Shown: one piece after another, positions 1 through 64,000 of the stretch
Numbering within the stretch: the first letter of the stretch is position 1
How the letters are laid out: each line of letters begins with the position of its first letter
DNA from: Chloroflexota bacterium
Lineage (GTDB): Bacteria > Chloroflexota > Anaerolineae > Promineifilales > Promineifilaceae
NCBI GenBank assembly: GCA_024275635.1
Contig: JAJRYT010000139.1
Coordinates: forward strand, 1 to 64,000
Length of the DNA: 64,000 bases
Direction: 5' to 3'
Made by a program: the position numbers and the translations under genes
The notes under the pieces: model-generated
What the model was told of the DNA's origin: nothing
Database searches by the model: none
Seen by the model: the letters and a program-made list of their open reading frames with translations, nothing else

Positions 1-102
1 ATATTCGTACTCGAGTAAAGTTGCATTGACTAAAATCAGATTCTCACTCTGGTTACAAAATTATCTGGAAATATTTCTGATTTCGAATTTTGTACAAAGT
101 CG

Positions 103-229
103 AGCTAAGGGTTCGTTCAAAATTAACTTTGCAGTTTGCTGATAATTGGTACTGGTAATTGGTAATTGGTAATTGAGTAATTGGGTAATTACCAATTACC
201 TAGTTACAATTTTTCAAACGCCAAAGTTA
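103..229 (+). repeat. Dispersed intergenic repeat, copy A
   Basis: This AT-rich element is built around iterated GGTAATTGG/TAATTACC words. Its flanks are AGCTAAGGGTTCGTTCAAAA on the left and TTTCAAACGCCAAAGTTA on the right. An inverted copy lies at 10072-10185, with the same flanks and a core differing mainly by the number of TAATTGG units. The 308 bases before hrcA contain little else: I see no gene and no CIRCE element there. Confidence 0.85.
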
Positions 230-267
230 TAAACGAACGTGCTCTAAGCAAATTAAACAGTGATATA

Positions 268-294
268 GAAACCGAGTTTGCCAAACTCGGTTTC
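268..294. promoter_or_regulatory. Perfect dyad before hrcA
   Basis: Two perfect 12-base arms (GAAACCGAGTTT and its complement) flank a three-base centre, ending 14 bases before the hrcA start. No U-tract follows on either strand, so it is a weak terminator candidate. It could be an operator or a hairpin in the hrcA leader. It does not match the CIRCE consensus (TTAGCACTC-N9-GAGTGCTAA) that HrcA normally binds. Confidence 0.5.
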
Positions 295-308
295 TTGATG
301 ATTAAGCG

Positions 309-1343
309 ATGTTTGATTCTTTAACGGAACGTCAGGAAAAAATTTTGGGTCTGGTGGTGCGCTATTACATTGAAACGGGCGCGCCCATCGGGTCGAGTAC
401 GCTGGTGAAGCAGCATGAACTGGATGTGAGTTCAGCGACTGTGCGTAATGAGCTGTCTGCCCTGGGCGAGATGGGCTACCTGATGCAGCTGCACACATCG
501 GCTGGTCGTATTCCGTCAGAGCTGGGATATCGTTATTTTGTGCAAAAATTGCTGGGCGAGTTTCTTTTGCCGGTAGATGAGCGGCAGATGATCCGGCATC
601 AATTTCACCAGGCGCGGTTGGATATGAGCCAATGGATGCGTCTGGCGGCGGCCATTTTGGCGCGGACTTCTCACGGAGCCAGTTTTGTCACCGCCCCACA
701 AATACGGCCGTCTCGCTTCAAGCACGTTCAACTCATATCTACCCAGGGCCGGTTGGTCTTGATGATATTGGTGTTGTTTGGCGGCGAGGTGAACCAGCAA
801 ATGCTGACGCTGGCCGAACCCTTGCCCCAGGCTCAGTTAAGCGCCGCCGCCGAGCGGCTCAACGGCCTGTTTGAAAATGCCACAAATGATGATATAGCCG
901 CTCAGGTCAATCAATTAAACCCGCTGGAGCAAGAAATATCCCGCCTGGTGTTGGAAGTTTTGCAGCACAGCGACGCCCAAACGATCCGCGATATTTACCG
1001 CGACGGTTTAATCAATCTGATAGAAGATAAAGGCACACGTCAGGCGGTACGGGTATTGGAAGAACGAACCCTTATGGCCAATGTATTGACGGAAACACAG
1101 CCGCCTGACGCAACAGGCGTGCAGGTGGTGATTGGCGGTGAAGGGCGTTGGGAAGAATTAAAGGACTGTACGATCATCCTGTCTCGTTATGGGGCGGTCG
1201 AACAGTTTAGCGGCACGGTCGCGGTGATTGGTCCGACGCGCATGGCCTACGGCCGTAATGTAGCCGCCGTGCGTTATGTGGCCGATTTAATGAGCGGGTT
1301 TGTCTACCAATACTACATGGAAGACTTGAGTCTGGATTCGTAA
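309..1343 (+). CDS. hrcA: Heat-inducible transcription repressor HrcA
   Basis: HrcA represses class I heat-shock genes by binding CIRCE operators, with its activity set by GroE. The 344-residue product has the family's usual length. It opens with the winged-helix segment (LTERQEKILGLVVRYYIETG, then SSATVRNELSALGEMGYL around residues 40-60). It closes with the conserved motif VAVIGPTRMAYGR near residue 315. The gene leads a co-directional grpE-dnaK-dnaJ-prmA run, the classic order. The ATG at 309 lacks a clear Shine-Dalgarno, but no better start exists. I could not find a CIRCE element before hrcA, grpE or dnaK, so how this copy recognises its targets is open. Confidence 0.95.
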   Translation: MFDSLTERQEKILGLVVRYYIETGAPIGSSTLVKQHELDVSSATVRNELSALGEMGYLMQLHTSAGRIPSELGYRYFVQKLLGEFLLPVDERQMIRHQFHQARLDMSQWMRLAAAILARTSHGASFVTAPQIRPSRFKHVQLISTQGRLVLMILVLFGGEVNQQMLTLAEPLPQAQLSAAAERLNGLFENATNDDIAAQVNQLNPLEQEISRLVLEVLQHSDAQTIRDIYRDGLINLIEDKGTRQAVRVLEERTLMANVLTETQPPDATGVQVVIGGEGRWEELKDCTIILSRYGAVEQFSGTVAVIGPTRMAYGRNVAAVRYVADLMSGFVYQYYMEDLSLDS

Positions 1344-1393
1344 CTCAGTGAGAGTCCGGAGAGTGATTGTCGATTTGAAGTTATTGGTTCTTC

Positions 1394-1423
1394 GTTATTG
1401 GTTTGGTTTTAACAACCAATAAC
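1394..1423 (+). terminator. Hairpin between hrcA and grpE
   Basis: Arms GTTATTGGTT and AACCAATAAC are separated by a 10-base loop. The hairpin lies 50 bases after the hrcA stop. The stem is AT-rich and no U-run follows, so it may be a weak terminator, an mRNA stabiliser or a repeat remnant. Confidence 0.4.
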
Positions 1424-1511
1424 CGGTGACTAATGACTCAATGTCATTAAGTTAACGAATGATGTTCCGCGTTTTTTTAGGCAACAGCGAATTTTAGTAA
1501 GGTGAATTTTG

Positions 1512-2075
1512 GTGAGCGAAAAGACAAAAGATGAAGTAGAACAACGGGAAGAAGAGCCAATTATTGAGCTGGCAGAAGAGGAAACGGCCGTGGCCGACGC
1601 AGAAGAAACAGAGCCGCTCTCCCTCGAAGAGCAGCTAAACGCCGCGCAAGCCGAAGCTGCCAAAAACCTGGATGGCTGGATGCGCGCGCAGGCCGAATTT
1701 GCCAACGCCCGCAAGCGGATGGAAAAACAACGCGCCGAGACATACCTCAACGCTACTGCCAATATGGTCACCAAACTGCTGCCGGTTTTGGACGATTTTG
1801 AGCGGGCGTTAGACACTGTGCCCGCCGAGATCGCCGAGAACATCTGGCTGGAAGGTATCCAACTCATGCAGCGCAAACTGCTAACTATCCTGGATGAATT
1901 GAACATCAAGCCGATAGACGCAGTAGGTCAGCCATTTGACCCCAACTTCCACGAGGCCATCATGCAAGAGCCGGCCGATGCGTATGAAAGCGGCATGGTG
2001 AGCAAAGAGCTGCAAAAAGGGTACCAATTAGGCGATCGGGTGATACGGCCGTCCCTCGTATACGTGGCCGAGTAA
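1512..2075 (+). CDS. grpE: Nucleotide exchange factor GrpE
   Basis: GrpE releases ADP from DnaK to restart the chaperone cycle in the cytosol. The protein of about 187 residues has an acidic, Glu-rich N-terminal third, a helical dimerisation region (around YLNATANMVTKLLPVLDDFE) and the GrpE beta-domain signature near the end (PFDPNFHEAIM, then VIRPSLVYVAE). I chose GTG 1512 because AAGGTG lies seven bases upstream. A TTG at 1509 is the alternative and adds one residue. It sits between hrcA and dnaK, as in most HrcA-type heat-shock operons. Confidence 0.93.
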   Translation: MSEKTKDEVEQREEEPIIELAEEETAVADAEETEPLSLEEQLNAAQAEAAKNLDGWMRAQAEFANARKRMEKQRAETYLNATANMVTKLLPVLDDFERALDTVPAEIAENIWLEGIQLMQRKLLTILDELNIKPIDAVGQPFDPNFHEAIMQEPADAYESGMVSKELQKGYQLGDRVIRPSLVYVAE

Positions 2076-2277
2076 ACAACACAACCATACAAATACAATT
2101 CATATTTTATACCGTGCATTTCATACGTAAATCCAATCTTTATCCTTTACGGTAAGATGCACAACCTAAACAACACAACAAAAAAGAGACTTTTGAAGGA
2201 TTTTCCTCTGAAAAAGGGATTCTGAAAACAAAAACTTCAAGAGTTCGAAAGTGAACATAAGTGAGGATTAAATAAAC

Positions 2278-4182
2278 ATGGGCAAAATAATAGGAATTGA
2301 CTTAGGAACAACCAACTCGGCAGCGGCCGTTATGGAAGGCGGCGAACCCGTCATTATCTCCAGCGCTGAGGGTGATCGCCTATTCCCCTCCATCGTGGCC
2401 GTCAACTCCAAAACCGGCGAACGCCTGGTAGGCAAAGTCGCCAAACGGCAAGCCGTCATCAATGCACAAAACACCATTTTCTCGGTGAAACGGTTCATGG
2501 GACGCAAATACGATGACCCGGAAGTGGTACGCGCTCGCAAATACGTATCATATGATGTCCGTAAAGCGCCCAACGGTGATATCCGTGTGGTGATGAACGA
2601 ACGCGAATATTCCCCGCCGGAAATCTCAGCCATGATTCTGCAAAAAATCAAAACCGACGCCGAATCATTCCTGGGTCAACCAGTGACACAAGCTGTCATC
2701 ACCGTTCCCGCCTATTTCAACGACAGCCAGCGCCAGGCCACCAAAGACGCCGGTAAAATCGCCGGTCTGGAAGTTTTGCGTATCGTCAACGAACCAACGG
2801 CTTCCTCCCTGGCTTATGGCCTGGGCAGCGACAAAGACGAAGTGATTGCTGTTTACGATCTTGGCGGCGGTACATTCGATATTTCCATACTAGAAGTGGG
2901 CGATGGCGTTTTTGAAGTGAAATCCACCAACGGCGATACCTTCCTCGGCGGCGATGACTTCGATCAAGCAATAATTGATTGGGCGGCCGAGCAGTTCAAA
3001 ATGGACCAGGGTATAGACTTGCGTAACGATCGCCAGGCGCTGCAACGCTTACGCGAAGCGGCGGAAACAGCCAAGATTGGCTTATCCACGACCATGCAAA
3101 TGGAATTGAATCTGCCCTACATCACAGCCGACGCTACTGGTCCCAAACATCTCAATCTGACCCTGACACGGGCCAAACTAGAGCAATTAACGGCCGATCT
3201 TATCCAACGCTCCATCGAACCCTGCCGTCTGGCCCTGAAAGATTCCGGATTGTCCCTGTCCGACATCACTCAGGTTGTGCTTGTCGGCGGTATGACCCGG
3301 ATGCCGGCCGTTCAAGAAGCCGTGAAGAAATTCTTCGGCCGAGAACCGCACAAAGGCGTCAACCCTGATGAGGTCGTCGGTCTAGGCGCGGCCATCCAGG
3401 CTGGCGTGTTGGGCGGCGATGTGAAAGATGTGCTGCTGCTGGATGTCACTCCGCTGACCTTGAGCATTGAAACATTAGGCGGTGTGTCCACACCCTTAAT
3501 CGAACGCAACTCGACCATCCCCACCAAGAAAAGCCAGGTGTTCTCCACCGCTGCCGACAGCCAGACACAGGTAGAAATCCACGTCGTGCAGGGCGAACGA
3601 CCCATGTCGACCGATAACAAGAGCCTGGGCCGCTTTATTCTCGACGGCATTCCGCCGGCGCCGCGCGGCGTACCGCAAATTGAAGTCAGCTTTGATATTA
3701 ACGCCGATGGCATTTTGAATGTAATGGCCAAAGACAAAGCGACCGGCCGTGAACAGGCGATGCAAATTGTGGCCTCCGGCGGCTTGGACGATGCCGAGAT
3801 TGAGCAAATGGTGAAGGATGCGGAGCAGTTTGCCGCCGACGATGCGAAACAAAAAGAGGCTGTCGAAGCCCGCAATACGGCCGATTCTTCCGTTTACAGT
3901 GCGGAGAAGTTCCTGGCCGATAACGGCGAAAGCCTGCCTGAAGCTCAGAAAGCGGCCGTACAGAGCCAGATTGATGCCGTAAAGTCGGCGCTGGAAGGCG
4001 GCGATACAGCCGCGATGCAAGCGGCAACTAATCAATTGCAAGCGGTCATGCAAGAAGCTGGCGCAGCCATGTACCAACAGCAGCAAGCCGCCGCCGGTGG
4101 CCCAGATGGCGCAGCCCCTGGCAGTGATGGCGATGGCGGCGGCGCTGAAGAAGATGTCATTGAAGGCGAATTTAGCGAGTAG
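2278..4182 (+). CDS. dnaK: Chaperone DnaK (Hsp70)
   Basis: DnaK is the ATP-dependent Hsp70 chaperone that works with the flanking GrpE and DnaJ. The 634 residues show the full architecture. Phosphate-binding motif GIDLGTTNS is near residue 6 and [12 protein letters not shown] near 190. Connect region [15 protein letters not shown] is near 335. The substrate-binding domain begins with [14 protein letters not shown], and the C-terminus is Gly/Asp-rich, ending [14 protein letters not shown] 2278 is preceded by GTGAGG at suitable distance. The 202-base gap before it holds only AT-rich sequence without a recognisable CIRCE, and it may carry its own promoter. The gene lacks the ACGGCCGT palindrome common elsewhere in the window. 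Confidence 0.98.
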
Positions 4183-4186
4183 TAAA

Positions 4187-4259
4187 CAAGCAAGATTGCA
4201 AGATTGCAAGAACGCAGGTTTGCAAGTAAGCAAGTGGCGGGTACTCCCTCCACTTGCTT
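4187..4259 (+). repeat. TTGCAAG-rich repeat with terminal hairpin
   Basis: Several copies of GCAAGAT/TTGCAAG are followed by a hairpin with arms AAGCAAGTGG (4228-4237) and CCACTTGCTT (4250-4259) around a 12-base loop. Related TTGCAAG runs occur after the second HlyD gene (about 15551) and after znuB (about 44275). It may weaken transcription between dnaK and dnaJ. Confidence 0.5.
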
Positions 4260-4285
4260 TCTTGCGTACTTGTACATTTTAATCT

Positions 4286-5443
4286 ATGTCCAATAAACGA
4301 GATTATTACGATGTATTAGGTGTTCCCCGTACGGCGACGAAGGATGATATGAAAAAAGCCTTTCGTCGTCTGGCCCGCCAATATCACCCGGATGTGAATA
4401 AAGAGAATGATGCCACAGAACGTTTCAAGGAAGTGAATGAAGCGTATGAGGTGTTGTCTAACGAAAAAATGCGGGCGACTTATGATCAGTTTGGCCACGC
4501 CGGGGTACAAAATGGGGGCGGTCATGGATTCTCTGGGTTTGAAGGCGGGTTTGGTAATGTGGCCGATATTTTTGAAGAGTTTTTTGGCGGCAGCTTCGGT
4601 GGCGGCCGCCGCCGCCGTCGTGGGCCAAGACGCGGCCAGGATTTGCAATATAGGCTGACTATTTCGTTTGAAGAGGCTGTTTTTGGCGCGGAGAAGGAAA
4701 TTGAGGTGACTCGCCCGGAGATTTGCCCCGGCTGCAACGGGTCGGGCGCAAAAGCAGGCGCCGCGCCGATTGCCTGTACGAATTGTAACGGATTGGGTCA
4801 TGTGCGCCGGGTTCAACAGTCTATCTTAGGGCAGTTTGTCACGGAAGCGCCCTGTCCAACTTGCCAGGGAACGGGCGAGTTGATCCCAGAAGTATGCGAA
4901 ACGTGTCATGGGCAAAAGCAAATCCAGCAAACGCGCACGCTAAAGGTTAAAATTCCGGCCGGTGTGGATAATGACACCCAAATTCGCCTGACTGGGGAAG
5001 GGTCGCCGGGCGCTAATGGGGGGCCGCCAGGTAACCTGTATGTTGTCCTTTATGTGCGTAAACATCAATTCTTCCAACGGCGGGGCACTGATGTCTGGCT
5101 TGATCTGCAAATTAATGTGGCGCAGGCGGCGCTGGGCGATGAAGTGATGGTTCCGACGCTGGATGGTGAACAGACGTTGATTATCGAACCGGGTACCGAG
5201 TCCGGAAAAGTGTACCGGATACGGGGGTTGGGCGTACCGCGTTTGGACCGGCGTGGTCGTGGCATACCTATGGGACGAGGCGATCAGCATGTATTGATTC
5301 ATGTGTCTATCCCTACGAAGCTAACGCCGGAACAGGAACGGTTGTTCAAAGAGCTTTCTCTCACGTTGGGGAAAGAGGTTATTCCGCAGCAAGGTAAGGG
5401 TATTTTTAGCCAGTTGAAGGATGCTTTTTTTGGTAAAGCTTAA
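4286..5443 (+). CDS. dnaJ: Co-chaperone DnaJ (type I)
   Basis: DnaJ stimulates DnaK ATP hydrolysis and delivers substrates. The 385-residue protein has a J domain at residues 4-70 with the essential HPD (in RQYHPDVNK) and a Gly/Phe-rich linker (about 75-110). Its four-repeat zinc-binding region reads CPGCNGSG, CTNCNGLG, CPTCQGTG and CETCHGQK. Two C-terminal beta domains follow. Presence of the Cys-rich region makes it type I. The fourth Cys repeat ends in Lys where Gly is usual, a minor departure. The stop is five bases before prmA, so the two are probably co-translated. Confidence 0.97.
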   Translation: MSNKRDYYDVLGVPRTATKDDMKKAFRRLARQYHPDVNKENDATERFKEVNEAYEVLSNEKMRATYDQFGHAGVQNGGGHGFSGFEGGFGNVADIFEEFFGGSFGGGRRRRRGPRRGQDLQYRLTISFEEAVFGAEKEIEVTRPEICPGCNGSGAKAGAAPIACTNCNGLGHVRRVQQSILGQFVTEAPCPTCQGTGELIPEVCETCHGQKQIQQTRTLKVKIPAGVDNDTQIRLTGEGSPGANGGPPGNLYVVLYVRKHQFFQRRGTDVWLDLQINVAQAALGDEVMVPTLDGEQTLIIEPGTESGKVYRIRGLGVPRLDRRGRGIPMGRGDQHVLIHVSIPTKLTPEQERLFKELSLTLGKEVIPQQGKGIFSQLKDAFFGKA

Positions 5444-5448
5444 GTTTT

Positions 5449-6369
5449 ATGTACTGGCTTGAAGTTAGTGTTATTACGGATGGGGAGGGGGCTGAGGCGG
5501 TGGCTGAGGCGTTACGGCCGTTTACCGACAATGACAATGTTGTGTTGGAACAGTTGGGGGATGAGACAAGTCCTGATCCGGATGCGCTGGAAACGGCCGT
5601 TGCCGTCAAAATCTACATCCCCGAAGAAGACGATTCCCCAGAACTACGCCGCCGCCTGGAAGAACTGCTGTATCACATGGGCCGTCTCTATCCTCTTCCG
5701 TCGCCCACTTTTCGTGAATTAGCTGAAGAAGATTGGGCTAATGCGTGGAAAGTCCATTATCATCCATTTCGCATAGGCCGTAAAATCTGGATTCAACCGA
5801 GCTGGCTTGAGCAGTCGCCGGCCACTCCGGGTCAAGACGGCATCCGTTCTGGCGATGTGGCGCTGACTTTAGACCCAGGGATGGCCTTTGGAACCGGGCT
5901 GCACCCCACAACGCAAATGTGCCTGCTGGCGCTGGAGGAATTGGTGCGGCCAGGGATGACCGTTTTAGACGTTGGTACCGGCTCGGCGATATTGGCGATT
6001 GCGGCGGCCAAATTAGGCGCGCAATCGTTGTTGGGGATTGATACCGACAAGTTAGCGGTGCAAGCGGCGGCAGACAATGTCGCCAAGAATGGGGCGTCGG
6101 ATCGAATTGTTATCCGGCAGGGGACGTTGGATACGATAACGGAACGCGACTGGGATATCGTAGCCGTCAACATCTTGGCCCCGGTGATCATTGGCTTGTT
6201 TGAGCGGGATGGGCTGCTAGATTATGTGGGGGAAAACGGCCGTCTTATTCTGAGCGGTATTATTGAGGAACAGGCGGCGGGCGTGGGAACGGCCGTTGCC
6301 GCTGCTGGCGGGCAGATTATTCAAACATTCAACGTACGCGATTGGGTTGCATATGTTGTCAGCCGATAG
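5449..6369 (+). CDS. prmA: Ribosomal protein L11 methyltransferase PrmA
   Basis: PrmA trimethylates ribosomal protein uL11 with S-adenosylmethionine. The 306-residue product has the substrate-recognition N-terminal domain, a central signature TLDPGMAFGTGLHPTT (about residue 141), the Rossmann SAM motif VLDVGTGSAILAIAAAKLGA (about 170) and the motif IVAVNILAPVI (about 240). It follows dnaJ by five bases, an arrangement common in many bacteria. A hairpin at 6387-6417 separates it from the convergent infA. It carries several ACGGCCGT octamers (5511, 5592, 6236, 6291). Confidence 0.93.
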   Translation: MYWLEVSVITDGEGAEAVAEALRPFTDNDNVVLEQLGDETSPDPDALETAVAVKIYIPEEDDSPELRRRLEELLYHMGRLYPLPSPTFRELAEEDWANAWKVHYHPFRIGRKIWIQPSWLEQSPATPGQDGIRSGDVALTLDPGMAFGTGLHPTTQMCLLALEELVRPGMTVLDVGTGSAILAIAAAKLGAQSLLGIDTDKLAVQAAADNVAKNGASDRIVIRQGTLDTITERDWDIVAVNILAPVIIGLFERDGLLDYVGENGRLILSGIIEEQAAGVGTAVAAAGGQIIQTFNVRDWVAYVVSR

Positions 6370-6386
6370 CTGGAAGCAAAAAACAA

Positions 6387-6417
6387 AAACGCCACAAACA
6401 CAAACATTGTGACGTTT
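6387..6417. terminator. Bidirectional terminator prmA / infA
   Basis: Arms AAACGCCACAA and TTGTGACGTTT pair with one mismatch around a nine-base loop, between two convergent genes. An A-rich tract precedes it on the + strand, which gives a U-tract for the minus strand transcript. Confidence 0.6.
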
Positions 6418-6471
6418 CCAATACCAACTATAGTCGGCTATATTCTGTTGGTAGAATTGAAGAGAGACAGC

Positions 6472-6714
6472 TCACCTGTTGCGGGGAGTGCGTTGTTTAC
6501 GATAGCGATATGTAATACGCCCTCGGCTCAAATCATACGGCGTCATTTCCAGACGAACGCGATCACCTAACAAAATGCGGATGTAATACTTACGCATTCG
6601 GCCCGATAAATAAGCCAAAACCTTATGCTCATTATCCAGTTCAACTGTGAACTGAGTGTTGGGCAAAAGTTCAACCACTGTTCCTTCAACTTCAAGTTTA
6701 TCTTTATTCGCCAT
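6472..6714 (-). CDS. infA: Translation initiation factor IF-1
   Basis: IF-1 occupies the ribosomal A site during initiation. The 80-residue protein is a single OB-fold and matches the family closely: [19 protein letters not shown] at the start, then [20 protein letters not shown] and the conserved basic end RITYRYRK. It begins 14 bases after the rpsU stop and ends the rpsA-rpsU-infA run. In many bacteria infA sits with secY/map/rpmJ, so this neighbourhood is less usual. The C-terminal tail QRTPRNR is a few residues longer than the E. coli protein. Confidence 0.95.
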
Positions 6715-6728
6715 ATATTCCTACAAAA

Positions 6729-6923
6729 TTACCGGCGCATACTTTGTTTGCGCCGCACCCGCCGGAGAGCCTTTTTCTTTTCGATTCGCCGCATTTCACT
6801 CTTGGAAACATGCCACCGTTTTTGCCGAATAACGCTCATCGTACCGGCTTTGGTGACACTTTTTCGAAACCGCCGGAGCAAACTCTCATCGGTTTCGTTA
6901 GGCATTAATGTTACTTGTGGCAG
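6729..6923 (-). CDS. rpsU: Ribosomal protein bS21, apparent CTG start
   Basis: bS21 is a small, very basic 30S subunit protein near the mRNA exit. The product aligns with bS21 by its N-terminal beta strand and the motif ESLLRRFRKSVTKAG, and ends in a highly basic tail (KKKALRRVRRKQSMRR). The most upstream start codon of the frame, GTG 6932, shares a base with the Shine-Dalgarno and cannot be used. The CTG at 6923 lies eight bases after AGGAGG and places Met directly before PQVTL, where other bS21 proteins begin. The next ATG (6905) would delete the first strand. I therefore call a 64-residue protein starting at CTG. It lies 55 bases after rpsA. Confidence 0.8.
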   Translation of the reverse strand: MPQVTLMPNETDESLLRRFRKSVTKAGTMSVIRQKRWHVSKSEMRRIEKKKALRRVRRKQSMRR

Positions 6924-6927
6924 ACCA

Positions 6928-6937
6928 ATCACCTCCT
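6928..6937 (-). promoter_or_regulatory. Very strong Shine-Dalgarno of rpsU
   Basis: On the minus strand the sequence AGGAGGTGAT matches ten bases of the canonical anti-Shine-Dalgarno complement. Its distance to CTG 6923 fits initiation there. It excludes GTG 6932, whose first base is the last base of AGGAGG. Confidence 0.75.
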
Positions 6938-6978
6938 ACTTTGATGATTTGGGTTAGATTTATATTCGTGTAGTTTTT

Positions 6979-8265
6979 TTATTCTTCTTCACTGCTGTCC
7001 GCTGCGGTCTCTGCGGCAACTGCTTTAGCCTCAGCAACCGCGTTAGCATCCACGCCATCTTCGGTAGCGATGTCTGCTGCTACCGCTTCGACCGCTTCTT
7101 CTGTTTCAACATCGGGCGCATCTTCACTTTCTTCGTGCGTTTCAATTTCGCGCTGCGCCATCCATTCAATTTGTTCGTTCGCTGTTACCGCCCGCAAACT
7201 TAACCCCATCCGTTGGCGTTTAGGATCAATGCTTACAATTCGCAATAAATGAACCTCATCTTCTTGCATGACTTCATGAGGGTCTTGAATATTGCTGCGC
7301 GAAAGTTGAGAAATGTGTAACAGACCTTCAACGCCAGGTTCGATTTCCGCGAATGCGCCGTAATCAACAATGCGCGTAATGGTTCCCTCAACAAGTTGGT
7401 GAACGGCGTACCGTTCTTCAACAGTTTCCCAGGGATTAGGCAGCAACCGTTTGCGACTTAAGCTGATCCGTTGTTCCTTCCGATCAAGGCGGAGTACATA
7501 AACCTCGATCTCATCGCCTACACTAACCACCTCGCGCGGGTGGGTAACGCGATGCCAGGCCAGTTCTGAAATGTGAACCAGACCATCAGCTCCGCCTAAA
7601 TCAACAAAGATGCCAAAATCACGCAGACCGCTGATACGGCCTTTAAGAATGGCTCCTTCTTCCAGGCTGTTGAGCAGTTCTTGTTTACGAACTTCTTCCC
7701 ATTCTTTTTGGGCTTCGCGCTGTGAAAATACCAAACGACGGCGACGACGATCTACCTCAATAATTTTGAGGGGCAATTTCTCGCCGCGCAGCTTGGCCAA
7801 CCGCTGTTGACGTTTACGATCGCCCATGCCTGGGGTTAAATCTTTGAGGTGTGAAGCGGGAACAAACCCGCGTAACCGACCAAACGGCACGATTGCGCCA
7901 CCCTTGTTGTAACCGATGACTTCGCCTTCAATGATCTCGCCACTCGCCATTAGCTTTTCAGCTTTAGTCCAGTCCTGGTTAAGACGGGCTAAATTGATAG
8001 ATACCTTCAAACTGTCTGGCTCTGACGCACTTAGAATGTATACATCAATTTCGTCATTGACTTTGAAACTGTTTCGTTCCTCCGGATCGAGTTTGCTCAA
8101 ATCCATTGGCGGGACGAGGCCGTCCCGTTTTAGTCCCAGGTCAACAATGATGTCTTGATCGTTAATGGCTACGATGATACCCTTGCGGATTTCACCTACT
8201 TTGGGCAACTGATAATCATGTTGTTCCAAAAGCTCTTGGTAAGAGTCTGTCGTTTCTTCGGTCAT
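6979..8265 (-). CDS. rpsA: Ribosomal protein bS1, four S1 domains
   Basis: S1 binds mRNA and helps load it on the 30S subunit. The 428-residue product has four OB-fold S1 domains, near residues 22-95, 110-190, 205-275 and 290-360. Each shows the hydrophobic pattern typified by GRISGLRDFGIFVDLGGADG and GLLHISQL. An acidic, Ala/Glu-rich tail follows from about 370. Four domains is the short form seen in Gram-positive bacteria and Chloroflexota (E. coli has six). The gene leads rpsU and infA. Its leader contains a terminator-like hairpin (8310-8350) between a possible promoter and the start codon. Confidence 0.93.
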   Translation of the reverse strand: MTEETTDSYQELLEQHDYQLPKVGEIRKGIIVAINDQDIIVDLGLKRDGLVPPMDLSKLDPEERNSFKVNDEIDVYILSASEPDSLKVSINLARLNQDWTKAEKLMASGEIIEGEVIGYNKGGAIVPFGRLRGFVPASHLKDLTPGMGDRKRQQRLAKLRGEKLPLKIIEVDRRRRRLVFSQREAQKEWEEVRKQELLNSLEEGAILKGRISGLRDFGIFVDLGGADGLVHISELAWHRVTHPREVVSVGDEIEVYVLRLDRKEQRISLSRKRLLPNPWETVEERYAVHQLVEGTITRIVDYGAFAEIEPGVEGLLHISQLSRSNIQDPHEVMQEDEVHLLRIVSIDPKRQRMGLSLRAVTANEQIEWMAQREIETHEESEDAPDVETEEAVEAVAADIATEDGVDANAVAEAKAVAAETAADSSEEE

Positions 8266-8309
8266 GCGTATAAAATCTCTTTCTTAGAATGATTTTGCTG
8301 TATTCAAAC

Positions 8310-8350
8310 AAAAACTCGGCCGTCGTATGAATTACTGACACAGCCGAGTT
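8310..8350 (-). terminator. Terminator-like hairpin in the rpsA leader
   Basis: On the minus strand AACTCGGC (8350-8343) pairs with GCCGAGTT (8320-8313) and is followed by an unbroken T-run. This is the shape of an intrinsic terminator. It lies about 45 bases before the rpsA start and on the same strand, with no gene upstream on that strand for it to end. It may therefore be an attenuator of rpsA. Confidence 0.55.
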
Positions 8351-8423
8351 GGATGTTTGTAACTCAATTTACAGCCGTTTTTCTGATATTGGGCGTTATC
8401 CTTATTATTTGAGTTAATTAACA

Positions 8424-8452
8424 AATCTAGAACGATATTAAAGATTTGCCAA
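8424..8452 (-). promoter_or_regulatory. Possible sigma-70 promoter for rpsA
   Basis: On the minus strand TTGGCA (8452-8447) and TAGATT (8429-8424) are 17 bases apart. Start would be near 8417 and give a leader of about 150 bases holding the 8310-8350 hairpin. The hexamers are imperfect. Confidence 0.4.
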
Positions 8453-8742
8453 TTAATTTCCCATATATGCTACGGTCGAAAAATAACTTCCCTCTATTAA
8501 CTCAGCCTGAGGATTATAACTGGTGAAAATAGCCTTGTCAATTCCTTTTTAACCTGAGTTTAGTAGGAGGGTGTTTTTTGAAGTTTGCGGGGTTGTTTTT
8601 CGATGAATTGAGGGAATGGGGGGGGATTTTTGTTGCGATTAGACCTTTCATGTACTATGTGGAGTGGCTATGTTTTACTGCAACCTGGAAAATGAAGCCG
8701 CGTATAGCTTATGTTGGAAATAGCGGGAGCAATGAGGGTTTT

Positions 8743-9903
8743 ATGTTTAAGCAACTTTTTCGGCGCGATAAGAGTGAATCTGGTGTGGGCAACGGCCGTT
8801 CCACTTCCACCGCCGCTCATTTAATTGACTTGACAAATGTCGTCAAAGCTTACGAAACGCCCGTTGGCGATTTCATTGCCCTCAAGGGCATTGATCTTCA
8901 GGTAGACCCAGGGGAGTTTGTGGCTGTCATCGGCAAATCGGGCAGCGGTAAGACGACGCTTATCAATATGATTACCGGTATTGACCGGCCGACATCGGGA
9001 ACGGTGCATGTGAGTGACACGGCCGTTCACACCCTCAAAGAAGGCCCGATGGCTGAATGGCGGGGGCGCAACGTCGGCGTCATCTTCCAATTTTTCCAAC
9101 TGCTGCCCATGCTTTCCTGCATCGAAAACGTCATGTTGCCGATGGACTTCTGCAACATGTACACCGCCCGCGAACGCAAAGAACGCGCCCTGCATTTGCT
9201 GGATCAGGTTGGTCTGATTGAACATGCCTACAAACTGCCCTCCGAAGTATCCGGCGGCCAGCAGCAGCGCGTGGCGATTGCCCGCGCCCTGGCCAACGAC
9301 CCGCCCATCCTGGTGGCCGATGAGCCGACCGGCAACCTCGACTCGCACACGGCCCTGTCCATGATCCAGTTGTTTGAAGAGCTGGTTGACCAGGGCAAGA
9401 CGATTTTGATGGTGACTCATGATCAGGACTTAGCCAAGCGGGTGACGCGCACCGTCATCATTTCCGACGGCGAAATTATTGACGAATACCTGGCGAAGGC
9501 GTTCCCGGCGCTGGAAGAGGCGCAGCTTGTGCGGGCCACGCGCAAACTGGAAACGAAATCTTATGCCCCGGGCGCGGTCATCGTCAGCCAGGGGGAGAAC
9601 CCGGATAAGTTTTACATTGTCACCAAGGGGATTGTTGAGGTGCTGCTGCAGGAGCCGGACGGCCAGCAAATTGTAGTGGCGCGGCTGCGCAGCGGCCAAT
9701 ATTTTGGCGAGATTGCCATCTTGCGCGGCGGGGCGCGGATTGCGACGGTACGGGCTGGTACGGAAACGGCCGTTGAAGTGGCCGCCCTCGACAAAGAAAC
9801 CTTTACCAACCTGATTGGCGAGTCCCCCGTTACCCGTGAAGAACTCAGCCGCATCGCCGGGCAACGCGCTGCCGAAACCGAAAAACGTAAGAATGGAAGC
9901 TGA
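8743..9903 (+). CDS. ABC exporter ATPase fused to cyclic-nucleotide-binding domain
   Basis: The first 240 residues form a MacB/LolD-type ATPase: Walker [10 protein letters not shown] (about residue 64), signature VSGGQQQR (about 168) and Walker [12 protein letters not shown] (about 190). From about residue 270 a cyclic-nucleotide-binding-like beta barrel follows ([10 protein letters not shown], then [12 protein letters not shown] and [13 protein letters not shown]). The phosphate-cassette region [16 protein letters not shown] resembles true cNMP binders, so ligand control of the pump is plausible but inferred. I chose ATG 8743, preceded by GAGGG. A TTG at 8578 behind GGAGGG would add 55 unconserved residues. 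It heads an operon with an FtsX permease and two adaptors. The 8266-8742 gap holds only the rpsA leader signals on the other strand. Confidence 0.9.
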
Positions 9904-9937
9904 TTGGGCGACGTTCGTAATTAACTTAGCGATTTGG

Positions 9938-9980
9938 TCGTCCGTAATCCGTAATCCGTAATCCGTAGTCCGTAATCCGT
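9938..9980. repeat. Heptamer tandem repeat (CCGTAAT)
   Basis: Consecutive GTCCGTAATCCGTAATCCGTAATCCG units with one TAGTCCG variant. A shorter relative lies at 51459-51484, after the site-2 protease gene. Confidence 0.8.
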
Positions 9981-9996
9981 TCTCCTGACAGAACAC

Positions 9997-10059
9997 GGGA
10001 CACGGAATATGGCTTACGGGACACGGAATACGGCTTACGGGACACGGAACACGGCTTAC
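9997..10059. repeat. Three tandem 21-bp repeats
   Basis: Three consecutive 21-base units start GGGACACGGAA and end GGCTTAC. They differ at only one or two central positions (ATAT, ATAC, ACAC). They sit between the ATPase and permease genes with no supported reading frame. With the heptamers before and copy B after, nearly the whole 297-base gap is repeat sequence. Confidence 0.85.
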
Positions 10060-10071
10060 GAAAACCGGAAA

Positions 10072-10185
10072 TAACTTTGGCGTTTGAAAAGTTGTAACCA
10101 AGTAATTGGTAACTGGTAATTACCCAATTACTCAATTACCAATTACCAACAAACTGCAGAGTTAATTTTGAACGAACCCTTAGCT
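10072..10185 (-). repeat. Dispersed intergenic repeat, copy B (inverted)
   Basis: This is the reverse complement of the element at 103-229, with the same outer flanks and a TAATTGG/TAATTACC core. It ends 15 bases before the permease start. A TTG-initiated longer frame (from 10168) would run into the repeat, which argues for the ATG at 10201. Confidence 0.85.
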
Positions 10186-10200
10186 AAACGGAGGATGACA

Positions 10201-12600
10201 ATGACACTCAGACCGCGCTGGCATAAAGTGTTGCGTGATCTCTGGGGGAACAAAATCCGCACCATCCTGGTTGTCTTATCCATCGCCATTGGCGTCTTTG
10301 CCATCGGCATGATTATTGGCGCCCAGCATTTGCTGCAAGAAGACCTGGCTGCGGCCTGGGGCGCGACCAACCCATCCAGCGCCACGTTGTATACTGATTC
10401 TTTCGACGCCGATTTTCTCCATACCATCAGCCGGTTGGAGGGCGTGGCTGTGGCCGAAGGCCGCCGCAGCATTCGCATTCCCCTGCAAGTCGGCCCCGAT
10501 GAGTGGAAGCAGATGAATGTGCTGGCCGTGGATGATTTTGAGGCGATGGCGCTGCACACCATCACGCCAGTGAGCGGGGCCTGGCCGCCGCCGGAAAATG
10601 CGTTGTTGGTAGAACGCGCCTCGTTATCGTTGATGGGCGCGGCGGTGGGGGAAACGGCCGTTATCGAAACCGCCGCCGGCCGCCAGCGCGAACTAACCAT
10701 TGCCGGGGTCGTGTACGACATCAATACCGACCCGGCCCAATTCACCAACCAGCCCAATGCCTACATTGCCAAAGAAACGCTGGGACAGTTGGGGTACAGT
10801 CCCGATTTCGATGAGTTAGCTATCCTGGTTAAAGGAGATCGATCAGATAAAGCGCACATCGAAGCGGTGGTTGATGCCGTTGAAGCCAGGCTAGAGAAAA
10901 GCGGCCGTACCATTTACTTCACCCAGATTCCTGAACCGGGCGAGCATCCGGCGCAAGAAGTGATCAATCCCTTGTTGGCAATTTTAGGCGTGTTAGGCAT
11001 CCTGTCATTGGGCGCCAGCGCCTTCCTCGTCGTCAACATCATCAGCAGCCTGCTGGCCCAGCACACCGAGCAAATCGGTATCATGAAAGCCATCGGCGCG
11101 CGCCGATGGCAGATTATGAGCATGTATTTTGTCACGGTGATACTCTTTGGCTTGTTATCGCTGCTGCTGGCCGTTCCCCTGGGCGGATTAGCCGCCTATG
11201 CGCTCACCGACTACATGGCCGGCCTGATCAATTTTGACCTGATCGGCTTCCGCATTCCCCCGCAGGCGATTGTGACCCAAACGGCCGTTGCCCTCATCGT
11301 GCCCGTATTAGCCGCCCTGGGTCCAGTTATCCAGGGTGGAAAATTGACCGTCCACGAGGCGCTTAGCGAGCAAGGATTAGGTAAAGGCAAATTTGGGACC
11401 CATCTACTGGATCGGTTTGTCACCTGGCTCACCAGCGCCTTATTAGCCCTGTCCCAACCCATGCGCATCTCCCTACGCAACACCATCCGGCGCAAGGCGC
11501 GGCTGCTGCTCACCCTTTCCACCCTCACCCTGGGCGGCGCAATTTTCATCGGCGTCCTCAGCGTTCAAGCCTCCTTGTTAGCCACATTAGACGACGCGCT
11601 CGGTTACTTCAATTACGATGTAGATTTTAACTATGCCCAACCCCACCGCATTGCCGAAATCGAACGGGAGGCGTTGCGAGTGCCAGGGGTCAAGGCCGTT
11701 GAAAGTTGGATTGTGGGGTCGGCCCGCCCGATTGCCGCCGACGGGACCGAAGGCGAAAGCTTCGCCCTGGTCGGAACCCACTCCGATACAGAATTTGTCA
11801 AGCCGATCCTCTTGGAAGGGCGCTGGCTGCTGCCGGAGGATGAAAACGCCGTCGTCCTCAATTCATTAGTCATCAAAGAACAGCCAGACATCAAACTGGG
11901 CGATACCATCGCCCTCAAACTGGAGGGGCGGGAGATGGATTGGCAGGTCGTTGGCATTGTCCAGGGCGTGTTGACCGGCGGCATCGGTTATGCCAATCAA
12001 GATTTTTTGGCGCGCGAGCTGAACTTTGTCGGCCGTTCCGGGTGGACGCTGATTATTGCCGATCAACAGGACGCCGCTTTCCAAAAAGATTTGGCCCGCC
12101 GCTTAAAAACCCATTTCGACGCCGCCGGGATGCGTATCACCACCATCAGTACCACCGCCGAAATCCGCGAGACCATCGAATTCCAATTCAACATCATCGT
12201 TGTTTTATTAGCGGTCATGGCCGTTTTAATTGCTCTGGTTGGCGGACTGGGTTTAATGGGTACAATGAGCATCAATGTACTGGAACGCACCCGCGAAATC
12301 GGCGTGATGCGGGCTGTGGGCGCTTCCGATGGTTCGGTCCTGCGGATTGTGTTGGTTGAAGGCGTCCTGGTGGGTTTCATTAGCTGGGCGCTCGGCAGTC
12401 TGTTGGGCTACCCGATGGGACAAGCGCTGAGTAATATTGTCGGTACGGCGTTACTAGAAAGCCCGCTAACGTATACTTTTGCCGTCAACGGGGCTGTAGG
12501 ATGGTTGGCGGCGGTTTCGGGGATAGCGTCATTAGCCAGCTTCTTACCGGCGTGGAATGCGTCACGGCTGAGCGTGCGCCAGACATTGGCATATGAATGA
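10201..12600 (+). CDS. ABC exporter permease, double FtsX/MacB type
   Basis: The 799-residue membrane protein has two FtsX-like halves. Each has a leading transmembrane helix, a large external domain and three further helices. Helices are visible near residues 20-45, 265-295, 315-345, 360-385, 435-460, 670-700, 720-745 and 765-790. A typical cytoplasmic coupling stretch reads EQIGIMKAIGARRWQI in the first half and TREIGVMRAVGASDGS in the second. ATG 10201 has GGAGG six bases upstream. It pairs with the preceding ATPase and the following HlyD-like adaptors, forming a DevBCA/MacAB-style exporter. The substrate cannot be deduced. Confidence 0.9.
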   Translation: MTLRPRWHKVLRDLWGNKIRTILVVLSIAIGVFAIGMIIGAQHLLQEDLAAAWGATNPSSATLYTDSFDADFLHTISRLEGVAVAEGRRSIRIPLQVGPDEWKQMNVLAVDDFEAMALHTITPVSGAWPPPENALLVERASLSLMGAAVGETAVIETAAGRQRELTIAGVVYDINTDPAQFTNQPNAYIAKETLGQLGYSPDFDELAILVKGDRSDKAHIEAVVDAVEARLEKSGRTIYFTQIPEPGEHPAQEVINPLLAILGVLGILSLGASAFLVVNIISSLLAQHTEQIGIMKAIGARRWQIMSMYFVTVILFGLLSLLLAVPLGGLAAYALTDYMAGLINFDLIGFRIPPQAIVTQTAVALIVPVLAALGPVIQGGKLTVHEALSEQGLGKGKFGTHLLDRFVTWLTSALLALSQPMRISLRNTIRRKARLLLTLSTLTLGGAIFIGVLSVQASLLATLDDALGYFNYDVDFNYAQPHRIAEIEREALRVPGVKAVESWIVGSARPIAADGTEGESFALVGTHSDTEFVKPILLEGRWLLPEDENAVVLNSLVIKEQPDIKLGDTIALKLEGREMDWQVVGIVQGVLTGGIGYANQDFLARELNFVGRSGWTLIIADQQDAAFQKDLARRLKTHFDAAGMRITTISTTAEIRETIEFQFNIIVVLLAVMAVLIALVGGLGLMGTMSINVLERTREIGVMRAVGASDGSVLRIVLVEGVLVGFISWALGSLLGYPMGQALSNIVGTALLESPLTYTFAVNGAVGWLAAVSGIASLASFLPAWNASRLSVRQTLAYE

Positions 12601-12605
12601 TGTTT

Positions 12606-12638
12606 AGATTGGTTCAATCTTTAAGATTGAACCAATCT
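12606..12638. repeat. Perfect 15-bp-arm hairpin
   Basis: AGATTGGTTCAATCT and its complement flank TTA, six bases after the permease stop and within the exporter operon. A related, partly decayed hairpin lies at 62675-62705, so this is a mobile-like intergenic palindrome as well as a possible transcription brake. Confidence 0.7.
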
Positions 12639-12672
12639 CCGACTGGAATACTGGCTACACAGGAGTGCGTAA

Positions 12673-14055
12673 ATGAATGTGAAACGGCTGTTGACAGGCC
12701 TGTTTGTCATTATTATTTTGGCCGGGGGCGGCTTTTGGGCCTACCGGCAGTTTTTAGCGCCTGAACCGGAGAGCGAGGATCTGGCGACGGATGTCAACAC
12801 GGCATCGGTGGATACCGGGGTGGCTGTGGTCTCGGCGGAAGGGCAAATCGTGCCGCTGCGGGATGCAGCGCTGGCTTTCCAGGCGCCGGGTCAAGTGGCT
12901 GAGATTTTGGTTGAAGAGGGCGCGCAAGTTGCAGCAGGTGATCCATTGGTTCGGCTGGATGCGTCGGATCAGGAAATCGGGTTGCAGCAGGCGATGGCCG
13001 GGTTGACCCAGGCGGAAGCGAATTTGGAGACGGCGCGAGCCGGTTTATTGCAGACGGAAACGGCCGTTTCCGCTTCTCAAATAGGCGTTTCCGCCGCCGA
13101 GGTAAATCTGGCCTTGATCCAGTCCGCGGCCACGGCAGAGCAAATCGCTATCAGCGAAGCCGGCATTGATGCGGCCGCCGCGGGCATCAGCCAGGCGGCC
13201 GGCAGCCGGGATGTGACCCTGGAAGGGGCGGCGACCGCCCAGATTCGAGCCGCCGAAGCGCAACTGCGGGCGGCTCAAGCCGCCCTCAAACCGGTGCAGG
13301 ACGCTTACGGCCAGGTTCTGGCCGCTGAAATTGAAGGCGAGACTCTTGAAGTGGTTCAGATTCAATACAATGCGGCGGTCGCCCAGGTTACGGCGGCGCA
13401 GGCGGCGCTGGATGAATTGAACGCCGGGGCGACGGAAGCGGAACGACGCGCTGCCGCTGGCGGCGTGGGCGCGGCGACGGCGCAGCGGGACGCGGCCCAG
13501 GCGCAGCTTGATTTGCTGTTGGCCGGAGCCAAACCGGAACAAATCGCCGTTGCCGAGGCCGGGGTAGAGCAGGCGAAAGCGGCGGTGACGGAAGCGGAAT
13601 TGGCTTTGGCGGGGGCGGCAACGGCCGTTACCCAGGCCGAAGCGGGTATTGTGCAGGCAGAAACGGCCGTCGCTATTGCCCAAGAAGCGCTCGACCGGAT
13701 GACTCTGACCGCCCCCTTTGCCGGAACCATCGGCGACATTGCCGTCGAACTGGGCGAACTGGTTGCCCCCGGTTTACCGGCCGTTACTCTGGCCGATTTT
13801 AGCGGTTGGCAAATCAAAACCACTGACCTGACCGAACTGGATGTGGTCGCGGTCGAACTGGGGCTGCCTGTTGAAATGAGTGTAGACGCCCTCCCTGGCG
13901 AGACCTTGCGGGGAACCGTTACCGATATCGCCTCCACTGCCAGTCTGGTGCGCGGCGATGTAACCTATGTCATTACGATTGACCTGGAGGATTATCCTGA
14001 CCTGGCGCTGCGTTGGGGTATGACCGTTTTCGTCAACGTGGATGTTTCCAAGTAA
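12673..14055 (+). CDS. HlyD/MacA-like periplasmic adaptor 1
   Basis: Membrane fusion proteins link an inner-membrane pump to the outside. Residues 6-25 form an uncleaved signal anchor (LLTGLFVIIILAGGGFWAYR). A biotinyl-lipoyl half (VAEILVEEGAQVAAGDPLVRLD) follows, then a long Ala/Gln/Glu-rich coiled coil (about residues 105-335). The second lipoyl half and barrel (LTAPFAGTIGDIAVELGELV) come next, and a beta domain ends with WGMTVFVNVDV. AGGAG precedes ATG 12673. It resembles the next-but-one product over its entire length, so the pair arose by tandem duplication. Coiled-coil length suggests it spans a thick envelope or assembles as a tube. Confidence 0.88.
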   Translation: MNVKRLLTGLFVIIILAGGGFWAYRQFLAPEPESEDLATDVNTASVDTGVAVVSAEGQIVPLRDAALAFQAPGQVAEILVEEGAQVAAGDPLVRLDASDQEIGLQQAMAGLTQAEANLETARAGLLQTETAVSASQIGVSAAEVNLALIQSAATAEQIAISEAGIDAAAAGISQAAGSRDVTLEGAATAQIRAAEAQLRAAQAALKPVQDAYGQVLAAEIEGETLEVVQIQYNAAVAQVTAAQAALDELNAGATEAERRAAAGGVGAATAQRDAAQAQLDLLLAGAKPEQIAVAEAGVEQAKAAVTEAELALAGAATAVTQAEAGIVQAETAVAIAQEALDRMTLTAPFAGTIGDIAVELGELVAPGLPAVTLADFSGWQIKTTDLTELDVVAVELGLPVEMSVDALPGETLRGTVTDIASTASLVRGDVTYVITIDLEDYPDLALRWGMTVFVNVDVSK

Positions 14056-14072
14056 GCGTTCCGTCCCTATGG

Positions 14073-14106
14073 AGACCTGCGAGGTTTCTGCAAACCTCGC
14101 AGGTCT
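14073..14106. repeat. Perfect 15-bp-arm palindrome between adaptor genes
   Basis: AGACCTGCGAGGTTT and its exact complement flank a four-base loop (CTGC). It lies inside the exporter operon, 18 bases after the first adaptor stop. No U-tract follows, so complete termination is unlikely. A role in lowering expression of the second adaptor is possible. Confidence 0.75.
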
Positions 14107-14131
14107 GACCATTCTTTCTGGAGTGAATCCA

Positions 14132-15550
14132 ATGAATAAAAAACGAATGATTGTGAGTTTGGTCGTTATCCTGACTGTCGTTGTGACCGGCTCGTTGACT
14201 TACCAGCAATTTCTGGCTCCCGATGCGGCAGCGGCCGCCGCCGCGACGGTTGCGGGGGAAACAGTTGCTGCCAGCGCGCCTGTCCAGACAGGCAATAGCG
14301 CAGTGTCCGCCGAGGGTGTGATCATGCCTTTACGTCACGCCAACCTCTCCTTTTTGATGGGCGGGCCGGTGGCTGAGATTTTGGCGGAGGAGGGAACGGC
14401 CGTTGCTGCCGGCGAACCCATTATACGGTTGGAAGCGGCCGATTTAGAGCTGGGCGTCCAGCAAGCCCAGGCCGGCGTGACAACGGCCGAAGCCGGTTTA
14501 ACCGCCGCCCAGTCGCAGCTAGAATTGGCGCAAGTGCGGGTGACGACGGCCGAAATTGGCGTGTCGGCCGCGCAAGCCCAACTGGCCCTGGTCAAAGCAG
14601 GGCCGCGCCCGGAAGAGATTGCCGCCGCTGAAAAGAGCCTGGACGCCGCCGCCGCCGGTATCTCGCAGGCGGCTGGCAGCCGGGACGCCCAATTGAATAT
14701 TTCTGACGCCCAAATCAAGGGCGCGGAGGCCAATGTGGCTGCGGAAATTGCCAACACGCGCGCGATTCAGGATGGCTACGACGCCATCATTGAAGCGTGT
14801 TTCAAGCTGCCCGACGGCAGCGAAGTTTGCCCGCTGTACGGCCCGACGGAGGAGAACACACGCGCCCGGTTGGAGATCGCCCAATTGCAGTTGAGCGCGG
14901 CGCAGGAGGGGCTGGATGCGCTTCTGGCCGGCCCAACGGCGGCGCAGCAGCGTGCCGCTGGCGGGGCGGTAGCCGTGGCCGTGGCTAATCGTGATTTAGC
15001 TCAGGCGCAGCTTGATTTGCTGCTGGCAGGGGCGACGCCGGAGCAAATCCGACAGGCAGAGGTCGGGGTCGAACAGGCTCAGTTGGGCGTGGAACAGGCG
15101 CGAACGGCCGTTACCCAGGCGGAAGCGGCCGTGACTCAGGCGGAAGCGGCCGTGACTCAGGCTCAGGCCGGATTGGCGGCGGCGCAAAATGCGCTGGATC
15201 GCATGACTCTTACTGCTCCATTTGACGGAACGGTTATGGGCGTTCTGGTTGACGAAGGCGAATTGACTTCCTCCGGCATACCGGTGGTCGCGCTGGCCGA
15301 CATCAGCGGTTGGGTGGTGGAAACGACCGACTTAACTGAACTGGATGTGGTGGCTCTGGCTGTCGGCGACGCGGCCGAGGTGCGGGTGGACGCGATTGAT
15401 GATGAAGTAGTGTCGGGGACGGTGATGGAAATTGCGGCCGTGTCTACGCTGACGCGCGGCGATGTGACTTATGCCGTCACCGTACAATTAGACCCATCTG
15501 ATCTGCCATTGCGCTGGGGCATGACGGCGTTTGTGGATGTGGGCAAGTAG
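14132..15550 (+). CDS. HlyD/MacA-like periplasmic adaptor 2
   Basis: This is a 472-residue paralogue of the adaptor encoded just upstream, with the same order: N-terminal anchor (MIVSLVVILTVVVTGSLTY), lipoyl half (VAEILAEEGTAVAAGEPIIRL), Ala-rich coiled coil, second lipoyl half (LTAPFDGTVMGVLVDEGEL) and C-terminal beta domain (WGMTAFVDV). The coiled coil carries an insertion with two cysteines (CFKLPDGSEVCPLYGP, about residues 228-243) that is absent from the first copy. ATG 14132 has CTGGAG upstream. A 90-base longer frame from 14042 would overlap the first adaptor and the 14073 palindrome, so I reject it. Two different adaptors for one permease suggest a hetero-oligomeric tube or alternative partners. 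Confidence 0.87.
   Translation: MNKKRMIVSLVVILTVVVTGSLTYQQFLAPDAAAAAAATVAGETVAASAPVQTGNSAVSAEGVIMPLRHANLSFLMGGPVAEILAEEGTAVAAGEPIIRLEAADLELGVQQAQAGVTTAEAGLTAAQSQLELAQVRVTTAEIGVSAAQAQLALVKAGPRPEEIAAAEKSLDAAAAGISQAAGSRDAQLNISDAQIKGAEANVAAEIANTRAIQDGYDAIIEACFKLPDGSEVCPLYGPTEENTRARLEIAQLQLSAAQEGLDALLAGPTAAQQRAAGGAVAVAVANRDLAQAQLDLLLAGATPEQIRQAEVGVEQAQLGVEQARTAVTQAEAAVTQAEAAVTQAQAGLAAAQNALDRMTLTAPFDGTVMGVLVDEGELTSSGIPVVALADISGWVVETTDLTELDVVALAVGDAAEVRVDAIDDEVVSGTVMEIAAVSTLTRGDVTYAVTVQLDPSDLPLRWGMTAFVDVGK
15105..15168 (+). repeat. 21-bp coding repeat in adaptor 2 coiled coil
   Basis: Near-identical 21-base units encode the heptad AAVTQAE about three times over. One unit contains ACGGCCGT. DNA-level repetition implies recent unit gain, which changes the coiled-coil length by exact heptads. 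Confidence 0.7.
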
Positions 15551-15567
15551 CAAGTTTGCAAGTGAAT

Positions 15568-15598
15568 GGGGCGTTTTCTTCATGAAAGCGCCCCTTTT
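15568..15598. terminator. Bidirectional terminator of exporter operon / FAH gene
   Basis: GGGGCG-TTTTC pairs with GAAA-GCGCCCC, followed by TTTT. It lies 17 bases after the second adaptor stop and just beyond the end of the convergent FAH-family gene. A TTGCAAG stretch precedes it. Confidence 0.75.
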
Positions 15599-15601
15599 AG
15601 T

Positions 15602-16471
15602 TTATTGGGAAACGATTTGGTTGCGGATGATGCCAATGCCTTCGATTTCACACTCAACCACATCGCCGGGGCGGAGGTATTCGGGCGGGGTGCGGGCGAA
15701 GCCGACGCCGCTGGGTGTGCCGGTGGCGATGATGTCGCCAGGCAGCAGGGTCATGCCGCGTGATAGATATTCGACGATGGCGGGAATGTTGAATATCATG
15801 TGGCGCGTATTGCTGTCTTGCTTGGCAGCGCCGTTGACGCGGCTGGTGATGCGTAGGTTGTGTGGGTCGGGGAGGGAATCGGCCGTGACCAGCCAGGGGC
15901 CGATGGGGCAGGAACCATCCAGACTTTTGCCTTTGAAGAACTGTTTGCCGCCTTTTTGCAAATCGCGGGCGGAGATGTCGTTGAGGACGGTGTAGCCGAA
16001 GATGTAGCTCATGGCTTCGTCCCGTGTGATGTTTTTACCGGCGCGCCCGATGATGACGGCGAGTTCGGCTTCCCAATCTATTTGCTCGGAAACGGCCGTA
16101 TCAAAGGGTATATCGCCATAGGGGGCGTTAACGGCCGTTGTCGCTTTCGTGAACACAATCGGCAGCTTGGGCAGTTCCTTGATGGCCAGCCCGCGCGTGG
16201 CCGCCGACTCGGCGGCATGTTCGGCATAATTCCAGCCCAGGCACATGATGTTGCGCGGCGGGGTCGGAATAGGGGCCAGCAGCGCGACTTCGTTCAAGGG
16301 AATGGTTTGGGTGGCCGATTCAATAGTTTTTTGGGCCTGGGCCAGGCCGCCGGCTCCCATTTTGATGAGGTCGAGCAGGGTGGGGGAGACGGCCGTTAAA
16401 TCAACAACCATATCGCCACGCACCGCGCCAATATGGATTTGTTCATTGTATTGGTAAGTAATTAAGTTCAT
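15602..16471 (-). CDS. Fumarylacetoacetate hydrolase family protein
   Basis: The family cleaves or isomerises 2-keto/acylpyruvate-type substrates in aromatic or sugar-acid breakdown and uses Mg or Mn. The 289-residue protein has a short N-terminal domain, then the FAH core. That core starts at IMCLGWNYAEHAAE (about 77) and has the metal-ligand segment DWEAELAVIIG (about 131), VLNDISARDLQ (about 158) and GSCPIGPWLV (about 180). The end reads LLPGDIIATGTPSGVGFAR. The exact substrate cannot be told from sequence, because the family includes acylpyruvases, oxaloacetate decarboxylases and HpaG-type isomerases. It is isolated from other catabolic genes. It contains ACGGCCGT at 16091, 16131 and 16388. 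Confidence 0.85.
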   Translation of the reverse strand: MNLITYQYNEQIHIGAVRGDMVVDLTAVSPTLLDLIKMGAGGLAQAQKTIESATQTIPLNEVALLAPIPTPPRNIMCLGWNYAEHAAESAATRGLAIKELPKLPIVFTKATTAVNAPYGDIPFDTAVSEQIDWEAELAVIIGRAGKNITRDEAMSYIFGYTVLNDISARDLQKGGKQFFKGKSLDGSCPIGPWLVTADSLPDPHNLRITSRVNGAAKQDSNTRHMIFNIPAIVEYLSRGMTLLPGDIIATGTPSGVGFARTPPEYLRPGDVVECEIEGIGIIRNQIVSQ

Positions 16472-16501
16472 GAGAAAAAATAGACGAATTATTCGACAGA
16501 A

Positions 16502-16530
16502 ATTGACTTTGCACGAATCTCGTGTACCAT
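16502..16530 (+). promoter_or_regulatory. Possible promoter of the vapBC-type pair
   Basis: TTGACT (16502-16507) and TACCAT (16525-16530) are 16 bases apart. Transcription would begin near 16537, which is the first ATG of the antitoxin gene, so the mRNA may be leaderless. Confidence 0.4.
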
Positions 16531-16536
16531 AAATAT

Positions 16537-16761
16537 ATGATGAAGAATATCACATTATCAGCAAATGAAGAAACAATTCAACAAGCGCGACGCAGAGCGA
16601 TGAGCGAAAACACCTCATTGAACAAATTGTTTCGAGAGTGGCTGGAACGCTATGCAGTGCAACCTTTGGCTTCCGAAAAATATGAAGAGCTAACAGAACG
16701 TCTCGATCAAGTTCAAGCTGGTCGCTCATTTAACCGGGAAGAAATGAATGAACGTCGCTGA
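16537..16761 (+). CDS. VapB-like antitoxin
   Basis: The 74-residue protein starts MMKNITLSANEETIQQARRR, has a predicted strand followed by two helices, and so fits a ribbon-helix-helix antitoxin. The C-terminal part (AGRSFNREEMNERR) is the kind of flexible tail that wraps a toxin. It overlaps the PIN-domain toxin gene by 14 bases in another frame, which is typical of translational coupling in such pairs. I chose ATG 16537. GTG 16522 is less likely because a probable promoter ends just before it. Autoregulation is usual for this family, but I see no clear dyad. Confidence 0.75.
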   Translation: MMKNITLSANEETIQQARRRAMSENTSLNKLFREWLERYAVQPLASEKYEELTERLDQVQAGRSFNREEMNERR

Positions 16762-17185
16762 TTATCCTGGTTTGTTCTTTCTGGACACCAACATTTTTGT
16801 CTATTCATTTGATCAAACTGTACCGGAAAAACAGCGGTTGGCGCAGCAGTTGATTGGAGACGCGCTGCAATCGCAGCGGGGGGTTGTCAGCTCACAGGTC
16901 GTGCAAGAATTTTTGAATGTCGCCTTACGCAAATTTGCCCATCCCATGACTGTTCCCGAAGCGCGTGACTATTTGGATGTGGTTATGATGCCCATGTGCC
17001 AGCATTACCCGACATTTGCCTTTTACCGGCAAGCATTGTTGGCGCATGAAGAAACCGGGTACTCGTTATACGATTCCCTTATTCTCACAGCGGCTATTGA
17101 AAGCGAATGTAAAACCCTATTCAGCGAAGATATGCAGCACGGCCGAAAAATTCGCAGGTTGGAGATTGTCAATCCTTTTGCTTAA
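16748..17185 (+). CDS. VapC-like PIN-domain ribonuclease toxin
   Basis: PIN-domain toxins cut tRNA, rRNA or mRNA using a cluster of acidic residues that bind Mg. All expected ones are present in this 145-residue protein: Asp in FFLDTNIFVYSFD (about residue 13), Glu in SSQVVQEFLNVALR (about 54), Asp in GYSLYDSLILTAA (about 109) and Asp in LFSEDMQHG (about 127). Its start lies inside the antitoxin gene. It ends 28 bases from the convergent peptidase gene. It is likely an intact, active module. Confidence 0.85.
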   Translation: MNVADYPGLFFLDTNIFVYSFDQTVPEKQRLAQQLIGDALQSQRGVVSSQVVQEFLNVALRKFAHPMTVPEARDYLDVVMMPMCQHYPTFAFYRQALLAHEETGYSLYDSLILTAAIESECKTLFSEDMQHGRKIRRLEIVNPFA

Positions 17186-17212
17186 CAAATAGGTGACAGG
17201 CGCTTCAATTGA

Positions 17213-19591
17213 TTATCGTCGTCCCACCACCGGGGCGATTCTCCGGCCCACCCATACTTCCTCTTTGAACTCAGGATTGCTGGCTGAAGCCACAAAGTAA
17301 GTGACACCTTGCACGGTCGGCCGTTTCTGTAGCTCGCGCCAGAATGTCAAATACTCCATCCCCTTGCGGAAAGTTGATGTGCCAGCCTTGTTGTTGCTGG
17401 CCTCCGTTACCCAAATGGGTTTATAACGGAAGCGGCTGATGTAATCATCCAACACATCCAGCGCGCGCGACATGGGGTAAACGCTTGACCAGTATAGGTG
17501 GATACCCAAGCCATCGGCTGCCTCTACCGCGGCGCGGCTGGCTTCAATAAAGCGCACATGATCTTGCTTGAGATTGCCCACATCACTGCCCGGGGAAAGA
17601 CCGGGATAGATAAAACGCTGACCGGGTAGTTCTCGCCGATACAGTTTCAGGAGTTCCAGCCACCATTGGGCGAAGCTGGCGCCATCTGACCAGGATGTGA
17701 AAAGCCCTTCGGGTCGCAAATTGGTTTCATTGTGTAGTTCAACCACCACGTCTTTGCCGGGCAGCAGGCTGAGCGTGCGCTTGACATCGCTGATTGTATC
17801 GTTGAAGAATTGGTTGGGGCGGATGTTGCGGCCGCCAAAATCGAGAAAAGCGCGCACAATCCAACTGGCGTCGGGGTGCGCTTTTACCAGTTTCTTGATG
17901 GCGCTGGGGTTGTGGAAGGAGAGCAGTTTGATGATGCCCGGCCGCATAATGCCGATTTCCTTGATTTCTGCATCGGAAATACCCGGATCGGCTGAAGCAT
18001 GGATGCCGATTTTAGCGTTGCCGAACGGCGTGGGATCGGGGTTTGGTTTTTCCGGTGTTGTGGTTGTGTCAGTGATGGGCGCAGCGCCGAAGGGGAGTTG
18101 CAGTATCTTATCATCCACGCGCACAGGGGTGTATTCGCCCTGGGCGGCGCCGGTGACGATCATGCCGGCGTTGGCCGGAACGAAACCGATATTTTTAGCG
18201 TTGCGCCGCGGCGCGTCACGTAGATTGATGCCGTAGGGGCCGGCGACGCCTTTGTCGCCTGTCACCGTGATTTGGGTGGAAAAGGCCCAGCCGGGGGTGG
18301 TGTCGGGAATGGGCAGTTCCGGTTCCGGCGGCGGCGTACCGCCCGGCAGGGGTTCGGGCTGGTCAACGGCGGGAATGGGGCTGGGGATGTTGAGCACATC
18401 ATCGCGGTTGGCCAGGACGGGGGTGTATTCCCCTTTGGCTCTGCCGATGATGGTAGCCGCGGCCCCGCCTTTGAGCAGGCCGATGTTTTGGCTGGAGCGG
18501 GCGGGGCGGTTGCGCAGGTTAATGCCGAAACGGCCGACAACTGCCTGGCCGCCGGTCACTGTCAAATACTGTGACCAGGCCCAACCGAGGTAACTATTTT
18601 CGGGCGGTTCTGTCTCATCGGGGGCGAGGACAGGGGGCTTGTCGGGCAGGTTGACCGGCCCGGAAAAATCGGAACGGCGTGCGCGCACGGGGGTGTACTC
18701 GCCGCTGCGAATGCCAATGATGGATACGGTACTGCCACCGGCGACCAGGCCGATGTTTTTGCCGCTGCGGGTGGGGTTGGCTCGTAAATTTATGCCGTAC
18801 TGACCGACAACGGCCTGATTGCCAGTGCGGGTGAGGTAGGCGGTGAAAGCCCAGCCATCAACGGTGGTGACGGTTGGCGGCGGCGGCGGGGTCGGCGGCG
18901 GTGGTTCTGGCGGTTTGGCGTTGCTGAGGGCGCTGGCCGGCACTTTGACAGGAGTATACAAGCCTCTTTTGGCCCCGGTTATGATCATGATGGTGCCGCC
19001 GGGGACGAGGTCAATGAGACGGCCGTTTACCCGCGCATCCTGCCGCAAATTTATCCCGCCGGCGCTGGCCTGGGCCAAATCGCCAACGACAAAAATGCCA
19101 TCTGTGTACGCCCAGCCATCCGTGTAGGGACCGGCCGGTTTTTGGAAACCCATGAGCGGCATGAGGAAGGGGGTGGGGTCAATGATGCTGTAGGGCCAAT
19201 TGCCTTGTTTGGCCCCCTTTTTCTTGAGCGTCAGGTGGAGATGGGAGCCAAAGCTGTTGCCGGTGTTGTCAGCCAGGCCCAGCAAATCGCCCGCTTTGAC
19301 CTGCTGACCGGAACGCACCCGCGCTTGCTGCATGTGGCCGTAGATCGTTTCGTAACCGTCCGCATGTTCGATTCGCACGTGGATGCCGTAGTTGTGAACG
19401 GCGGGGTTGGTTTGGACGAATTTGACCTGACCAGGAGCGACAGCGAAGATTTTACTGCCGGTGGGGGCCATAATGTCCAGCCCTTCGTGGCCGGGCAGGC
19501 CGAATTGGGCATAGTTTTGGGGGTTAGCGCCGAAATATTGGTTGATGCTGCGGAATTCGGTGGGCCAAGCTTCAAATTTGAAACTACTCAT
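17213..19591 (-). CDS. M23 peptidase / four SH3-like repeats / glycosidase fusion
   Basis: This 792-residue protein joins three parts. Residues 1-150 form an M23 (LytM) metallopeptidase domain with HEGLD, GYETIYGHM and GSHLHLTLK. Residues 150-500 carry four repeats of about 60 residues, each with GWA near its start, then GINLR and a closing (E/L)YTPV, like bacterial SH3 domains. They are joined by Pro/Thr-rich linkers. Residues 530-792 form a TIM-barrel glycosidase-like domain with probable acid/base in ELHNETN and nucleophile in WVTEASNN, as in clan GH-A. It would attack both peptide and glycan bonds of a wall polymer. ATG 19591 follows GGAGG. I see no signal peptide, which is odd for an envelope enzyme. 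Confidence 0.82.
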   Translation of the reverse strand: MSSFKFEAWPTEFRSINQYFGANPQNYAQFGLPGHEGLDIMAPTGSKIFAVAPGQVKFVQTNPAVHNYGIHVRIEHADGYETIYGHMQQARVRSGQQVKAGDLLGLADNTGNSFGSHLHLTLKKKGAKQGNWPYSIIDPTPFLMPLMGFQKPAGPYTDGWAYTDGIFVVGDLAQASAGGINLRQDARVNGRLIDLVPGGTIMIITGAKRGLYTPVKVPASALSNAKPPEPPPPTPPPPPTVTTVDGWAFTAYLTRTGNQAVVGQYGINLRANPTRSGKNIGLVAGGSTVSIIGIRSGEYTPVRARRSDFSGPVNLPDKPPVLAPDETEPPENSYLGWAWSQYLTVTGGQAVVGRFGINLRNRPARSSQNIGLLKGGAAATIIGRAKGEYTPVLANRDDVLNIPSPIPAVDQPEPLPGGTPPPEPELPIPDTTPGWAFSTQITVTGDKGVAGPYGINLRDAPRRNAKNIGFVPANAGMIVTGAAQGEYTPVRVDDKILQLPFGAAPITDTTTTPEKPNPDPTPFGNAKIGIHASADPGISDAEIKEIGIMRPGIIKLLSFHNPSAIKKLVKAHPDASWIVRAFLDFGGRNIRPNQFFNDTISDVKRTLSLLPGKDVVVELHNETNLRPEGLFTSWSDGASFAQWWLELLKLYRRELPGQRFIYPGLSPGSDVGNLKQDHVRFIEASRAAVEAADGLGIHLYWSSVYPMSRALDVLDDYISRFRYKPIWVTEASNNKAGTSTFRKGMEYLTFWRELQKRPTVQGVTYFVASASNPEFKEEVWVGRRIAPVVGRR

Positions 19592-19718
19592 GGGAACCTC
19601 CAATTATTGAGTGTTAGGTGTCACGTTTCAAGTATCAGATGTTAACGGATTGAAAGATGCTGACAGGAAATTCTATCCTGGACACATGATACATGACACC
19701 GGGTACTTGACACAAGTT

Positions 19719-20960
19719 TTATGGTGAAACAATTAAGTTATTGAAACCGAGCGGGACGAGTTGGATGAAACTGTTGCCGGGAGCCAGGGGCAGGATAGCG
19801 CCGTCCAGGTCGGTGAAGGTGAGCATGTCGTAGGGATCGTCTCGATGCCAACGGCCGTCTACCCTCACCCCATCCCGAAAAACAGAAACCGGCCCCTCGC
19901 CCCACACCTGAATCTGGATGGAGTAATGGCCGTCGCCAACATGGTCTTCCAAAATATCGGTATCTTCGTGGTGGGCGGCGAGCAGGATGATGTTTTTGAA
20001 GCTGATCTGCTGGCCGGCGTTGGCGTCGAGGTGGGGTTCGCCGTCAGTCCAGCGGATGTAACGGCCGTTGCCACTGTTGTAAGCCCAGGTCACATACGTC
20101 CCATCGTAGCCGATCTCAATCTGGCGGGCCGGTTCGCCGGGGGTGAGCGGTTCCGCGCTGAAGGCCATGCCGTTTTGGAACTGGGGCGGCCTGTTTTGGC
20201 CGCGCTGGTCGAGGATGGCCCGCAAGTTGTAGGTGCTGGTGAACAGGGTGTGTTCAAATGCCTTGTTGGGGTCTTCCACGCGGAAGAAGCCGCCGTGCCC
20301 AAAATCGGGCGAGATGATGCGGTCGAAGAATTCGCTGTCGCGGAACATGAGCCGCACCGGGCCGGAGGAACCGGAGTAGGCGAAGGCGGCGTCATACATT
20401 TTGGGGATTTCCAGGTCAATGATGCGCCCGCTGCGGATGGAACCGACGGGATCGGCATCATGGCTGTAGAAGACGGCCGTGAACCGCGTCAATCCCCCCT
20501 CGGCATAATGTTCAAACACCAGGTCGGCGTTGTTCAGGCCGGATTGGGGGCGGACGATAGCCGGGGCGTTGGAGATTTTGATGGCTAACGGCCGTCTTGC
20601 CAACACAGCCGGGTCAGTAACTGTTTCTCCGGTTAATGGGTTGACGTTGGCAGGGAAGTTAGTGGGGCCGATGAGACCTTCGGGGAGGGAAACGGCCGTT
20701 GGCGGGGCGGGCGAGGCGGTGGGTTCGGCCGCCGCCGCGCCCTCATCTACGACGATAACCGGCGGCGGGGCGAGGGTAGGCGTGGGCGGCGGCGTGGGCG
20801 CGTTGTCAGGTTCAGCGGCGGACGGCTCGTTGTCAGTCACGACGCGCGTGACTTCAACAGGAATACCGGTTGAAGTTGGTGTTGGCTGGCAGCCAATAAA
20901 CAAAAGCGATAACAATAGAACAACAAGAAGCGCCATCAATTTAGGCTGATTTGTTGACAT
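19719..20960 (-). CDS. DUF3048-family lipoprotein
   Basis: The 413-residue product has a lipoprotein signal (hydrophobic run ending LLFIGC, Cys at about 24). A Pro/Thr/Ala-rich spacer (about 25-95) follows. The DUF3048 domain starts at NPLTGETV, with conserved stretches ALARRPLAIKISNAP, SGLNNADLVFEHYAEGG and DPVGSIRSGRIIDLEI. The family includes Bacillus YerB, and its biochemical role is not established. It is probably anchored outside the membrane. It is the last gene of a long minus-strand run, 77 bases beyond the hydrolase gene, and a gap of about 125 bases with no clear signals separates it from the peptidase fusion. It contains five ACGGCCGT copies. Confidence 0.85.
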   Translation of the reverse strand: MSTNQPKLMALLVVLLLSLLFIGCQPTPTSTGIPVEVTRVVTDNEPSAAEPDNAPTPPPTPTLAPPPVIVVDEGAAAAEPTASPAPPTAVSLPEGLIGPTNFPANVNPLTGETVTDPAVLARRPLAIKISNAPAIVRPQSGLNNADLVFEHYAEGGLTRFTAVFYSHDADPVGSIRSGRIIDLEIPKMYDAAFAYSGSSGPVRLMFRDSEFFDRIISPDFGHGGFFRVEDPNKAFEHTLFTSTYNLRAILDQRGQNRPPQFQNGMAFSAEPLTPGEPARQIEIGYDGTYVTWAYNSGNGRYIRWTDGEPHLDANAGQQISFKNIILLAAHHEDTDILEDHVGDGHYSIQIQVWGEGPVSVFRDGVRVDGRWHRDDPYDMLTFTDLDGAILPLAPGNSFIQLVPLGFNNLIVSP

Positions 20961-21037
20961 GAAGCCTCCAATTCAATTTTTACCAACAATTATACGGGGA
21001 CGAGGGAGAGAAGCACGTCAGGAATGGTGGCGATGAA

Positions 21038-21829
21038 TTAGCGAACGCGCCGCTGCCAATGTTCTTTGGGGGTTAGTTCAGTTACGCTGTCATCGGCGTG
21101 AATGAAGTCCAGCAGCAGCCGGTTAAACTTCACTTTTTCTTGCAGCATGGGGAAATGGTTGCACTTTTTCAGGGGAACGAAGAAGCGTCTAGAATCGGAA
21201 TTTTGTAAACGGCCGTATTCGCTTGGCGGCAGCTGCACAACCTGGTCTTGCTCTCCGGAGACGATGAGTAACGGCCGTTCACAACTCGCCAGATCATTAA
21301 CAAAATCAATCCCCTTTAACTCTTGAGCTAGTTGATTCACAGCCAATTGGTCCGTCTTTTGCATTTCCGAATCCACTTCCATAAAACTATTAGACTTTCC
21401 CAACACGCGCGAGACAAACGAATCCGGCGTTGAATTTGTCAAACGCGCATGAATAAAATCACCTTGAAGTGGTAGAGAAACCGTCACCAGCTTGTGAACA
21501 TTTTCCGGGTGTTTTTTGGTATATCGCAGCGCTACGGCCGCGCCCAATGAATGTCCTATCAGAATAACTGGCTGGACAATACCCATCTTTTGAACGAACT
21601 GGTCAACCATTTCTACATAGGCTGATAGCGTATATAAATTGGACGACTTACTGGAATCGCCAAAGCCCCATAAATCAATCGCAAATGAACGCTGCCCTGC
21701 GGATAACGCCTGCATAGACGGCCACCAATAGCGCCAGGACCCCAGCCAACCATGCACAAAAAGCAGCGGTTGGCCGCGGCCCAGAACCTCGTAATGAATC
21801 AGTTGGTTATTGACGGTGGCAATGCTCAT
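21038..21829 (-). CDS. Alpha/beta-fold hydrolase (copy 1)
   Basis: The 263-residue protein has the standard fold: oxyanion motif LLFVHGWLGSWRYW (about residue 25), nucleophile elbow GHSLGAAVALRY (Ser near 94) and catalytic His in KCNHFPMLQEKVKF (about 229). It is clearly paralogous to the hydrolase encoded at 30095-30946 (shared HYE.LGRGQP, FWGFG/LWGFG, AYVEMV). ATG 21829 is preferred over TTG 21835. Neither has a strong ribosome site. It is the last gene of the ten-gene signalling/lipid cluster, 18 bases after the receiver gene. Likely substrates are esters or lipids, but specificity cannot be read. Confidence 0.85.
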   Translation of the reverse strand: MSIATVNNQLIHYEVLGRGQPLLFVHGWLGSWRYWWPSMQALSAGQRSFAIDLWGFGDSSKSSNLYTLSAYVEMVDQFVQKMGIVQPVILIGHSLGAAVALRYTKKHPENVHKLVTVSLPLQGDFIHARLTNSTPDSFVSRVLGKSNSFMEVDSEMQKTDQLAVNQLAQELKGIDFVNDLASCERPLLIVSGEQDQVVQLPPSEYGRLQNSDSRRFFVPLKKCNHFPMLQEKVKFNRLLLDFIHADDSVTELTPKEHWQRRVR

Positions 21830-21847
21830 AATCAAAAACGGATCGAT

Positions 21848-22222
21848 CTAATTCTTGTTCAAAATCGTGTTGACCGTACTAATCAGATCATCGGGAGAAA
21901 ACGGTTTCAAAATATACTGTTCCGCACCCGCATCCAATCCGGCCTGCACTTCAGCTTCCTGGCCTTTAGCCGATAAAAAGATGATGGGAATATGCTTTGT
22001 TGTTTCCTGTTCCTTTAGCTGGCGGCACGCTTCAAATCCGGTCATGTTAGGCATACGTACATCCATCAGGATCAAGTCAAATTGGCCCTGGTTAGCCTGC
22101 ACGATTTTGACAGCCACCGCGCCATCTTCTGCGCTGTCTACATCAAACCCGCTAAACTGGAGGGTTAATACAATGAGTTCACGAATGTCTTGATCATCTT
22201 CGGCAACAAGAATTTTGGCCAT
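21848..22222 (-). CDS. Single-domain response regulator
   Basis: The 124-residue receiver domain has acidic residues EDDQD (about 8-12), phosphorylation site Asp in LILMDVRMPNMTG (about 54), a Ser in FLSAKGQ (switch position) and Lys in ILKPFSPDDL (about 107). No output domain is attached, so it should act through protein contact. It starts 16 bases after the large sensor kinase and is presumably phosphorylated by it. Confidence 0.93.
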   Translation of the reverse strand: MAKILVAEDDQDIRELIVLTLQFSGFDVDSAEDGAVAVKIVQANQGQFDLILMDVRMPNMTGFEACRQLKEQETTKHIPIIFLSAKGQEAEVQAGLDAGAEQYILKPFSPDDLISTVNTILNKN

Positions 22223-22238
22223 AAATTTATCCTTTCAC

Positions 22239-25200
22239 TCAGGCCGGATCACTATCTTGAATTACAACGGGCAATGTGAAGGTAAACGTACTGCCTTTAC
22301 CTAGTTCGCTCTCTACTTCTAAAGCGCCGCCATGCATCTCAATAAGGCTATGGACAATTGCCAGCCCTAAACCGGTGCCCGGTACACTTTGCACAGCGGA
22401 TGATTCGGAGCGGAAAAACCGTTCAAAGATTTTCTGTAGATTTTTTTCGGAGATGCCAATGCCGGTATCCGTAATGCTTACGCTGATGAAATCACCGGCG
22501 GGTTTGGCGCTGATCCGAATTTCGCCGCCTTCTGGTGTGTAGTTGAAAGCGTTGTCTAACAGATTTGTGAATACCTGGGTGATGCGCGCCGGGTCGGCCT
22601 GAGCCAGTGGCAGCGCTGGCGACATCTCGGTGGTAATGTTGATTTGTTTATGGGTATGTTGGATACGGCCGTTCAAATGACCTTCAATAACCTGATCGGC
22701 AACCTGGGCAATATCAATGGGTCGCAGATCGAGAACGGTTTTGTTTGTTTCAATGCGTGAAATGTCTAGCAAATCATTGACCAACATGTGCAAACGGTCG
22801 GCATTGTTTTTGATAACCCGCAAGTATCGTGCCTGGGGATCACTCATTTGACCGGCGGCTCCCATGAGCATCAGATCAGCGTACCCCTTGATGGAGGTCA
22901 TGGGCGTGCGTAGTTCGTGGGATACGGTGGATACAAATTCGCTCTTGAGGTTGTCTACTTCCACTTCTTTGGTGATATCGCGGAAGATGGAAACCGTGCC
23001 GAAATATTGGCGGCCGGCCAGAACAGGGGACAGGTGAACGCTGATAATTTTGTCTTCAATGGTTAACTGATCAGCCAGGTAAGTCCATTGTTTGACGCGG
23101 TCGGCGTTGTTGGCCCAATCCTGAATGGTTTTGATCCAGGTGTCGCCGGCATGGCCGTATAGACCCAATAATTCGTTAATGGATTTGCCCTGGAGTCGAT
23201 TCCGGGGAATATCCAGAATAGAACTGGCAGGCATATTAGCCAGAATGATGCGGCTGTTGTCATCGGCGACGAGAACGCCGTCGGCGATGCTTTCGAGGAT
23301 GGCCTGGCTTTTGGCGGCTTCGATTTGTTCGGTACGGAGCATACTGCCCAGACGTTCGGCCTGTTCACGAATAAGTTTGTAAAGGTTGGCGTTGTTAATG
23401 GCGTTGGCGACCTGAATGGCGGCGGCTTCGACGAGGTCTAGCTGCTGCATGGTGAATGCGGCCGTTTCGATGTGGAAGAGCATGAGGACGCCGATGACCT
23501 CTTCACTGGTGATGAGGGGGACGCCTAAAACGGAGCGATATTGACGGCTTCGGGGCAGATCGATCCAACGCGGGTCTTCGCGCGTATCATGGACGATGAC
23601 GGCTGAACGATTGCGTATTATCCAACCGGCTAATCCTTCATCTCGCTTGATGCCGCTGGAGCCGGTGGGGGTGGATAACGGCCGTTCCATGCCCAACGCT
23701 GCCCGAAAATCTAATTCATCCGTTTCTTGATTGATAAGCAAAATCATGCCTTGGGTAGCGTTGACAACTTCATTGACCAAGTTTAACGCTTGATTCAATA
23801 CCCGATCTTGATCTAAACTAGCTGCTAATTCGGACGAGATACGCAGTAAGATTTTCACCCGGTTGCTTTCTTCATGCAAAGCATGGGTCCGTTCAGCTAC
23901 GCGCAGATCCAACTCTTCGTTGAAGTGGCGCAATTCTTCAAACAGCTTGGCATTTTGCAATGCGATAGCCACCTGGATGCCAAATGTGGTGGCCTGGGTG
24001 GTATCTTTATCACTGAAGCGGTCGGGGTTCCTGGTATCCGCCAGAACCATTACTCCGATAATTTCGTTTTCTTGTTCCAGAGGCACGCCCAACACGGCTT
24101 GAATCGTCTCTTTGTGGGGTAAGCGTAAATGAACCTGGTTGGTATCATGTACATGATTGAGATAAAGAGCGCGGCGTTCGCGGTAAATAAGGGTGACAAA
24201 GGCTGCGGAATCGTTAATAGGCACGGCGGACTCGGCAAAAGATAATTCGCCTTGTCCTTTGGCAGTGCTGCCGATGAATTGATCGTCCTCGCGCTGCCAG
24301 AGATAGGCGCCGTCAACATTGAATATGTGTAAACTTTCCTGACAGATAAGCCCTAATAGAGTTGAGCGGTCCAGCGTGTAGTTGATAGCCAGGCTGACTC
24401 GCCCCAGGGCATTGTAGAATCGTTCCCGTTCGTAAGTATCTTCAAAGATTAGCGCTGTTTCCAGGACGGTGTTGGCCTGGTTAGACAGGGCGGTGAGCAG
24501 CTGTCGGTCGCCGGTATCGAAGATTTGTTCCTGATCGCGGCTTATGATCGCTATCACGCCAAATGTTTCTTCAGATAAAACGATGGGCAAGATGATGCTT
24601 GCGTAAGGTTCGTCTTTGGGTAGCCAAACAGGGTGTGGTTGCAGCGCTGGATTATCGGATGGGTAAGAGGCGACAAGCAATTCCTGAGTGGTGATGACCT
24701 GGTAAATTGGACCGCTTTGATTTAATGGGAAGGTTGAGCCAATGGCGCGTGTAGCGGGCTGTGTATTATTGAACTTTTTAGGATGGGCATAGTCTTGAAG
24801 AACAACGAGCTGGTTAGCGTTGGGTCGCCACTGGTAGATGGTGTATCCGTCGGCGTTGATGGCCCGGCGCATATGTTTACCCATCAGGGTGACGACGCTG
24901 TTTTTATCGAGTGTGCCGGAGATGGCCCGGTTGGCTTCGAACAAAGTTTGGAATTCGCGGCTGCGGGCCAGGGTTTCCTGGACGAGTTGGGTGTTTTCGA
25001 TGACGGAGGCAGCGAATTGGGCGTATAGTTCGATGGTTTGCAGAGTGCGCGGGCCGGGGCGCCGACCGTTGCCAGGTTGATCCAGTCCTATTAGACCAAT
25101 AATTCGCCGCTGCCGATTGTGCAGGGGAACAAATAGAATGTCCCTTGGGTTCCAAGCGCGCGCATCCTCTTCGCCGGTGGCTGTTTGGTCGAGTAAGATG

Positions 25201-25853
25201 GTTCCCAGATTTTCTTCAGACCATTTACTCTCACCGGGAATGAAGTAACAATCGCCATGACGGTAACGATCAAGGTCTGGCCTGCTGAAAAGGTCACGCC
25301 AAACTTGAGCGGGGAGGATGTTTTGGCGCAAAAATTGTTGTTCTTCCGGTGTAAACCCGGCCATAATGAATTTGGTAGGCTGGAAATCTTTATCACGTAA
25401 GGTCAGCAGCACACGGTTCCAGCCGGTCATTTGCAACCCGTTGACGATGAGTTGTAATTTTTCATCAAAGTCGGGTTCTTTGTTGATGCGGGTCAGGGCT
25501 GTTAGATGGTCAATGGCGGCTGGCTGGGTGGTCGGCGGAGTGGGGCTAATAATGAGTTGGATGAGGGTGTCATCGAACCCGAAGCAAGGTTTCGCCAGGA
25601 TGTCAAGAATACGGCCGTTACTCATCTGCAACCGTGTTTCATCCGGCGGCGTGAGAAGCTTTTGCCATTTCTCATACGGGGCTACGGCCTGGAAAATTTC
25701 AGTAAGTGAAGCAGGTTTTAAGTCAAGACCTAATAAAGAATAGGCTGCTGGATTCATGTATGAAACAGCGCCATCAGTCTTAAATAAAACGATTCCCTCA
25801 TTGAGAGATTCAAGGAAAGTCCAGGTTGCAGCCGAGGTTAATTCCTGTTCCAT
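22239..25853 (-). CDS. Multi-GAF/PAS sensor histidine kinase
   Basis: The 1204-residue cytosolic sensor has an N-terminal PAS (about 12-115), four GAF-like domains (about 130-300, 300-465, 475-640 and 670-830), a second PAS (about 850-955) and a kinase core. Phospho-acceptor His is in STVSHELRTPMTSIKGY (about 975). ATP-binding boxes are NLLDNAFNYTPEGG, ITDTGIGISEKN and GTGLGLAIVHSLIEMHGG. No transmembrane segments are apparent, so it probably senses internal small molecules or redox state. It lies between the GGDEF-like regulator and the receiver in the ten-gene cluster. It contains ACGGCCGT copies at 22668, 23689 and 25611. Confidence 0.92.
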   Translation of the reverse strand: MEQELTSAATWTFLESLNEGIVLFKTDGAVSYMNPAAYSLLGLDLKPASLTEIFQAVAPYEKWQKLLTPPDETRLQMSNGRILDILAKPCFGFDDTLIQLIISPTPPTTQPAAIDHLTALTRINKEPDFDEKLQLIVNGLQMTGWNRVLLTLRDKDFQPTKFIMAGFTPEEQQFLRQNILPAQVWRDLFSRPDLDRYRHGDCYFIPGESKWSEENLGTILLDQTATGEEDARAWNPRDILFVPLHNRQRRIIGLIGLDQPGNGRRPGPRTLQTIELYAQFAASVIENTQLVQETLARSREFQTLFEANRAISGTLDKNSVVTLMGKHMRRAINADGYTIYQWRPNANQLVVLQDYAHPKKFNNTQPATRAIGSTFPLNQSGPIYQVITTQELLVASYPSDNPALQPHPVWLPKDEPYASIILPIVLSEETFGVIAIISRDQEQIFDTGDRQLLTALSNQANTVLETALIFEDTYERERFYNALGRVSLAINYTLDRSTLLGLICQESLHIFNVDGAYLWQREDDQFIGSTAKGQGELSFAESAVPINDSAAFVTLIYRERRALYLNHVHDTNQVHLRLPHKETIQAVLGVPLEQENEIIGVMVLADTRNPDRFSDKDTTQATTFGIQVAIALQNAKLFEELRHFNEELDLRVAERTHALHEESNRVKILLRISSELAASLDQDRVLNQALNLVNEVVNATQGMILLINQETDELDFRAALGMERPLSTPTGSSGIKRDEGLAGWIIRNRSAVIVHDTREDPRWIDLPRSRQYRSVLGVPLITSEEVIGVLMLFHIETAAFTMQQLDLVEAAAIQVANAINNANLYKLIREQAERLGSMLRTEQIEAAKSQAILESIADGVLVADDNSRIILANMPASSILDIPRNRLQGKSINELLGLYGHAGDTWIKTIQDWANNADRVKQWTYLADQLTIEDKIISVHLSPVLAGRQYFGTVSIFRDITKEVEVDNLKSEFVSTVSHELRTPMTSIKGYADLMLMGAAGQMSDPQARYLRVIKNNADRLHMLVNDLLDISRIETNKTVLDLRPIDIAQVADQVIEGHLNGRIQHTHKQINITTEMSPALPLAQADPARITQVFTNLLDNAFNYTPEGGEIRISAKPAGDFISVSITDTGIGISEKNLQKIFERFFRSESSAVQSVPGTGLGLAIVHSLIEMHGGALEVESELGKGSTFTFTLPVVIQDSDPA

Positions 25854-25946
25854 GCGATTAATTTGAAACCTCAGCCATTACTGCCAATACAATAAAATCA
25901 ATAAAGCGTGTCGTCAAAAAATAACTGTGATGAGACGGCTGATGGC

Positions 25947-26825
25947 TTAAATCTGGTCATGTCTCCGTAATTCGGCGGCCATTTCCGTAATTTCACGAAT
26001 ATCCGAAAATCGTTGCGTTTTACCAGAGACAGCGCCAATGGAGAGACGCATCAATGGAGCCAATGAGCCATCGGGTTTGGAAATGCCCCCTTGTTCCCGA
26101 TCCATAAAGTTGTAATGAGCCAAAACCTCCTCATCAAACCGCTGTCGTAATTGCGCGCTAATGGCATCGACATCTTCGGCTACCGAAATCAAAATCAATG
26201 TATCATTGCTGGCATGACCAATAAAATCATCCAATGTACCCTGGCTGTCCACGACCTCGTTCAAAAGCATGGCCGTAAAGCGAATAACCTCATCGCCGGC
26301 AACAAACCCATAGGCGTCATTGAAAGGGTTGAGATTGTCTATGCCGATAAGGAGCAGTGTCCAGTTATCATCACGCATGATTGACCGCAATTGATCTTCA
26401 ATTAAACGGGCGCTGGGAAGGCCGGTACGCGGATCAGTCATATTAAGCCGCTGGTGGGTGCGAATAGCCGTACCGATACGTAGCTTTAACTCTTCAATAT
26501 CAAAGGGTTTCGTGATGTAGTCGTCAGCGCCTAACTCCAGACCAGCAATTTTGTCGCTGCGCTCATCCTTTTGTGTAAGAAAGATGATAGGTATGTGGCT
26601 GGTACGGGTTGTTGTGCGCATTTCTTTACATACGGTATACCCATCCATATCTGGAAGCATGATGTCAAGTACAACGAGATCGGGCAAGCTTTTGCGACAT
26701 TGTTCCAGAGCATCACTGCCCCTTGACGCAACATCTACTTGGTAACCGTGGCCCGTGAAGAAGATGCGCAACATGTTAGAAATATCAAAATCATCTTCGA
26801 CTATTAAAATCTTGCCGTTGCTCAT
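25947..26825 (-). CDS. Response regulator with degenerate GGDEF domain
   Basis: Residues 1-125 form a receiver domain (EDD near 10; phospho-Asp in LVVLDIMLPDMDG, about 54; Lys in ITKPFDIEEL). A diguanylate-cyclase-like domain follows: LRSIMRDDNWTLLLIGIDNL, then NDAYGFVAGDEVIRFTAMLL. The active-site GGDEF is AGDEV here, so cyclase activity is doubtful. It may bind c-di-GMP or GTP, or act by phosphorylation-dependent contacts. It starts 17 bases after the reductase-like gene and 93 bases before the kinase gene. Confidence 0.88.
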   Translation of the reverse strand: MSNGKILIVEDDFDISNMLRIFFTGHGYQVDVASRGSDALEQCRKSLPDLVVLDIMLPDMDGYTVCKEMRTTTRTSHIPIIFLTQKDERSDKIAGLELGADDYITKPFDIEELKLRIGTAIRTHQRLNMTDPRTGLPSARLIEDQLRSIMRDDNWTLLLIGIDNLNPFNDAYGFVAGDEVIRFTAMLLNEVVDSQGTLDDFIGHASNDTLILISVAEDVDAISAQLRQRFDEEVLAHYNFMDREQGGISKPDGSLAPLMRLSIGAVSGKTQRFSDIREITEMAAELRRHDQI

Positions 26826-26842
26826 AGGCTTTTCCTTACAAT

Positions 26843-27970
26843 TTATAATGGGGCTGTGCCAACAAGTGGCTGACCATCTAACCTTAACTGATTGTTACTT
26901 TGAAATGCATGTGCTTTGATGTTCTTTATTTCTGCGGTACTGATGGCTCGTTCGAAACTTCTAAAGCCACTGAGTTTAAAACCGTGCTTCTCTGCGATTT
27001 TATCAATTGTCGATACTTGCGACAATGTTATATTTTTACCAAGCGTAAAGGATTCATAACGTTGTTCTAAAGTCAGGGCCATGGTTTCCGCCATACATGC
27101 GTAGGCCATTTTAGGCGGGAAGCCAAAATCAAAGCCAAAATCTACCGATCCGGGCACTTCAACCATGCCTCCCTCAATGACGAGGACATCTGAGCGTTGT
27201 GCGGCGACTTGTTGTGAAACATCGCGGGGGCGGGCTACATCACATATTACAGCGCCGCGCCGCAAGTGATGAGGCTGGATGATGTTATCAAGGGCGCTGG
27301 TGACAGTGATGATGAGATGGGCTTGAGCGACTTGATTCATATCAGTTGTTACAGTTACATGACGGCAGCCAGCGTTACGGGATTTATCGGCGACCTGGTT
27401 TAATTTATCTATACGCCGTCCAATCAATATCATTTTCTGAGCCATGGGGGCTAACATCTCGGCGCTGACGGCGCCAATAGCGCCGGTTGCGCCGATAATG
27501 GCTACGGTTGCCCGCGCCATGGGGATATCCATGATTGTGGCAGCTTCTCTGATTGCCCGCACGGCTATTGCTACCGTGTAACTATCTCCGGTTGTTACTG
27601 GAATGTTCAAGTTTTGAGCGATGGTGACGCCGCCATCACCCACAACGGAGGTGAAGGCGCCGAGTCCTAAGATGTTGGCCCCCAAACGTTCGGCCAAGCG
27701 GCCGGTTTGGATGATTTTTCGGTAAACAACTTGGGAAGGTAAGCTTATCATCCGGGTTGGCGTTAATGGACAGGCGATGAACCAACCTGGGGCGGAACGG
27801 CCGTTATCTACTGACCGTATCCCCGTAATCTCTGAAATAAAAACCGGGGGGAAAAATAACGATAAAAAATCAATCAGCCAGACAGGAAGCTTACCCAGCG
27901 CCGGAAACTTCCGAGCAACATCGCGTTGTGGATCAATAGGATGAATAACGAAGGCGAACGAATTAGACAT
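26843..27970 (-). CDS. Acyl-ACP-reductase-like oxidoreductase (AAR family)
   Basis: This 375-residue protein resembles cyanobacterial long-chain acyl-ACP reductase (AAR) in recognisable blocks: ANILGLGAFTSVV, VTTGDSYTVAIAVRAI, the NAD(P)-binding ATVAIIGATGAIGA, VIEGGMVEVPGSVDF and KMAYACMAETMALTLEQ. The Cys of YACMAE (about residue 292) aligns with the Cys in ACFAEA of cyanobacterial AAR, the position of its acyl-thioester nucleophile. The motif GFxFGFPPK replaces the ITWEI stretch. AAR makes fatty aldehydes for alkane synthesis, but no aldehyde-deformylating oxygenase is present in the window. Neighbours are a beta-helix acyltransferase-like gene and a GGDEF-type regulator. Annotation as quinate/shikimate dehydrogenase-like is the main alternative. 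Confidence 0.75.
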   Translation of the reverse strand: MSNSFAFVIHPIDPQRDVARKFPALGKLPVWLIDFLSLFFPPVFISEITGIRSVDNGRSAPGWFIACPLTPTRMISLPSQVVYRKIIQTGRLAERLGANILGLGAFTSVVGDGGVTIAQNLNIPVTTGDSYTVAIAVRAIREAATIMDIPMARATVAIIGATGAIGAVSAEMLAPMAQKMILIGRRIDKLNQVADKSRNAGCRHVTVTTDMNQVAQAHLIITVTSALDNIIQPHHLRRGAVICDVARPRDVSQQVAAQRSDVLVIEGGMVEVPGSVDFGFDFGFPPKMAYACMAETMALTLEQRYESFTLGKNITLSQVSTIDKIAEKHGFKLSGFRSFERAISTAEIKNIKAHAFQSNNQLRLDGQPLVGTAPL

Positions 27971-28044
27971 TTTAAGAGTTTAGCCTATTCGGATGTACCA
28001 GCAATAGCAAATCTGTCCCTGTAATTGACCACATCCATAACAGC

Positions 28045-29319
28045 TTATACCCTATCTTCCCGCGGGTACAAACGAGGATAGGGATATTTATCCCTATGCG
28101 GGTGATGGTCGCTGTCTTCATACCGAACCGGTTTGGTGATGATACGACGATCCTCGCCCAATAAAACTACATCTGACTCGATCGTGCGGGCCGGATATAT
28201 AATTACCCCAGAAGCCAGACGGCAATGATGACCAACACAGCCGCCCAACACCAACAAGTTCGTTTCTTCGACCTGCCCACCTTTTCCAACCGTTCGCAGC
28301 GGGCCACCGAGCACATTAAAATCAGTAAACGTTGTACCGGCGCCGATAAAAGAATCCCGTCCAATGACACATAATTGCAAACAAGTGTTTTGGGCAACCA
28401 TTGTATTTTCCATCATCGTTGTCATAAATAATGCTGCCCGAAACGGTAAAAAACAACCATCACTTACAACACTTAACATTAATTGGCAGCCTTGTGAAAT
28501 TGTTACATTATTACCAATGACACAATTATCAATAACGGCGCCAGCCCCGATGGTAACATTGTCCCCAATTGTTGTTGGCCCATGAATAATCGCCGATGAA
28601 TCAATATTTGCATTTTTGCCGATACGAACTACTTCTGAACTGGCTAACACCTGTTTTTGTTCATAAAGTGATTTGAATAAAACCTTCAGCTTATAACGCC
28701 ACTCTTCGTTAATGCGATCTTCCACATTAGCGCTTTTGGCAAACGTGCCAAATAAAATGTCGGCCACGAAAAGATGCACCCAATTTTCCACCAAGACAAA
28801 TGCTTTACGGGGCAGTTCATATACTAAATCGCCAAAATCAGTAGCCATATATGGTGGCACATGATAATAACCGCGTTCTCGTGCTTCAGTATCAATTTCT
28901 AAAGGGATGGCCTCTACATCCTGGGCGACCCCCTTTGGTAAATACCACATATCCGCTAACAGCAAGTTTCCTTGTTCAAATAGCGAATGAGTTAACGGCC
29001 GTACATGCATTGCCACAGCCGGATCATCTGCGCGAAACGCCAAACGTACCGGCCGATGCCCCTTTTGGGCTTTCCTAATAAACTCATCAATTAACTCGCT
29101 ATCAAAAAACAAATTATCTTTATGCACAAAAGACTCGACCGGCTCCGTCTCCTTTTGGTGTGCCTCATGCCAATTCTCATACTCACGCTCTTCCTTGACA
29201 TACGGAGCCAGAACATCCCGTTGCCACAGCCACAACGGTTTATTCTGTACCCGTAAATCGCGGGCCGGTTCATTAAACGGGGCAATATGAGCAGGTTCTT
29301 TCAAAATAATGCGACGCAT
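28045..29319 (-). CDS. Left-handed beta-helix (hexapeptide) protein, acyltransferase-like
   Basis: The 424-residue protein has an N-terminal half of about 210 residues with no family I can name. A left-handed beta-helix follows, with hexapeptide repeats starting at VVRIGKNANIDSSAIIHGPT and running through TIGDNVTIGAGAVIDNCVIG. More coils run around residues 320-400 (IGAGTTFTDFNVLGG, LGGCVGHHCRLASGVIIYP). The C-terminal tail is rich in His, Arg and Tyr. The helix is shared by acyltransferases and sugar-nucleotide enzymes such as GlmU. No nucleotidyltransferase motif is visible, so acyl transfer is the simplest guess. It lies between the V4R gene and the AAR-like gene in the cluster. Confidence 0.7.
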   Translation of the reverse strand: MRRIILKEPAHIAPFNEPARDLRVQNKPLWLWQRDVLAPYVKEEREYENWHEAHQKETEPVESFVHKDNLFFDSELIDEFIRKAQKGHRPVRLAFRADDPAVAMHVRPLTHSLFEQGNLLLADMWYLPKGVAQDVEAIPLEIDTEARERGYYHVPPYMATDFGDLVYELPRKAFVLVENWVHLFVADILFGTFAKSANVEDRINEEWRYKLKVLFKSLYEQKQVLASSEVVRIGKNANIDSSAIIHGPTTIGDNVTIGAGAVIDNCVIGNNVTISQGCQLMLSVVSDGCFLPFRAALFMTTMMENTMVAQNTCLQLCVIGRDSFIGAGTTFTDFNVLGGPLRTVGKGGQVEETNLLVLGGCVGHHCRLASGVIIYPARTIESDVVLLGEDRRIITKPVRYEDSDHHPHRDKYPYPRLYPREDRV

Positions 29320-29441
29320 AATAAAAACAACTTATAGAATTACCCTCAAACATTTGCATCAACCGCGCAAATGATGATGAGTGGCAATTCGCACTTTAGC
29401 CGCTTTCCATATTAGCCACTGCGCACTTGCGGTTTACCGCG

Positions 29442-30098
29442 TTATGATAGAGGCTTTTTAGAAATTACAATTGTGCAAGTGTCATCACCTGCCGCAATAC
29501 ACGATACTTCTTCAACCCGGAAACGACGACCACGACTCACCCAGTCCAAACTTTGTTCCAACAAGCCAACAGCTAAATGACAAGTAGGCGTTTCCGACGT
29601 TCGTTGCCAACAGACCGGACAGCGCTCAATAATCCACAAAAACCCCCTCTCATCTTCACCTAGTCGTATTTGTTGATCGGTGAACTTATTCAATGTCTCC
29701 GCAAAAACATCAAGGCCTATCTTTATCTTAATACCTAAGGGCAAAGTCCTGAAAACCAGGTCAGTAATGCCCAGGATGGGCATAAATTCTTTTAGCGCAT
29801 ACTTCCATGTTTCACGTCCGGCGCGTAAAGCCAGCCCACGCCCACCACGAACGCCATACATTTCATCTAACGTTTGTTGGATCCTGCTAAACTCAGCAAA
29901 AGTAAAACCAAGCCGTAAATTGTTAGGGGGGTAACTATTAACCAGGTGATTTAACTTAGCGAGGTTCAGAATTGCGTTGACTCCATGACGCCCCATAATT
30001 TCTTCCATGGCGGTCAAAACAATGCGACCCATTTTATTAGGGTAATAATATTCGATAACGTCTAAACCATTTGTGGCGTTCTGTTTCGCTACGTTCAC
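29442..30098 (-). CDS. V4R-domain protein
   Basis: The C-terminal 90 residues of this 218-residue product form a V4R (4-vinyl-reductase) domain: IIERCPVCWQR, then CHLAVGLLEQSLDWV and VEEVSCIAAGDDTCTIVI. Three cysteines and one histidine sit in the usual zinc-type pattern. The domain binds small hydrophobic ligands in regulators such as DmpR and is related to BchJ. No enzyme active site is evident. It overlaps the upstream hydrolase gene by four bases (ATGA), so the pair is translated together. A ligand-sensing role in the cluster is inferred. Confidence 0.85.
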   Translation of the reverse strand: MNVAKQNATNGLDVIEYYYPNKMGRIVLTAMEEIMGRHGVNAILNLAKLNHLVNSYPPNNLRLGFTFAEFSRIQQTLDEMYGVRGGRGLALRAGRETWKYALKEFMPILGITDLVFRTLPLGIKIKIGLDVFAETLNKFTDQQIRLGEDERGFLWIIERCPVCWQRTSETPTCHLAVGLLEQSLDWVSRGRRFRVEEVSCIAAGDDTCTIVISKKPLS

Positions 30099-30946
30099 TG
30101 GAGCCGCCGATCATTTCCATGGTCATTGTCCAGGAAATCAGTCAATGTTTTCATAAACAATTCTGGTTCATCTAACATGGGGAAGTGACGAGAATGTTTC
30201 ATCATTGTTACCCGCACCCCCTGTGTTACTTTCACGCCATCCTGAATTAATTGGGCATTTGTAGGCGAGACAATGTTGTCATGAACGCCATAAATGCCCA
30301 GTATTTCTGACTCCAATTCGGCCAACTCCTCTCGCAAATCTGTATCGCGTAAATTACCAATACTGCGAAAGAAAGATTCGAGCGTAGTGCGCTGAACATC
30401 ACGAAAAATCATATGACGTACTTGTTTAGAGTCACGAGCCAGTAAAATACGCATAATAGAGTGCAGCATAAACGGGTAGCGCCAGATCAACTTGGCAATT
30501 GACCCATAGCCGGCTAACCGCAAAACGGGATTTAATGAAGTTCCCAGCACAGGCGATCCAACAACCGCCACTTTTGTGACCCGTTCAGGGTAAGAAAGAG
30601 CCATTTGTAATGTGACCGTTCCTCCCATTGAATGACCAAATATGGGGGCTTGTTGAATACCCAGTGTATCCATAAATTGATGCACCATTTCCACATAGCC
30701 GGCCATGTGGAAGGCGCCTGTCGTTTCTTTTGATCTCTTGGCCGACTCGCCAAATCCCCAGAAATCAAGCGCGTAAACCCGGTATTGCCCTGTTTGAGAT
30801 AGGGTAATCATTAAGTTGCGCCAGACATCCCAGGAATTTATCCACCCGTGTAACAGTATAATGGGTTGTCCCCGCCCGATTGATTCGTAATGTAGAATCC
30901 CTTGTTCTGTTACGATGGAACTCACGCTAACCTCAATGCTGCCCAT
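30095..30946 (-). CDS. Alpha/beta-fold hydrolase (copy 2)
   Basis: The 283-residue hydrolase has oxyanion segment IILLHGWINSWDVW (about 28), nucleophile elbow IFGHSMGGTVTLQ (Ser near 102), an acid in LGIYGVHDNIVSP and His in KHSRHFPMLDEPELF (about 262). It is paralogous to the protein encoded at 21038-21829, and the two bracket the cluster. The family includes lipases, esterases and C-C hydrolases. The 211-base gap upstream has no clear promoter, only a degenerate inverted motif around AGGGTCATT and TTGACCCT (31075-31110). Confidence 0.87.
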   Translation of the reverse strand: MGSIEVSVSSIVTEQGILHYESIGRGQPIILLHGWINSWDVWRNLMITLSQTGQYRVYALDFWGFGESAKRSKETTGAFHMAGYVEMVHQFMDTLGIQQAPIFGHSMGGTVTLQMALSYPERVTKVAVVGSPVLGTSLNPVLRLAGYGSIAKLIWRYPFMLHSIMRILLARDSKQVRHMIFRDVQRTTLESFFRSIGNLRDTDLREELAELESEILGIYGVHDNIVSPTNAQLIQDGVKVTQGVRVTMMKHSRHFPMLDEPELFMKTLTDFLDNDHGNDRRLQ

Positions 30947-31157
30947 TTACAAGGCGATGCTTTATGGAATTGCACCATTGGCCTAGCGCCTCTTTTTGCT
31001 TCAGCTACATTTTTTGAATGATTATTAACTCTCATTTGATGAGCAACTGAAGGGCTGTTCTTTATCTTCAATAGGGTCATTAATTGCTCAAATAGTAGCA
31101 TTGACCCTACTTGAAAACCGTGAAAAGCCAGTAAAGGTGCTGTAAACGAAGCGTTAA

Positions 31158-31709
31158 TCAGTTATGTTCAGCGGATTCCTCTTTATCCAATTCTTCTAAG
31201 ATGGAATAAAGCAGTTCTAACAATACATTTTTTACAGTTTCTTTGTCTGTTGCCACACAAGGCAAGATTTTAACTTCAGGTTTCAGCCGCAAGATGATGC
31301 GTAAATCTTCTGGTTCCCAGGCATCTTCCATATCCTGTTTGTTGGCGGCTACGACGTAAGGAGTTGAAGCATAGCCCTCAAAAGTCTCCAGGATGCGCTT
31401 GGCTTCGCGGAATGTTTCCGGTTTGGTGCTATCTACCATCACGACAAATCCAAGCATGCCTTGTGATAAGATATCCCACATGAAGTCAAAACGTCGTTGA
31501 CCGGGGGTGCCGAACAGGTAAAGGACAAGATCGTCGCCAACCGTGATACGGCCGAAATCCATCGCTACTGTTGTGGTTCCCTTGATTTGTTCGGCGCTGC
31601 TGGTGATTTTTCTTTCAGTCGAGACCACGTCAATTTCACTGACTGAACCAATGAATTCGGTTTTACCTGAAGAAAATGGGCCGGTGATAACCATTTTGGC
31701 AGCTTGCAT
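31158..31709 (-). CDS. Small Ras-like GTPase (MglA/CvnD type)
   Basis: The 183-residue protein carries a P-loop GPFSSGKTEFIGS (about residue 9), switch-I Thr in KGTTTVAMDFGRI, switch-II FGTPGQRRFDFMW and the base-specificity motif AANKQDMEDAW. It matches the bacterial GTPases that act with roadblock, DUF4388 and PAS partners in polarity, motility and conservon systems. FGTPGQ, in place of the Ras DTAGQ, is typical of this bacterial group. It lies directly after the DUF4388 gene. No roadblock (MglB) gene is present in the window. Confidence 0.9.
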   Translation of the reverse strand: MQAAKMVITGPFSSGKTEFIGSVSEIDVVSTERKITSSAEQIKGTTTVAMDFGRITVGDDLVLYLFGTPGQRRFDFMWDILSQGMLGFVVMVDSTKPETFREAKRILETFEGYASTPYVVAANKQDMEDAWEPEDLRIILRLKPEVKILPCVATDKETVKNVLLELLYSILEELDKEESAEHN

Positions 31710-31799
31710 AAGTAAATCCCTTGTGAAAGCAAATCAATCTAAAATATGATCTATGAAAATATAAAAACAACCATGTTATTGGCTGTCCCTGGGAACAGT

Positions 31800-32651
31800 T
31801 TATAGACCGCGTATACGGTGAATGAGGCGCTCTACAACAGATCTCCGCGCGGCCGGTGTTTCTGAAGGGGGGGCTGTTTTGGTACGTGTTCTGCGTGCAG
31901 ACGACTCTGTTTGTCGCGTTGATTTTCGTGGTTTGGGTGGTTGTAGCAACTCCACGAGACCAGCTTGGAGCATACCGTATATGATACGCCGAATTTCAAA
32001 GTCACTAAGGTTGTTGGCTTGAGCAATCTTACGCATATTATTGCGCGGATCAATCAAAGAAACGACTTTCCATTCTTCAACCGTGAGGTTGATGTTGCGC
32101 AGTCGTGTATCGGGGCGATCCGTAAAACGAAGAGAGGCGTCAAGGTCAGGCAGTTCTTCTTGTAAGATTTCCCACTCTTTCAGCCGTCGGCTCCCTTCCA
32201 TAATGACGCTTTCCAGATCTATAGGGATGGTAATATGACTAGAGGAAGGAAGCTGGTTGGCTTCAAAGTGGAATAATCCTTCAACCCATGTAAATAGTTT
32301 GTAGACGATATTAAGCACGTTTTGCCGGACGCTTTGAATAATATCACTTTGGGTTACGTAGCCAGCCTGGATGAGCAAATGGCCTATTTGCTTGTCACTT
32401 TTGCCCTTGACCTTTGTTTCGATTATATGGGCTTGTGCTTTAGAAAGTTTACCAGCGGTTTGCAGGATTTGGGCTAAATGGTTATTTTGTTCAGCCCCTA
32501 GATGGGCATAGATGAGCTTGCCCTCACGAAAGGACATATGGGCAATTTCACCATTATTTTGAATGGTTAATGTACCGGTTTTGCGCGCTAGATTAATGAG
32601 GTTTAATAATTGCGTTGTGGAGAAATCGCGCAGGTTGCCTTTAAGGGCCAT
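31800..32651 (-). CDS. DUF4388 (PATAN-like) domain protein
   Basis: The first 110 residues of this 283-residue protein are a DUF4388/PATAN domain: MALKGNLRDFSTTQLLNLI, then GTLTIQNNGEIAHMSFREGKLIYA. A middle helical part (VLNIVYKLFTWVEGLFHFE) follows. A winged-helix-like segment (TVEEWKVVSLIDPRNNMRKI, then IRRIIYGMLQAGLVELL) precedes a basic, Arg/Thr-rich tail. DUF4388 proteins commonly sit with small GTPases and response regulators as adaptors. This is the first gene after the 32795-32823 promoter and therefore heads the cluster. Confidence 0.88.
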   Translation of the reverse strand: MALKGNLRDFSTTQLLNLINLARKTGTLTIQNNGEIAHMSFREGKLIYAHLGAEQNNHLAQILQTAGKLSKAQAHIIETKVKGKSDKQIGHLLIQAGYVTQSDIIQSVRQNVLNIVYKLFTWVEGLFHFEANQLPSSSHITIPIDLESVIMEGSRRLKEWEILQEELPDLDASLRFTDRPDTRLRNINLTVEEWKVVSLIDPRNNMRKIAQANNLSDFEIRRIIYGMLQAGLVELLQPPKPRKSTRQTESSARRTRTKTAPPSETPAARRSVVERLIHRIRGL

Positions 32652-32794
32652 AGTTTTTGTTCCTGCTTTGTATCTTTGGATTAGTTGTGGATAGCTTCCA
32701 ATTTGTTTTGTTATTTTGCAACAACTTTATTAAGAACGGGCTTACTAATGACTGTAGCCGACACTGAATTTCCATAATGTTATTATTCGTGTGC

Positions 32795-32823
32795 ATTATA
32801 CATGTTGTAAAAATGCAAGTCAA
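32795..32823 (-). promoter_or_regulatory. Strong sigma-70 promoter of the ten-gene cluster
   Basis: On the minus strand TTGACT (32823-32818) and a perfect TATAAT (32800-32795) are exactly 17 bases apart. Transcription would start near 32788 and give a leader of about 137 bases before the DUF4388 gene. No operator-like dyad is evident at the site. Confidence 0.75.
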
Positions 32824-32905
32824 ACGGGGGTCTAAGGGGTAGGGCGCGTATTTTATGGGGTTGTTACCCCTTGCCACTCTGCCTAATCTTACGTAAACTT
32901 CACAC

Positions 32906-33952
32906 ATGGACAAAATAGATTTTCGTTCTGATACAGTAACCTGGCCCACGCCAACCATGCGCGAAGCCATGGCCAACGCGCCAGTAGGGGACGACGTTTA
33001 TGGCGAAGACCCTACCATTAACCAATTAGAAGCCTTAGCCGCTGCTAAAACCGGCAAAGAAGCCGGCCTGTTTGTCGCCAGCGGCACCATGGGCAACCTG
33101 ACGGCCGTCCTCAGCCACGCAACACGGGGCGAAGAAGCCATCGTCGGCCAGGACTCCCACACTTACCTGTGGGAAGCGGGCGGCATGGCTTCCCTGGGCG
33201 GCGTTGTCCCTCACCCGTTGCCCACCGATGCGATCGGCCGTATGGATTTGGCCCAGGTCGAAGCGTCTGTCCGCTACGACGACCCGCACCTGCCGCAAAG
33301 CCGACTCATCCTCGTCGAAAACAGCTACGGTGATAAGCAGGGCGCCCCCATTCCCCCCGATTATTTCGCCGGTATCAGAGAAATTGCCGACCGTCATAAT
33401 CTGGTTGTCCATATGGATGGGGCGCGGTTATTTAATGCGGCCGTGGCGCTCAACATAGATGCCAGCGAAATCACCAAACATGTGGATTCCGTCACTTTTT
33501 GTCTGAGCAAAGGGCTGGGCGCGCCAGTTGGTTCTGTCTTGTGCGGCGCGGCCGATTTTATCCACAAAGCGCGCCGCGTCCGTAAATCCCTCGGCGGGGG
33601 GATGCGGCAGGCCGGTATTTTAGCCGCTGCCGGCATCGTCGCCCTCAACGAAATGGTTGAAAGGCTGGCCGACGACCACGCTCATGCCCAGCAGTTGGCC
33701 CAGGGATTGGCCCGCATCCCCGGCATCAGCGTCCATCTGGAAACAGTCAAGACCAACATGGTTTTCTTTGGCCTGGATGAGGCGGTATCATTGACGCCCG
33801 GTGAATTCATCGAAGCGCTGCGCGAAAAAGCCAACATCTGGCTGGGCGGGTTGGGCGAACGCCGTTTCCGCGCGGTGACGCATTATTGGATTGGCGCAAG
33901 AGAGGTTGACTTGTTTGTGGAGACAGTTGGGGAAATTTTGCGCGCGGTGTAG
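32906..33952 (+). CDS. ltaE: Low-specificity threonine aldolase
   Basis: The enzyme splits threonine or allo-threonine to glycine and acetaldehyde with pyridoxal phosphate. The 348-residue protein begins with the family signature (FRSDTVTWPTPTMREAMANA) and continues VGDDVYGEDPTINQLE. The cofactor Lys lies in VTFCLSKGLGAPVGSVL (about residue 200), with the substrate segment LGGGMRQAGILAAAG just after. It is divergent from the cluster promoter and separated from it by about 80 bases. The gene stands alone, and the next gene is unrelated. Confidence 0.93.
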   Translation: MDKIDFRSDTVTWPTPTMREAMANAPVGDDVYGEDPTINQLEALAAAKTGKEAGLFVASGTMGNLTAVLSHATRGEEAIVGQDSHTYLWEAGGMASLGGVVPHPLPTDAIGRMDLAQVEASVRYDDPHLPQSRLILVENSYGDKQGAPIPPDYFAGIREIADRHNLVVHMDGARLFNAAVALNIDASEITKHVDSVTFCLSKGLGAPVGSVLCGAADFIHKARRVRKSLGGGMRQAGILAAAGIVALNEMVERLADDHAHAQQLAQGLARIPGISVHLETVKTNMVFFGLDEAVSLTPGEFIEALREKANIWLGGLGERRFRAVTHYWIGAREVDLFVETVGEILRAV

Positions 33953-33972
33953 TGGCCACAGATGGTATTTTT

Positions 33973-34029
33973 GACACGAATGGCGCGAATAACACGAATA
34001 AGATGATTTTAATTCGTGAAATTCGTGTT
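33973..34029. repeat. AATTCGTG palindromic repeat, copy 1
   Basis: AACACGAAT and ATTCGTGTT pair across a 21-base interval, with further CGAAT words on the left. Relatives lie at 41247-41313, 42489-42537 and 62475-62590. It may end the aldolase transcript. Confidence 0.7.
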
Positions 34030-34069
34030 AGATTTCCAACCTTCTGAGACGGCCGTTCTAGGAGTTACC

Positions 34070-35335
34070 ATGACCAGCTTAATCGGACAAACCATCAACA
34101 ATCGTTACCGGTTAGAGTCCCTGTTGGGTGACGGGGGGATGGGCGCTGTGTATCGTGCTTACGACCTGAACCTGGATCGGCAAGTGGCGATTAAACTGAT
34201 GCACGCTCATTTTGCCCGCAAGGCCGAGTTTCGTGCCCGGCTGGTTCAGGAAGCGCAGACGGCCGCCAAGCTGGATCATCCTTCCATCGTCAAGATTCAT
34301 GATTTTGGCAATTCAGAACCGGGCTTGTTTATTGCCATGGAATATGTCAACGGCGGCAGTTTGCGGGAGCATCTGCGGCGGCTGCAAACGATGGGGAAAT
34401 ATCTGCCATTAGCCCAAAGTTTGCAGATTGCGGCCCAAATCGCCGATGCGCTGGATTACGCTCACCGGCGCGGCATCATTCACCGCGACGTGAAGCCGGG
34501 CAATGTTCTGCTCAAGCGGCTGACGCGCCCCGACGCGCCTGGTGAACAGCCTTTCCGGGCCATGCTGACTGATTTTGGCCTGGTGAAGTTGCAAGAAGGA
34601 TCGGAGATGACCCAGAGTGGGGCGACCTTGGGAACGCCCACGTATATGTCGCCAGAGCAGTGTGAGGGGGGAGATTTAGACGGTCGTACCGACCTTTACT
34701 CCCTGGGTGTGATCCTATATGAACTAGCTACCAATAAACTTCCCTTTGCTATGAAAACCCTTTCCGAAGCAATGGCCCTGCACCAAAGAGGAGAAACGCC
34801 GCCGCCGGCCCGCATGATCCGGCCTGATTTGCCGCCTATTATTGATGCGATTTTAGCCAAAGCCTTAACCAAAGCGCGTGAAAATCGTTACGCCGATGCC
34901 GCTGACATGGCCACCGCGCTGCAGGGCGCTATCGTCGCTTTGGAAGGCGCGCCCACGCAGATTATGCACCGGGAAGAAGTTGACATCCTGGAACAGGTAA
35001 AGGAGCCGCCGCCCGGCCACGAACTACATATTGAAACCCCCGGCCATCCGACCAGCGTTTTTGCGCTCACTCAAGCAGTCATCACGATGGGGCGCAATGC
35101 TGATAATGACGTAGTGCTGCCGGCAGAGGGGGTATCCCGTCATCACGCCCGGCTGCAAGCGACGGCGTTGGGCTGGGAAGTGATTGATTTGGGCGGCATT
35201 AACGGTACCTGGCTGGATGAACGCCGGCTGCGAGCCAGTGACGCCACGCCGATTGCGCCTGGCTCCCGCCTGCGGATTGGGCCGTATGCGCTGATTTTGC
35301 ACGGGCCGGAAGTCGCCATCCAGGACTTACCGTAG
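34070..35335 (+). CDS. Ser/Thr protein kinase with C-terminal FHA domain
   Basis: The 421-residue protein is a Hanks-type kinase: glycine loop LLGDGGMGAVYRA (about 20), Lys in QVAIKLM (about 41), catalytic HRDVKPGN (about 140), TDFGLVKL (about 170) and SPEQCEGGDLDGRTDLYSLG. No transmembrane helix follows. An FHA phosphothreonine-binding domain occupies residues 330-415 (GRNADNDVVL, VSRHHARL, NGTWLDERRL). Kinase and reader in one chain suggest self-association after phosphorylation. I chose ATG 34070 after TAGGAG. The next gene starts six bases later and may encode a partner or substrate at the membrane. Confidence 0.9.
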   Translation: MTSLIGQTINNRYRLESLLGDGGMGAVYRAYDLNLDRQVAIKLMHAHFARKAEFRARLVQEAQTAAKLDHPSIVKIHDFGNSEPGLFIAMEYVNGGSLREHLRRLQTMGKYLPLAQSLQIAAQIADALDYAHRRGIIHRDVKPGNVLLKRLTRPDAPGEQPFRAMLTDFGLVKLQEGSEMTQSGATLGTPTYMSPEQCEGGDLDGRTDLYSLGVILYELATNKLPFAMKTLSEAMALHQRGETPPPARMIRPDLPPIIDAILAKALTKARENRYADAADMATALQGAIVALEGAPTQIMHREEVDILEQVKEPPPGHELHIETPGHPTSVFALTQAVITMGRNADNDVVLPAEGVSRHHARLQATALGWEVIDLGGINGTWLDERRLRASDATPIAPGSRLRIGPYALILHGPEVAIQDLP

Positions 35336-35341
35336 GATGAA

Positions 35342-35704
35342 GTGGAACTTATCACCGGGGCTATAACGCCGGCGCTGGATATGACGGCTGAATTGGATAC
35401 GGCCGTCGAGACGACCACCCCACCGCCGCAAGAATCGCTGGCTCTGTTTTTGCCTGATGACAAAATCGCAGTAAATCCGGGCGAACAGGTGGATTTGAAG
35501 GTAGAAGTCGTGAACCGGGGCCAGCGGGCGGATCGTGTCAGTTTGCGTGTGCAGGGTATTCCATCTACCTGGGTCAAAACGCCGGGCGAGTTTGTCACTG
35601 TTTTGCCCGGCGACTCGGTTCAGATGAGTATGGTTATTCAACCGCCGCGACAGCGCCGGACACCCACCGGACGGCAGCGGCTGCGCTTGGAATTAGTGTC
35701 ATAG
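35342..35704 (+). CDS. Kinase-partner protein, N-terminal part before in-frame TAG
   Basis: This frame starts at GTG 35342, six bases after the kinase stop, and ends at TAG 35702-35704. Its 120 residues form an Ala/Thr-rich lead and one Ig-like beta domain (VNPGEQVDLKVEVVNRGQ to RLRLELVS). Reading through the TAG in the same frame continues QRPDLKLG into the next entry, which begins with the matching strand and a second, similar domain. I read the two as one gene interrupted by a nonsense codon, sequencing error, or less likely readthrough. On its own this fragment lacks a membrane anchor. Confidence 0.65.
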   Translation: MELITGAITPALDMTAELDTAVETTTPPPQESLALFLPDDKIAVNPGEQVDLKVEVVNRGQRADRVSLRVQGIPSTWVKTPGEFVTVLPGDSVQMSMVIQPPRQRRTPTGRQRLRLELVS

Positions 35705-35716
35705 CAGCGCCCAGAT

Positions 35717-37381
35717 TTGAAATTAGGGGCCAATGCCTCGTTAATGTTGGGTAGTTTTGTGGACTTTGAGGCCAGTCTGGAGCCGGAACAAGTGCGGCTG
35801 CCGGGGTCGGTGATTGTTTCTATTGAGAATACGGGCAACGCCACGGCCGATTTCAGCCTTACCGCCCGCGACCGGCAAAGAGCGTTACGGTTTCAGGGGG
35901 AAAAAGGGCGGATTCGTTTACAGCCGGGGCAGATGGCCCATGTGGAGCTTGATCTGGAAATCCGGCAAAAGGGGGGGTTTGGCAGCGGCGAATTGTACCC
36001 GTTTGAGGTGGAAGTAGCTTCTGAGGCTGGCGGCCGGCAGACGTTAACCGGCGAAGTAAGGCCGGGATCATTGATTCCATCTGGGGCGTTGTATGCGCTG
36101 ATATTTGTGGTGACGTTTGCCTGTGTGATTGGCGCGCTGGCGCTGTTATCGAATCGGGATCGACTTGGGGGCGGGGGTGAACCTGCCCTCTCGCCAACAA
36201 GCCTGCTGGCGAATGTCACGGAAACGGCCGTTTCTGCTGCTCAAACCGCTGCTGCCGTCACCAGCCTGCCAGGAACGGCCGTCATCCCCGGCGATGCCGA
36301 TGGCGACGGTCTCAGCGATGCCCAGGAAGCTGTCATTCTGACCGATCCCAACAACCCGGACAGCGATGGCGATGGCCTAAACGATGGCGATGAAGTGTTC
36401 ACGTACTTGAGCAGCCCGCTCAAACGTGATTCTGACGGCGATATTTTGCTGGATGGCGACGAAGTGAACCTTTACGGGACGAATCCTACCTTGCAGGATA
36501 CAGATGGAGACGGCATCCCTGACGGAACAGAATTAACGCAGGGCAGCGACCCGCTGGTGGCTGAAACCGCAACGCCAGGGCCAACGGCAACGGCCGTACC
36601 CACGGAAACGATCCCGCCCAACGCCACGGCGACGGCGACCCCGCTGCCCAGTTTAACGCCAACTATTACCAACACGCCGCCGCCTTCAGCCACCGCCACC
36701 CCAACAGCCACGGCCACGGAAACGGCCGTGCCCACCAACCCCCCTACCTCCACAGAAACGGCCGCTCCCACCGCTACGCCCACCATGACCCCCACCTCCA
36801 CCAATACGCCAATGCCCGCGCCTGTCCTATCCTGTCTGTCCACGCCGCCGGCAATTGATGGCAATTTCCAGGTGACCGAATGGCCGGCCGCGCCGCTTTT
36901 CCAATTCCAGCCGGAGGATGATCTGTCCCGATTAGTACAGGTCTACTTTGGCCGGGACGCGGCCAAACTGTACATGGCCTTTCTCATCAACGACAACTCC
37001 AATGATGCCAGCGATTCACTGCGCTTTTACTTTGACGCCACCAATAATGACGGCGACCCGGATACGTCTGACCGCTACTTCCAAATTGGACGCGATCAAT
37101 CGCAATCCATTTGGGCCGGATCCGGCAGTAATTCCGATGGTAAAAACTGGAATGCCAATTACACTAGCAGCAATTGGACGGCCGCGATCGGCGAACCAGG
37201 CAATAATCAATGGGTGGTGGAATTTGAAGTGACAACGTCTGAGTTGATCGGGTTAGTCAATCCGTTTAGCTTTATGACCCAGGTTGTTTACACTACGGGC
37301 GGGCCGGCGCTCTGGCCGGATAATGCCTCCGGTATTAACCCCGGCAGTTGGCAGGATATCGAGGATGTGGTTTGTCCGTGA
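35717..37381 (+). CDS. Kinase-partner surface protein, C-terminal part
   Basis: In the same frame as the preceding fragment. It has a second Ig-like domain (SLEPEQVRLPGSVIVSIEN) and a transmembrane helix (LYALIFVVTFACVIGALALL, about residue 135). Asp-rich calcium-type repeats (DADGDGLSDAQE, DSDGDGLNDGDE, DTDGDGIPDGTE) follow, then a Thr/Pro spacer of about 100 residues. The C-terminal domain is a beta-sandwich like CBM9/DOMON (AIDGNFQVTEWPAAPLF, then DAAKLYMAFLINDNS). Only a weak TTG (35717) could start it alone, which supports a single original gene. The C-terminal half is predicted to face outside and bind carbohydrate or a similar ligand, with the kinase inside. Confidence 0.7.
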   Translation: MKLGANASLMLGSFVDFEASLEPEQVRLPGSVIVSIENTGNATADFSLTARDRQRALRFQGEKGRIRLQPGQMAHVELDLEIRQKGGFGSGELYPFEVEVASEAGGRQTLTGEVRPGSLIPSGALYALIFVVTFACVIGALALLSNRDRLGGGGEPALSPTSLLANVTETAVSAAQTAAAVTSLPGTAVIPGDADGDGLSDAQEAVILTDPNNPDSDGDGLNDGDEVFTYLSSPLKRDSDGDILLDGDEVNLYGTNPTLQDTDGDGIPDGTELTQGSDPLVAETATPGPTATAVPTETIPPNATATATPLPSLTPTITNTPPPSATATPTATATETAVPTNPPTSTETAAPTATPTMTPTSTNTPMPAPVLSCLSTPPAIDGNFQVTEWPAAPLFQFQPEDDLSRLVQVYFGRDAAKLYMAFLINDNSNDASDSLRFYFDATNNDGDPDTSDRYFQIGRDQSQSIWAGSGSNSDGKNWNANYTSSNWTAAIGEPGNNQWVVEFEVTTSELIGLVNPFSFMTQVVYTTGGPALWPDNASGINPGSWQDIEDVVCP

Positions 37382-37382
37382 G

Positions 37383-37427
37383 GAAGTGGCGGAAGTGACT
37401 AAAGTGACTAAAGTGGCTGAAGTTGGC
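37383..37427 (+). repeat. Five tandem 9-bp repeats
   Basis: Five consecutive units of the form (G/A)AAGTGACT or GAAGTGGCG begin two bases after the stop of the surface protein. The remaining gap to the HD gene (37428-37514) shows no other signal. Confidence 0.75.
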
Positions 37428-37514
37428 GCGTATGATTGATTTTACCCCGTTGCGAAACCAAGAGGCCGCCTTTATCCTATTTGCGGCGGGCTTTACCAAA
37501 CAGGCGCCCCGTTC

Positions 37515-38156
37515 ATGAGGCGGTTTGACCTGGTGCAATTACGCACGCAGTGGGATGATTTGATGGCATTGTTTGATGTGGCAGCCAATCGTTCTGACGC
37601 GGTTTTTGGGGAGTTAGTGGCCAAGTATGAGGAAGACGGCCGTTTCTACCACACCCTGGCCCACATACAAAATGTGTTAGAAGTAATTCAGTCATTAAGT
37701 CCCTACGCGCAGGACTTACCCGCTATTCAGCTTGCCGCCTGGTTCCACGACGCGATTTATGATCCACGAGCGGCCGATAATGAACACCAAAGCGCCCAAT
37801 ACGCCGCCCGCGCCCTCGACTACCTGGGCATTCCCACCGCGACCAGCGCCACCGTACAACGTTTGATTCAAGCCACGACCCATCGCCCCCCCTACCCCGA
37901 CGATATTGATTGTCAGATACTGCTCGATGCTGACCTGGCTACATTTGCATCTGACCACACATTACAGGTGTGGATTGAAGAGGCTATTCGGCAAGAATAT
38001 GCCTTTGTGCCTGAAACCACTTACCGGGAGGGGCGGCGGCGTATTTTGCAGCAGTTTTTGCAGCGCGAGCGTATTTATTATACGGAACTGATGGCTGCCG
38101 CACTAGAAAAACAGGCCCGCCAGAACATCACGAACGCTATTGTCCGGCTTAAATGA
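37515..38156 (+). CDS. HD-superfamily metal-dependent hydrolase
   Basis: The 213-residue protein matches predicted HD phosphohydrolases: Tyr-His in GRFYHTLAHIQNVLEVI (about 43), the HD pair in LAAWFHDAIYDP (about 75) and a further Asp in CQILLDADLATFA (about 138). The HNEH-like DNEHQSAQYA follows the HD pair. The substrate is unknown; relatives act on nucleotides. It is 17 bases upstream of the membrane-protein gene, with which it is probably co-transcribed. Confidence 0.85.
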   Translation: MRRFDLVQLRTQWDDLMALFDVAANRSDAVFGELVAKYEEDGRFYHTLAHIQNVLEVIQSLSPYAQDLPAIQLAAWFHDAIYDPRAADNEHQSAQYAARALDYLGIPTATSATVQRLIQATTHRPPYPDDIDCQILLDADLATFASDHTLQVWIEEAIRQEYAFVPETTYREGRRRILQQFLQRERIYYTELMAAALEKQARQNITNAIVRLK

Positions 38157-38172
38157 ATAGGCAGCCTCGTTT

Positions 38173-39984
38173 ATGACCCCAATTTCAGGCACACACGACC
38201 AAACTGTTCCCAACACCCCTAAGACACTTTCGGGGATTCAACATGGCTTACAGGCCGGGCTGCGGCGCGATGGTTTGGTCATCCTGCTTTATGGCTTGGC
38301 AACACTAATCATGACCTACCCGCTGGTTTTTAAGCTGGGCCAGGAATGGCTGGGATCTTACGATGCCGATACGTTTGTCAAGTTGTGGGATAATTATTGG
38401 CTGTCGAACCTTTTGTCCACGAGTCAGTCCCCCTTTTACACCACTGCTCTTTTTTACCCGACGGGGCTTGACCTCTCGTTCCACAGCATCAGTTGGGCAG
38501 TGTCTGGCTTTTCCTGGCTGATAACCCCGCTCCTGGGTCGGATTGATGCGTATAACATCACGATTTTGCTGGCTGTCTTTATAACGGCTTATGCCGGTTA
38601 TTTGCTTGTTCAATCGCTGGTGTCGCACCGCGCGGCGGCCTGGTTGGGCGGCGCTGTTTACAGCTTCGCCCCCTACCACATGGCGCATACCGGCGGACAT
38701 CCTGATTTGGTTCATTTAGCGCCCGTACCTTTGGCGGTATTGTTCCTCACGGTTGCGTTGACTCGTTCGAGCAAGCGAGCAGCTTTGGGCGGAGCGTTGG
38801 CGGTGGGGGCGGCGGCGCTGATCAGCCTGTATATCATGGATTTTACGCTGCTGACGCTGGTCCCAGTTTTTATTTTCCTGGCCCTGGAACAGGGCAGATG
38901 GCGACGGCGGCGGTTTTGGGTAACGGCCGTTCTCTTTGCCAGCTTCTCTTTGCTGTTTCTATTACCGCGCCTTTACCCCATCTTCCGCAACCCGAACACG
39001 CTTTCCTACGCCATCGAATCAAAATACGCTGCCGATCAGGGGCAAACAGATTTGCTGGCTTACGTCATCCCTTCGCGGCATAATCCCTTGTTTGCCCCCT
39101 TTGTTGATGCGATCGCCGCTCGCTTCAACATGAACCGGAAATGGCCTGCTTACCTGGGCGTGGCCCCGATCCTCTTAACCGGCCTGGCTTTAACCGGACG
39201 CAAGCAGCGCCGGTTGGCTCTCTTTTGGTCTGGCGTTGGCGTGCTGTTTGTTTTACTCAGCCTGGGAACTGTGCTGCAATTTAACGGCGAGGCATATGAA
39301 GGGGTCGTGATGCCGGCGCGTTATCTAGCCTGGTTTCCGCCGATTCGCGCGGTGGCCCGGCCTGATTTCTTTGTGCTGGGCGCGCTGCTGCCGCTGGCTG
39401 TCTGTGTTGCTTTGGGTTTGGAGCGCTGGCTGGATGCCTGGGCCGGTAAGAAACGGGCGCGGGTCTGGCTGCCCGTTTTGCTCTCGATCTGGCTGTTATT
39501 TGAATATTGGAATGGCCCCTATCCGGGCGCGCCGGCAGCCGTCAATCCTTTTTACCAGCAGTTGGCGAGCCAAACTGAAGATTTTGCCTTGATTGAGCTG
39601 CCGATGGGTCGGCAGCCGTCGAAGCCGTATGTGTATTACCAGACGGTTCATCACAAGCCGATTGTGGAAGGGTTGAGCGCCCGCACGCCGGCCGGATCGT
39701 ACCGATACATCACTCAAAATGAACTGTTGTTAGCCTGGCGACACCAAACGGCGCTGGATTGCAACGTGATGCCGGATGATGTTATCCGGGCGCAGATCGA
39801 GCGGCTTATGGCCGATGATTTTCGTTATGTTCTGGTTCATTACCCACAGGGCGGGTCTGTGCCGGATGCGTTTGCCGGGTATTTAACGGCCGTTCCCGCT
39901 TACCGTGATGATACGCTGGCCGCCTATGCGCTGGCCGATTTATACGCCAATCTGCCCTGTGAGGGCGAACCAGCGGCCAAATAA
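38173..39984 (+). CDS. Polytopic membrane protein, GT-C-like
   Basis: The 603-residue protein has about ten hydrophobic helices from residue 30 to 440. An early loop reads GSYDADTFVKLWDNYW (about 57), and an acidic residue near the end of the first helix pair is typical of GT-C lipid-linked glycosyltransferases. A soluble C-terminal part (about 450-603) follows. It looks like the YfhO/Alg-type family, but I see no decisive motif and call the enzyme class only tentatively. The downstream acyltransferase gene begins 13 bases after its stop, so the two may decorate the same surface polymer. It carries ACGGCCGT at 38929 and 39888. Confidence 0.65.
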   Translation: MTPISGTHDQTVPNTPKTLSGIQHGLQAGLRRDGLVILLYGLATLIMTYPLVFKLGQEWLGSYDADTFVKLWDNYWLSNLLSTSQSPFYTTALFYPTGLDLSFHSISWAVSGFSWLITPLLGRIDAYNITILLAVFITAYAGYLLVQSLVSHRAAAWLGGAVYSFAPYHMAHTGGHPDLVHLAPVPLAVLFLTVALTRSSKRAALGGALAVGAAALISLYIMDFTLLTLVPVFIFLALEQGRWRRRRFWVTAVLFASFSLLFLLPRLYPIFRNPNTLSYAIESKYAADQGQTDLLAYVIPSRHNPLFAPFVDAIAARFNMNRKWPAYLGVAPILLTGLALTGRKQRRLALFWSGVGVLFVLLSLGTVLQFNGEAYEGVVMPARYLAWFPPIRAVARPDFFVLGALLPLAVCVALGLERWLDAWAGKKRARVWLPVLLSIWLLFEYWNGPYPGAPAAVNPFYQQLASQTEDFALIELPMGRQPSKPYVYYQTVHHKPIVEGLSARTPAGSYRYITQNELLLAWRHQTALDCNVMPDDVIRAQIERLMADDFRYVLVHYPQGGSVPDAFAGYLTAVPAYRDDTLAAYALADLYANLPCEGEPAAK

Positions 39985-39997
39985 CTGGGAAAAGCTT

Positions 39998-41200
39998 TTG
40001 AAAGATACAATTAACAAACTGCCACGTCGTTTATATTCGCTTGATGTCATCAGGGGCATTGCCGCGCTCAGTGTTGTTTTTTGGCATTGGCAGCATTTCT
40101 TTTTTAATGGGACGGTAAACGGCCGTATTGATAAAGCCACCCAGCCGCTGTACCCCCTGTTTTTTTTATTCTACGAAAGAGGGCGGTTGGCCGTTGAATT
40201 CTTCTTCTCTTTATCCGGTTTCATTTTCTTTTGGCTGTATGCCCGGCGTGTCAGCCATAAAGAAATAAGCGCCTGGGATTTTTCCGTCTTGCGCTTTTCA
40301 CGACTGTACCCCCTGCACTTGATAACTTTGCTCATCGTGTTGGCCGGCCAGCAGTTTATCCGCTATCGAACCGGCTCCTTCTTCGTCTATCCCAAGAACG
40401 ACCTCTATCATTTTATATTGCAGATTTTCTTCGCCTCCAATTGGGGCCTGGAACGCGGCTTTTCCTTCAATGCGCCCATCTGGTCTGTCTCCATCGAAGT
40501 GCTGCTTTATGTCATCTTTTTCATAGTATGTCGCAAACTACCCATCCGTATGCCACTATTGTTCCTATTGACGGCCGTTGGTTTTGGACTGACGGGCATC
40601 TTTACACGGTTGGGCCGGGGGATGTTTTCCTTCTTTATTGGCGGGATGGTTTATCTGGTTTACCTGAAACTGGTTGAGAAAAATCGGCTGGCGGCCTGGC
40701 TCAGACCACTGGTGGTCGTGACTCTGTTGGGATGGGCTGTGACTGTTCTGGATATGAGAATTAGCTTTATCCGGCCGGCATTTTTGGAAGTGGCCCAACC
40801 GCTGCTCACCTTCAACGGGTACGATTACGCATCCTGGATCGCCCAGCTTTTTTATGATCGGTTGGCAACGGGCATTTTGTTTCCGTTAACCATCCTGGCG
40901 CTTGTGGCTGTCGAAACGCAGCGGGGACACCTGGGTCAACGAGTCGCTTTCCTGGGTAATCTCAGCTATTCGTCATACCTGCTGCATTTTCCGTTACAAA
41001 TGCTCTTCTTTATCATCATTGGGCTGGCGGGGGTGGACAACTCGTTCTTTTACAGCCCGTTTTCACTGCTTTTGTTTTTTGCGATTTTGGTGACGCTCTC
41101 GTTAATGAGTTACCGGTTTTGGGAAGCTCCCGCCCAACAAGCTTTAAGAAACCGGCTGCTTTCGGTCAGGTACAAACGCCCTGGATTAACCAAGAAGTAA
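39998..41200 (+). CDS. Acyltransferase family 3 membrane protein
   Basis: The 400-residue protein is an OafA-type acyltransferase that transfers acetyl or longer acyl groups to surface glycans. It begins with the typical LYSLDVIRGIAALSVVFWHW, where the final His is catalytic. About ten helices follow, with RLYPLHLITL near residue 105 and the C-terminal SYSSYLLHFPLQMLF. No in-frame ATG lies in a sensible place: longer frames from 39905 overlap the preceding gene. I therefore use TTG 39998, although its ribosome site is weak. A strong palindrome (41247-41313) follows 46 bases after the stop. Confidence 0.82.
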   Translation: MKDTINKLPRRLYSLDVIRGIAALSVVFWHWQHFFFNGTVNGRIDKATQPLYPLFFLFYERGRLAVEFFFSLSGFIFFWLYARRVSHKEISAWDFSVLRFSRLYPLHLITLLIVLAGQQFIRYRTGSFFVYPKNDLYHFILQIFFASNWGLERGFSFNAPIWSVSIEVLLYVIFFIVCRKLPIRMPLLFLLTAVGFGLTGIFTRLGRGMFSFFIGGMVYLVYLKLVEKNRLAAWLRPLVVVTLLGWAVTVLDMRISFIRPAFLEVAQPLLTFNGYDYASWIAQLFYDRLATGILFPLTILALVAVETQRGHLGQRVAFLGNLSYSSYLLHFPLQMLFFIIIGLAGVDNSFFYSPFSLLLFFAILVTLSLMSYRFWEAPAQQALRNRLLSVRYKRPGLTKK

Positions 41201-41246
41201 TTACTCGGTTTGCCCACAAAATGTGCGTTATGTGCGTTAATTTTTT

Positions 41247-41313
41247 GCCACGAATTTCACGAATTACACGAATTAAAACCGTCTAAATTCGTGTAATTCG
41301 TGAAATTCGTGGC
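41247..41313. terminator. Perfect 28-bp-arm palindrome between convergent genes
   Basis: Arms starting GCCACGAATTTCACGAATTA are perfectly complementary over 28 bases around an 11-base loop. It lies between the convergent acyltransferase and homoserine dehydrogenase genes, so it probably ends both transcripts. It belongs to the AATTCGTG repeat family of this window (33973, 42489, 62475). Confidence 0.75.
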
Positions 41314-41353
41314 AGGGATTTTTGATTGCGGCTTTGCCACGTTATGTAATTAC

Positions 41354-42448
41354 CTAAAATTGCCCCTCGCGCACCAGGTCAATCATGTCGCCCAGCACCC
41401 CGGCGGCGGTCATTTCCACGCCGGCCCCTTTGCCCCCGATGAGCAGCGGTTCGTCGTGGTAACGGCCGCTTCTGAAACTGATGTATTTCAAATTTGCCAG
41501 CGGGCTGTTGGCGGGGATCGCTTTCAGGCCCACCGTGCCGCGCCCGGCTTCCAGTTCGGCCACGTAACGCAGGACATCGCCTTCAGCGGCGGCGGCTTCC
41601 ACCCGTTGGCGCATCGGTTCATCGAGGACGGCCGTTTCCCGCATAAATTCGGCCACAGACAACGCCGCCATCGCTGCCGGGTAAAGCGATTCGACCACAA
41701 TATCTGCCGCTTCCAGCGGCCAGCCTGCCATCCGTCCCAAAATCATTACCTTGCGTATTACATCCTGCCCGCCCAAATCTTCGCGCGGGTCCGGTTCCGT
41801 AAAGCCGTTCGTTTTCGCCTGGGCCACCGCCTGCGAAAACGACACACCCTGGTCTAGCTGGCCGCAAATAAAGCCCAACGTGCCGCTCAACTGCCCTTCA
41901 ATCCGATAAATGGGATCATTCGTATCCAGCAGAGTGCGCAGTGTGGCGATAACCGGCTGGCCGCCGCCGACGGTAGATTCGTGCCGGATGCGGGGATGGT
42001 TGAAATAATTCTGGGCCGTTTCCCAGGGGCCGGCGAGCGCCTTTTTGTTCGCCAGGACGACGCCGTAGCCAAGCTGCAGGGCGCGGTCTATGATTGGTTC
42101 CATGCCCGCCTGGGCGGTGACATCCACGACAATCACGTTTTCCAGTTCGGCGGCGGGGGCAAAGTCAAGAATATCACGGTTCGACGGCCGTTCCCCGCTA
42201 ATTCTCGTTTGACGTCCCGATTCCGGGTTGGCCGGCAAGCCCATCTGTTTCGCTTCGATGATGCCCAATAACTGGGCGTCGCTCAACCCTTCCGGCTCCC
42301 AGGCCAGACTTTTGCGGTCGGCAGCTGCGACCACGTCGAATTGAATTTGATTACGGACGGCGGTGGCAAGACGGCCGTTTACAATCTGCCGCAGCAGCGC
42401 CTGCCCTACGCCCCCTACGCCAAAAACAATCACCGGAACCCGCTTCAT
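41354..42448 (-). CDS. hom: Homoserine dehydrogenase
   Basis: The enzyme reduces aspartate semialdehyde to homoserine on the way to threonine and methionine. The 364-residue protein has the NAD(P) motif VFGVGGVGQALLRQI (about residue 10), VIVVDVTAQAGMEP (about 105), catalytic-site VVLANKKALAGP (about 130) and the signature GFTEPDPREDLGGQDVIRKV (about 217). No ACT domain follows, so feedback inhibition by that route is not expected. The final part, IGGKGAGVEMTAAGVLGD, is usual. It is preceded by a promoter, an 18-codon leader and a terminator (42552-42758), which points to transcription attenuation. It lies far from other threonine-pathway genes in this window. Confidence 0.93.
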   Translation of the reverse strand: MKRVPVIVFGVGGVGQALLRQIVNGRLATAVRNQIQFDVVAAADRKSLAWEPEGLSDAQLLGIIEAKQMGLPANPESGRQTRISGERPSNRDILDFAPAAELENVIVVDVTAQAGMEPIIDRALQLGYGVVLANKKALAGPWETAQNYFNHPRIRHESTVGGGQPVIATLRTLLDTNDPIYRIEGQLSGTLGFICGQLDQGVSFSQAVAQAKTNGFTEPDPREDLGGQDVIRKVMILGRMAGWPLEAADIVVESLYPAAMAALSVAEFMRETAVLDEPMRQRVEAAAAEGDVLRYVAELEAGRGTVGLKAIPANSPLANLKYISFRSGRYHDEPLLIGGKGAGVEMTAAGVLGDMIDLVREGQF

Positions 42449-42488
42449 GACATTATTCCCCTAACCTGGATAAACCAGAAAAGATTCC

Positions 42489-42537
42489 GACACGAATTAC
42501 ACAAATGAGGACTGTGTTAATTCGTGAAATTCGTGTC
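42489..42537. repeat. AATTCGTG palindromic repeat, copy 3
   Basis: Arms GACACGAATT (42489-42498) and AATTCGTGTC (42528-42537), with an extra AATTCGTG inside. It is between the hom terminator and the hom start codon. Confidence 0.7.
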
Positions 42538-42551
42538 AAAATTCTTGTACT

Positions 42552-42587
42552 AAAAACCAAAGACCCCGTCCAAAAACGAGGCCTTTG
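42552..42587 (-). terminator. Intrinsic terminator/attenuator in the hom leader
   Basis: On the minus strand CAAAGGCCTCGT (42587-42576) pairs with ACGGGGTCTTTG (42569-42558). The stem is 12 bp with two G-U pairs, and the loop is six bases. The T-run TTTTT follows at 42556-42552. It stands between the leader peptide and hom on the hom strand. Confidence 0.8.
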
Positions 42588-42589
42588 TT

Positions 42590-42636
42590 GCACCGTAGCG
42601 CTTACTCACTCATCCGAGGAGGCTGCGCTACGGTGC
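42590..42636 (-). promoter_or_regulatory. Hairpin overlapping the leader-peptide stop
   Basis: Arms GCACCGTAGCGC and GCGCTACGGTGC, complementary over 12 bases, flank a 23-base loop. The first arm on the minus strand is inside leader codons 8-11 and the second begins immediately after its TAA. A ribosome in this region would prevent pairing. Confidence 0.75.
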
Positions 42637-42658
42637 GTTTAGATAAATTACTATCCAT
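42602..42658 (-). CDS. 18-residue leader peptide upstream of hom
   Basis: The reading frame is ATG 42658 to TAA 42602 and encodes MDSNLSKRTVAQPPRMSE. A near-perfect Shine-Dalgarno (AAGGAGG, about 42667-42673) lies eight bases before it. It has only one Thr and two Met, and no run of regulatory codons like those of the E. coli thr leader. It is flanked by a strong promoter and by an intrinsic terminator, so it may control hom by ribosome position. Alternatively it could be a free-standing small gene that ends at that terminator. Confidence 0.65.
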   Translation of the reverse strand: MDSNLSKRTVAQPPRMSE

Positions 42659-42729
42659 AAGCACCACCTCCTTTGCGTTAAAAGATAGCGGCGCAGCCAA
42701 TGGCTGCCAATCAATGAAATGATGGCTGC

Positions 42730-42758
42730 ATTATGGCATACCGGCGCAGCAATGTCAA
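42730..42758 (-). promoter_or_regulatory. Sigma-70 promoter for hom leader
   Basis: TTGACA (42758-42753) and CATAAT (42735-42730) on the minus strand, with a 17-base spacer. Start would be near 42723, giving about 64 bases before the leader ATG. That stretch contains a small hairpin GCAGCC-ATT-GGCTGC at 42693-42707. Confidence 0.8.
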
Positions 42759-42984
42759 CCACCCGTATTCTATTGGGTGGCCGGATTTTTTGTTGATTAG
42801 GAAAATAGCCGGAAAAGTATAGGAGGCAAAATAAAGTGACAACCCAGAGGAAGTGGGCCAGTTTGTTTCAACAAGCCAGTGACCAAGTAAGCAGTTAGCG
42901 GCCAAAACATCCGCGGGCAAATTTTACCGAGATCGAGAACACAGTTGACGAGGAACTTGCCCCAATGCAACCTGTTTTTGCTGC

Positions 42985-43407
42985 TTATTGGCAGTCAGGG
43001 CAACGGCCGTATACCTCCAACAAATGGCTTTCTATCTGAAACTGGAAACGGCCGCAAACCATCTGCTCAATCTCGCTCAACACACAATCATCAAACTCGA
43101 TCACTTTATGGCAGACCGAACAAACCAGGTGATGGTGATGGCCGGCGTCCATCAAGATGTAGTGGGCGGCGCCTGTGCCTTGATAAACCGGGCGAATCAA
43201 TCCCAAGCCGCTTAACAAATCCAGCGTGCGGTACACGGTCATACGGCCTACGCCCGGCGCTTTTTCCCGCACTAAGGCGGCCAGATCATCGGCGGTGACA
43301 TGCCCGCCGCTGCTGGTTAACACCTGCAAAATGGCCCGGCGCGAGGCCGTTAAACGGTAGCCTTGTTCTTGTAACGCCGCGCTCAAACCGGCCAATAGGT
43401 CGCTCAT
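42985..43407 (-). CDS. zur: Fur-family regulator, probably Zur
   Basis: The 140-residue protein has the Fur winged-helix (LTASRRAILQVLTSSGGHV, then RMTVYRTLDLLSGLGLI) and a dimerisation domain with metal ligands HHHHLVCSVC (about residues 91-99) and CPDC at the end. The two CxxC pairs form the structural zinc site. It ends the znuA-znuC-znuB-zur run (order of transcription), so zinc is the likely signal and those genes the targets. A palindrome overlapping the znuA promoter (46277-46293) is the candidate operator. The 326-base gap downstream to the hom promoter holds no gene. Confidence 0.87.
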   Translation of the reverse strand: MSDLLAGLSAALQEQGYRLTASRRAILQVLTSSGGHVTADDLAALVREKAPGVGRMTVYRTLDLLSGLGLIRPVYQGTGAAHYILMDAGHHHHLVCSVCHKVIEFDDCVLSEIEQMVCGRFQFQIESHLLEVYGRCPDCQ

Positions 43408-43432
43408 TTTTCAACCAATCTCGCGTCATGAA

Positions 43433-44266
43433 TCATGCTTTGCGCCACATGATTCCCCGCCCTGGGGCAAACAAGAAGACGAGAACAAAAACGGCCGTCG
43501 CCACCAACACAATCGCCGGACCGGAAGCAATATCCAAATAATAAGACGCATATAAGCCGGTCACACTGGATAATGTGCCGATCACGGCCGCAATCGCCAT
43601 CATAGATGGCAGGCGGCGCGTCAATAACGAGGCCGCCGCCGCCGGCGTCACTAGCATCGCCATCATCAGGGCGATCCCCACAACCTGCAAGGAGACGACA
43701 ATGGTGACAGCGATTAGCGCCAGGAGTAGATAGCGCAGGAAGTTGGCCGGTAAGCGCAAGGTTGTCGCCAGCGCCGGATCGAAGGAGATGACGAGGAATT
43801 CCTTGTAAAAAAGCAAAATGGCGAGCAGGACAAATGCGCCCAGAACGGCCGTCACCCACAAGTCGGCCGTAGACACGCCCAGCAGGTTGCCGAATAGGAA
43901 ATGAGCCAGGTCAACGGTGTAGTTGCCCGTGGCCGACAGCATGGCTACGCCCAGGGCAAATGCGCCGGCAAAAATGACGCCGATGGCGGTATCCTCCTTC
44001 ATCATGCCCTGGCTGCTAAGCGCGCCGATGCCTAAGGCGGTCAATAGGCCCATTGCCAATGCGCCCACGGCCAGCGGCCAACCAAACAGGAAAGCGACCA
44101 CGACGCCCGGCAAAATGGTATGGGCCAGCGCGTCGCCGAAGAAGGCCATGCCCCGCAAAATGACGTAGGTTCCGAACACGGACCCCACCACGCCAACGAC
44201 CATCGCCGCCAGCAAAGCGCGAACAATAAAACTGTATTGGAGCGGTTCAATTAGCCAGGTTAACAT
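43433..44266 (-). CDS. znuB: Zinc/metal ABC transporter permease
   Basis: ZnuB-type permeases carry metal ions inward. The 277-residue protein has about eight hydrophobic helices, from IVRALLAAMVVGVVGSVFG to GPAIVLVATAVFVLVFLF, and the family motif ILRGMAFFGDALAHTILPGV (about residue 38). It lies downstream of the ATPase gene and 25 bases before the Fur-family gene. Metal identity (Zn rather than Mn) is inferred from the neighbours. It contains ACGGCCGT at 43490 and 43844. Confidence 0.9.
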   Translation of the reverse strand: MLTWLIEPLQYSFIVRALLAAMVVGVVGSVFGTYVILRGMAFFGDALAHTILPGVVVAFLFGWPLAVGALAMGLLTALGIGALSSQGMMKEDTAIGVIFAGAFALGVAMLSATGNYTVDLAHFLFGNLLGVSTADLWVTAVLGAFVLLAILLFYKEFLVISFDPALATTLRLPANFLRYLLLALIAVTIVVSLQVVGIALMMAMLVTPAAAASLLTRRLPSMMAIAAVIGTLSSVTGLYASYYLDIASGPAIVLVATAVFVLVFLFAPGRGIMWRKA

Positions 44267-44321
44267 AGTTCAAGTTTGCAAGCGGGCAAGCGGCAAGTCG
44301 CCTCTGTACCCCATCACCTCT

Positions 44322-45185
44322 TCACCCCTGCCTCTCCTCATAGTGGTCACAACATTCATCTGTCAGCAGGATGTCGCTGTTACCGAGAACGTGCATGTGT
44401 CCGCCGTAGGCTTGCAGTAGATTGCGGGGTTCGAGAACGGCCGTTGCCACATCAAAAGCGACGATCTTCTTATTCAATAACATGATCCGGTCAAAGCGGG
44501 CCGCCGCCAGGTCTAGATCATGCGTTGCCACCAACACCGTCACGCCGTCAGGACGCAGCGCATCCAATATCTCAAAAATTTTCTCCTGATTCGGCACATC
44601 CAATCCAGCTAAAGGCTCATCCATTAACAACAGTTCCGCTTCCTGCGCCAGGGCGCGGGCGATAAACACCCGCTGCTGCTGCCCGCCAGACAGTTCGCCA
44701 ATTTGTTTTTTTGCCAGGCGCGCCGCGTTGACTCGCGCCAGGCTGTTTCTGACCAGTTCCCAATCACGGCGGCGGGGCCAGTGAAATAAACCTATCTGGC
44801 CCACGCGCCCCATCATGACCACATCCTCTACCGTCACCGGGAATGACCAATCTATCTGGCTGCGTTGGGGGACATAAGCAATGCAAATATGGCCGCTGGG
44901 ACCGTGTCCGTATACGTTCACTGAGCCGCGGCTGGGTTTCAGGGCGCCGACAATCAGCTTAAACAAGGTACTCTTACCCGCTCCATTCGGCCCAACGACA
45001 GCGATCCGTTCCCCGGCCTTCACCTGGAAGGAAACGGCTTCCAGGGCGAACTGGGCGCTTCGCGCTGAGGTGACGCCTTGCGCGCCTTCAGCGTAAGCGA
45101 CAAACACATCGTCTAGCTGGAGCGTCGGCGATGCCGGTTGATGGGTTACATGCCGGGGGATGATTTTGGCGACTAGGTTACTCAT
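44322..45185 (-). CDS. znuC: Zinc/metal ABC transporter ATPase
   Basis: The 287-residue ATPase has Walker A GPNGAGKSTL (about 60), signature [10 protein letters not shown] (about 164) and Walker B LLMDEPLAGLD (about 185), with a Q-loop at YVPQRSQIDWSFPVTV. The 30-residue lead before the core is unusual, and the tail ends with DECCDHYEERQ, a Cys/His patch that might touch metal. ATG 45185 is preferred over TTG 45200. It is 18 bases after znuA. Confidence 0.9.
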   Translation of the reverse strand: MSNLVAKIIPRHVTHQPASPTLQLDDVFVAYAEGAQGVTSARSAQFALEAVSFQVKAGERIAVVGPNGAGKSTLFKLIVGALKPSRGSVNVYGHGPSGHICIAYVPQRSQIDWSFPVTVEDVVMMGRVGQIGLFHWPRRRDWELVRNSLARVNAARLAKKQIGELSGGQQQRVFIARALAQEAELLLMDEPLAGLDVPNQEKIFEILDALRPDGVTVLVATHDLDLAAARFDRIMLLNKKIVAFDVATAVLEPRNLLQAYGGHMHVLGNSDILLTDECCDHYEERQG

Positions 45186-45203
45186 GTCATTAATCTTCAA
45201 TCT

Positions 45204-46259
45204 TTAATCTCTCGATCCAGTAATAATCGTGTCTAAATTTGCCCGCATCATGCCGATGTAACTATCGGCGCCGCTGCCGGGTTCCCCCAGCGCGCCCGTA
45301 TAAAGCGATAGTACCTGAACGGCCGTACAGCTTGCTAATTCAGCGGCCACTGACCGGGCTAACTGGTCGCTGGTTGAAGTTTCGGCAAAAATGGCGCAGA
45401 CGTTGGCCTGGTTCATGGTTTTTACCAATTCGGCCAGTTCGCTGGCTGAGGGCGCAGCCAGGGCGCTGGCGGCAGGCAGGATGGTTCCGATAACCTGGAA
45501 ATGATACCGGTCGGCAAAGTAGCCCAGGCTGTCATGGTTGGCGACGAGTTTACGGCCGTTTTCCGGGATTCCCTCGATTCGCTTTTCAAATTCAGCCATC
45601 AGCGCTTTCAATTCTTCCCGGTATACATCGGTATTTTGGTCATAAACGGCGGCATTGTCCGGGTCCAAATCGCTGAGGATGATTTTAATATTCGCCACCC
45701 ACTGAATGACATTGGCTGGATCGAACCAGACGTGGGGGTCGGGCGCGCCGTGGGCGTCATCGCCCTGGTTGGCGGCGGGCGTTAATTCGCGCGGATCGAT
45801 GCGGGCGGAGACGGCGACGATGGGAACGTCTCCGGCTACATTGGTTAGATTTTTGATCAGCCCTTCTTCCAAATTCCAGCCGTTGACAAAGATGATGTGG
45901 GCGTCGGCGACGGCCGTTAAATCCTGCGCCGACGGTTCATAGCTGTGCGGGTCCTGGCCCGGCGCTATCAACGTCGTCAATTCAATCGCCGCGCCGCCCA
46001 CCTGGGCAACCACATCCCCGATAATACTGGTGGTAGCGACGACTTTTAGTTTGCCGCCGTTTAGATCGACCGGTTCCAATGCCGGCAAGGACAGCATTTG
46101 TGAATCATGCGTGTGATCGTGATCATCAGCGGCCGTTTCATCAGCATGGTCATGCTCATCAGACGCGACGGTTTCGCCGCCAGCCGTCTGGCAGCCGGCC
46201 AACAACAGCCCTGCAAACAAAAACAGGGCGAACCCTGTTTGTAACGGTTTCCAATTCAT
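45204..46259 (-). CDS. znuA: Zinc-binding lipoprotein of ABC uptake system
   Basis: The product, 351 residues from ATG 46259, is a ZnuA-type receptor. A lipobox (FAGLLLAGC) anchors it. A His/Asp-rich stretch (DEHDHADET, then DDHDHTHDS) follows directly, and the binding domain starts at LKVVATTSIIGDVV. Metal ligands fit DPHSYEPSAQD, DPHVWFDP and NHDSLGYFA. The His-rich patch sits at the N-terminus rather than in the central loop of E. coli ZnuA. GTG 46271 overlaps the ribosome site (AGGAG), so ATG 46259 is preferred. It leads znuC, znuB and zur, with a candidate Zur box across its promoter. Confidence 0.92.
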   Translation of the reverse strand: MNWKPLQTGFALFLFAGLLLAGCQTAGGETVASDEHDHADETAADDHDHTHDSQMLSLPALEPVDLNGGKLKVVATTSIIGDVVAQVGGAAIELTTLIAPGQDPHSYEPSAQDLTAVADAHIIFVNGWNLEEGLIKNLTNVAGDVPIVAVSARIDPRELTPAANQGDDAHGAPDPHVWFDPANVIQWVANIKIILSDLDPDNAAVYDQNTDVYREELKALMAEFEKRIEGIPENGRKLVANHDSLGYFADRYHFQVIGTILPAASALAAPSASELAELVKTMNQANVCAIFAETSTSDQLARSVAAELASCTAVQVLSLYTGALGEPGSGADSYIGMMRANLDTIITGSRD

Positions 46260-46276
46260 TCTCGAAATCACTCCTA

Positions 46277-46293
46277 TTGATACTTTGTATCAA
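46277..46293. promoter_or_regulatory. Candidate Zur operator
   Basis: Perfect inverted repeat TTGATAC-TTT-GTATCAA, ending 17 bases before the znuA start and abutting the -10 box. Placement at the start of a zinc-uptake operon with its Fur-family gene fits zinc-dependent repression. Confidence 0.65.
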
Positions 46294-46320
46294 TTGTATT
46301 GCAAGATCGTTGATTGTCAA
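46293..46320 (-). promoter_or_regulatory. Sigma-70 promoter of znuA operon
   Basis: TTGACA (46320-46315) and TACAAT (46298-46293) on the minus strand, with a 16-base spacer. The palindrome 46277-46293 covers the start site. Confidence 0.7.
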
Positions 46321-46366
46321 GATTTAGAAGGTTCGTCAAATGCGGATAAGGGCTTGTTTTTTCACA

Positions 46367-49300
46367 TCAATCCACAAAGTCTGCGCCCAATCCTTCTTCC
46401 CAGACAGCCGCCACAATCTCATCCAAACTAACTGTTTTTTGCTGATTGGCAACGGCCGTTTCCCCCTCCGCCCCCACTGCCCCCACCAGTTCAGATCGCA
46501 GTCTCGCCGCCCCATCCTTCGTTACTTGCTCGGCGCCGGCATGATTCAAAACGGAGTTCAATAAGATGAAGGCCGATTGATTGCGACCTTGTTTTAATCG
46601 CAGTGCGGTGATTCCGACTAATGTTTCCAGTGTGATAGGAACAGCCTGGCAGGAAATAGATGTTGTCAACGCCTCCGCCAGCAGTTTTTGGGCTGATGCG
46701 GTTTCGTTCAGGGAAACGGCCGTTATCCCCAACACAGTCAAAGCGCGGGCCAAGCCATCTTTATCCCCTACTTCCTGGAAAATCGACAGGCTTTCTTGTC
46801 CCCATTCCCGCGCCAGAGCCGCTTCGCCCCGTATGTAGGCCAACCGGGCCAGCCCCAACAGCGGCCAGGCCACGCCTTGTTGGTCGCCCGCCTCGCGGAA
46901 AACGGTCAGGCTGGTTTGGCATTGTTCTTCGGCCAGGTTCAGGCGGCCGCGAGCGATTGCCACCAGCCCTAACGTGTACGTCAACAGCCCTATCCCGCGC
47001 TGGTCGCCCAACGTCCGGCAAATGGATAACCCTTCCCGGCAATACTGCTCAGCCGCATCGTAATCGCCCAAAGCGTAAGCGGCCGTGCCTAAATGACCCA
47101 AATTACGCGCCGCGCCGGCCCGGTAGCCAATTTCCCGGCAAATCGCCAGGCTTTCTTGATAAAACTGCTGCGCTTCGGCAAACTCCCCTGACTGGCGGGC
47201 CGTGTGTCCCAGGTTGGTTAAAGGGAACGTTATCAAAAAGCGGTCGCCAATACTCTGGCAGATGGCAGCGCATTCCTGGTAAAGACGCCTGGTTTCCTGT
47301 GGGTCGTCAGTAACAATCCCCAAATTGTTGAGCGCGCGGGCCATGCCCCATAAATCGCCCATTTCCTGCGCGATGCGGCGGCTTTCTTGTAGCAGTTTCT
47401 GCGTTTTGGCCAAATCCTGGGGGATGATGGCCTGGTTATTGAGCGTCCGGGCGACACCCCATTTATCGTCAATCTGGCGATAGATGTCCAGGCTTTGCCG
47501 ATAGAAGGATTGCGCCTGATCATACTGGCTCAAACTCCAGGCGACATAGCCCAGGTTGTTGCGCGCAAAGGCAATGTCGGCCTGGGTTTCCGCTGTCGTC
47601 GCCAATGCTTGCGCGATGTCGAGGCTTTCTTGCAAAAGGGTTTGCGCTTCCTCATAGCGTCCCAGCCGGTGGCAAAACCGTCCTTGCCGGGCCAGCGTTT
47701 TGGCCCGCGCAGACAGCCGCTGGTTGTCATGTGTCATTTGTTCCTGGCCGCTGATTAAACTATCGGCTGTCTTCAAAGCTTGGGCCGCCATCTGAAACAT
47801 GGCGACGCCTTCCTGGAAATTGCTGCGCATTTCGTAGAAAAGGAACAGGCTTTCAGCGGCCATATCCAGAGAGGCGCTGTCTCGCGCAGCTGCCGCCCAC
47901 TGCCAGGCCAGACGGATATTCTCGATTTCGGCGCTAATTTCGGCCAGCGCTTCTTGTTGGCGGCCTCCTTTCAAGTCGCGCTGGTGCTGTTGCAAGAAGC
48001 CGGCAAAGTAACGACTGTGTTTGATTTTGATGGCCTGTTGTTCGTGGGGCAGGGCGTGTCTCTTCTCGGCGCCGTAAGGGCGCAGCGCTTCGGGAATGGC
48101 GTAACGGCCGTTTCCCACCCCACGCAGCAGTGATTTATCAAGCAAAACGGAAATCTGGGCCAGTTTTGTGCCGGTTACGGCCGTTGCCGCCGCCCGATCA
48201 AAGCCGCCGCGAAAGACAGACAGTTGGCGGAACGCGGTTTGCTCCGTGGCCGTCAGCAAGTTCCACGAATGGTCAAAGACGGCCCGCAAACTGCGATGAC
48301 GTTCTGGCAAGTCGCGCAGGCTGGTTGCCAGAAAATCGAGATTGGTTTTGATTTCGGCAGCTATTTCGCGGCCGGGCAGGGCGCGTACCCAGGCGGCGGC
48401 CAATTCGATGCCTAACGGCAGGCCATCTACCAATTGGCATATGCGGGCGATGGCTTCCAAGTTATCCTCAGCCGAAAAGTCGGCGGCGAGGCGGCGGGCG
48501 GTTTGTAGGAAGAGTTGGATGGCGGCGTGGTCTTGGCGGGAAACGGCCGTGCCATCGGCGGGATACGATAAACCATGCACTGCCATCACCCATTCGCCGC
48601 GCAATTGGAGCCGTTCCCGCGAAGTGACCAGCAGTTGCACGTGGGGAGCCTGGCTCCAGATTTTAGGCAGCAAATCCGCGCCCGCCAGCAAATGCTCGAA
48701 ATTATCGAGGATGAGCAGCAACCTTTTTTGGCGCAAATAGTCGAGGAGTTGTTGTTGGGGGGCGGAACGGCCGTAAAACGAAAACCCCAGCGCATCCGCA
48801 ATCGCCGCTGTCAGGAAACGGGCATCGCTAACCGGGGCCAGCGACACAAAGGCGCAGCCGTCTGTGAAAAGGTCTGGATAATGATGCGCCACGGCCAGCG
48901 CCAGCCGGGTTTTGCCCATCCCGCCAACGCCAATCAAAGTCAAAAGCCGGCAATCTGGATCCGTTAATCGCTGCCAAATTTGGGCTAGTTCAGTGGCGCG
49001 GCCGACAAGCGGCGTTGTTGGCAAGGGGCGGGTCGCTGGCTTGATGCGTTTTGTGCCGGTTGCGGCCGCTAATCCAGCGTCACGAATCTGAGTGTACAGC
49101 GCTGTCGTTTCCGCATCTGGGGCGACGCCCAATTCTTCTGTCAAAACACGTTGGCAAGTTTGGTGCTGGCGCAGCGCGGCCGTGCGCTGGCCGTGAGTCG
49201 CGTATAACTGCATCAACTGCCTGTGCGCCGGTTCATGTAAAGGGTCGAGAGCCAGCCAACGCTGAGCACAGGCAATCGCGCGATCAGACTGCCCTTCTGC

Positions 49301-49822
49301 TGCGTAACAGCGCGCTAACTGGCTTAAAACGCGGCTCAACTGGCGCTGCCAATTATCCGCCTGAAAACGCTGCCACTCGTCAAACGCGGCGCTGTTGGTC
49401 AGGCTAAATCCGGCCATGAAATCACTGCCGTAAAGCGCGGCCGCTTGGGCGAGATGGGGCAGACGTTGGGGACATGATTCATTCTCGGCATGTTCAAGCA
49501 AGGCAGCGAATTGGAGCGCATCGCATTCTATAAAAGCCAGGTCTAAACCAATGGCTTCTCTTTCAACAATCAACCCGGTTCCTCCCAGCGCTTTTTTCAG
49601 AGCCGACAGGGTTGTTCGCAGCGCCGCCCGGCCGCGACGATGGTCTAATTCCGGCCAAAGCAAAGCGACGAGGCTTTCGCGGCTGTGGGGCTGGGCTGTG
49701 ATAACCAGATAGGCAATGAGGGCGATGGCTTTGCGCGTGTTGACAGTAACGGGTTTGCCGTCCCGTTCTATTTGGGGCGCTCCTAGTAATTGCACATTGA
49801 TTGTTTTCATAACGCTGCCCAT
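46367..49822 (-). CDS. SARP/BTAD-type regulator with NB-ARC ATPase and TPR repeats
   Basis: The 1151-residue regulator begins with an OmpR-type winged helix (about 5-95). A BTAD helical domain (about 100-245) follows, with the typical YAAEGQSDRAIACAQRWLAL and LGVAPDAETTALY. An AAA/STAND ATPase has Walker A GVGGMGKTRLALA (near 300) and LLLILDNFEHLL. About a dozen TPR repeats (640-1080) hold repeated LYQE/FYQESL(A/D)I patterns. Such proteins act as ligand- or stress-gated transcription activators. ATG 49822 is used, and ATG 49810 is an alternative. It is divergent from the pilin gene across a 108-base gap with paired dyads. Confidence 0.88.
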   Translation of the reverse strand: MGSVMKTINVQLLGAPQIERDGKPVTVNTRKAIALIAYLVITAQPHSRESLVALLWPELDHRRGRAALRTTLSALKKALGGTGLIVEREAIGLDLAFIECDALQFAALLEHAENESCPQRLPHLAQAAALYGSDFMAGFSLTNSAAFDEWQRFQADNWQRQLSRVLSQLARCYAAEGQSDRAIACAQRWLALDPLHEPAHRQLMQLYATHGQRTAALRQHQTCQRVLTEELGVAPDAETTALYTQIRDAGLAAATGTKRIKPATRPLPTTPLVGRATELAQIWQRLTDPDCRLLTLIGVGGMGKTRLALAVAHHYPDLFTDGCAFVSLAPVSDARFLTAAIADALGFSFYGRSAPQQQLLDYLRQKRLLLILDNFEHLLAGADLLPKIWSQAPHVQLLVTSRERLQLRGEWVMAVHGLSYPADGTAVSRQDHAAIQLFLQTARRLAADFSAEDNLEAIARICQLVDGLPLGIELAAAWVRALPGREIAAEIKTNLDFLATSLRDLPERHRSLRAVFDHSWNLLTATEQTAFRQLSVFRGGFDRAAATAVTGTKLAQISVLLDKSLLRGVGNGRYAIPEALRPYGAEKRHALPHEQQAIKIKHSRYFAGFLQQHQRDLKGGRQQEALAEISAEIENIRLAWQWAAAARDSASLDMAAESLFLFYEMRSNFQEGVAMFQMAAQALKTADSLISGQEQMTHDNQRLSARAKTLARQGRFCHRLGRYEEAQTLLQESLDIAQALATTAETQADIAFARNNLGYVAWSLSQYDQAQSFYRQSLDIYRQIDDKWGVARTLNNQAIIPQDLAKTQKLLQESRRIAQEMGDLWGMARALNNLGIVTDDPQETRRLYQECAAICQSIGDRFLITFPLTNLGHTARQSGEFAEAQQFYQESLAICREIGYRAGAARNLGHLGTAAYALGDYDAAEQYCREGLSICRTLGDQRGIGLLTYTLGLVAIARGRLNLAEEQCQTSLTVFREAGDQQGVAWPLLGLARLAYIRGEAALAREWGQESLSIFQEVGDKDGLARALTVLGITAVSLNETASAQKLLAEALTTSISCQAVPITLETLVGITALRLKQGRNQSAFILLNSVLNHAGAEQVTKDGAARLRSELVGAVGAEGETAVANQQKTVSLDEIVAAVWEEGLGADFVD

Positions 49823-49868
49823 GACGATCTCATGACGGCCGTTCTGTACCCTGGCTTCATATTATTTA

Positions 49869-49900
49869 GTCTACCGACGGTAGACCTACCAACGGTAGAC
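49869..49900. promoter_or_regulatory. Two tandem dyads between regulator and pilin
   Basis: GTCTACCG-A-CGGTAGAC (49869-49885) is a perfect palindrome. CTACC-AAC-GGTAG follows at 49886-49898, so the half-site TACCNACGGTAGAC repeats with a 15-base period. The site lies 47 bases from the regulator start and 31 bases before the pilin start. Confidence 0.6.
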
Positions 49901-49930
49901 ATTCACCTAATTGATTCACGGAGGTTACTC

Positions 49931-50146
49931 ATGTTTCTATCACGATTCGTTTATTTTATTGTTGCGCTCTGGGCGCCGTTCCTCATACCGGGCAAACTGC
50001 GCCATGAGAAAGGGCAGGGTTTGGTGGAGTACGCGCTGGTTCTGGTACTGGTCGCCGTTGTCGTCATCGCCATCCTCACCCTCCTCGGTCCGCAAATCGG
50101 CAATGTGTTCTCTCGGATTACCTGCGGTCTGGATTCTGCTTGCTGA
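49931..50146 (+). CDS. Flp-type pilin
   Basis: The 71-residue protein has a short basic lead (about 25 residues) then GQGLVEYALVLVLVAVVVIA, the typical start of Flp/Fap type IVb pilins: Gly before the cleaved prepilin region and Glu at +5 of the mature protein. The mature form would be about 45 residues. GGAGG precedes ATG 49931, so longer frames from 49790 are rejected. No prepilin peptidase or TadABC gene is in the window, so it relies on distant genes. A terminator-like hairpin follows at 50169-50206. Confidence 0.88.
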   Translation: MFLSRFVYFIVALWAPFLIPGKLRHEKGQGLVEYALVLVLVAVVVIAILTLLGPQIGNVFSRITCGLDSAC

Positions 50147-50168
50147 GTAATCGAGCGCCGGTTAGTAC

Positions 50169-50206
50169 ATGGCGTTTCCACCCGATTTGGGCAATGGAAG
50201 CGCCAT
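50169..50206 (+). terminator. Hairpin after pilin gene
   Basis: ATGGCGTTTCCA and TGGAAGCGCCAT pair with one G-U around a 14-base loop, 23 bases after the stop. A short T-rich segment follows. Confidence 0.6.
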
Positions 50207-50324
50207 GCGCTTGTTTGTATGCTTACAGTGTACCTGATCGCCCTGGCCTTTGTCATGGCAAGATGGCTTGAAATCAGGAAAAACGATCTGGACAGTTAGA
50301 CTATAATGAAGGCAGGAGAAAACG

Positions 50325-51392
50325 ATGTCTATTCCCTGGATTATTGCCGCGATAGCGCTAGTCTTGACGCCAGTTGTTTTGGCCCATGAATTGGGGCACT
50401 TTCTTGCGGCCCGTCTATGCGGGATTCAGATTGAGGAGTTTGGTCTGGGCCTGCCGCCGCGCGCCGCTAAATTGTTTGAACATAACGGCGCCCTTTTTTC
50501 CCTCAATTGGATTCCGCTGGGAGGCTTTGTGCGTCCTGCCGGCGAGAATGATCCTACTGTACCCGGCGGGTTGGCTGCTTCTTCCTGGTTGGCCCGGTTG
50601 TTTGTGCTGACGGCGGGTGCGGGGGCTAATTTTCTCGCGGCTGTGGTTGTGTTGTGGTTGGCGTTTATGCTGGGATCGAAAGCGACGGAGGTAACGGCCG
50701 TACTGCCCAATTCGCCCGCCATAACTGCCGGATTACAATCGGGTGATGTTTTGCTAGAGATGAATGGCATTACAGTGGATGGCCCCAAAATCATGGCCGA
50801 TATGGTGTACAATTACGGTGGTCAAGAACTTGACATAATAATTTTACGGGATGGCAAACAGATTTCATTGCGCGTAACGCCCCGACTGCCCGGCGAGTAT
50901 GATGCGTCGCGCGAAGGGCCGATTGGCATCGAGGTTGATCAACTTAGCAGCGATGTTTATTTGCACCGCACGCCGCGCGAAGCGGCCGTTGAGGCCATTA
51001 ATTACGTATCCCAGGTCGTTTCTTCTACTTTGAAAGCGCCGGGCCAATTGATTCGTGGCGAGATGAGCGCCGAGGATGCGCGGCCGGTCAGCGTGGTGGG
51101 ACTCAGCCAGATAGCGGGCCGGGCGGCGGCCAATTCAGTGATTACATCCAGCTTATTCCCCCTTTTGTTGATGATTGGCCTGATTAGCTCCGCGCTTGGT
51201 TTGACGCAATTATTACCGTTGCCTGCTTTAGATGGCGGGCGGATTGTGTTTGTGTTAGTTGAAGCGGTTCGTGGTCGCCGCGTGGCCCCGGAGCGGGAAA
51301 CGGCCGTTCACCGGATTGGAATATACACCTTGCTCTTGCTGATGGCTATCTTAATCCTGCAGGATATTATTGACCCGATACTTCCTTTTTGA
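50325..51392 (+). CDS. rseP: Site-2 protease, RseP/M50 family
   Basis: Membrane-embedded zinc protease that cleaves anti-sigma factors or other membrane proteins. The 355-residue protein has HELGHFLAARL in the first helix (about residue 21), a PDZ domain (about 120-190; VLPNSPAITAGLQSGDVLLEMNG) and the C-terminal motif PALDGGRIVFVLVEA (about 305). That motif carries the catalytic Asp of the M50 family. A perfect TATAAT (50302-50307) lies upstream, but no good -35. AGGAG is at 50313. No sigma/anti-sigma pair is adjacent, so the substrate is unknown. Confidence 0.9.
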   Translation: MSIPWIIAAIALVLTPVVLAHELGHFLAARLCGIQIEEFGLGLPPRAAKLFEHNGALFSLNWIPLGGFVRPAGENDPTVPGGLAASSWLARLFVLTAGAGANFLAAVVVLWLAFMLGSKATEVTAVLPNSPAITAGLQSGDVLLEMNGITVDGPKIMADMVYNYGGQELDIIILRDGKQISLRVTPRLPGEYDASREGPIGIEVDQLSSDVYLHRTPREAAVEAINYVSQVVSSTLKAPGQLIRGEMSAEDARPVSVVGLSQIAGRAAANSVITSSLFPLLLMIGLISSALGLTQLLPLPALDGGRIVFVLVEAVRGRRVAPERETAVHRIGIYTLLLLMAILILQDIIDPILPF

Positions 51393-51458
51393 GTTTATCA
51401 CGCTTTATCGCCTCTAATTCATTCCCCAATAACGCCCATAGATACTCTTACCCGTGAG

Positions 51459-51484
51459 CGGTAATCCGTAATCGGTAATCCGTT
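51459..51484. repeat. Short GTAATCCGT repeat
   Basis: GGTAATCCGTAATCGGTAATCCG, a shorter relative of the heptamers at 9938-9980. It is followed by CACGGACTCCGGGTTACGGG, similar in wording to the 21-bp units at 9997-10059. Confidence 0.7.
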
Positions 51485-51552
51485 GTGCCTACCTCTGGAA
51501 AATCACTACGAATAACGGTACACGGACTCCGGGTTACGGGTACTTTGCTGTT

Positions 51553-54500
51553 TCAGGGCGTATCCAGAGAGGCAGTCAGGCACTGGCCGCCGGGGAAGAA
51601 TTGTTGCAGGTATTGGAAGCACTCGTCGGCGGTTAACGGCCGTGCCGCCAGCGCCAGCCCCCGTTCCAACAGTTCAGCCACACTTTCCAGCGTGATAATC
51701 TGCGCCGTCCGGTCAGAACTGGCCGTCGCCAGATGGGCGCCGTCAGGCGTAAACACAACATCATGCACGATGGACGTGCCTTCTAACAATGTCCGTAAAG
51801 GTTGGCCGGTCGCCGTATCCCACAACTTAGCCGTGCCATCGGCGCTGGAGGTTGCCAGACGCGAACCATCCGGGCTGAAAGCCACACTCAATACCGCGCC
51901 GGCATGGCCGGCAAAGGTGCGCTGCATTTCCCCCGATTCCCAATCCCATACCCTGGCTGTCCCATCGCTGCCGGCCGCAGCCAGAGAAGTGTTGTCGGCG
52001 CTGAAGGCCATATCATTCACAGCGCCTTCCAGTTCGGCGAAAACGGCGGCCTGTTCTCCAGAGGTCACATTCCAAATCGTGATGCGCCCGGCGCTGTCGC
52101 CGGTCAGCAGTTGCGACCCATCCGGGCTGAAAATAACGCTGTTTGCCGGACTCGCGCCGTTATCAGAATTATCGAATTTTGCCAGCCTCGTGCCGTCGAC
52201 CGCATCCCAAACACGAGCCAATCCATCCTCGCTGGCCGTTGCTAGCCACGCGCCATCGGGGCTGAACGCCACTGCATTTACCGGCCCGCCATGATCTAAA
52301 TTTTGTAGTACGCGCCCGGAAGCCAAATCCCAAATATAAGCAATATGATCCTCGCCAGCCGAAGCCAGACGAGCTGAATCGGGGCTGTAGGCAACGTCAT
52401 TAACAGCCGCATTATGCCCCGTCAATGTTCGTTCCAAATCGCCAGAGACGGCATTCCACAATTTGATTGTTGCATCGCCGCTGCCGGTGGCCACGAGTGT
52501 GCCATCGCCGTTCACAGCCGCGCCCAAAACGGCGGCCGTATGCCCGGTCAAAATCGTGGGCGTGAAGCTGGGCTGGATGTTCCACAATTTAGCCCGGCTG
52601 TCCTGACCGGCCGTAGCAAATTGTTGGCTTGCGGGATTAAAGGCGATGGCCGAAACGCCGCCGCCATGACCCAGAAGCGTGTATTCGGCGCGGCCGGTCT
52701 CCCTGTTCCATACTTTAACCGTGCCGTCGGCGCTGGCTGTCATCATGCGAATCGTTGCGTTCGGATCGTCGGGGGCGGCCGGACTAAAAGCCACATCCCA
52801 AATGGAACTGGCATGGCCGGTTAAGGTGAACAACAAAGGGTAATCTACCTGGGTAAAGTCCCTGACTCGGGCCGTGCCGTCGGCGTAGCCGATGAGTAAC
52901 TGCTCGCCATCGGGGCTGATGGCGATGGCATTGGCCGTAATTGGTTTGCCATCATCACCCAATATAGGCTCAATGGAACGAATGGATATGCCAATGTCTA
53001 AATTCCAGATGATGACCCGGCCGTCCTCGCCACCGCTGACTAACTGCGTGGCATCGGGGGTGAAGGCGACATCATTGACCCGGTCTTCATGACCGAAGAG
53101 GTTGTATTTTTGGTCTATCAGTCGGACATTCCAAACGCTTACGGAAGAATCGCCGTTGGCGATGGCTAACAGTGCGCCATCCTGGCTGAAAGTGATGGAT
53201 TGGACTGTGCCGTGGCTGCCGCCAAGCACGCTCCGGCGTAGGCCGGTGTTGGGATTCCAGAGGATGACAAAGCCGTCTTCGCTGCCGGTGGCCAGGTAAC
53301 GATCATCGGGGCTGAAAGCGGCGCTGGTCACGGCCCGTCGGTGATCGTTGAGGGTCAGCAGTTCTTGTCCTGAAGCGACGTCCCAGATTTTAACGGCCGT
53401 ATCCGCGCTCGCCGTGGCAATATGTGTCCCATCAAAATTGTAGGCCACATCATTGACGCCTTCGGTATGGCCGGTAAGAGTCTGTTGCAGTTGGAGGGCT
53501 TGCAGGGCCTGGTAAAGCGCGTTTTCGGCCGTCAACGGCGGTGTTTCACCCTCAGCCAGGTTGACATTGACCGCTTCCAGAGCCAACAACAAACTCAACT
53601 GCGTGTCGCTGCCTAGTTGATCAAGCGAACTGGCAGCCAAGGAACGGGCGATGACCTGGCGTGTTTGCGCCTCGGCTTCGGCGGCGCTGGCCTCGGCTTT
53701 GTTGGCATTTTCCAACGCTTCCAATTTAGCGGTTGCTTCAGCGGCAGCGCTGGCTTCGGCCTCCTCTTTGGCCTTTGCAGCTTCTTCGGCGCTGATTTCA
53801 GCCTCCTCTTTGGCTTTTTCAGCTTCAGCCTGCGCTTGAATTGCTTCATCGCGCGCTTTCTCAGCATCATCGCGCGCCTTGTTAGCGTCAAGGGCCAAAC
53901 CAGCCGCGATTCTTTCATTGTCTCTCGCTTCAGCGGCATTGCGATTGGCGTCTATGCCGTTTTTGATTGCAACACCAGCGGCGATCAAAGCCAAAATCAT
54001 AACGATGGCCAGGTAGCGGGCGCGTATCGTCAACTTTCTAGCGGCCTCTGCCTTTTCCTCGGCGCGGCGGCGTTCGGTCTCGGCCAGGGCATGGGCCTGA
54101 GCCAATTCGCGTTCACGGGCGGCGCGTTTTTCGGCTTCGGCTTGCTGTTCGGCCGTCTGGCTGGCGGTTATGAATTCGGTTTCTAGTTCATTCAGGTCGG
54201 CAAGGGCAGCGGCTTCGGCTAATAACACGCCGCGCCAGAGGCCGCTGGGGTCGCGGTTGAGAGCGCGCCATTGTTCAGCAACGGCCGTTAACCGGAACCG
54301 CTTCCGCATACGCTCCCGTTCATCCTCTAACCAGCCCACCAGCCGCGGCCAATTGCGAATCAACGCTTCATGGGCGATTTCGATCTGGATGTCATCGAGC
54401 GTATCCCCTTCCGTCAGCCGTACCAATCGGGTGTCAATGAGCTTATCGAGCGCCTGGTCTACACGATACCGGGCTTCTCCTTTTTCATAAAGCGTCCGGC

Positions 54501-55779
54501 GGCGGATGCGGTTGCTGGTTACCTCTAACCCCTCGCCCGGCCGCACCATGCGCAGCAATATCCGCTTGACAGTCACTTGTTCTTCAGGGATAAGCGCTTC
54601 ATAAAACGCATCGGCGCTGTTCGCCAGCGCGCGGCGACCGCCTTCAAGCTGTTGGTACGCCCGCCAGGTGACGCGATTACGTTCTCGTTTTTCCCAGAGC
54701 TTTAGCAAAGTAAACTGCAGCAGCGGCAGCGCCGCCGGTTCCCCTAAAATATCTTTCAGCAGGGCGTCAACCACGCCATCTTCAAACTTTAACCCTACCA
54801 ATTCGGCCGGTTTCTCAATCGTATCGCGTAGTTCGCTGGCATTGAGCGAGGCGACCGGCACGACCGCTTTTTCAAAAAGATGATGAAATTCAGGCAGGCG
54901 GGCCACCTGCGCTTCAAAATCGGAGCGCATTGTCAAAATGATGACGTGCCGGGTATTGGCGGCTTGAATGAGATGGAGCAGGTTGTTGATGAACGTCTGG
55001 CGTACTGAATCATCCTGGCAGAGGGTGAAGATCTCTTCGAATTGGTCTATGGTGAGAACGGCCGTTTCCACCCCCGCCCCGGCGCTTTCTACCTGTTGCT
55101 GAACCACCCGGGTCAGATGTCCCGCACCCGCCTTAAACCCGGCTACCTGTTCCTCAATCCAGGCATACGTTTGCACCCCGTCTGGCTTAATCGCGCGGGC
55201 CAGGTTTACTAACGGCCGTGATCCCGGCACCAATGTCGGATAATAAAGCCATTGATCAGAACCACTGATCGCCCCCGCGCCCAATCGGGGCAGCAGCCCG
55301 GCTTGAACCACCGACGACTTACCACTGCCCGACGGGCCAACCACAGCCAGTAAACGCTGCGATTCCAGCCGATCTACAAGCTGCGTCACCGATCTCTGCC
55401 GGCCAAAGAACAGAGCTTCCTTACCTTCCCGAAAAGCGTCAAGCCCCAGGTACGGGCAGAGCGAATCCGCCAATTCCGGGGCCAGCGTGGGGTCAAATTC
55501 GGCCAGCGTGGGGTCAATCGGCGTGAAGTCCGTCTTACTTAAAATATTCTCCCAGTAATCGAGCATACTTTGAGCGGCCTGCCGCTCTTTACTGGCATCC
55601 AGTTGCACTCCCAGGCCCGTCCCCTGCCGGATGAAATTAGCCACACCGGTCAGAAACTCCAACGAAGAACTGTTTTCGCGGCGACCCTCGACCAGTTCGG
55701 CATGAACTCGCCGCATTTGGGCAAGCGACTGGTAAGCTGCCATATTATCCGACTCCAATACCGTTTGATCCTGAGACAT
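51553..55779 (-). CDS. nSTAND ATPase / coiled coil / 14 WD40 repeats
   Basis: The 1408-residue protein has a short lead, then a STAND-type NTPase: Walker A GPSGSGKSSVVQAGL (about 148) and Walker B VLTIDQFEEIF (about 250). A helical part and one transmembrane helix (YLAIVMILALIAAGVAI, about 585) come next. An Ala/Glu/Lys coiled coil (about 620-715) and 14 WD40 blades (about 760-1390), enough for two seven-bladed propellers, complete it. Start ATG 55779 overlaps the upstream TGA as TGATG, so the two are coupled. TTG 55800 would overlap more and is rejected. The N-terminal ATPase should be on the cytoplasmic side and the propellers on the other side. Confidence 0.88.
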   Translation of the reverse strand: MSQDQTVLESDNMAAYQSLAQMRRVHAELVEGRRENSSSLEFLTGVANFIRQGTGLGVQLDASKERQAAQSMLDYWENILSKTDFTPIDPTLAEFDPTLAPELADSLCPYLGLDAFREGKEALFFGRQRSVTQLVDRLESQRLLAVVGPSGSGKSSVVQAGLLPRLGAGAISGSDQWLYYPTLVPGSRPLVNLARAIKPDGVQTYAWIEEQVAGFKAGAGHLTRVVQQQVESAGAGVETAVLTIDQFEEIFTLCQDDSVRQTFINNLLHLIQAANTRHVIILTMRSDFEAQVARLPEFHHLFEKAVVPVASLNASELRDTIEKPAELVGLKFEDGVVDALLKDILGEPAALPLLQFTLLKLWEKRERNRVTWRAYQQLEGGRRALANSADAFYEALIPEEQVTVKRILLRMVRPGEGLEVTSNRIRRRTLYEKGEARYRVDQALDKLIDTRLVRLTEGDTLDDIQIEIAHEALIRNWPRLVGWLEDERERMRKRFRLTAVAEQWRALNRDPSGLWRGVLLAEAAALADLNELETEFITASQTAEQQAEAEKRAARERELAQAHALAETERRRAEEKAEAARKLTIRARYLAIVMILALIAAGVAIKNGIDANRNAAEARDNERIAAGLALDANKARDDAEKARDEAIQAQAEAEKAKEEAEISAEEAAKAKEEAEASAAAEATAKLEALENANKAEASAAEAEAQTRQVIARSLAASSLDQLGSDTQLSLLLALEAVNVNLAEGETPPLTAENALYQALQALQLQQTLTGHTEGVNDVAYNFDGTHIATASADTAVKIWDVASGQELLTLNDHRRAVTSAAFSPDDRYLATGSEDGFVILWNPNTGLRRSVLGGSHGTVQSITFSQDGALLAIANGDSSVSVWNVRLIDQKYNLFGHEDRVNDVAFTPDATQLVSGGEDGRVIIWNLDIGISIRSIEPILGDDGKPITANAIAISPDGEQLLIGYADGTARVRDFTQVDYPLLFTLTGHASSIWDVAFSPAAPDDPNATIRMMTASADGTVKVWNRETGRAEYTLLGHGGGVSAIAFNPASQQFATAGQDSRAKLWNIQPSFTPTILTGHTAAVLGAAVNGDGTLVATGSGDATIKLWNAVSGDLERTLTGHNAAVNDVAYSPDSARLASAGEDHIAYIWDLASGRVLQNLDHGGPVNAVAFSPDGAWLATASEDGLARVWDAVDGTRLAKFDNSDNGASPANSVIFSPDGSQLLTGDSAGRITIWNVTSGEQAAVFAELEGAVNDMAFSADNTSLAAAGSDGTARVWDWESGEMQRTFAGHAGAVLSVAFSPDGSRLATSSADGTAKLWDTATGQPLRTLLEGTSIVHDVVFTPDGAHLATASSDRTAQIITLESVAELLERGLALAARPLTADECFQYLQQFFPGGQCLTASLDTP

Positions 55780-57047
55780 CAAATCGTTCGCAATAACCAA
55801 TCCAACGGTTCGCCAATTTGTCGTAAATCCTCACATAATTGTAGCAATCGGTCATCCACCAACCGGAAGCGGCGGCCCACCTGAACACGATATGTCTGGA
55901 AAATGCCAATAATCGTTGCTGGAGGCATAGTCGACTCGGAGGCCAGAGCTTCTTTTAGCTGCTCGCTGCTGCGCTGTAAATCTAAAGCCCATTTCTCATC
56001 GCTGCTTCCGTACAAGTCGGTAGCCATTGCCTGAAAATCAGGGTGCGTTAGTTCTAACTCTGAAATATCATTCCTGTCACTCCCCAAAAGAACATCCACG
56101 CGCCGCAGCTCATCATCCAACCTTTGCCAATTATTATGGTCATCTACCAGGTCGTTCAAATCATCATTCAGTTCTTCCAGGGCTGAGACACTTGTGGCAA
56201 TTCGGCCAACTGTTTCCGGGGGTAAGCTAGTTTCCAGGCGCTTGTGAATAGACTGCATGGCTGCGGCTAATCTGTCCAACGGCAAATCAGTTGCCGCATC
56301 CACAAGATGACCATTGACACGGGGCAGACCTCTATCCAAAGCGCGATATAAAAAGCGCAGCGCTGTATCCAATTCGCCTAGATCATGCTCTTCAATTGCT
56401 GACCGCATAGCCATTTGGCCCCGGCGGAGTATAGGCAGCCAATAGCCGGCTCGTGATACAAAACGAGGCGTGTCGGCCAGTTTGAGCAGTTCGTAAATTG
56501 GCCCTTGCAGCAAGGCCTGGTTACTGACCAGACTGGCCCAGGCGGTATCGTCCTCTTCCATGCGCTGCCGATCATTATGAAGTATAAGGTTATACCCCAT
56601 CTCCATGTCCTGGAAGAGATCATGCAGCTTCTTATAATGCCGAACTGTCTCAATGCCGCTCAATGATTCTTTGAAGTCGCTTTGATAATCGGAGACTGCT
56701 TCACGAACCTCAGAGTCTTTCATGCGCTGGGCTAAAAGGTGCAGACCCGATCCGGCTTCCTTTTGTAACTGTTCGCTGGGGGAAGTAAATTCAGGGGGTA
56801 TATCGGGCCAATTAACATTTGGCCGTAGTTGGCGGCACTTTTTCGCAAGTTCGGTAAGGAGATCGCGGCGCTCGCAGTAGCCAATTAATGCCAGGACTCT
56901 ATCCGTCAGGGCGTCGCCTTTCAAATACTCATATTTTATATTTAATTCAAAACAAAGGGCGCGAAGCTCGCTTTCATCAAAATGGTCAAGGAGCAGTTGA
57001 CGCAGTTTACTGCGGTCATCTAAGTTTAAGCGGGGAGATGAGATCAC
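55779..57047 (-). CDS. Effector-associated (death-like) domain protein, partner of nSTAND
   Basis: The 422-residue protein starts with a helical domain of about 75 residues (LRQLLLDHFDESELRALCFE, then VLALIGYCERRDLLTELAKK). It resembles the effector-associated/death-like domains found beside STAND NTPases in bacterial conflict systems. I cannot assign the subtype. The remaining 340 residues are helical with no recognisable catalytic motif. GTG 57047 follows GAGGAGG at six bases. The stop overlaps the downstream ATG (TGATG). The likely job is adaptor or effector recruited by the nSTAND protein, by homotypic contacts, but this is inference. Confidence 0.7.
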   Translation of the reverse strand: MISSPRLNLDDRSKLRQLLLDHFDESELRALCFELNIKYEYLKGDALTDRVLALIGYCERRDLLTELAKKCRQLRPNVNWPDIPPEFTSPSEQLQKEAGSGLHLLAQRMKDSEVREAVSDYQSDFKESLSGIETVRHYKKLHDLFQDMEMGYNLILHNDRQRMEEDDTAWASLVSNQALLQGPIYELLKLADTPRFVSRAGYWLPILRRGQMAMRSAIEEHDLGELDTALRFLYRALDRGLPRVNGHLVDAATDLPLDRLAAAMQSIHKRLETSLPPETVGRIATSVSALEELNDDLNDLVDDHNNWQRLDDELRRVDVLLGSDRNDISELELTHPDFQAMATDLYGSSDEKWALDLQRSSEQLKEALASESTMPPATIIGIFQTYRVQVGRRFRLVDDRLLQLCEDLRQIGEPLDWLLRTI

Positions 57048-57290
57048 TACAATCCTCCTCAGTTTTCATCATCGGCACAGTTTAATAAGCATTATCATCA
57101 TACCGGTGTTCGCTTAATTTAACGCTTACGCCGACAGCATAAGGGATTCAGGCGAACAGCGCCATTAAAATGACGATAAATTCGTGTTAATTGCCTTGTA
57201 AAGGGTGCGTTCATTTCAGTTGTAGGACAAGCCTTTCTAGGGCTTTATGACAGACAGGAAATAGTGCGTTAGTGATTTTGAAGAATCATG

Positions 57291-57296
57291 TATAAT
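57291..57296 (+). promoter_or_regulatory. TATAAT box before a leaderless start
   Basis: A perfect -10 hexamer 6 bases before ATG 57303. Transcription would begin at or next to that ATG. No good -35 hexamer is visible. The 240-base gap (57048-57290) between divergent genes holds no other clear signal. Confidence 0.4.
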
Positions 57297-57302
57297 CTCA
57301 AC

Positions 57303-57800
57303 ATGAGGAAATTTTCTAAACGGTTGGGCGTTATGCCTTTTTTATTGCTGGGGGCGGGGTTGTTTGTCATTGGCCTGTTGGCAATGAATCATATTGTGAA
57401 TAATTGGTGGCCGTTTGATGTGTCGCGGCTGGACTTGGTTCGGGCTACGGCCGAAGGACGGGCTGATCCAACGCTGCTGCTGGAAGCGGCCAATGTTGAA
57501 ATTATTCTGGCTTTTCTGGCTGTTTTGCTGGTGGCGGTAACGGGGCTGGCGCTGCCGCTGGCCTATATTTTGAACCGGCGTTTTCTTCGTTCGCATTACC
57601 GGCCAGAACAGTCGGCGGCGCTTTCTTTTTTAGCGCCGCTGCGCCAGGCGGTGTGGGTTGGCTTGTGGGTGACTTTTTGTGCCTGGCTGCAAATGAATCG
57701 GGTGTTGGGCGTGGCCGTTGCTGGGTTGGTGGCGGTGGTGCTGATTATGTTTGAAGGGCTGCTGCAAGTGCGAACACGGGCGGCGTATGTGGATGGATAG
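57303..57800 (+). CDS. Small four-helix membrane protein
   Basis: The 165-residue protein has four hydrophobic helices, near residues 12-30, 65-90, 110-130 and 135-155. They run from LLLGAGLFVIGLLAMNHIV to LGVAVAGLVAVVLIMFEGLL. I cannot name a family. No signature residues are evident. I use ATG 57303 because TATAAT would place transcription there. ATG 57288 is possible but falls before that. The stop is immediately followed by the selA ATG with no gap, so translation is coupled to selA. A role related to selenium metabolism is only a guess from position. Confidence 0.7.
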   Translation: MRKFSKRLGVMPFLLLGAGLFVIGLLAMNHIVNNWWPFDVSRLDLVRATAEGRADPTLLLEAANVEIILAFLAVLLVAVTGLALPLAYILNRRFLRSHYRPEQSAALSFLAPLRQAVWVGLWVTFCAWLQMNRVLGVAVAGLVAVVLIMFEGLLQVRTRAAYVDG

Positions 57801-59186
57801 ATGGGCGAACAAATAACCCAGGCGCAGGATTTGCTGCGTAGCTTGCCGGGTGTGGACCGGCTGTTGCAGATGCCGGTGACGGAATTGTTGGCGGAGCAGT
57901 ACGGCCGTTCCCTCACCCTCGCTGCCCTGCGCTACTCCCTCGATAACAGGCGGCAGGCCATTCTGGCCGGCAACGGCCGTGAGCCTGACGCCGACTCACT
58001 GGTGCAAGAGGCGCGAACCTGGCTGGAGAACCTGCTGGCTCCTACCCTGCGGCCTATCATCAACGCCACCGGCGTCATCGTGCATACCAATTTGGGGCGC
58101 GCGCCGTTGAGCCGGAGCGCATTAACGGCCGTCCAATCGGCTGGCGGCGGTTACGCCACCCTGGAATTTGACCTGGACAGCGGCAAACGCGGCTCGCGGG
58201 CGGTTCATGCCGAAAATTTACTCATCCGGCTGACCGGGGCTGAGGCGGCAACGGCCGTTAACAACAACGCCGCTGCCGTCCTGCTCATGTTAACCGCGCT
58301 GTGTTCAGGTCGGGAAGTCATCATCAGCCGGGGGCAGTTGGTCGAAATCGGCGGCGGCTTTCGTATCCCCGACGTGATGGCCCAATCGGGGGCGCGCATG
58401 GTGGAGGTGGGAACGACCAATCGCACCCATTTACACGATTATGAAAGAGCCGTCACCGAGAATACGGCCGCTATCCTAGTGGTCCATCATTCCAATTACA
58501 AAATCATCGGCTTCACCACTGAGCCGCCGCTGGCCGACCTGGCCGACCTGGCCTGCCGGCATAACATTTTGTTATTGTACGATCAGGGCAGCGGCGCGCT
58601 GCTGGATACGGCTCCGTATGGTCTGGAACCGGAACCAACGGTTCTGGACGGGCTGCAAGCGGGCTGCGATGTGGTTTGCTTCAGCGGCGACAAGTTGTTG
58701 GGCGGGTCGCAGGCGGGGATTTTGTGCGGGCGCGGCGGTCTCATTGGTCAGATCAAGCGCCACCCGTTGGCCCGCGCGGTTCGGGCCGATAAAATGGCGC
58801 TGGCGGCTTTGTCGGCGACGCTGGCGCAGTACTTGACGGATCGGGCGCTTGTGGACATTCCGGTTTGGCGTATGATCGCCCGGCCATTGCCGGAGATTGA
58901 GGCGGAGGCCAACCAATGGGCCGCCCGGCTGCAAGAAGAGGGCGTTGCAGCCAGGGTGATTGACGGCCGTTCCACCGTTGGCGGCGGTAGTTTGCCGGGG
59001 ACCAGCTTGCCCACCCGGCTGGTCGCTGTTGAGCAAGCCGATGTGGAAAGCCTGGCCGCTGCCCTGCGCGGCCACTCGCTGCCGGTCATCGGCCGGATTC
59101 AAGATGATTTATTCCTGGTTGACCCGCGCACCGTGCTCCCAGAGCAAGCCGAGGCGCTTTTAACGGCGCTGGTCAGATATGCGTGA
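57801..59186 (+). CDS. selA: L-seryl-tRNA(Sec) selenium transferase SelA
   Basis: SelA converts seryl-tRNA(Sec) to selenocysteinyl-tRNA with selenophosphate and pyridoxal phosphate. The 461-residue protein has the N-terminal helical lead (RSLPGVDRLLQMPVTELL), INATGVIVHTNLGRAPLS (about residue 85) and the cofactor Lys in VCFSGDKLLGGSQAG (about 298). It closes with GRIQDDLFLVDPRTV. This implies selenoprotein synthesis, which also needs SelB, SelD and tRNA(Sec). None of these is in the window. It overlaps tsaD by eight bases. It contains ACGGCCGT five times. Confidence 0.93.
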   Translation: MGEQITQAQDLLRSLPGVDRLLQMPVTELLAEQYGRSLTLAALRYSLDNRRQAILAGNGREPDADSLVQEARTWLENLLAPTLRPIINATGVIVHTNLGRAPLSRSALTAVQSAGGGYATLEFDLDSGKRGSRAVHAENLLIRLTGAEAATAVNNNAAAVLLMLTALCSGREVIISRGQLVEIGGGFRIPDVMAQSGARMVEVGTTNRTHLHDYERAVTENTAAILVVHHSNYKIIGFTTEPPLADLADLACRHNILLLYDQGSGALLDTAPYGLEPEPTVLDGLQAGCDVVCFSGDKLLGGSQAGILCGRGGLIGQIKRHPLARAVRADKMALAALSATLAQYLTDRALVDIPVWRMIARPLPEIEAEANQWAARLQEEGVAARVIDGRSTVGGGSLPGTSLPTRLVAVEQADVESLAAALRGHSLPVIGRIQDDLFLVDPRTVLPEQAEALLTALVRYA

Positions 59187-60198
59187 AACAATGAACACAG
59201 CCTACTCTCGAATTTTAGCCATCGAATCCTCATGTGATGAAACGGCCGCGGCCGTCATCGAAAACGGCGCGACGATCCTAAGCAATGTCATTGCCAGCCA
59301 GATAGATTTACATGCCCAATTCGGGGGCGTTTTCCCCGAAGTTGCCTCGCGCCAGCATGTGGAAGTGATTTACCCGGTCGTGGCCCAGGCGTTGGAAGAG
59401 GCGCACATGGGGCTGGATGACGTGGACTGCATCGCTGTCACCAAAGGGCCGGGGCTGGTTGGCTCGCTGCTGGTAGGCATGAACATGGCCAAAGGGCTGG
59501 CGTTAGGCCGTAACAAGCCGCTGCTGGGCATCAACCACATTGAGGGGCATATCTATTCACTGTGGCTGACCGAGGACGCGCCCAATATTGAATTCCCTTT
59601 TTTGACGCTGGTTGTGAGCGGCGGCCATACGGAGTTATACCTGGTGACGGGTCACGGCCGTTACCAACACCTGGGCGGCACATTGGATGACGCCGCCGGG
59701 GAGGCGTTTGATAAAATCGGCCGTTTGCTGGGGCTGCCTTATCCCGGCGGCCCGGCCATTGACGAAGCGGCCAAGACGGGCAATCCGCAGGCGTTCAAAT
59801 TTCCCCGCGCTGTGATGGAGGATGGGTTTAATTTCAGCTTTAGCGGGTTGAAAACGGCCGTTTTGCGGCAAACCAAACATTTCGATCCCGGCCGCCTGCC
59901 GGTTAACGATCTGGCCGCCAGTTTTCAGGCGGCAGTGGTGGAGGTATTGGTCACAAAAACGGAACGAGCGGCGGCGGCTTATGGGGTAACGGCCGTTCAC
60001 TTGGTCGGCGGCGTCTCCTCTAACAGCGCCCTGCGTCAGCAAATGCAAGCTGCGCTTAAAATACCTGTCCGCTACCCGCCTTCCATTCTATGTACCGATA
60101 ATGCTGCCATGATTGGCGCGGCCGCACACTGGCATTTTGTAAACGGCCGTCAAGACTCACTCAACATAGATGTTATACCCAGCCTGGAATTAACCTAA
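59179..60198 (+). CDS. tsaD: tRNA threonylcarbamoyladenosine synthase TsaD
   Basis: TsaD transfers threonylcarbamoyl to A37 of tRNAs reading ANN codons. The 339-residue protein has ILAIESSCDETAAAV (about residue 12), the metal-binding GINHIEGHIYS (about 115) and nucleotide-site VSGGHTELYLV (about 138). The end reads HLVGGVSSNSALRQQM and CTDNAAMIGAAA. A second ATG at 59191 in the same frame may be the true start. The first is within selA. Usual partners TsaB and TsaE are not here. Confidence 0.95.
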   Translation: MRETMNTAYSRILAIESSCDETAAAVIENGATILSNVIASQIDLHAQFGGVFPEVASRQHVEVIYPVVAQALEEAHMGLDDVDCIAVTKGPGLVGSLLVGMNMAKGLALGRNKPLLGINHIEGHIYSLWLTEDAPNIEFPFLTLVVSGGHTELYLVTGHGRYQHLGGTLDDAAGEAFDKIGRLLGLPYPGGPAIDEAAKTGNPQAFKFPRAVMEDGFNFSFSGLKTAVLRQTKHFDPGRLPVNDLAASFQAAVVEVLVTKTERAAAAYGVTAVHLVGGVSSNSALRQQMQAALKIPVRYPPSILCTDNAAMIGAAAHWHFVNGRQDSLNIDVIPSLELT

Positions 60199-60338
60199 AT
60201 ACTGGTCAGAACAGTGGTTTCTGGGTAGACTCCGAGTTGTGACCAATACCAGACATAAGCAATATCCAAAGAATTATTAACGACAATATCACTTCATCCC
60301 AATACTGTAGGAAGTAGTAGGCGTAACAGCAAGCGATT

Positions 60339-62447
60339 ATGAGCCATTCGGAAGTAGACACAAATATCATTAACGATTTAGGCGCCACTGAGCGGCTTCA
60401 AATATTGTATGACATCAATGCGATGTTCAGGCAGGTAACTGCCGAAGGTCTATATCTGGACGCTATCTTGCCGCGGATCCTGCAAATAGCCGTTAAACAA
60501 CTCCACGCGCATGATGGCAGTATTGTTATCGTTAATCGAGAATTCGAGATTGAACATGCCTGGCTGGCCGACAATAAATCAACAGATTACCTTGAGAGCA
60601 TTATGAGCAGCGGCCTTGCCGGATGGGTTATTCGCAACCAACAACCGGCTATTATTGATGACACGCGCACTGACTCTCGCTGGTTGCTGCGCCCAGGTCA
60701 TGCCACCAGCATCGAAGGTTGGTCCGTGATTTGCGTTCCCTTCATTGTCCGTAACCACGCCATCGGTGCGATTACAATTCATAAAGCCGGGATAAAGAAG
60801 TTTAATCATCACGATCTCGATCTGCTTAATATTATTGCCAACCAGGCCGCTGGAACCATTGAAAATGCCCGTCTTTACGAGAACTCTCAACGCCAACTAC
60901 AAATTACAGCGTTGCTTAACGAAGCCAGCCGCGTTATCAACTCCTCCCTGGATATTAACCGGATTATGCAGTCTCTGTTATCGCAAATGAATGAATTTTT
61001 GCAAGCGCAGGCCATCTCCATTGCCCTGGTTGATACACAAACGAATGAACTCGAATACCGGGTTGCTGAGGGGCTGGGCAGCGCCCAAATTGTTGGCTTA
61101 CGCTTGCCTTCCAACCAGGGGCTGTCCGGCTGGGTGATGGAACATGCCAAACCAGCTTTGGTTAACGATACCAGCCTTGATCCCCGGTTCCATACGCTGG
61201 GTGATCAGCGCACCGGCCACCTGACCCGCGCTATGATTTGCGCGCCCATTCATTTCAAAGGGGAAGTGCTGGGTACAATTCAAGCCATTAACCCTGAGCA
61301 GGGTTCGTTTACAAGTGGGGACCTGGATTTATTGGTCAATTTAGCCAATATTGCCAGCAGCGCAGTGGCTCATGCGCAGCAATTTGCACGCGCCCAGGCA
61401 GCGGAGGCCCGTTTTTCCCGCCTTTTCCAGGATAGTGTTGATCCTATCATTATCACGGATGTGAACGGCGATATTGTCGAAGTGAACCATCAAGCTTCCC
61501 AATTTATGGGGTACAGCTGGATTGAGTTACAGCAGATGAATATAAGGGAACTCCATCCGGCCGGAACTGATTTCCCAGATGCCGAGACAATAAAATCAGA
61601 TGTAGTGACTGTTTTGACAAACCAGGTCATCACTAAATCGCAGGAATTGATTTACGTCAAGGTGTATACCAAGCGCACGTTATTTGATAACAATAAGTTC
61701 CTGCAATGGATTTATCATGACATTTCCAAGCAGATGGAATTAGAACAAATGCGTGATGATCTGATTGCGATGCTTTTCCATGATTTGCAAAGTCCGCTGG
61801 GCAATGTGATTACCAGCCTGGAACTACTTAAGCTGGAGATTCCCCCGGAACGCGACTCTACATTGTGGGTCATGGTTGATATTGCTTCTCGCAGCAGTCA
61901 TCGCTTGCAAACGCTCATCCGCTCAATTTTGGATATCAATCAATTGGAAGCAGGACATCCAGTTAGTGAGCGGACGAATGTGGATGTTTATAGGTTGATT
62001 GATGATGTGTGGGAGATTGAACGGCCTCATTTTGAGAAGCGTGAGATTGAATTTGTCCGCGAGTTAGATCCCAATTTGCCGTCTGTTTATGCCCAGGAGG
62101 ATATGATTCGCCGTGTTCTGGTTAACTTGGTTGATAATGCGGTTAAATATAGTCCTGAGAGTCGTGAAATCACGGTAAGAGCGGCTGCTGTCCCTGATGA
62201 AGACATGGTGTTCATGTCGGTGATTGATCAGGGAGCCGGGATTCCAGAAAATTATCGCCAATCTGTTTTTAAGAAGTTTGAGCGTATTCAGCGGGCAGGT
62301 GAATCGAAGGGATTGGGGATGGGACTCGCCTTTTGCCGGCTGGCTGTGGAGGCGCATGGCGGTCAGATTTGGGTCGTTGATGCACCCGGCGGCGGCGCGC
62401 AGTTTAATTTTACGCTGCCCGTGGCAACGGAAGATGCGTCGGCTTAA
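60339..62447 (+). CDS. GAF-GAF-PAS sensor histidine kinase
   Basis: The 702-residue cytosolic kinase has two GAF domains (about 30-185 and 190-345), one PAS domain (about 355-465) and a kinase core. Phospho-His is in AMLFHDLQSPLGNVI (about 480). ATP-binding boxes are NLVDNAVKYSPES, VIDQGAGIPEN and GLGMGLAFCRLAVEAHGG. No transmembrane helix is visible. It resembles the larger kinase at 22239-25853 in layout but has a divergent H-box. No response regulator is adjacent, so the partner is unknown. The 140-base gap before it has no clear promoter. Confidence 0.9.
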   Translation: MSHSEVDTNIINDLGATERLQILYDINAMFRQVTAEGLYLDAILPRILQIAVKQLHAHDGSIVIVNREFEIEHAWLADNKSTDYLESIMSSGLAGWVIRNQQPAIIDDTRTDSRWLLRPGHATSIEGWSVICVPFIVRNHAIGAITIHKAGIKKFNHHDLDLLNIIANQAAGTIENARLYENSQRQLQITALLNEASRVINSSLDINRIMQSLLSQMNEFLQAQAISIALVDTQTNELEYRVAEGLGSAQIVGLRLPSNQGLSGWVMEHAKPALVNDTSLDPRFHTLGDQRTGHLTRAMICAPIHFKGEVLGTIQAINPEQGSFTSGDLDLLVNLANIASSAVAHAQQFARAQAAEARFSRLFQDSVDPIIITDVNGDIVEVNHQASQFMGYSWIELQQMNIRELHPAGTDFPDAETIKSDVVTVLTNQVITKSQELIYVKVYTKRTLFDNNKFLQWIYHDISKQMELEQMRDDLIAMLFHDLQSPLGNVITSLELLKLEIPPERDSTLWVMVDIASRSSHRLQTLIRSILDINQLEAGHPVSERTNVDVYRLIDDVWEIERPHFEKREIEFVRELDPNLPSVYAQEDMIRRVLVNLVDNAVKYSPESREITVRAAAVPDEDMVFMSVIDQGAGIPENYRQSVFKKFERIQRAGESKGLGMGLAFCRLAVEAHGGQIWVVDAPGGGAQFNFTLPVATEDASA

Positions 62448-62474
62448 ACCTCAGATTCAGTAGAGCGAAAATCT

Positions 62475-62590
62475 GCCACGAATTGCACAAGTTTCACGAA
62501 TTAAGCACTTCACTACCTTTGTAGTTTTCTAAATCAGCAATGAATTAGCGCGAATTTACGCGAAAAAGGCGCTTAATTCGGGTGAATTCG
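62475..62590. repeat. Degenerate AATTCGTG repeat region, copy 4
   Basis: Decayed CACGAATT/AATTCG words recur, and CGAATTAAGC (62497) and GCTTAATTCG (62571) are complementary. With the hairpin at 62675, the 361-base gap after the kinase holds only repeats, and I see no gene in it. Confidence 0.6.
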
Positions 62591-62674
62591 CTGCCATATT
62601 TCGACAAAACGATAAAAGTGCAAACATAGTGAACTTATTTCGTGTAGTTCGCGGCGAAAATCTTGATCTGCTGG

Positions 62675-62705
62675 GATTGGTTCAGTCGGCCAGATTGAAC
62701 TAATC
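62675..62705. repeat. Hairpin related to 12606-12638
   Basis: GATTGGTTCAGTC and GATTGAACTAATC pair with two G-U substitutions around GGCCA, followed by T and an A-run. It is a decayed relative of the perfect hairpin in the exporter operon. Confidence 0.6.
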
Positions 62706-62808
62706 TAAAAAAACGGGAAGTTGTTTTAGACGCTCACTTAGTTCGTCTCAATTGATTGGTTTTGTGTCAGCTCTGTCTGGGCGGTATTTGCTTGTTTTGA
62801 GGGTGATG

Positions 62809-64000
62809 ATGAGTGAAAGATTATATTATCAGGATGCGTATGCGGTTCGGTTTACGGCCGTTATCACCGAATTGGTGCGGGAGAACGGCCGTTTGGCCAT
62901 CGTTTTAGACCGCAGCTATTTTTACCCCACATCGGGCGGTCAGCCGGCCGATCGGGGGGTGATCAATGATATGCCGGCGCTGGATGTGACCGTTCGCCCG
63001 GAGGACGGGGCGGTGCTGCATTGGGTAGATGGAGATGGGCGAGAAATAGAGACGGGGGCAGTAACGGCCGTTATTGATTGGCCGCGTCGTTTCGACCACA
63101 TGCAGCACCATACCGGGCAGCATATCCTGTCGCAGGCATTTATCCGCACTGCCCAGGCTCAGACCGTTAGCTTTCATCTCAGCGACGACACCGTAACGAT
63201 TGACCTGGATGTGCCTGATTTGACGCCGGAGCAAGTTCGCCAAGCCGAGCGGTTGGCGAACCAAATTGTGTGGGAAAATCGTCCGGTTCACATCCGCATG
63301 GCGACACTGGAGGAAGCGCGGCAAATGTCGCTGCGGAAGCTGCCTCCGGTTAAGAACGGTCAGTTACGGCTGATTGACATTGAAAATTTTGACTTGACGG
63401 CCTGTGGCGGCACCCATGTGGCGCGGACGGGCGGAGTAGGTTTAATAAAAATCACCCGCTTGGAACGCCGCCGCGGCCAACTGCGCGTTGAGTTTCGCTG
63501 CGGCGGGCGCGCTCTGGCCGATTATGGCCGGAAAAACGAAACTGTTGCCCGATTGGTGGCCGATTTGACGACGGGACAGGCGGAACTGGTAACGGCCGTT
63601 GCCAGTCTGCAAACCGAAAACAAAGAAGCATCCCGAACCATCAAAAAACTGCGCGCCGCTCTGCTGCAGGTCGAGGCGAAACGATTGTTGGCGGCCGGTC
63701 AAAAGATGGGAGGATTTACCGTTGTGACTCGCGTCTTCGATGCAGAGGATGGCGCCAACCTGCGCGTTTTGGGCGCTCAATTGAGCCAGAAGCCTGGCGT
63801 TGTGGCCTTGCTAGGTCTGGCCGGCAGTAAATCACAACTGCTCTTTTGCCGGTCGGATGACGCACCGGGGGAGATGGACAAACTGCTTCAGGCGGCTTTG
63901 CAAGCGTTGGGGCGGGGCGGCGGCGGCGGGTCGCCCCAAATGGCGCAAGGGGGTGGGGCGGCGGCGGACAACGGCCGTTTACGCCAGATACTCTCCCAAA
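62809..64000 (+). CDS. Alanyl-tRNA editing protein (AlaX-type), 3' end beyond window
   Basis: This free-standing editing domain hydrolyses mischarged Ser- or Gly-tRNA(Ala). The visible 397 residues start MSERLYYQDAYAVRFTAVI. The zinc ligands fit HMQHHTGQHILSQ (about residue 98) and CGGTHVARTGG (about 200). The DHHA1-type C-terminal part is present and ends near the window edge with GRGGGGGSPQMAQGGG. No stop occurs before 64000, so the last few residues are missing. ATG 62809 is preferred to 62806 because GAGGG lies five bases before it. It is the long form of AlaX. It carries five ACGGCCGT copies. Confidence 0.9.
   Translation, partial: MSERLYYQDAYAVRFTAVITELVRENGRLAIVLDRSYFYPTSGGQPADRGVINDMPALDVTVRPEDGAVLHWVDGDGREIETGAVTAVIDWPRRFDHMQHHTGQHILSQAFIRTAQAQTVSFHLSDDTVTIDLDVPDLTPEQVRQAERLANQIVWENRPVHIRMATLEEARQMSLRKLPPVKNGQLRLIDIENFDLTACGGTHVARTGGVGLIKITRLERRRGQLRVEFRCGGRALADYGRKNETVARLVADLTTGQAELVTAVASLQTENKEASRTIKKLRAALLQVEAKRLLAAGQKMGGFTVVTRVFDAEDGANLRVLGAQLSQKPGVVALLGLAGSKSQLLFCRSDDAPGEMDKLLQAALQALGRGGGGGSPQMAQGGGAAADNGRLRQILSQ

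Follow-up and report, generated by a model that had tools for sequence, protein, structure and literature searches.

Extended Shine-Dalgarno sequence and probable CUG start codon of rpsU in a family of Chloroflexota

Extended Shine-Dalgarno sequences and poor start codons in described systems

AUU, AUC, and AUA start codons are a known trait of infC, which is autoregulated by IF3. A further system concerns rpsU, the gene for bS21: in Flavobacterium johnsoniae, bS21-free ribosomes translate the extended-Shine-Dalgarno (SD) rpsU better (McNutt et al. 2023, PMC9976891). In Staphylococcus aureus, conserved AUA and AUU start codons are found behind extended SDs (PMC13009471); in poor medium their output is about 10% of that from AUG. 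According to that study, the bS21 of Escherichia coli would hinder the extended helix. Weak pairing of the first CUG base is described for E. coli complexes containing a variant initiator tRNA (PMC11497404). Bacteria hardly ever start translation at CUG: a reconstruction gave 2 switches to CUG among 61,358 ancestral AUG starts (PMC5622118). A ribosomal-protein gene that apparently retains this codon across ten genera, and in two paralogous copies, is therefore unusual.

The gene considered here is rpsU in a window of 64,000 nucleotides (the whole stretch of DNA that was analysed) from a Chloroflexota bacterium of the family Promineifilaceae. It resembles the extended-SD rpsU of Bacteroidota in that the same gene has SD-16S pairing of -13 kcal/mol or stronger, far above that of other ribosomal-protein genes (energies here were computed by RNAduplex with a 13-nt 16S tail, a program different from that of PMC9976891), and it differs in its putative CUG start and in the use of SDs by the other ribosomal-protein genes. 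With the S. aureus genes described in PMC13009471 it has in common that a very weak start codon and an extended SD are conserved jointly, although the genes there are infC, cvfC1, ccpN, and citZ and the codons differ. The terms "CUG" and "Chloroflex" are absent from the main text of PMC9976891, as are "rpsU" and "CTG" from that of PMC13009471. No CUG-start rpsU was found in the literature covered, which included few of the subscription journals.

The rpsU start region in the window

The original prediction had placed the start of bS21 at a CTG codon behind a ten-base SD match, at the right distance and giving the N terminus of the protein family. Each of these points was borne out (Table 1). 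The minus-strand sequence around the start reads AAAGT AGGAGGTGAT TGGT CTG CCA CAA GTA, in which AGGAGGTGAT is complementary to the 16S tail and the CTG lies 8 nt downstream of AGGAGG. Matches to 16S in the window genome stop at profile position 1387 of 1533; because the assembly thus lacks the 16S tail, the anti-SD was taken from relatives: 15 of 51 family genomes, including G001, a member of the window's genus, carry an exact GGYTGGATCACCTCCTTT. The product read from CTG matched the bS21 profiles PF01165 (39 bits; cut-off, 27) and TIGR00030 (42.3 bits; cut-off, 28.95), with position 1 of the latter on residue 2, directly after CTG. The stop codon is at 6731-6729.

Table 1. Positions of the rpsU start signals and neighbouring genes in the window
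Feature	Position	Strand	Basis
CTG start codon of rpsU (bS21), predicted	6921..6923	-	CTG, TTG, or ATG at the start column of all 52 family genes; constant 8-nt spacing in 25/25 CTG genes
Extended SD, AGGAGGTGAT	6928..6937	-	Ten-base match to relatives' 16S tail; -18.4 kcal/mol; conserved on gene tree
rpsU coding region from CTG, 64 residues and stop	6729..6923	-	Frame and profile matches
In-frame GTG within SD, rival start, judged unused	6930..6932	-	Upstream pairing of -4.3 kcal/mol
Internal in-frame ATG, judged non-start	6903..6905	-	Lysine codon in L037
Upstream gene, S1-domain protein with four S1 stretches	6979..8265	-	Profile matches
Downstream gene infA (IF-1)	6472..6714	-	TIGR00008, 111.3 bits (cut-off, 61.15)

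Going outward from CTG, the in-frame codons are GGT, ATT, GTG, GAG, and TAG. Because the TAG at 6938-6936 closes the frame, the GTG is the sole in-frame ATG, GTG, or TTG upstream and, as had been predicted, shares one base (G6932) with AGGAGG; the next in-frame ATG after CTG is that at 6905. In 214 kb of the window genome, the only CTG sites of open reading frames (ORFs) of at least 60 codons with an SD of -13 kcal/mol or stronger were those of its two bS21 genes; this and the recurrence of the arrangement in 25 of the 52 family genes speak against chance. With the comparative data given below, the sequence indicates that translation of rpsU very probably begins at CUG 6923.

The S1-domain gene and infA were both found beside rpsU at 9 of the 52 family loci (CTG genera g1, g19, and g21; ATG genera g10, g11, and g20), infA alone at two loci cut near the contig start, and a less similar S1-domain frame near rpsU at three further loci. 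On the plus strand, positions 309-6369 of the window contain frames converging on infA whose translations, as we read them, presumably represent HrcA, GrpE, DnaK, DnaJ, and a PrmA-type methyltransferase. A hairpin of -7.1 kcal/mol was predicted at 6953-6925 of the minus strand, its 3' arm covering GGTGATTGG of the SD, and a like pairing seems possible in G001. A conserved leader structure in the family was not supported, the mean z of the 25 CTG leaders against mononucleotide shuffles being -0.47, and Rfam gave no match in the window at the gathering threshold.

Start codons and Shine-Dalgarno strength among relatives

In the window's family, bS21 was found in 47 of 52 genomes, five of the 52 having two copies, and the 52 genes were aligned at a start column located by means of their profile match. 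This column held CTG in 25 genes, ATG in 14, and TTG in 13, with no other codon. The CTG-start arrangement was conserved among relatives as a non-canonical start in 10 of 22 genera (g1, g4, g5, g9, g13, g14, g15, g18, g19, and g21), and it was constant within g4 (7/7), g5 (4/4), g15, and g18. An alignment of this kind had been suggested as a check in the original prediction, which took an ATG in relatives as evidence against the CTG; the ATG of the 14 genes marks the same start column and therefore supports the CTG reading instead of refuting it. The internal ATG at 6905 was not conserved, since L037, a CTG-start gene of the window's genus, has lysine there. Assembly error as the source of CTG was ruled out by the 25 genes and 10 genera. 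A CUG start as a trait of the window's family is strongly supported.

The second bS21 gene of the window genome (L001, 1501-1659, G000:C121) also has a CTG start, is about 50% identical to the window bS21, and is not beside S1 or infA genes; two kinds of ribosome in one genome are conceivable. The second copy in G001 (L012, G001:C462) starts with TTG, and its SD, at -7.7 kcal/mol, is weaker than any other in the family. An Anaerolineae metagenome-assembled genome record, JANTHP010000130.1, has a bS21 start region identical to that of G001.

Outside the family, CTG was almost absent. Among 18 bS21 genes in the same alignment, none had CTG at the column, and five were out of register, four with ATG one codon later and L035 with an even later start. 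Of 302 loci from a scan of named genomes, 80 were kept, and these gave 33 TTG, 30 ATG, 10 GTG, and 3 CTG, with 4 out of register; the three CTG loci were the already counted G001, G020, and G022. A pattern combining GGTGA with any NTG, blind to genes that have a different SD or that differ at the residues it fixes, matched 114 of 396 genomes of the class in 121 rows, comprising 16 CTG, 6 TTG, and 5 ATG within the family and 44 ATG, 25 GTG, 24 TTG, and 1 CTG elsewhere (n = 94). A CTG-only pattern, likewise blind to genes that differ at the residues it fixes, matched 3 of 400 genomes of the phylum, all in the window's family. In a viral scan for phage copies, no relative of the bS21 query alignment was confirmed.

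The sole CTG row outside the family (G103:C515; L302, 1660-1727) reads TGA GTT CAA CTG. Its in-frame TGA takes the place of the family's GTG and leaves no possible upstream start in G103; an in-frame TTG follows five codons past the CTG. This gene, from another family of the class, is a second copy beside the TTG copy L303, and its CTG start possibly arose independently.

On the family gene tree (165 columns; of 53 inner branches, 21 starred and 21 open), the first start base changed at least 12 times and the second and third bases never; for comparison, third codon positions changed 14.9 times on average. In 36 genes, SD positions -15 to -6 showed 0-4 changes on the tree and other upstream positions 6-18. 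The 8-nt spacing to the SD core was present in all 25 CTG genes versus 12 of the 27 ATG and TTG genes (Fisher, 4.6e-6, the related genes not being independent), so that genes with this spacing had CTG (25), TTG (10), or ATG (2) at the column. Upstream pairing in the 25 CTG genes ranged from -16.2 to -19.3 kcal/mol for CTG and from -2.0 to -5.3 kcal/mol for the GTG, which is in frame in all 25, so that within the family the sole argument against it is that it has no SD.

The median SD of rpsU was -17.2 kcal/mol versus -9.3 kcal/mol for control starts, and pairing reached -13 kcal/mol or stronger in 50 of 51 family genes (L046, at a contig end, was left out; L012 was the exception) versus 5.6% of 465 controls. 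Mean values were -17.3 kcal/mol for ATG, -17.3 kcal/mol for CTG, and -16.4 kcal/mol for TTG genes. Because the SD is equally strong before ATG and CTG, it does not compensate for the weak codon, and the two are not a coupled pair. In the named-genome scan, 74 of 79 genes, some of them family members, reached the same threshold. This strength across start codons and genomes marks the extended SD as the wider trait, to which CUG was added in the window's family.

The 465 control starts came from ribosomal-protein operons of 20 genomes and represented 25 gene families with a clear start column, chosen by N-terminal consensus and bearing what we take to be the appropriate ribosomal-protein names; rows with a non-NTG or gapped column were dropped. 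They comprised 394 ATG, 51 TTG, 20 GTG, and no CTG. Mock sites of the control genes had a median of -4.4 kcal/mol versus the -9.3 kcal/mol at true starts, showing that SDs are in ordinary use; other ribosomal genes thus use SDs, unlike in Flavobacterium, and a global masking of the anti-SD is not indicated. Clusters left out included uL23, uL5, a cluster beginning LPxDIAILQL, and Adk, uL30, and uS9, the last three because the chosen column was mixed. CTG was present in the flagged columns of uL23, uL5, and the LPxDIAILQL cluster and once in uS9. The two CTG rows of uL23 have ATG two codons upstream, those uS9 rows that were found on re-inspection had ATG starts, and CTG in uL5 (7 of 19 rows inspected) and in the LPxDIAILQL cluster was judged by eye to be internal. 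Other weak starts were also conserved in the ribosomal operon (L232-L251, 20 genomes): TTG in 17 and GTG in 3 of 20 uS3 genes, TTG in 16 of 16 uS4 genes, TTG in 16 and GTG in 1 of 17 RpoA genes, and GTG in 15 of 20 uL3 genes.

General use of CUG in these genomes was not supported. Relative to background, the frequency of CTG behind an SD at three thresholds was 0.75-1.08 in G055 (400 kb) and 0.86-1.36 in G000, the window genome (214 kb). In a hexamer count, CTG accounted for 15/2426 (0.62%) versus 0.43% overall in ORFs of at least 60 codons and for 8/1811 (0.44%) versus 0.49% overall in those of at least 100 codons. An initiator tRNA with a CAG anticodon was likewise not supported: a CAG-loop pattern occurred in G011, G015, and G007 of 51 genomes, only G015 having a CTG rpsU, and ARAGORN found no tRNA at the G011 site. 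The initiator of G000 is ordinary, a CAT tRNA-Met being present (L304).

Possible control of bS21 synthesis through the start signal

The original prediction had coupled the CUG start to tuned or autoregulated synthesis. The start itself gained from the start column, the fixed spacing, and the near lack of an SD before GTG; autoregulation in its simplest form was weakened, the SD being equally strong before ATG. Regulation of bS21 via the start signal is plausible, and we moderately favour a reading that combines translation from CUG, clamping by the extended SD helix, and feedback by bS21. The helix would clamp the mRNA onto the 30S subunit and keep CUG in the P site until fMet-tRNA is accepted despite poor first-base pairing; probably it is the SD that allows CUG to be used. 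bS21 lies beside the SD helix, and subunits lacking it should therefore form the long helix more readily, so that translation of rpsU would peak under a shortage of bS21 and be throttled under an abundance of it. By analogy, such feedback by bS21-poor ribosomes on rpsU is put forward tentatively. The weak codon may lower basal output and make initiation dependent on the helix. A double gate, in which the helix forms only on bS21-free 30S subunits and CUG is accepted only with the helix, is a possible though doubtful extension. From the precedents in Flavobacterium, S. aureus, and E. coli, we infer both that the helix could carry CUG initiation and that bS21 occupancy could modulate it. As with infC, a component of initiation is here encoded by a gene that itself starts at a poor codon, and the infC case is present in this family too; the proposed sensor here, unlike in the infC/IF3 system, would be the SD helix.

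The main rival reading is that a very strong SD buffers initiation without any regulation, leaving the first start base nearly free, with TTG to CTG as the easiest change. The 12 first-base changes, near the mean at third codon positions, the like SD strength across start codons, and a sister family in the same order whose four genes all have TTG are consistent with it. It is nonetheless rather unlikely: GTG was found in none of the 52 family genes but accounts for 25 of the 94 rows from the rest of the class, CTG is constant within the four genera named above, and the SD of rpsU is just as strong outside the family, judged by the scan that included some family members, with almost no CTG there.

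Control of the IF3 type, by which CUG would make rpsU sensitive to IF3 proofreading and bS21 would follow the levels of initiation factors and not of bS21, appears unlikely. infC was found in 48 of 52 family genomes, and at 21 of 30 infC loci (L081-L110) the stretch from the in-frame stop to the conserved domain offered ATT, ATA, or ATC but no NTG; this lack of usual starts and the position of infA downstream of the window-type rpsU fit such control, but sensitivity would be lower in those members of the gene that start with TTG or ATG. To our knowledge, bS21 is not a start-codon proofreader. Initiation at GTG 6932, with a Met-Ile-Gly extension ahead of Leu-Pro, is very improbable in spite of the frame being open in every family CTG gene, because the GTG lies inside the SD with little upstream pairing of its own, a free leucine in the NTG-only column would also use the other four leucine codons (about 44%, 3392/7781, in sampled ORF frames), and a stop codon excludes it in the G103 CTG gene and in L059, a family TTG gene with TGA between GTG and TTG.

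Gene finders limited to ATG, GTG, and TTG would misplace the rpsU start. The extended SD of rpsU is shown in a phylum other than Bacteroidota, alongside ordinary SD use, and the case poses whether a strong SD alone makes CUG work and whether bS21 decides. If the double gate is true, the start codon would make the helix a sharp bS21 sensor in Chloroflexota, and rpsU autoregulation separate from the Bacteroidota form would exist in bacteria with ordinary SD usage.

Follow-up and report, generated by a model that had tools for sequence, protein, structure and literature searches.

Small GTPases of the MglA family are part of two of the closest described systems. In Myxococcus and Thermus, MglA works with the Roadblock partner MglB, and PATAN (DUF4388) proteins are sometimes encoded near the MglA genes (PMC4316618). 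The locus described here also has a small GTPase with a Roadblock partner, but the GTPase carries GTPGQ and not the TVPGQ and arginine of Group 1, the Roadblock gene usually lies elsewhere, and there are added genes for a V4R protein, hydrolases, an acyl-thioester reductase-like protein (AAR) and a nucleotidyltransferase-like protein with a left-handed beta-helix (LbH). The actinobacterial conservons (CvnA-D) are likewise strictly conserved clusters of a histidine kinase and an MglA-family GTPase. The present unit differs from them in having two receivers, DUF4388, V4R and enzymes; no Roadblock or CvnC-type gene was recognized by Pfam among its ten genes, and the conservon make-up, with CvnA, CvnB, CvnC and CvnD in one cluster, was not found.

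The TRAPP subunit Bet3 has been proposed to descend from prokaryotic V4R proteins. In TRAPP (Bet3/TRAPPC3, longin core, and Rab) and in the case of Asgard TRAPPC3, a GTPase, a Roadblock/longin-type fold, and a Bet3/V4R fold occur together, as they do here. The present case is, in contrast, bacterial and known from genes and folds, and its sequence family is V4R (PF02830), not TRAPP. Homology of V4R to Bet3 has been described (PMC2253512). For Asgard TRAPPC3, a role with Rab-like GTPases has been proposed, although small-GTPase genes in Asgard genomes generally do not share operons with those for Roadblock, longin, or TRAPPC3 (PMC10933270). The phenol-sensing proteins MopR and PoxR share their C, E, C, C zinc-site pattern with the V4R protein, but the latter is stand-alone and has no sigma-54 activator domain. 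Cyanobacterial AAR and the reductase domain of PigE are homologous to the AAR-like protein, but the operon has neither the ADO alkane step nor the PigE aminotransferase. GMPPA/GMPPB, eIF2B-epsilon/gamma, and ST0452 have the same nucleotidyltransferase and left-handed beta-helix fold as the LbH protein (Z 16-25), which differs from them in its nucleotidyltransferase signature.

The window analysed is a 64,000-nt stretch of a Chloroflexota genome, which named relatives of the operon place with the Anaerolineae. Ten ORFs are coded on its minus strand from 32651 to 21038, with intergenic gaps of -4 to 211 bp (Table 1), and Pfam/NCBIfam backed the domain assignments of all ten proteins. The sequence-only reading of ten co-directional genes was correct in place, strand, and spacing. 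Its identification of DUF4388, GTPase, two hydrolases, V4R, AAR-type reductase, kinase, and receiver stands, while an acyltransferase and a working GGDEF cyclase were not supported. No clear transmembrane segment was predicted in any of the ten proteins, and the kinase is therefore probably cytoplasmic. A DUF3048 gene, again on the minus strand, lies 77 bp further downstream and recurs beside the operon, downstream and co-directional in 8 loci (window included) and upstream and divergent in 8 others; for this reason the transcript may hold 11 genes.

Table 1. Features of the unit, with positions in the window
Feature	Position	Strand	Remarks
Promoter TTGACT-17-TATAAT	32795..32823	-	Starts at 32823; kept in window and 25 relatives
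DUF4388 (PATAN) protein, 283 aa	31800..32651	-	PF14332, 8.6e-29; sole copy in genome
Small GTPase, 183 aa, MglA-like, GTPGQ in G3	31158..31709	-	Sole close GTPase of its group in genome
Alpha/beta hydrolase 1, 283 aa	30095..30946	-	Ser106/Asp223/His254 invariant
V4R protein, 218 aa, Bet3/H-NOX/V4R fold	29442..30098	-	C173, E197, C200, C208 invariant
Nucleotidyltransferase-like and left-handed beta-helix (LbH) protein, 424 aa, probable pseudo-enzyme	28045..29319	-	
Acyl-thioester (acyl-ACP/CoA) reductase-like protein (AAR), 375 aa	26843..27970	-	PigE N-domain and cyanobacterial AAR relatives; C292 kept
Response regulator, REC and degenerate GGDEF, 292 aa	25947..26825	-	
Soluble PAS/GAF histidine kinase, 1204 aa	22239..25853	-	
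Single-domain receiver (REC), 124 aa	21848..22222	-	
Alpha/beta hydrolase 2, 265 aa	21038..21835	-	
DUF3048 lipoprotein-like gene, possible eleventh member	19719..20960	-	

A perfect TATAAT with TTGACT at 17 bp had been pointed out before the first gene. Taken singly, this match is weak, with 27 such sites in the region against 18.6 expected. It is nevertheless conserved: a promoter matching at 11 of 12 positions, with 17-bp spacing, stands upstream of DUF4388 in 25 out of 25 close relatives. The -35 hexamer of the relatives is TTGACT in most and TTGACG or TTGACC in four. The distance to the start codon varies from 89 to 289 nt in the window and the 25 relatives, and the surrounding sequence is otherwise divergent. 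In the close relatives examined, no 200-bp stretch ahead of the nine further genes reached 11/12, and no internal gap holds a promoter of equal quality that could split the unit. Comparison of these sequences thus supports one conserved transcription unit, predicted to be read from one conserved promoter.

The gene order DUF4388-GTPase-hydrolase-(V4R)-LbH-(AAR)-response regulator-kinase-(REC-hydrolase) recurs, with variable flanking genes. It was surveyed in 40 class-wide loci and in the best 80 named loci from a contig scan, all 80 of them from Chloroflexota, and was strict in 105 of the 108 loci that hold both ends of the unit. Co-occurrence in related genomes, on which the initial proposal depended, is thus well documented, also in named Anaerolineae. 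The ten-gene unit is conserved across many filamentous Chloroflexota.

Among 150 genomes of the class, 70 have the GTPase orthologue, at 72 places in all. DUF4388 is upstream in 65 of these loci, V4R downstream in 51, and LbH downstream in 45; V4R is the commonest partner of the GTPase after DUF4388. Nineteen of the GTPase loci linked to V4R lack an LbH gene within 4 kb. At least a dozen of them have V4R beginning 7-67 bp behind the GTPase, without the other enzymes; the remainder includes a few truncated contigs (G028, G108, part of G129) or split operons (G130). The GTPase is present in every one of the 50 LbH genomes surveyed. About a third of the LbH loci have no V4R gene, and about 30% have no AAR; one locus of the latter kind is in a genome of the same family as that of the window. 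The presence of each changes about 16-18 times on the LbH FastTree (16 for AAR). Because they are so often missing and change so often, AAR and V4R are accessory in cis and neither can be essential there. Several genomes hold a V4R paralogue elsewhere. A divergent V4R hidden in loci without a V4R match was considered and rejected, as nearly all of the 29 gaps inspected are too short for a gene. DUF4388-GTPase, often with V4R adjoining, is the persistent core. The idea that the enzymes are central to the unit holds only in part: an AAR-type reductase with its motifs is there, but AAR and V4R vary from locus to locus and DUF4388-GTPase persists.

In Chloroflexia-type genomes (families f62, f63, f73, f99, and f102), V4R-LbH-regulator-kinase or LbH-regulator-kinase stands mostly apart from DUF4388-GTPase. 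In genome G130 the operon is broken at the V4R/LbH boundary, its parts forming the separate loci L063 and L216, which suggests two sub-modules that can be joined. Two independent modules, one of DUF4388-GTPase-hydrolase-V4R and the other of LbH-AAR-response regulator-kinase-receiver-hydrolase, could therefore be co-transcribed without direct crosstalk. This would agree with the separations in G130, in the Chloroflexia-type genomes, and in G055, and with loci of Herpetosiphon-like genomes where the second module and V4R occur without DUF4388-GTPase. Independence of the two is nevertheless improbable in our judgement, given the GTPase in every LbH genome surveyed, the strict order whenever the modules are joined, and the retention in trans of both parts, GTPase of this group and V4R, in 11 out of 11 Chloroflexia-type genomes. 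In three of the Chloroflexia-type loci (L258-L260), DUF4388-GTPase comes after a DUF1385 gene and a gene of the tRNA methyltransferase family (HUP domain), apparently in the same order in all three genomes. A UvrA-like protein, neighbour c5 in Chloroflexia-type genomes, looks incidental.

The G1-G5 motifs of the GTPase are intact in the alignment (GPFxxGKT, TTVAMDFGR, FGTPGQ, and NKQD). GTPGQ in G3 is the form of MglA groups 2-5 (PMC4316618). The features of Group 1 MglA, TVPGQ and an arginine beside the G2 threonine, were not seen, and invariant T46-T47-V48 and GTPGQ are found instead. Of the 70 genomes with the GTPase, 69 also encode a Roadblock (MglB-type) protein, against 3 of the 81 that lack the GTPase (Fisher p about 4e-38, without correction for phylogeny). 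Six Roadblock proteins from different families, among them the sole Roadblock of the genome studied (L225), are 71-80% identical to the first, and an Asp-Gly pair is conserved. In the genome of the window the gene is encoded outside the ten-gene unit. In L090/L244, L211, L213, L220, and L195 it directly follows the GTPase; L213, L220, and L195 have GTPase-Roadblock-V4R contiguous, and L090/L244 has GTPase-Roadblock-hydrolase-V4R. GTPase and DUF4388 as the core of a switch, as first proposed, are thus supported, together with a Roadblock partner encoded elsewhere that had been missed. In about 30 other genomes the Roadblock gene lies instead in a second, parallel cassette, ahead of a second V4R and then a REC/GGDEF-like protein. 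The genome studied has a second V4R paralogue (G000:C86:24935-25546, L236) followed by a REC/GGDEF-like protein, and L237-L249 are of the same kind.

An MglA-like GTPase with GTPGQ, a Roadblock partner, and a PATAN protein (PMC4316618) could also be a polarity or motility switch of the MglA kind that controls type IV pili or gliding, and the GTPase is present in Chloroflexia-type genomes. Such a role is nonetheless quite unlikely, with no motility gene among the ten genes or their conserved neighbours and with the arginine feature of Group 1 not seen. A simple motility role is weakened further by the cultured Anaerolineae, most of which have been described as non-motile.

The four invariant residues of the V4R protein (Table 1) align with the C-E-C-C residues of MopR, which we take to be zinc ligands. 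The V4R domain proposed initially is borne out, with this pattern intact. The AlphaFold model (pLDDT 88) matched H-NOX with Z of 14.9, Thorarchaeal TRAPPC3 (7yh3) with 13.7, mouse Bet3 (1wc9) with 12.7, and MopR with 11.6. Since Z is slightly higher for H-NOX than for TRAPPC3, no function can be picked from the fold by itself. A heme-binding reading as in H-NOX was rejected, if on slender grounds, as the family has no invariant His and the zinc-site residues are invariant. In Pfam, the V4R proteins yielded V4R (PF02830) and MetOD1 only, and no match to the TRAPP sequence family. GTPase, Roadblock, and V4R might form a bacterial TRAPP-like complex, in which acyl-loaded V4R would control nucleotide exchange, the ligand would be made or removed by the co-transcribed enzymes, and the complex would be coupled to a two-component relay; we consider this tentative and rather unlikely.

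The model of the LbH protein (pLDDT 81) matched, over its whole length, ST0452 (Z 25.1), GDP-mannose pyrophosphorylases, and eIF2B subunits. No NTP_transferase Pfam match was obtained in the N-terminus at E 10 for 31 members. Compared with nucleotidyltransferases of the same genome, it has a shortened segment ending in PFNEPAR at the GxGxR...K site; this pairwise profile alignment is weak, while the fold match is strong. Because the nucleotide-binding signature is lost, the LbH protein is probably a pseudo-nucleotidyltransferase, as judged from sequence and model. GMPPA and eIF2B are examples of pseudo-nucleotidyltransferases with a sensory or regulatory role. On its own, the LbH part is shared also with acyltransferases of the LpxA/LpxD type. 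The beta-helix protein had been named acyltransferase-like earlier; a plain acyltransferase was set aside as improbable from the fold, since the best full-length match is that of a nucleotidyltransferase with LbH, of the GDP-mannose pyrophosphorylase/eIF2B type, with the signature loop lost.

The AAR-like protein aligns over its full length with PigE and Synechococcus AAR, as seen in an alignment to 6jzq and 4ppm. Its catalytic Cys and the NADP Rossmann motif GATGAIG are kept, which bears out an AAR-type reductase; its score of 109.6 bits is far below the equivalog cut-off of NCBIfam TIGR04058 (449.7 bits). A second AAR-like domain is coded in the same genome in a 1561-aa ORF (G000:C19:27066-28154), and in many Anaerolineae such domains are in ORFs of roughly 740 aa, possibly PigE-like reductase-aminotransferases. 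The unit could be a lipid-metabolism operon with built-in regulation, in which AAR, hydrolases, and LbH would make a surface lipid derived from fatty aldehyde or alcohol, and GTPase, V4R, and kinase would only regulate. The conserved Cys and Rossmann motif of AAR, the catalytic triad kept across the whole family of hydrolase 1, and the usual adjacency of the LbH and AAR genes are all consistent with it. The optional AAR, missing in the same-family locus L062, the LbH fold unlike that of an acyltransferase, and the occurrence of DUF4388-GTPase-V4R without any of these enzymes make this operon a doubtful explanation.

The GGDEF domain of the response regulator has GHASND in the window in place of the GG(D/E)EF signature, and the position of the metal Asp is not Asp in the relatives shown. 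An active diguanylate cyclase was rejected on both counts, and the domain of the GGDEF-like regulator noted initially is degenerate.

The model that we prefer is a soluble, kinase-linked switch with an MglA-type GTPase and a V4R subunit that senses a hydrophobic ligand. It builds on the conservation, motifs, folds, and co-occurrence seen here and proposes the contacts, the ligand, the direction of the signal, and the output; as a whole we regard it as evenly poised between right and wrong. A single transcript would give a cytoplasmic signalling unit based on the GTPase, in which the large soluble kinase would phosphorylate the two receiver proteins. These probably act by protein contact, since an output by DNA binding or by a working cyclase is missing in both. 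DUF4388 would link the kinase-receiver relay to the GTPase, with the Roadblock protein as a putative GTPase-activating or scaffold subunit. V4R, as a Bet3-fold binder of hydrophobic ligands, may tune the GTPase-Roadblock complex in response to a hydrophobic ligand, for instance an acyl one. In loci that have them, AAR and the two hydrolases could make or clear this ligand by acyl thioester reduction and ester cleavage. The nucleotidyltransferase-like beta-helix protein is probably a scaffold that senses a metabolite, in the manner of GMPPA or eIF2B. As output, the switch likely controls the cell envelope, the filament, or surface behaviour locally, and not transcription.

PATAN proteins near MglA (PMC4316618) and the homology of V4R and Bet3 are already known. 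In the literature searched, no description was found of the whole unit, of a GTPase-V4R or Roadblock-V4R linkage, or of the pseudo-nucleotidyltransferase component; this conserved ten-gene signalling unit of a large filamentous bacterial group is apparently undescribed. The GTPase-V4R linkage is a new lead on the role of the V4R domain, because of its homology to Bet3 (PMC2253512) and the proposed work of Asgard TRAPPC3 with Rab-like GTPases (PMC10933270), although the fold fits a plain ligand sensor as well. GTPase, Roadblock, and V4R folds are linked here by operon and co-occurrence in bacteria, some of them related to cultured strains, and direct tests are therefore possible. A putative bacterial relative of the eukaryotic vesicle-tethering machinery thereby becomes testable.

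Contig NZ_LGCM01000042.1 of Levilinea saccharolytica has two apparently identical copies of the operon (L140 and L142) in opposite orientation, about 15 kb apart, which are either a recent inverted duplication or an assembly artefact. On the plus strand of the window, at 34016-35335, a Ser/Thr protein kinase fused to an FHA domain is coded beyond a divergent beta-eliminating lyase gene.

Follow-up and report, generated by a model that had tools for sequence, protein, structure and literature searches.

A putative stand-alone small RNA gene of Chloroflexota with a Shine-Dalgarno sequence predicted to be gated by alternative helices and ribosome loading

The element that precedes the homoserine dehydrogenase gene (hom) on the minus strand of the window, the whole stretch of 64,000 nucleotides that we analysed, is probably a stand-alone small RNA gene, in which alternative helices and ribosome loading would control access to the Shine-Dalgarno sequence (SD) of a short open reading frame (ORF). 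We give this reading a probability of about 0.62. The element is conserved, its helices covary, its reading frame is kept around a peptide that is itself unconstrained, its SD is gated in folding predictions, and it occurs independently of the genes next to it.

Anatomy and distribution of the element

On the minus strand, the parts of the element follow each other in the order promoter, small hairpin, AAAGGAGGTGGTGC, ORF, stop hairpin and terminator. The promoter (42730..42758), identified by a consensus scan and the family alignment, reads TTGACA-17-CATAAT with an extended -10 (TATGCCATAATG); it matches the consensus at 11 of 12 positions in the window scan, and a TG precedes the -10. In a 20-sequence alignment of the family neither TTGAC nor the -10 core CATAAT varies, and a similar promoter is found upstream of most copies in other families. 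The small 5' hairpin, GCAGCC-ATT-GGCTGC (42693..42707), is optional according to sequence and alignments, being missing from genus g22. Immediately 5' of the SD lies a box, GCNATCYTWA (42680..42689), that is conserved in alignments of the family and its relatives; its UCYU is, by eye, a weak match to the AGGA of the SD, with which it may pair weakly.

The SD of the ORF is AAAGGAGG, and in its extended form AGGAGGTGGTGC (42661..42672), complementary to the 3' tail of 16S, it constitutes arm 1. The ORF that follows (42602..42658) translates as the 18 codons of MDSNLSKRTVAQPPRMSE, ends in a TAA stop and keeps its frame in relatives. It contains arm 2, the anti-SD GCGCAGCCTCCT (42617..42628), which is the partner of arm 1 and a near-copy of the 16S 3' tail; this tail, GGCTGGATCACCTCC, was found in one genome of the same family (G025) and in four more distant Chloroflexota, and was not found in the window's own genome assembly, which is incomplete. 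Arm 2 is overlapped by the 5' arm of the stop hairpin (GCACCGTAGCGC; 42625..42636), and the 3' arm of that hairpin, arm 3 (GCGCTACGGTGC; 42590..42601), begins right after the stop codon, so that 42636-42625 and 42601-42590 form a perfect 12-bp helix around it. The intrinsic terminator (42550..42587) has a 13-pair stem followed by a U-run, GTTTTTAG, in the window scan. The earlier note on this DNA had described the promoter, the small hairpin, the 18-codon frame with its SD, the 12-bp stop hairpin and a 12-bp terminator with a T-run; all of these are in the sequence, with the terminator stem one pair longer. The downstream neighbour in the window is hom (41354..42448, minus strand; Pfam PF00742 and PF03447), which is not a fixed part of the element.

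Consensus scans alone are close to chance, with 4 promoters found against 3.1 in shuffled sequence, and it is because of its conservation that the element is not a chance arrangement. AAGGAGGTG occurs once within the 64-kb window, and the 5.7-Mb genome has a single instance of an SD with an in-frame anti-SD. In a DNA search of 98 relatives with a query taken from the window, query positions 1-210 (42760-42551) were recovered from most of the family, and positions 212-302 (~42549-42459) matched dispersed copies. A covariance model built from 19 family sequences (R1) matched in 50 of the 52 family genomes, with E-values down to 1e-38. The earlier note had exposed its reading to the objection of non-conservation in relatives, and this comparison disposes of that objection. 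A second model, built from 78 sequences (R2), matched 243 of 396 genomes of the class at E<=1e-5, with exactly one match each and in 141 of 222 genera, and 168 of 400 genomes of the phylum at E<=1e-3, the genomes being mostly metagenome assemblies and the covariance-model E-values rough. Matches outside the class Anaerolineae were weaker; of the 39 that were put through a simple check for the three arms, 22 passed. Two matches per genome were seen in G687 (L180 and L181), G684, G440 and G689, and the two copies of G687 differ in sequence.

At gathering scores, Rfam gave no match in the window and none to the element in 12 loci, and below threshold it gave chance-like matches only (E 0.07-4.4); a known Rfam riboswitch, T-box or leader family is ruled out by the lack of a match at gathering score. 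We found no description of a Chloroflexi small RNA of similar kind in the open-access PMC literature. The Chloroflexi-1 RNA motif (RF01698), for which the published table lists only Chloroflexus aggregans (PMC2864571), is likewise a structured-RNA candidate of this phylum, and it gave no match to the element. A structured RNA gene that has stayed single-copy across much of a bacterial phylum and has no Rfam entry is usually a sign of a core function.

The surroundings of the element in the window hold two further features. Between the terminator and hom lies a palindromic repeat (ACACGAATTTCACGAATT...AATTCGTGT; 42459-42549), to which the DNA search found related copies at several other places in the genome and in other Chloroflexota; this repeat, just before hom, is separate from the element. 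Upstream, on the same strand, 42985-46271 encodes a Fur-family regulator (Pfam FUR) and, with names given by eye, a membrane protein and an ATPase resembling parts of an ABC transporter, as well as a His-rich protein similar to a zinc-binding lipoprotein, and is likely a zinc uptake locus.

Neighbouring genes and the relation to hom

The earlier note took the element for the leader of homoserine dehydrogenase. Accordingly, one may consider a cis attenuator, in which the position of the ribosome on the leader ORF would decide whether the terminator forms, tuned to the supply of threonine, methionine or isoleucine. Such a role finds support in the position of hom directly behind the element in 28 of the 46 testable family genomes. 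In four of them (G014, G019, G022 and G034) hom starts 7-9 nt past the end of the model match, which leaves no room for a promoter, so that hom there must depend on read-through. In the window no promoter was predicted between the terminator and hom, and hom probably lives on terminator read-through there as well. Hom-linked terminators are also somewhat weaker, with a median of -22.6 kcal/mol before hom and -25.8 kcal/mol before a convergent gene (p 1.5e-4), a difference that might reflect a cis role for hom, although clade is a confounder and the picture within genera is mixed.

Against this stand the other 18 testable family genomes, each with at least ~1 kb of sequence beyond the element, in which hom is absent behind it. 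In at least eight of the 18, a gene on the other strand converges on the element, as in genus g4, where this is a pentapeptide-repeat gene; in genus g6 the gene behind it is Lon-like (named by eye), and in G007, G015, G016 and G027 hom is located on another contig. No hom was found by tblastn behind the element in 40 genomes of other Anaerolineae families. The same-strand neighbour in about a dozen genomes from several of these families is an AIR-synthase-like gene that starts shortly after the element (for example in L125, L126 and L132, with Pfam AIRS/AIRS_C in L125); it is probably fed by read-through, as is probably any same-strand downstream gene without promoter room. Convergent neighbours in these families include genes for phosphofructokinase, adenylosuccinate lyase (purB), response regulators, kinases and an SDR. 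Where hom is missing, the helices are just as strong, with 10-11/11 SD pairs and a hairpin of 13-16 bp in genus g4, and in G009 and G032 a TATAAT directly before the start of hom is compatible with a promoter of its own.

The architecture of the element also argues against attenuation of hom. Consensus folding gave no antiterminator that competes with the terminator stem; arm 3 and the terminator fall into separate helices without overlap, and the spacer and the terminator sequence vary freely among copies. The peptide holds no conserved run of Thr, Ile or Met codons, either in the family or in other copies, and its single Thr codon is missing in G007, G018, G027, G032, G033, G038, G043 and others. 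The view of the earlier note that a classic thr attenuator does not fit is therefore upheld, and an attenuator of that type is ruled out by the lack of a codon run and of an antiterminator. A hom-specific regulator as the general role is ruled out by the neighbours in the family, the class and the phylum. As to the ribosome-position control that the earlier note proposed, it may apply to the RNA itself rather than to hom. Overall we regard a cis attenuator of hom as improbable, and attenuation of hom is possible as a local side effect in the hom-linked genomes only. Synteny with hom and with the AIR-synthase-like gene exceeds random; the adjacency to hom in part of one family is best read as the happenstance position of a separate gene. 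The case corrects a natural misreading, in that a biosynthetic gene may be preceded by a promoter, a leader ORF and a terminator that do not form its attenuator.

Leader-peptide attenuators of the thrL, trpL and ilv type combine a short ORF and a strong SD with mutually exclusive helices, a terminator and a hairpin adjacent to the stop codon. The element resembles them in its short ORF with a strong SD, its exclusive helices, its later terminator and the hairpin at its stop codon. Unlike them, it has neither a regulatory codon run nor an antiterminator overlapping the terminator, and it has no fixed downstream gene, with a convergent gene in many genomes. With a promoter and a terminator that appear to be its own and that are independent of its neighbours, the element resembles the dual-function small RNAs (SgrS/SgrT, RNAIII/hld, SR1), which are small RNAs with a small ORF.

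Competing helices around the Shine-Dalgarno sequence

RNAalifold pairs arm 1 (AGGAGGUGGUGC) with arm 2 (GCGCURCCUCCU) inside the ORF. That the SD could pair with CCUCC in the leader codons had been suggested from the window alone, and the relatives bear this out: 11/11 SD-core positions pair in 40 of the 50 family genomes and 10/11 in the other 10, and over the 78 sequences 95.1% of cells are paired, with 37 double-change cells and a covariation score that none of 500 shuffles reached. For the stop hairpin and the terminator, 97.2% of cells are paired, with 383 double-change cells and a covariation score of 0.581, compared with 0.224 in shuffles. The SD helix and the stop hairpin share the GCGC(U) stretch and are therefore mutually exclusive, and the terminator overlaps neither of them. 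In two cases from different genera, G003/G024 and G018, the SD is GGUGAUGC and arm 2 is GCAUUACC or GCAUCGCC, so that the A/U-type change in arm 1 is matched in both arm 2 and arm 3.

Thermodynamic predictions on the single strand, which include neither ribosome nor RNA polymerase, suggest how these helices would act on the SD. Averaged over the 50 RNAs of the family, the SD core has an unpaired probability of 0.40 as long as arm 2 is still to be transcribed, of 0.02 with arm 2 and of 0.38 with arm 3; for the RNA of the window the three stages give 0.79, 0.01 and 0.70, and the 39 copies from outside the family show a similar pattern. When the ORF part was shuffled as a control, predicted SD exposure was 0.244, against 0.029 in the real sequences, which were lower in 88 of 89 copies. 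When arm 3 was shuffled, exposure was 0.077, against 0.339 in the real sequences, which were higher in 82 of 89.

We infer from sequence that the element produces an RNA, that ribosomes translate it, and that the ribosome determines which state it adopts. According to this model, the element's own promoter would give rise to an RNA of ~170 nt that ends at its own terminator. The nascent RNA would first expose a near-perfect SD; transcription of the middle of the ORF would then allow arm 2, which repeats the 16S 3' tail in frame, to close the SD, and once arm 3 is made, arm 2 would be reclaimed into the stop hairpin and the SD would reopen. A ribosome loaded on the RNA would translate the 14-19 codons up to a stop codon that borders arm 3, and from there its footprint should hold both helices apart. 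The result would be a two-state RNA, the state of which is set by the timing of transcription and by ribosome loading.

In hok-type mRNAs, which encode a membrane toxin, the SD is hidden and freed by rearrangement of helices. The SD of our element would, in the folding model, be alternately sequestered and freed in a similar way, depending on the extent to which its 3' part has been made. The element differs in that its peptide consists of 14-19 polar, unconstrained residues rather than a hydrophobic toxin, and in being a single-copy chromosomal gene. It thus fails defining features of attenuators as well as of hok-type mRNAs, and its layout is that common to dual-function small RNAs.

Yfr1 and other anti-SD small RNAs are phylum-wide small RNAs with an anti-SD-like stretch, and our element is like them in both respects, with the difference that its anti-SD pairs in cis with its own SD and lies within an ORF. 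One may consider that it acts in trans, in the manner of Yfr1 or of 'cuckoo' anti-SD small RNAs, the CACCUCC in the loop of its stop hairpin blocking the SDs of other mRNAs. The loop of the formed stop hairpin does expose (C)ACCUCC in Anaerolineae, and the element is a stand-alone, single-copy gene. Yet in Chloroflexia-type copies the anti-SD forms part of the stem and a CUCC loop is not retained, the most constant part of the element is the SD and not the anti-SD, and action in trans would leave the conserved reading frame unexplained. We therefore hold such a trans-acting role to be rather unlikely.

A kept reading frame and the likely output

The anti-SD is in frame with the start codon in 50/50 family copies and in 36/39 others (86/89 in all), and the frame is kept even though the distance from the ATG to the anti-SD ranges from 27 to 36 nt across copies. 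Two of the three exceptions still have an ORF of 17 codons, and the third comes from a single-contig MAG (G085; 77% completeness) in which an indel error is possible. The ORF is 16-19 codons long in these copies, with one exception of 9 codons, and the position of the stop codon at the edge of arm 3 is conserved. As in dual-function small RNAs, then, a small ORF is kept open.

These features, namely the retention of frame, start, SD and stop, together with a weak shared peptide start, M-[DS]-x-S-S-x-[KR], in several classes, might point to a gene for a functional peptide of 14-19 residues whose expression is under the control of the SD switch. A codon test based on single-base differences between close sequences speaks otherwise. 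In the N-terminal part 19 of 200 differences are synonymous (9.5%, compared with 16% expected) and in the C-terminal part 60 of 220 (27%, compared with 21% expected); the fraction below expectation in the N-terminal part means that the peptide is without constraint there. As judged by this test, the amino acids are under no purifying selection, and on this ground a conserved functional peptide was rejected. The most constant residues, moreover, coincide with pairing constraints, and the constant V-A-[LS]-P stems from pairing. The anti-SD codons read A-S-P or A-L-P in Anaerolineae and G-I-T, in a different frame, in Chloroflexia-type copies. A functional peptide is thus an unlikely explanation. 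The frame seems, from the sequences, to be kept for the passage of the ribosome and not for the peptide product, and the combination of a conserved frame, an unconserved peptide and a covarying SD/anti-SD switch would make this a clean and testable case of a frame kept for ribosome movement.

For the stand-alone small RNA gene that we favour, neither the peptide nor the next gene is the most likely output; more probably it is the RNA itself or the act of its translation. As the constant part comprises the SD and the start region, ribosome binding or the translation event is a likelier output than a seed, the peptide or the next gene. The element departs here from SgrS/SgrT, RNAIII/hld and SR1, with which it shares a stand-alone promoter and terminator and a translated-looking ORF, since its peptide is unconserved, no conserved exposed base-pairing seed was seen in it outside the SD and anti-SD, and its SD is gated by an in-frame anti-SD. 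One may tentatively speculate that it is a ribosome-sensing RNA that unites a maximal SD with an in-frame version of the 16S tail, and in which the ORF is open only so that the loading and transit of the ribosome set the two-state fold, reporting or buffering the capacity for translation initiation; related versions may then exist in other phyla, the analogue in Acidobacteriota being a candidate.

The R2 model gave 3 weak matches in 149 Acidobacteriota genomes. The Acidobacteriota loci L224-L228 (in L209 near 1500) carry an analogous stand-alone element, which has no Rfam match. It consists of AAGGAGGTGATCC, a 14-codon ORF such as VDSNRYGLVEVASS*, a conserved ACGGGGTaACCCAACGCCAC segment and a terminator, and is present in 5 of 120 relatives.
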